From positions 1 through 8,161 of the forward strand of contig JAHFGF010000071.1 in NCBI GenBank assembly GCA_023247595.1: a stretch of 8,161 bases of DNA, given 5' to 3'. The notes under the pieces were generated by a model. That model was not told where the DNA came from. It saw only the letters and a list, made by a program, of their open reading frames with translations, and did not search any database. Each line of letters begins with the position of its first letter. The first letter of the stretch is position 1. This stretch comes from Candidatus Omnitrophota bacterium (GTDB lineage Bacteria; Omnitrophota; Koll11; Zapsychrales; Fredricksoniimonadaceae). Positions 1 to 8,161 of this stretch are shown here, piece after piece. The position numbers and the translations under genes are program-made.

Positions 1-240
1 GGATGGTTTTCATGCCTCTGCGACTCCAACAGCCAACACATTATTGCCGCTTGATTCAAGCGCGAAGGTTTCCTTAACGGCAATTCCTCAAGACCAGGGC
101 AGCGGACTCAACGCGGATAAAGTGGATGGGAAAGAAGCGAGCCAATTGTTGGATCGCACCAATCACACTGGCGTCCAGCCGCCAAGTTCCATTTCACCTC
201 AAGGCTCCGGCAGCGGCCTCGATGCGGATAAAGTGGATGG
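1..240 (+). repeat. Long direct repeat shared with 4935-5174
   Basis: It aligns to 4935-5174 without gaps, at roughly 88% identity by hand count, and covers the shaft repeats of fibre copy A. It extends left beyond the window. Identity falls away just after GATAAAGTGGATGG, where the tip-encoding sequence begins. It is a substrate for recombination between the two fibre genes. Confidence 0.85.
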
Positions 241-667
241 AAAGCATTTGGATGAAATTTATAGCCAGGTTGATGCGAAAATTGATGCGGCTAATTTTCC
301 TGATTATATTGATGGGACAATGGTAGAGGCTTCAGCCCCAACAAGGCATGGAATGAATAGTTATACACCAACGATTTTAAAAGAATTTTCTCCGCTGTTA
401 AGAGGAGGCATCATAACTGTGGATTGGGAGATGAAACAAGACCGTTCCGCTCCTGGGGCTGGAGCCTTGTATATTAATGGGGTACAGGTACGTTCATGGA
501 TATCCGCAGACCCAAATGACTTTGTTATCGTCACAGAAACAGGCGTGCAGGTTAAAAAAGGGGATATTGTTCAAATTGCTGGTAAAGATGATCCGGGGGA
601 TTCGATTTATGTTCAAAATGCAAAGATGTTATGTGGTAATCCCACACAAGTAGTTGAGGTTAAATAA
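2..667 (+). CDS. Secreted fibre-like YQG-family protein, copy A (3' part only)
   Basis: The frame is open from the left edge and ends at TAA 665-667, giving 221 residues. The real start lies outside the window, and the first internal TTG (44) is not a start. It is the paralogue of the gene at 4438-5595. Positions 1-240 align without gaps to 4935-5174, with about 28 mismatches by hand count. The protein shows the same VDGFHA, NADKVDGKEAS, NHTGVQ and DADKVDG shaft motifs. After 'LDEIY' the sequences diverge. The C-terminal ~110 residues are only distantly similar to copy B, sharing the pattern Y-x-NGVxV, then GDxxQ, then VxN, which suggests the same beta-sandwich fold. The tip is AT-rich (21 of 60 G+C in two sampled 60-nt stretches). 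The stop overlaps by one base the ATG of a degraded SpvB-type gene. By analogy with copy B it should carry a signal peptide and act outside the cell, perhaps as an adhesive fibre. No biochemical function can be read from the sequence. Confidence 0.85.
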   Translation, partial: DGFHASATPTANTLLPLDSSAKVSLTAIPQDQGSGLNADKVDGKEASQLLDRTNHTGVQPPSSISPQGSGSGLDADKVDGKHLDEIYSQVDAKIDAANFPDYIDGTMVEASAPTRHGMNSYTPTILKEFSPLLRGGIITVDWEMKQDRSAPGAGALYINGVQVRSWISADPNDFVIVTETGVQVKKGDIVQIAGKDDPGDSIYVQNAKMLCGNPTQVVEVK

Positions 668-690
668 TGACAACCTTCGGTCACGAATGA
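667..690 (+). pseudogene. Relic of the 5' end of an SpvB-type gene (7 codons then stop)
   Basis: ATG ACA ACC TTC GGT CAC GAA TGA encodes MTTFGHE and stops. The intact SpvB-type gene at 5762 begins MTTFGHN. The match extends upstream as AAATAATG in both places. Over positions 662-684 against 5757-5779 there are only two mismatches, both silent third-base changes. Similarity ends after the CAC codon. The ATG overlaps the stop of fibre copy A (TAATG), so an ancestral fibre-SpvB pair was probably translationally coupled here. What follows is repeat-like DNA, so the body of the gene has been lost or replaced. A functional 7-residue leader peptide is possible but less likely. Confidence 0.7.
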
Positions 691-741
691 CTAAGTTCAG
701 GGGACGTGATGCTTATTTAAGGAATTTTAAATTGGTCATTG
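691..741. other. Possible end of a REP/IS200-associated repeat
   Basis: The segment contains 'TTCAGGGGACGTGATGCTTA', followed by an AT-rich stretch with inverted TTTAA/TTAAA character. From memory it resembles the 'TTCGGGGACA..ATACTTAAT' sequences that flank REP-associated Y1 transposase genes in many environmental genomes. No transposase is present. It begins where similarity to the SpvB gene stops, so it may mark the rearrangement junction. This rests on recollection only, without a search. Confidence 0.25.
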
Positions 742-762
742 CCTGTCTGCCGGTCAGGCAGG
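742..762. repeat. Short GC-rich hairpin repeat (CCTGTCTG / CAGGCAGG)
   Basis: Eight-base arms CCTGTCTG and CAGGCAGG pair with one G-T wobble around a CCGGT loop. A related CCTGTC-GG-CAGG motif occurs at 1188-1204. Sequences of this kind are abundant dispersed intergenic repeats in candidate-phylum genomes, so a repeat is more likely than a terminator. No T-run follows. Confidence 0.6.
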
Positions 763-809
763 TAAAGTTAACATTTTAAAATGGAGCGGATTCTTGAGGC
801 GCGGACCCG

Positions 810-850
810 GTAGCCGCACCCTTTAGGGTGCGCTAAAGTTTGCGGCTGCC
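810..850. repeat. REP-like palindrome, family member R1
   Basis: It begins GTAGCCGCACCCTTTAG and ends CTAAAGTTTGCGGCTGC. The arms are imperfect inverses around GGTGCG. A compact inner hairpin also forms: GCACCC, TTTA loop, GGGTGC. The same family appears at 3761-3783 and 5683-5734. It lies in the gene-poor stretch between fibre copy A and the small ORF at 890. Confidence 0.8.
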
Positions 851-889
851 TGAGAAAGAAACAGTTACCTTTTGCTCAATAGAGAGTTT

Positions 890-1057
890 ATGGAAAAGAT
901 AAGAAAAAGTTTGGTTAAAGACGGCTATCCAGCTTTTTTAAAAGAGATTAAAGAGAAAATTCTATCGGCTCGACTAAGGGCTTATCGGGGATTAAAGGGA
1001 ATTCTTCCTACCGTAAAGGAACTGAAGAAAGAAATAGAAGAAGAAATAAACGGTTAG
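890..1057 (+). CDS. Small AT-rich ORF resembling the YhcG/DUF1016 N-terminus
   Basis: This is a 55-residue charged, helical protein starting MEKIRKSLV and ending EEEING at TAG. I chose ATG 890 over the in-frame TTG 872; AGAGAG lies just upstream as a weak ribosome site. The segment 'FLKEIKEKILSARLRAYRGL' resembles the start of DUF1016/YhcG proteins (PDDEXK nuclease superfamily), where a Y-x-x-L-x-EIK-x-x-I-x-x-AR-x-x-A pattern precedes N-E-LI-x-x-YW-x-IG. The YW-IG part and the whole nuclease domain are missing. It is therefore either a truncated relic or an unrelated small protein. Its lysine-rich, AT-rich codons differ from the GC-richer LamG and SpvB genes, and it sits between repeat clusters, which fits a decayed acquired gene. 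Expression is uncertain. Confidence 0.4.
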   Translation: MEKIRKSLVKDGYPAFLKEIKEKILSARLRAYRGLKGILPTVKELKKEIEEEING

Positions 1058-1109
1058 GGAATTAAAATCATGGTGATGAACAGGTTATCCTTTTTCACAA
1101 TTTTATCGC

Positions 1110-1137
1110 ATCGGAATTTCAAAAGCGAAATTCCGAT
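1110..1137. repeat. Hairpin with 11-bp perfect arms (ATCGGAATTTC)
   Basis: ATCGGAATTTC and GAAATTCCGAT pair perfectly around the loop AAAAGC. It is the first of five distinct inverted repeats packed into about 190 nt upstream of the LamG gene. An alternative long-range pairing, TCGCATCG (1106-1113) with CGATGCGA (1214-1221), would compete with it and enclose the next two hairpins. Confidence 0.75.
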
Positions 1138-1155
1138 TCCGCCTCTGGCCAATAG

Positions 1156-1170
1156 GTTCCCAAAGGGAAC
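1156..1170. repeat. Hairpin GTTCCC-AAA-GGGAAC
   Basis: Six-base perfect arms with an AAA loop. It is the second member of the repeat cluster upstream of the LamG gene. No T-tract follows, so it does not look like an intrinsic terminator. Confidence 0.6.
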
Positions 1171-1182
1171 GGGACCAGATAA

Positions 1183-1205
1183 GCCCGCCTGTCGGACGGG
1201 CAGGC
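1183..1205. repeat. GC-rich repeat CCCGCCTGTCGGACGGGCAGG type
   Basis: Two overlapping foldings are possible: GCCCG (1183-1187) with CGGGC (1197-1201), and GCCTG (1187-1191) with CAGGC (1201-1205). It is related in sequence to the hairpin at 742-762. This is a common dispersed repeat type in environmental candidate-phylum genomes, as I recall it. Confidence 0.6.
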
Positions 1206-1223
1206 CTAAATTACGATGCGACC

Positions 1224-1239
1224 CCCCGCCATGGCGGGG
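1224..1239. repeat. Perfect 16-bp palindrome CCCCGCCATGGCGGGG
   Basis: The sequence equals its own reverse complement over 16 bases, centred on CCATGG. It is the fourth element of the repeat cluster upstream of the LamG gene. Confidence 0.75.
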
Positions 1240-1271
1240 CAAGCCGAAGGTCTCTGTGGGAAAGGGAGATA

Positions 1272-1301
1272 GTGCCTGCCTTACCTCGGCAAGGCGGGCA
1301 C
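1272..1301. repeat. Hairpin overlapping the candidate RBS of the LamG gene
   Basis: GTGCCTGCCTT (1272-1282) pairs with AAGGCGGGCAC (1291-1301), with one G-T wobble and an 8-nt loop. The right arm contains AAGGCGG, the only purine-rich candidate Shine-Dalgarno for GTG 1304, with 6-nt spacing. If it folds in mRNA it would hide the ribosome site. A direct repeat CGAGTG-AAG-CGAGTG (1301-1315) follows and includes the start codon. Confidence 0.6.
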
Positions 1302-1303
1302 GA

Positions 1304-3754
1304 GTGAAGCGAGTGCTTATCTGGAGTTTCATCCTTTTAATAACAAGCGCTTATGCGGCGGGAGCGGTTGATCTTAACGCGCGGCTCCAGATTTCCGCGG
1401 ACGGCCAGGACGGAGCCAGGACTTTTACCGACTCAACCGGACGGCACACGATTACCGCCAATGGCGACGCGCAAATCGATACCGCTCAAAGCCAGGCCGG
1501 CGGCGCCTCAGCTCTTTTTGACGGGACGGGTGATTATTTAACGATTCCTGACAGCGATGATTGGAATTTTAAAACAGATGATTTTACCATTGAGTGCTGG
1601 GTACGATATTTGACGATTCCCGCCTACACCGCCTTTTTCAGCCAATTTCAGAGCGGCACAAGTTATATGCAGTTTATGAAATCAGGGAATTCCTTACGCT
1701 TTCTCGCCTATGATCTAACCGGGCATTTAATTATCGATATATCGAACACTTGGACTCCGGCCGCAAATAGATGGTATGACATAGAATTGAAAAGAAATGG
1801 CAATAGTTGGTCTATGTTTGTCAATGGGGCGCAGATAGGAAGCACGGCCGCGAATAGCAGTTCCATACCGAATTATACAGGCCCTGTCTATATTGGTTCC
1901 ACGAATGGAACGACTAATTTTATGAACGGCTGGATTGATGAGTTAAAGGTAAAGAAACTGGGTCTTAATTTTACCCTTTCCAGCCAAATTTTAGATTCGG
2001 GCGGTGGGGACGCGCCGACAAACTCCACAAATTTTGACCTCGTTCAAAGTTCTCTTGGGCAGACAGCCGTCGGTAATTCGGCGAGCACAAATTTTTCTCT
2101 TTCAGGCGGCTATTTATACACAACTTCCATAACCGCCAGCCCAAGTGAACTTCTCCTGGATGTCCGCGGGCTTGTCCATGATTTGACTCAAACGGGAGTC
2201 GATGTGGACGACATCAAAGCGGTCGTTAACGGCGAGGAATTTACCGCCGAAGATGTGCCTGTCACCGAGGGGCCGGCCACCGTTCATCTCACGGCTAAAG
2301 ACCAATTTGAGCATACCAGCCAATTGGACGTTAATTTCACCCTGGATGTCACGCCGCCGGCCAGACCAACCATTAATCCCGTGGAAACTCCGACGGAAAG
2401 TCCGACTCAAACAATCTCGGGAACCAGGGAAGCCGATAGTTCCATTTGGCTGATTAAAAATTCCGAGGAGATGGAGATTGTTCCTCGAGACAATCAACCA
2501 AGCTGGACTTACGCCTTAAGTCTCAATGAAGGAGAAAATAATTTTCAAATTTACGCTAAAGACCAAGCCGGCAACGAAAGCACGCGTGTCAGCAGTGCCA
2601 TTTATTTGGATTTACAAAACCCCAATGTGCAGATTATTTATCCGGCCAACGGGGCCAAGGTTAATCAAACGACACTGGATGTTTTAGGAACGGTTGATGA
2701 CGATCAAACAACGGTGACGGTTGAGGCCAATGGGGTCATCAAAGATGCGGTCGTGCAAAATCGAATGTTTGTTGTCCAGGGCGTTGTTCTTGTGAATAAT
2801 TCCTGGAACGCGGTTACGGCGGTGGCGACAAGCCCGTCGGGAAAAGAGTTCCCGTATCCTATTTCCGTTCGCTGTGAGACAACAGCCGTGCTGCCCAATC
2901 CGCCGACTCTTAATAACATCACTTCACCGACGAACCAGGCCACCCAGGTTTTATCTGGAACAAAGCCGTCCAACACTTATTTGTGGCTCAATGGGGCCAA
3001 ACGCGCGGATGTCAGTTTTCCATCGACAAGCTGGAGCTTCACGGAAAATTTACTCCCTGGAGGCAACCCCAATCTTTTGTATGTCAAAGACAGCGACTCA
3101 GCCAGCGCCAATGTCAGCCGCAGCGTTTCGGCAGGCATCTTTTACGATTCAACCGCGCCCACGAGGCCGTTGGTTATTGATGACGGAGTTTCCACCGATT
3201 CTAAAACCTCTTTAAGCGCTAAATGGAGTTCAGATGATTCAGAAACGGATATTGTGGACAATTTTTATTCCATCGGAACGGCCAAGGGCGCTCAGGACAT
3301 TGTGCCGCTTGCCTCCGTTGGAACAAATACGCAGGTTACCAGGACAGGTCTTAGTTTGGAACAGGGGAAAATTTATTATTTCACCGTGATTACCAAAAAC
3401 GCGGCCGGTTCACAGAGTGAACCCGGTTACAGCGACGGCATTCGGGTTAACGGCTCGGTACCGAAGATTACGAATGTGAGTCTTTTGGATTTAAGCAAGA
3501 TTTATCAAGGGACAAACGGAATCAATATCGCGGTGACGGCGGAGGATCAGGACGGCGACACGCTTCAATACCGTTTCACGATCGACGGGCAGATTGTTCA
3601 GAATTGGAGCGCGGACGTCGATTACGTATGGAATGTCCCGCCGGATGCCTTTGGCAGAAAGCATGTGGTCGTCGAAGTCAAAGACCCTGTCGGCGGCCAG
3701 GCGTATAAAGATATCCGTGTGTTTATTTTAAAACAGCCGATTGCTGTGCCGTGA
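1304..3754 (+). CDS. Secreted LamG plus Ig-like/FnIII multidomain protein
   Basis: This encodes 816 residues from GTG 1304 to TGA. I chose this start because it places a signal peptide at the N-terminus (KR, then VLIWSFILLITS, cleavage after AYA at residue 18). The same frame is open back to ATG 1070, but that adds 78 residues encoded by palindromic repeats. Residues ~60-218 are a LamG/concanavalin-like lectin fold (ALFDGTGDYLTIP, FTIECWVRY, WYDIELKRNG, MFVNG, GWIDELKV). Residues ~222-275 match a common secreted-protein motif (DSGGG, then S-x-NF, then LGQTAVG). Several bacterial Ig-like domains follow (DVTPPARP, SGTREADS, NEGENNFQIYAKDQAGN). An FnIII-like unit follows at ~620-720 (YYFTVITKNAAGSQSEPGYS), then a final domain with EDQDGDTLQYRF. 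No anchor or sorting tail is visible. It is probably an extracellular or surface binding protein; the ligand is unknown. Its GC-rich codons resemble those of the SpvB gene. Confidence 0.9.
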   Translation: MKRVLIWSFILLITSAYAAGAVDLNARLQISADGQDGARTFTDSTGRHTITANGDAQIDTAQSQAGGASALFDGTGDYLTIPDSDDWNFKTDDFTIECWVRYLTIPAYTAFFSQFQSGTSYMQFMKSGNSLRFLAYDLTGHLIIDISNTWTPAANRWYDIELKRNGNSWSMFVNGAQIGSTAANSSSIPNYTGPVYIGSTNGTTNFMNGWIDELKVKKLGLNFTLSSQILDSGGGDAPTNSTNFDLVQSSLGQTAVGNSASTNFSLSGGYLYTTSITASPSELLLDVRGLVHDLTQTGVDVDDIKAVVNGEEFTAEDVPVTEGPATVHLTAKDQFEHTSQLDVNFTLDVTPPARPTINPVETPTESPTQTISGTREADSSIWLIKNSEEMEIVPRDNQPSWTYALSLNEGENNFQIYAKDQAGNESTRVSSAIYLDLQNPNVQIIYPANGAKVNQTTLDVLGTVDDDQTTVTVEANGVIKDAVVQNRMFVVQGVVLVNNSWNAVTAVATSPSGKEFPYPISVRCETTAVLPNPPTLNNITSPTNQATQVLSGTKPSNTYLWLNGAKRADVSFPSTSWSFTENLLPGGNPNLLYVKDSDSASANVSRSVSAGIFYDSTAPTRPLVIDDGVSTDSKTSLSAKWSSDDSETDIVDNFYSIGTAKGAQDIVPLASVGTNTQVTRTGLSLEQGKIYYFTVITKNAAGSQSEPGYSDGIRVNGSVPKITNVSLLDLSKIYQGTNGINIAVTAEDQDGDTLQYRFTIDGQIVQNWSADVDYVWNVPPDAFGRKHVVVEVKDPVGGQAYKDIRVFILKQPIAVP

Positions 3755-3760
3755 GGGATG

Positions 3761-3783
3761 GTAGCCGCAACCTTTAGGTTGCG
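3761..3783. repeat. REP-like palindrome, family member R2
   Basis: GTAGCCGCAACCTTTAGG matches R1 except that the hairpin is CGCAACC-TTTA-GGTTGCG instead of GCACCC-TTTA-GGGTGC. The substitution is compensatory: a C-G pair has become A-T. It starts 6 nt after the LamG gene stop. The outer right arm seen in R1 and R3 is missing; a different palindrome (3796-3810) follows. Confidence 0.75.
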
Positions 3784-3795
3784 TTCAACCTTGAA

Positions 3796-3810
3796 GTCGC
3801 AATCTGCGAC
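3796..3810. repeat. Palindrome GTCGCA-ATC-TGCGAC
   Basis: Six-base perfect arms around ATC. On the minus strand, ATGTCGCAGATTGCGACTTC reads MSQIAT plus S, the same motif as in ORF6N-domain proteins. Its core TCGCA..TGCGA matches the palindrome inside the ORF6N gene at 4105-4135. Confidence 0.7.
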
Positions 3811-3859
3811 ATCCAATTCTTTAAGGTCACAAATTGTGACCTTAAAGAATGAGTTGGAT
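3811..3859. repeat. Long near-perfect palindrome upstream of the ORF6N gene
   Basis: ATTCTTTAAGGTCACAA (3816-3832) and its exact reverse complement (3834-3850) flank a single A, giving 17-bp arms. ATCCAA (3811-3816) and TTGGAT (3854-3859) extend the symmetry with a short slip. Read on the minus strand, the core encodes LRSQFVTLK. No T-run follows. It could be a binding site, a REP-like unit or a structured RNA end. Confidence 0.8.
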
Positions 3860-3871
3860 ATGAAGGAACGG

Positions 3872-3886
3872 GTGACAAATTGTCAC
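3872..3886. repeat. Palindrome GTGACAA-A-TTGTCAC
   Basis: Seven-base arms around a central A, ending 23 nt before the ORF6N start. It has the same CAAATTG centre as the 35-nt palindrome at 3816-3850, but the outer bases are changed in a paired way (GTCAC/GTGAC against GTGAC/GTCAC). Its position suits an operator close to the start of the gene, though it could equally be a repeat. Confidence 0.65.
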
Positions 3887-3909
3887 TGGTTTTAATAGAA
3901 AGATTTGTA

Positions 3910-4434
3910 ATGATGAATAAATTGATCGCGTTAGAAATTATCGAACGGAAGATTTTTTTAATTCGAGGACATAAAGTCATGCTCGATAAAGATCTGGCTG
4001 TCCTTTACGGGATAAAACCCATTCGCTTACGTGAGCAAGTTAAAAGAAATATACAGCGATTCCCAGATGATTTTATGCTTCAATTAAATGATGAAGAAAT
4101 TAATTTGATGGTATCGCAAAATGCGATACCATCAAGGAAACATTTAGGAGGTCATCATCCGTATGTTTTTACAGAACAGGGTGTTGCCATGCTTTCTTCG
4201 GTTTTAAATACGGAAAGAGCAATTCAGGCTAATATCGTTATTATGCGTGCATTTGTTAAATTAAGACAGTTTATATTATCTCACAAAGAGTTAAATTATA
4301 GATTAAAATTATTGGAAGCTAATATGGATAAACACGATCATGAAATTCAAGCTATTTTAGGAGCCATTCGTAAGTTAATGGAACCACCACCCGAGAAACC
4401 AAAAATGCCGATCGGATTTCGGCCGGGGAGGTAA
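3910..4434 (+). CDS. ORF6N-domain protein (KilA/Ant-like putative DNA-binding)
   Basis: This encodes 174 residues from ATG 3910 (ATG 3913 is equally possible) to TAA. An in-frame TTG at 3880 lies inside a palindrome and is unlikely. AGAAAG at 3897-3902 is a weak ribosome site. Residues ~9-100 match the ORF6N domain: IERKIFLIRG, VMLDKDLAVLYG, VKRNIQRFPDDFMLQL, LGG, PYVFTEQGVAMLSSVLN. The downstream helix TERAIQANIVIMRAFVKLR is also typical. The C-terminus is coiled-coil-like (HKELNYRLKLLEANMDKHD) and ends PIGFRPGR, as often seen in the family. ORF6N proteins occur in phages and bacterial islands and are presumed to bind DNA; their function is poorly known. Residues 66-75 (LMVSQNAIPS) are encoded by a perfect inverted repeat. 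A 60-nt sample at 4261-4320 has 13 G+C, far below the neighbouring structural genes, so transfer is likely. The next gene starts 3 nt after its stop. Confidence 0.9.
   Translation: MMNKLIALEIIERKIFLIRGHKVMLDKDLAVLYGIKPIRLREQVKRNIQRFPDDFMLQLNDEEINLMVSQNAIPSRKHLGGHHPYVFTEQGVAMLSSVLNTERAIQANIVIMRAFVKLRQFILSHKELNYRLKLLEANMDKHDHEIQAILGAIRKLMEPPPEKPKMPIGFRPGR
4105..4135. repeat. Palindrome inside the ORF6N coding sequence
   Basis: TTGATGGTATCGCA (4105-4118) and its exact reverse complement (4122-4135) flank AAA, giving 14-bp arms. It lies fully in frame and encodes LMVSQNAIPS, at the position where ORF6N proteins usually have LRSQ-x-x-TS. The core TCGCA..TGCGA matches the intergenic palindrome at 3796-3810. 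Confidence 0.85.
4425..4431 (+). promoter_or_regulatory. Strong Shine-Dalgarno for fibre copy B
   Basis: GGGGAGG lies inside the last codons of the ORF6N gene, 6 nt before ATG 4438. It fixes the start of copy B and suggests translation from the same mRNA as the ORF6N gene. Confidence 0.8.
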
Positions 4435-4437
4435 AGT

Positions 4438-5595
4438 ATGAAAAGAATATTTTTAACAATTTTTTTACTTTTGTCAGCAGTGTTTGGCTATGCGGATGTC
4501 CCCAAACTTCTTCATTACCAGGGCCAGGTCAATGACGGCCAGGGGATTCCGCTCGACGGCAGTCACAAATTAAGTTTCCGGCTCTACGACGCGCAGGTGC
4601 AGGGGAATTTGTTGTGGCAGGAGAGTTTTAATCCCGTGGCTGTAACGAAAGGAAATTTCGCGGTACTTTTGGATGTGGGAACAGCGGCTCCCGCGTTAAC
4701 GTTTAATCAATCCTATTGGCTCTCGATTGAAGTCGATGACGATGGGGAAATGACACCGCGCCAGCAGATTGCCTCGAGCGCTTACTCTATTAATACCAGC
4801 ACAGTCAATGGAATCCCCGCTTCGACAACCGCCCAGGCAAATAAGATTCTTCCTTTAAACGCTCAAGGGAAATTCCCGCAGAGTGTGCTGGACATCCAGC
4901 AGGGCCCGGGAGGAAACTTTAACGCGGACACGGTGGATGGTTTTCATGCGTCGAGCACTCCAACAGCCAACACATTGCTGCCGCTTGATTCAAGTGCTAA
5001 GGTTCCCTTAAATTCCATTCCTCAAGATCAAGGCAGCGGACTCAACGCGGATAAAGTGGATGGCAAAGAGGCGAGCCAATTATTGGATCGCGCTAATCAC
5101 ACCGGCGTCCAGCCGCCGAGTTCAATTTCACCGCAGGGCTCTGGCAGTGGCCTCGATGCGGATAAAGTGGATGGAGAAGATTTAGATGAAATATATAATG
5201 TTATCGATGAAAAAATTAAAATCCTATTTATCGCTGAAGCAGGAGATTCCCCAGTGGCTCGTGCAGATGATGAAGAAACGAATGTTTCACCAACCGAATG
5301 GGAAAAAATCAAAGAGATATATGTACCTCTAGAAGGAACTCTTAGAATTAAGTTTGATATGCATGGGACAGGAAGATATGGTCTTAGCCAAATTTATAGG
5401 AATGGAGTTCGAGTAGGTACATTGCAACAAACTTCTAATCCAAGTTATCAAACCTATTCTGAGGATATTGGGGGATGGAAGGCAGGAGATTTGTGTCAAT
5501 TGTATGTCAGGGGGGATAGTGGACAGACTACAACTGTTAGAAATTTTTGGATTTGTTTAAATAAGAGCATATATTTTATGATCACAGACCCTTAA
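4438..5595 (+). CDS. Secreted fibre-like YQG-family protein, copy B (complete)
   Basis: This encodes 385 residues, starting at ATG after a strong ribosome site. Residues 1-19 form a signal peptide (MKRIFLTIFLLLSAVFGYA). Residues ~22-116 are a widespread secreted head domain with LLHYQGQVND, LSFRLYDA, LLWQE, GNFAVLLDVG, YWLSIEVDDDGEMTPRQ and SSAYS. Four repeats of about 40 residues follow, starting near 119, 162, 203 and 240, with the pattern NADxVDGxxAS, then AN-x-LLPL, then KxP. The third contains ANHTGVQPPSSISP, a motif reminiscent of phage tail-fibre shafts. Residues ~270-385 form a probable beta-sandwich tip (YRNGVRVG, WKAGDLCQLYVRGD). The head samples at 60% and 58% G+C and the tip at 35% (hand counts), so the tip looks like a foreign cassette. 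It is probably an extracellular fibre or adhesin subunit; the ligand is unknown. The SpvB-type gene follows after 166 nt. Confidence 0.9.
   Translation: MKRIFLTIFLLLSAVFGYADVPKLLHYQGQVNDGQGIPLDGSHKLSFRLYDAQVQGNLLWQESFNPVAVTKGNFAVLLDVGTAAPALTFNQSYWLSIEVDDDGEMTPRQQIASSAYSINTSTVNGIPASTTAQANKILPLNAQGKFPQSVLDIQQGPGGNFNADTVDGFHASSTPTANTLLPLDSSAKVPLNSIPQDQGSGLNADKVDGKEASQLLDRANHTGVQPPSSISPQGSGSGLDADKVDGEDLDEIYNVIDEKIKILFIAEAGDSPVARADDEETNVSPTEWEKIKEIYVPLEGTLRIKFDMHGTGRYGLSQIYRNGVRVGTLQQTSNPSYQTYSEDIGGWKAGDLCQLYVRGDSGQTTTVRNFWICLNKSIYFMITDP
4935..5174 (+). repeat. Long direct repeat shared with 1-240
   Basis: This is the copy B partner of the repeat at the left edge. Most differences are third-base changes, so the protein shaft is conserved. 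GCGGATAAAGTGGATGG occurs twice inside each copy (111-128 and 224-240; 5047-5063 and 5158-5174), once for each DADKVDG/NADKVDG motif. Confidence 0.85.
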
Positions 5596-5673
5596 AAGAC
5601 CATTAATTAAATGAAGGGTGTGCATAAATCAAACCGCACACACCGAATATTTTAATCTTCTCAATGGTCTTTT
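5594..5673. terminator. Nested inverted repeat after fibre copy B, possible terminator
   Basis: AAAAGACCATT (5594-5604, starting in the stop codon) pairs perfectly with AATGGTCTTTT (5663-5673). Inside, GTGTGC (5618-5623) pairs with GCACAC (5636-5641). The right outer arm ends in TTTT, which fits a weak terminator, but the stem encloses about 58 nt. The same arm can instead form a local hairpin, TCTCAA with TTGAGA (5659-5677 region). Whether it terminates, attenuates or is only a repeat is unclear. Confidence 0.4.
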
Positions 5674-5682
5674 GAGAATATA

Positions 5683-5734
5683 GTAGGCGCACCCTTTAGG
5701 GTGCGATAACATGTGCACTAAAGGGTGCGCCTAC
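5683..5734. repeat. REP-like palindrome, family member R3 (complete)
   Basis: GTAGGCGCACCCTTTAG (5683-5699) and its perfect reverse complement (5718-5734) flank 18 nt. A local hairpin, CGCACCC-TTTA-GGGTGCG (5688-5705), competes with the long stem. It is the best-preserved of three family members. In the flank it has G-C where R1 has C-G (GTAGGCGC against GTAGCCGC), changed on both arms. It lies between fibre copy B and the SpvB-type gene, 27 nt before the start codon. Confidence 0.85.
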
Positions 5735-5751
5735 CGAACGGTTTATAATTT

Positions 5752-5755
5752 GGAG
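5752..5755 (+). promoter_or_regulatory. Shine-Dalgarno of the SpvB-type gene
   Basis: GGAG lies 6 nt before ATG 5762 and supports that start. The site is just outside the R3 palindrome and is not sequestered by it. Confidence 0.75.
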
Positions 5756-5761
5756 AAAATA

Positions 5762-8161
5762 ATGACAACATTCGGCCACAACGGAAAAATATTTAAATCC
5801 AAACTCGGTAAGACGATCGCGGCCGGTGTCGCGGCGATTTTCTTTTTTGAAATCGCGTTTCAGGACGCTTCCTTCGCGATGTCCGCCGGATCGACGGATT
5901 CGGGGTTTGGCGCGGCCAAGGGCGCTTTAGCGGCCACTCAAACGCAATCCTTTCAGGCGGATCTTTTCACGGGATCGGCCACGACCGCCGTTCCCATTTT
6001 TGTCCCGCCGGGCCGCAAGGGGATGCAGCCGGCGCTTGCCTTAAGCTATTCCAGTCAGGGCGGGAACAACTGGGTTGGCGAAGGCTGGAATCTGGATCAA
6101 GGGGTGATTACGCGCAGCACTAAAAATGGGGTGGTGGATTATTCACCTGAAGCTGAACGCGAAGATGGATACTTTGTCCTTTCCTTTAATGGCGTCAATT
6201 CAGAACTAATTGATGTCAGCGGCACGGGAACCGAATACCGCGCCATGGATGAAGGCCAATTTATGAAAATTATCCGCGACGCCCAAAGTAAAGTCTGGAC
6301 GATTTACGATAAAAGCGGGACCCGCTATATCTTTGGACGAAACAATGCCTCGCGCGCGGTCGTGAATACGCAAGGCCAGGATCAAATTTTTCAATGGCGG
6401 ATTGATTCGGTCGTCGACACCAACGGCAATTACATGGATTTTATCTACCAGGATAAAGATGGCGGCGCGCTTAATCCGTCGCAGAAATACGCCGAAGTGT
6501 ATTTAAAACAGATTCGTTACGCCGGCTGGTATGATTTAAGTTCCGAAACGTTGACGGAGCAGCCCACGCACATCGTTGCATTTACACTGGAATCGGATAA
6601 TCGTCCCGATATTTTGTCCAGTTTCGCCTCGGGCGCGGAAATTTTAACAACCAAACGTTTAAAATCGATCAAAGCCACGGTGAGCAATCAGACCGCGCGT
6701 GAATATGTCTTGGATTATCAAACAAGCAGTCTGACCAACCGTTCACTTCTGACAACCGTCGAGGAATATGGAACCGGCGGCCAACAGGACAAATCAGCCA
6801 GCAATAAACTTCCTGATAAAAAATTTACCTATCAGCAGGACGAGCCGCAGTTTGAACTTTGGAGCAATAATCCGGGCCAATTAGGCGACAACCTCTGGAA
6901 TATCCGCGTGGCAGGGGCGGATCTCTTCGGTTCGAATGAATCGATTCTTTTACCCGATGGTTCGTTTGTCGGGGCGGTGGCTAATGGCACGGGCAATGGA
7001 ACGAAAGTCAATTTTGGCGATACCCATACATCGCGCTCGGGTCAGGATGGGGATGTGAGATGGAATGTCTCCGACAATGGCGCGATCAGCTTGACCGGCG
7101 CCCGTGATTGGCAGTTTCATATTTACACGTATTTATATTTCGCTTACGATCCCTCGCCGGTTAACATTAATTTTGATTCTCCGGGAGCGGTCTGGGCCGC
7201 GTATTTAAATGGAAAGATCGCCGGATACCAGTTCCAATCCTCGCCTTCTCAGACCACCTTTGATTTTCAGCAAGGCTACAATTTACTGGAGTTTACCGGA
7301 TACAATCAAAACGATTCGTTTGGTTTTAATATTTACACGCAAATCGCCGCGGAGTTGGGTGCCACTCTGATGACGAGCAAGCAGTTCATCAAGCCCCAAT
7401 TGACAGGAGACTTTAACGGCGATGGCATTACCGATCTGGCCTACCTTAATCAAGATAACAATGATCTGCAGGTTTCGTTATCGGCTAATTACAGTTTCGC
7501 GCCGGCGCAAGTTTGGGCTTCGGGATTTTTGACCAAAGATGACGCGCCGCTTTTGGCGGACTTTAACGGCGACGGGCTGACGGATTTGTGTAAATTTAAA
7601 AATGGCCAGTGGATTGTCGCTTTATCGACGGGCAATGGATTTGACACGGTTAACGCCCGTAACTGGATTCAAAATAGCGGATCATTCGGCAATGGGGAAA
7701 AGCCTCTCACGGGAGATTTTAACGGCGACGGACGCCTGGACGTCGGTTATTACAAACAAAGCACGGGCGCGTGGTATGTGGCTTTATCCAAGCGTATTTC
7801 CATCAGTCAGGATGAGGAGGAAGATATTTTTGAACCGCAGCCTTCACCCTGGATTTCGGGTTTTAGCGGCGGCGATACAGAATTTGCCGGGGACTTTAAC
7901 GGCGATGGCTTGACCGACATTCTTACCTTTAATAAAGGAAGCGGCGAATGGCGGGTCGCTTTGAATAACGGCCGGGAATTTGTCGATGCGGGGACGTGGG
8001 CAAGTAATTTCGGCACCGGCAAAGAGCCCTTGGTCATGGACTACAACACCGACGGCCGCACGGATATCGGGTTTTTTGATAAAACCCAAGGCATTGTCAA
8101 GGTCATGCGCTCGAACGGTCATTCGGCCTTTGAAAATGAAATCACCTGGATCGATGATTTT
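5762..8161 (+). CDS. Secreted SpvB/TcB-type protein with FG-GAP repeats (5' part, open at right edge)
   Basis: This has 800 codons without a stop, running off the window. Residues ~14-39 form a signal peptide (KLGKTIAAGVAAIFFFEIAF, cleavage after SFA). Residues ~62-380 match the SpvB domain of Salmonella SpvB and insecticidal TcB proteins: FQADLFTGSATTAVPIFVPP, LALSYSSQGGNNWVGEGWNL, GTRYIFG, WRIDSVVDTNGN. Residues ~387-540 look like an inserted beta-sandwich (AAYLNGKIAGYQF, then GYNLLEFTGYNQ). Five calcium-type FG-GAP/VCBS motifs follow, with the Asp of D-F-N-G-D-G-x-x-D at residues 550, 600, 652, 711 and 760 (the last is DYNTDGRTD). This order, SpvB then FG-GAP, is typical of proteins that continue into RHS/YD repeats and a C-terminal toxin, but that part is not visible. 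No ADP-ribosyltransferase domain is seen here. It lies downstream of fibre copy B, and a relic of the same start follows copy A. It probably acts outside the cell. Confidence 0.93.
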   Translation, partial: MTTFGHNGKIFKSKLGKTIAAGVAAIFFFEIAFQDASFAMSAGSTDSGFGAAKGALAATQTQSFQADLFTGSATTAVPIFVPPGRKGMQPALALSYSSQGGNNWVGEGWNLDQGVITRSTKNGVVDYSPEAEREDGYFVLSFNGVNSELIDVSGTGTEYRAMDEGQFMKIIRDAQSKVWTIYDKSGTRYIFGRNNASRAVVNTQGQDQIFQWRIDSVVDTNGNYMDFIYQDKDGGALNPSQKYAEVYLKQIRYAGWYDLSSETLTEQPTHIVAFTLESDNRPDILSSFASGAEILTTKRLKSIKATVSNQTAREYVLDYQTSSLTNRSLLTTVEEYGTGGQQDKSASNKLPDKKFTYQQDEPQFELWSNNPGQLGDNLWNIRVAGADLFGSNESILLPDGSFVGAVANGTGNGTKVNFGDTHTSRSGQDGDVRWNVSDNGAISLTGARDWQFHIYTYLYFAYDPSPVNINFDSPGAVWAAYLNGKIAGYQFQSSPSQTTFDFQQGYNLLEFTGYNQNDSFGFNIYTQIAAELGATLMTSKQFIKPQLTGDFNGDGITDLAYLNQDNNDLQVSLSANYSFAPAQVWASGFLTKDDAPLLADFNGDGLTDLCKFKNGQWIVALSTGNGFDTVNARNWIQNSGSFGNGEKPLTGDFNGDGRLDVGYYKQSTGAWYVALSKRISISQDEEEDIFEPQPSPWISGFSGGDTEFAGDFNGDGLTDILTFNKGSGEWRVALNNGREFVDAGTWASNFGTGKEPLVMDYNTDGRTDIGFFDKTQGIVKVMRSNGHSAFENEITWIDDF

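Follow-up and report, generated by a model that had tools for sequence, protein, structure and literature searches.

A palindromic DNA site within ORF6N genes that follows the predicted recognition helix of the encoded protein

Nearly all ORF6N genes examined, from a family of bacteria and phages, carry, inside their own coding sequence, a dyad centred on CA-NNN-TG that changes in step with the DNA-reading helix of the protein encoded by the same gene, a pattern which strongly suggests, as far as sequence can tell, that each ORF6N protein binds its own gene. The dyad, its constraint at the level of DNA and its match to the helix emerged plainly from the computations, and in the reading that we hold with high confidence ORF6N would be a helix-turn-helix (HTH) protein, probably a dimer, that binds the dyad in its own coding sequence and most likely limits its own expression by roadblock. 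Binding to the in-gene dyad is strongly indicated by the sequence comparisons, and the dimer, the repression and the roadblock are inferred. What is new here is a family-wide, frame-independent in-gene site following the protein's own recognition helix; the ORF6N domain was known, as was, for E. coli purR, a repressor with an operator in its own gene. ORF6N genes are common and, as far as a search of the open-licence literature shows, functionally undescribed, and no description of an ORF6N binding site or palindrome was found in that literature.

The ORF6N locus

The window, i.e., the whole stretch of 8,161 nucleotides that was analysed, contains one ORF6N gene and four dyads (Table 1). The encoded protein matched Pfam PF10543 over positions 2-86 of the 86 of the profile (E 2.3e-30, 105.1 bits, gathering cut-off 27.8), and a longer TTG start at 3880 is likewise open in the list of reading frames. 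The palindrome inside the gene, TTGATGGTATCGCA-AAA-TGCGATACCATCAA, is perfect, in frame and encodes LMVSQNAIPS, exactly as the first-pass annotation had described it. First-order Markov resampling of the window, done 100 times, produced no perfect arm longer than 11 bp and reached 9 bp or more in 9 resamples; the arms observed are 17 and 14 bp long.

Table 1. Features of the ORF6N locus in the window.
Feature	Position	Strand	Basis or description
ORF6N gene, 174 aa from ATG 3910	3910..4434	+	PF10543 match, list of open reading frames
Second (recognition) helix of the predicted HTH, residues 37-46	4018..4047	+	AlphaFold model and co-variation with the dyad
Specificity residues in the recognition helix	I38 4021-4023, R39 4024-4026, E42 4033-4035, Q43 4036-4038	+	Co-variation
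In-gene dyad, centre 4120	4105..4135	.	Perfect 14-bp arms, 3-nt centre
Upstream dyad 1, centre 3803, 107 bp before ATG 3910	3794..3812	.	TCG type
Upstream dyad 2, centre 3833, 77 bp before ATG	3816..3850	.	AGGTCA type, perfect 17-bp arms, 1-nt centre
Upstream dyad 3, centre 3879, 31 bp before ATG	3872..3886	.	GTGACAA-A-TTGTCAC

The same annotation had reported two palindromes upstream of the gene, of which dyad 2 is perfect and dyad 1 is weaker, with perfect arms of 6 bp around a 3-nt centre; dyad 3, which has the same core as the other window dyads, was absent from it. The peptides it had read from the upstream palindromes on the minus strand were translated correctly (positions 3774-3980 read ...SLRSQFVTLKNWMSQIATSRL...), yet they have no special standing, since the site is a palindrome and similar peptides therefore appear on both strands, the plus strand at 3785-3895 reading STLKSQSATSNSLRSQIVTLKNELDMKERVTNCHWF. 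Nor does the in-gene peptide depart from the norm of its own subfamily: VSQNAIPS is present in 111 of 120 homologues among the matches listed (7999 scored), and it is other ORF6N subfamilies that usually have LRSQ(F/I)(A/V)T. A nucleotide search of positions 3740-4440 against a phage collection gave no match.

A dyad conserved as DNA across the family

Of 245 distinct ORF6N genes (those, among 262 distinct segments, with a domain of at least 240 nt), 237 contain a CA-NNN-TG dyad whose pairing extends for some 13 bp on each side, so that the palindromes are not absent at the SQ codons of related genes, an absence which the first-pass annotation would have taken as refutation. A dyad was called when at least six of the nine pairs at positions 4-12 around any CANNNTG were complementary, which by estimate would occur by chance in a few percent of genes. 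Pairing frequencies were 0.89-0.99 at positions 4-12 and 0.85 at position 13, and then fell to 0.61, 0.56 and 0.13-0.36; as positions 2-3 were fixed by the search and positions 4-12 were used to choose the site, the fall after position 13 is the informative part, and it sets the site at about 27 bp. Perfect arms of at least 9 bp were present in 65 of 100 genes, taken from 113 distinct segments, and in 0.9% of the synonymous-codon shuffles that served as null. In most genes of the set examined for position the dyad lies 207-216 nt after the start, and in the window its centre is 210 nt after the A of the ATG.

Genes without a dyad amounted to 8 of 245 (several of them fragments), to 13 of 294 in a larger set, and to 8 of the 65 segments later held out for prediction, where five of the eight were of the ETK[YN]LKR type. 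This type forms a subgroup (L314, L318, L322, L323 and L340) with the helix ETK[YN]LKR[SA] and no dyad, L314 having LRCNF in its place, and it may read another type of site.

Palindromes of this kind are concentrated in ORF6N genes. The 52 ORF6N loci obtained from a scan of genome contigs, taken together with the window (796 kb), held 69 perfect palindromes with arms of at least 9 bp, and 41 of these fell inside an ORF6N gene, i.e., in 4.4% of the sequence; seven of the others had a CA-NNN-TG core, and six of the seven were within 250 bp of an ORF6N gene. ORF6N genes occurred in 101 of 119 genomes searched in one genus and in 114 of 193 in one phylum; the genes compared here were taken best-scoring first and not randomly. 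ORF6N is listed in the Bro network of phage and bacterial DNA-interacting domains, together with KilA-N, Bro-N and Rha (PMC10111431); the sections of that text consulted describe no binding site, and in our controls such an in-gene dyad was found in none of seven KilA-N loci and not in the one clear Rha locus.

Two observations indicate that the dyad is conserved as DNA. It is read in frame 0 in 224 of the 237 genes and in frame +1 in the other 13, with the same centre, and the mismatches in 159 unique palindromes (24 G-U, 37 A-C and 63 other) show no excess of G-U on the mRNA strand. In frame 0 the dyad encodes SQ peptides and others, in frame +1 VVAICDH, VITICDN and others, so that a shared peptide, proposed in the first-pass annotation as what links gene and repeats, is not the cause: the same DNA is simply read in another frame. 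These data also bear on the idea that the palindrome acts as an mRNA hairpin (in attenuation, stability or control of translation) with DNA binding incidental to it. Compensatory changes between the arms are what an RNA stem would show as well, but the mismatches lack a G-U excess, the CA-NNN-TG centre is identical in both reading frames, and a hairpin does not predict the co-variation of arm bases with the HTH helix described below; we regard the hairpin as very improbable.

Helix and dyad change together

The 237 proteins were aligned, and 145 representatives were retained that share less than 75% identity when the palindrome-coded peptide is disregarded. Among alignment columns outside that peptide, the base triplet at positions -6 to -4 of the dyad shared most mutual information with column 40 (z 45), column 37 (z 30) and column 41 (z 17), the next-best outside column reaching z 6.6. 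The co-varying columns (36, 37, 40 and 41) belong to the helix of the motif LYGVETKxLNxxVKRN. In the AlphaFold model of the window protein, which is moderate overall (pLDDT 77, pTM 0.62), helices are placed at residues 26-33 and 37-46 with a pLDDT of about 90 there, and the co-varying helix is predicted to be the second helix of an HTH.

The correspondence can be written as a simple code in which residue 40 sets base -4 (Q to A, E to G, R or K to C, L to T), and it fits 136 of the 143 representatives with a letter: A occurs with Q in 51 of 54 cases, G with E in 47 of 50, C with R or K in 34 of 35, and T with L in all four. Base -7 follows residue 36, which is K in 84 of 93 representatives with G and once among the 47 representatives listed with A. 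Both rules hold in the window, where base -4 is G (4116), as predicted from E42, and base -7 is A (4113), as predicted from a residue 38 other than K. Among genes with a single dyad 5 of 183 broke the rule, namely L031 with a mis-parsed helix, L010 with a second, matching module, and three real exceptions. The pairing of Gln with adenine, Arg or Lys with guanine and Glu with cytosine has the logic of known HTH contacts.

Kinship is an unlikely explanation of the match, judging from sister sequences: residue 40 differed in 70 of 78 sister pairs among the 79 with differing triplets, and in 4 of 55 among 56 with equal triplets, the latter being the least similar of 94 such pairs, chosen to match identity (mean 0.67 vs. 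0.70). A link inside the protein would be another way to obtain it, with the loop peptide and the helix co-evolving and the DNA merely following, and the palindrome does encode a loop which the model places in the same domain as the HTH. Nevertheless a single code applies to frame 0, to the nine applicable frame +1 representatives, which encode an unrelated peptide (TCG with R..EQ in three and with R..ER in one; TCA with A..QA in two, V..QA in two and I..QQ in one), and to the MVSQ class (TCG with R..EQ in five, TCA with V..QA in one), so the loop-helix link is not the cause; synonymous positions are constrained too, and we give this explanation hardly any credence. One frame +1 representative, with TAA and H..TQ, stood outside the rule.

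The base -4 rule was fixed before ORF6N genes from plasmids, phages and IMG/VR were gathered, and it then gave the correct base in all 52 testable genes among 65 ORF6N segments from plasmid and viral records, 12 of the 52 (L306-L316) having been inspected before the formal test, with the rule unchanged. The 13 segments left out comprised three duplicates, one without a parsable helix, one mis-parsed and the eight without a dyad, and overlap with the training set was judged by exact matches of 40 and 50 residues. The observed bases were 30 A, 12 C and 10 G; after clustering at 75% identity the score was 44 of 44, and at base -7 a K predicted G in 14 of 14 genes and other residues predicted A in 32 of 38. 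Carriers of ORF6N include plasmids of Bacteroides, Sulfuricurvum, Butyrivibrio and Legionella, and viral contigs, in which a scan with a single protein found none, yielded 50 loci to a profile scan. Among the explanations offered by the first-pass annotation, recognition by the protein of the palindrome in its own gene thus gains strong support, both from the co-variation in the 145 representatives and from the hold-out genes, though in each case the binding is read from sequence.

As nearly all of its genes store their own target, the family could give, from sequence alone, thousands of matched protein-site pairs on which a protein-DNA recognition code might naturally be trained, and it might furnish DNA-binding proteins whose sites are known and differ. 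It is also a test case for the joint change of a regulator and its site within a single gene.

Additional, flanking and upstream dyads

Two or three dyads were present in 30 genes, at least one of them fitting the helix in 29, while the helix of the thirtieth (L303) was mis-parsed. Neighbouring dyads within genes were spaced by a multiple of three in 33 of 34 pairs. In six of the genes (L233, L304, L296, L144, L294 and L286) fitting dyads occur alongside foreign ones, as though a new palindrome had been added next to the old one when the specificity shifted. In a Pedobacter set (L226-L265) the number of SQ modules in genes of one ORF6N type ranges from one to three; the longest perfect arms there, of 23 bp in L235, extend past the 27-bp footprint and may point to some process by which arms become perfect.

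Around the 237 genes we counted 54 intergenic flanking dyads of mixed specificity, 42 upstream and 12 downstream. As operators of the adjacent gene they were rejected, no enrichment being found: base -4 equalled that of the adjacent gene in 22 of 54 (null 20.0) and all six half-site bases in 4 (null 3.0). Of the 281 genes having an in-gene dyad, 43 had a dyad upstream at no more than 200 bp from the start codon, and base -4 fitted the code of the own protein in 26 of the 57 upstream dyads counted; with so few genes concerned and no enrichment for own specificity, a classical promoter operator is therefore not general in the family. Measured from the start codon, 16 of the 57 fall between -24 and -33, six of them exactly at -26. 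In L389, L383 and L376-L378, from the phylum of G005 (the genome that holds L005), a second dyad is centred 25-26 bp before the start and the in-gene dyad lies at +207. In L389 four intergenic dyads, representing three triplet types (TCG, TCA, TTC, TCA), also form an array, which the array of the window (-107, -77, -31) resembles. In the window, dyad 1 agrees with the protein at base -4 and disagrees at the outer bases, dyad 2 suits a Q-type ORF6N protein and not the window's own E type, and dyad 3 has A at base -4 where the protein predicts G.

The intergenic dyads, those of the window included, may be operators for ORF6N proteins of other specificities, encoded in the same cell or by phages and plasmids. 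The upstream bias, the clustering of upstream dyads near -26 and the mixed specificities in L389 and the window point that way, and we consider this possible, at somewhat less than even chance; against it, most genes have no upstream dyad, and just 1 of 30 perfect flanking dyads matched another examined ORF6N gene of the same genome (null 1.5), a comparison available for the 19 whose genome had another gene. Alternatively, they may be remnants of deleted or decayed ORF6N genes. The plus strand at 3785-3895 resembles the double modules of L014, L015 and L045, and similarity to ORF6N relics was detected at 4 of the 24 distant core sites considered below (L108, L114, L127 and L129); on the other hand, perfect 17-bp arms in a window with no ORF6N match besides the gene itself would be unlikely under neutral decay, and the clustering at -26 also speaks against it. 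This origin we likewise regard as possible, though rather less likely than not.

Paralogues within a genome shared the 6-base half-site in 10 of 133 pairs (10.5 expected) and the triplet in 30 of 133 (37.3 expected, p 0.10), and the notion that paralogues are kept orthogonal, avoiding cross-repression, was dropped, as these pairs gave no signal.

Distribution in genomes and the mobile-unit explanation

For the inner core of the dyad, TCRCAANTTGYGA, we scanned 28 whole genomes from relatives (97 Mb), drawn from 29 of the first 52 loci. The scan gave 72 sites, and the reversed control pattern gave 8; 42 of the 72 lie inside ORF6N domains, 6 within 1 kb of one, and 24 elsewhere, the last with arms of at least 9 bp in 8 cases and under 9 bp in 16. 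The pattern covers the TCA and TCG types only and was found in 39 of the 79 ORF6N matches of these genomes. In these genomes there are few other strong copies of the TCR-type core, and a dispersed genome-wide repeat was rejected, as 48 of the 72 sites lie inside an ORF6N domain or no more than 1 kb from one.

The first-pass annotation had also considered that the palindrome may be a mobile unit that inserts in frame, taken here as insertion in ORF6N genes and nearby. Extra in-frame modules do adjoin the main site, as the genes with several dyads, their spacing by multiples of three and the variable number of modules in Pedobacter attest, and the flanking dyads of mixed specificity and the arrays such as that of L389 could be seen as further insertions. 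Yet the unit is not dispersed in the 28 genomes, and pure insertion would predict neither its single place in nearly every gene nor bases that follow the helix, which leaves this explanation improbable. The Rickettsia palindromic elements, to which the palindrome had been likened, are palindromic DNA found in frame inside many unrelated protein genes and dispersed; the ORF6N palindrome shares with them its in-frame position inside protein genes, but it is tied to a single family and corresponds to the protein that the gene encodes. REP/RAYT systems likewise pair a protein gene with a palindromic sequence, and as in them some ORF6N genes are flanked by sites. Unlike REP/RAYT, the ORF6N dyad shows no dispersal in the 28 genomes. 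The partner gene in REP/RAYT encodes a Y1 transposase; the four window proteins scanned against profiles, the ORF6N protein included, gave no transposase match.

Proposed autoregulation from within the gene

Under the reading that we prefer, binding of each ORF6N protein to its own gene, the protein would form a dimer, probably through its C-terminal coiled coil, and the dimer would bind the CA-NNN-TG dyad, some 27 bp long. Almost all ORF6N genes would carry a dyad suited to the specificity of their own protein, and the codons of the dyad would serve twice, as a tolerant loop of the protein and as its own operator, the site lying between the HTH half and the PYVFTEQG strand, where the protein seems tolerant of varied sequence. 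The bound protein would most likely block RNA polymerase within the gene, a negative autoregulation by roadblock which a second dyad near the start codon may help in some genes. A gene moved horizontally would bring its own control along, site and reader travelling together.

We would tentatively go further and see in ORF6N self-addressed genes, in which a single run of codons would be both a loop of the protein and its chief genomic address. Their specificity might shift by a new in-frame palindrome next to the old one and two or three changes in the helix, and foreign upstream dyads might wire bacterial, phage and plasmid ORF6N genes into a network of mutual control; they would then constitute a portable, perhaps selfish, autoregulating element whose protein-DNA code can be read.

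The nearest known counterpart is purR of Escherichia coli, whose product, a dimeric HTH repressor, reportedly has an operator close to the start of purR and a second one within the gene. The likeness lies in the internal operator of the own gene, with roadblock or looping as its likely effect. PurR is one regulator with many other targets, whereas the ORF6N family keeps its internal site across phyla, at one place and independently of frame, with site and helix changing together and with few other strong copies of the site (TCR-type core, 28 genomes). Moreover, the promoter-near operator of purR is said to match, while an upstream dyad is restricted to the minority of ORF6N genes given above and follows the own code at base -4 in fewer than half of the cases. 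ORF6N would hence work like purR without being a member of the purR type. A protein combining ORF6N and KilAC has been labelled an antirepressor (PMC6591296).

Structural searches and other repeats in the window

A search of the PDB by sequence returned five weak matches, to the C-terminal helical part (best E 0.015). By fold, the closest solved structures to model m567bfcaf6257 were SKI/SnoN/Dachshund homology domains, a possible distant link to that animal DNA-binding domain; with E values of 0.037-0.26 the matches were too weak to serve as a basis and were set aside.

Two other kinds of repeat were seen in the window. A GC-rich repeat, GTAGGCGCACCCTTTAGGGTGCG, occurs with variants between genes at 5683-5734, 811-840 and 3762-3785, one occurrence being an inverted pair, perfect over 17 bp, that encloses an 18-nt loop; this repeat resembles intergenic REP-like elements and seems unrelated to the ORF6N dyad. 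A repeat-rich protein (GSGLNADKVDGKEASQLLDR...) is encoded in two copies, at 44-667 and 4438-5592, which differ in their C-terminal ends and flank a large Laminin_G/Glucodextran_B gene together with the ORF6N gene, and similar ATGACAAC(C/A)TTCGG stretches follow both copies.
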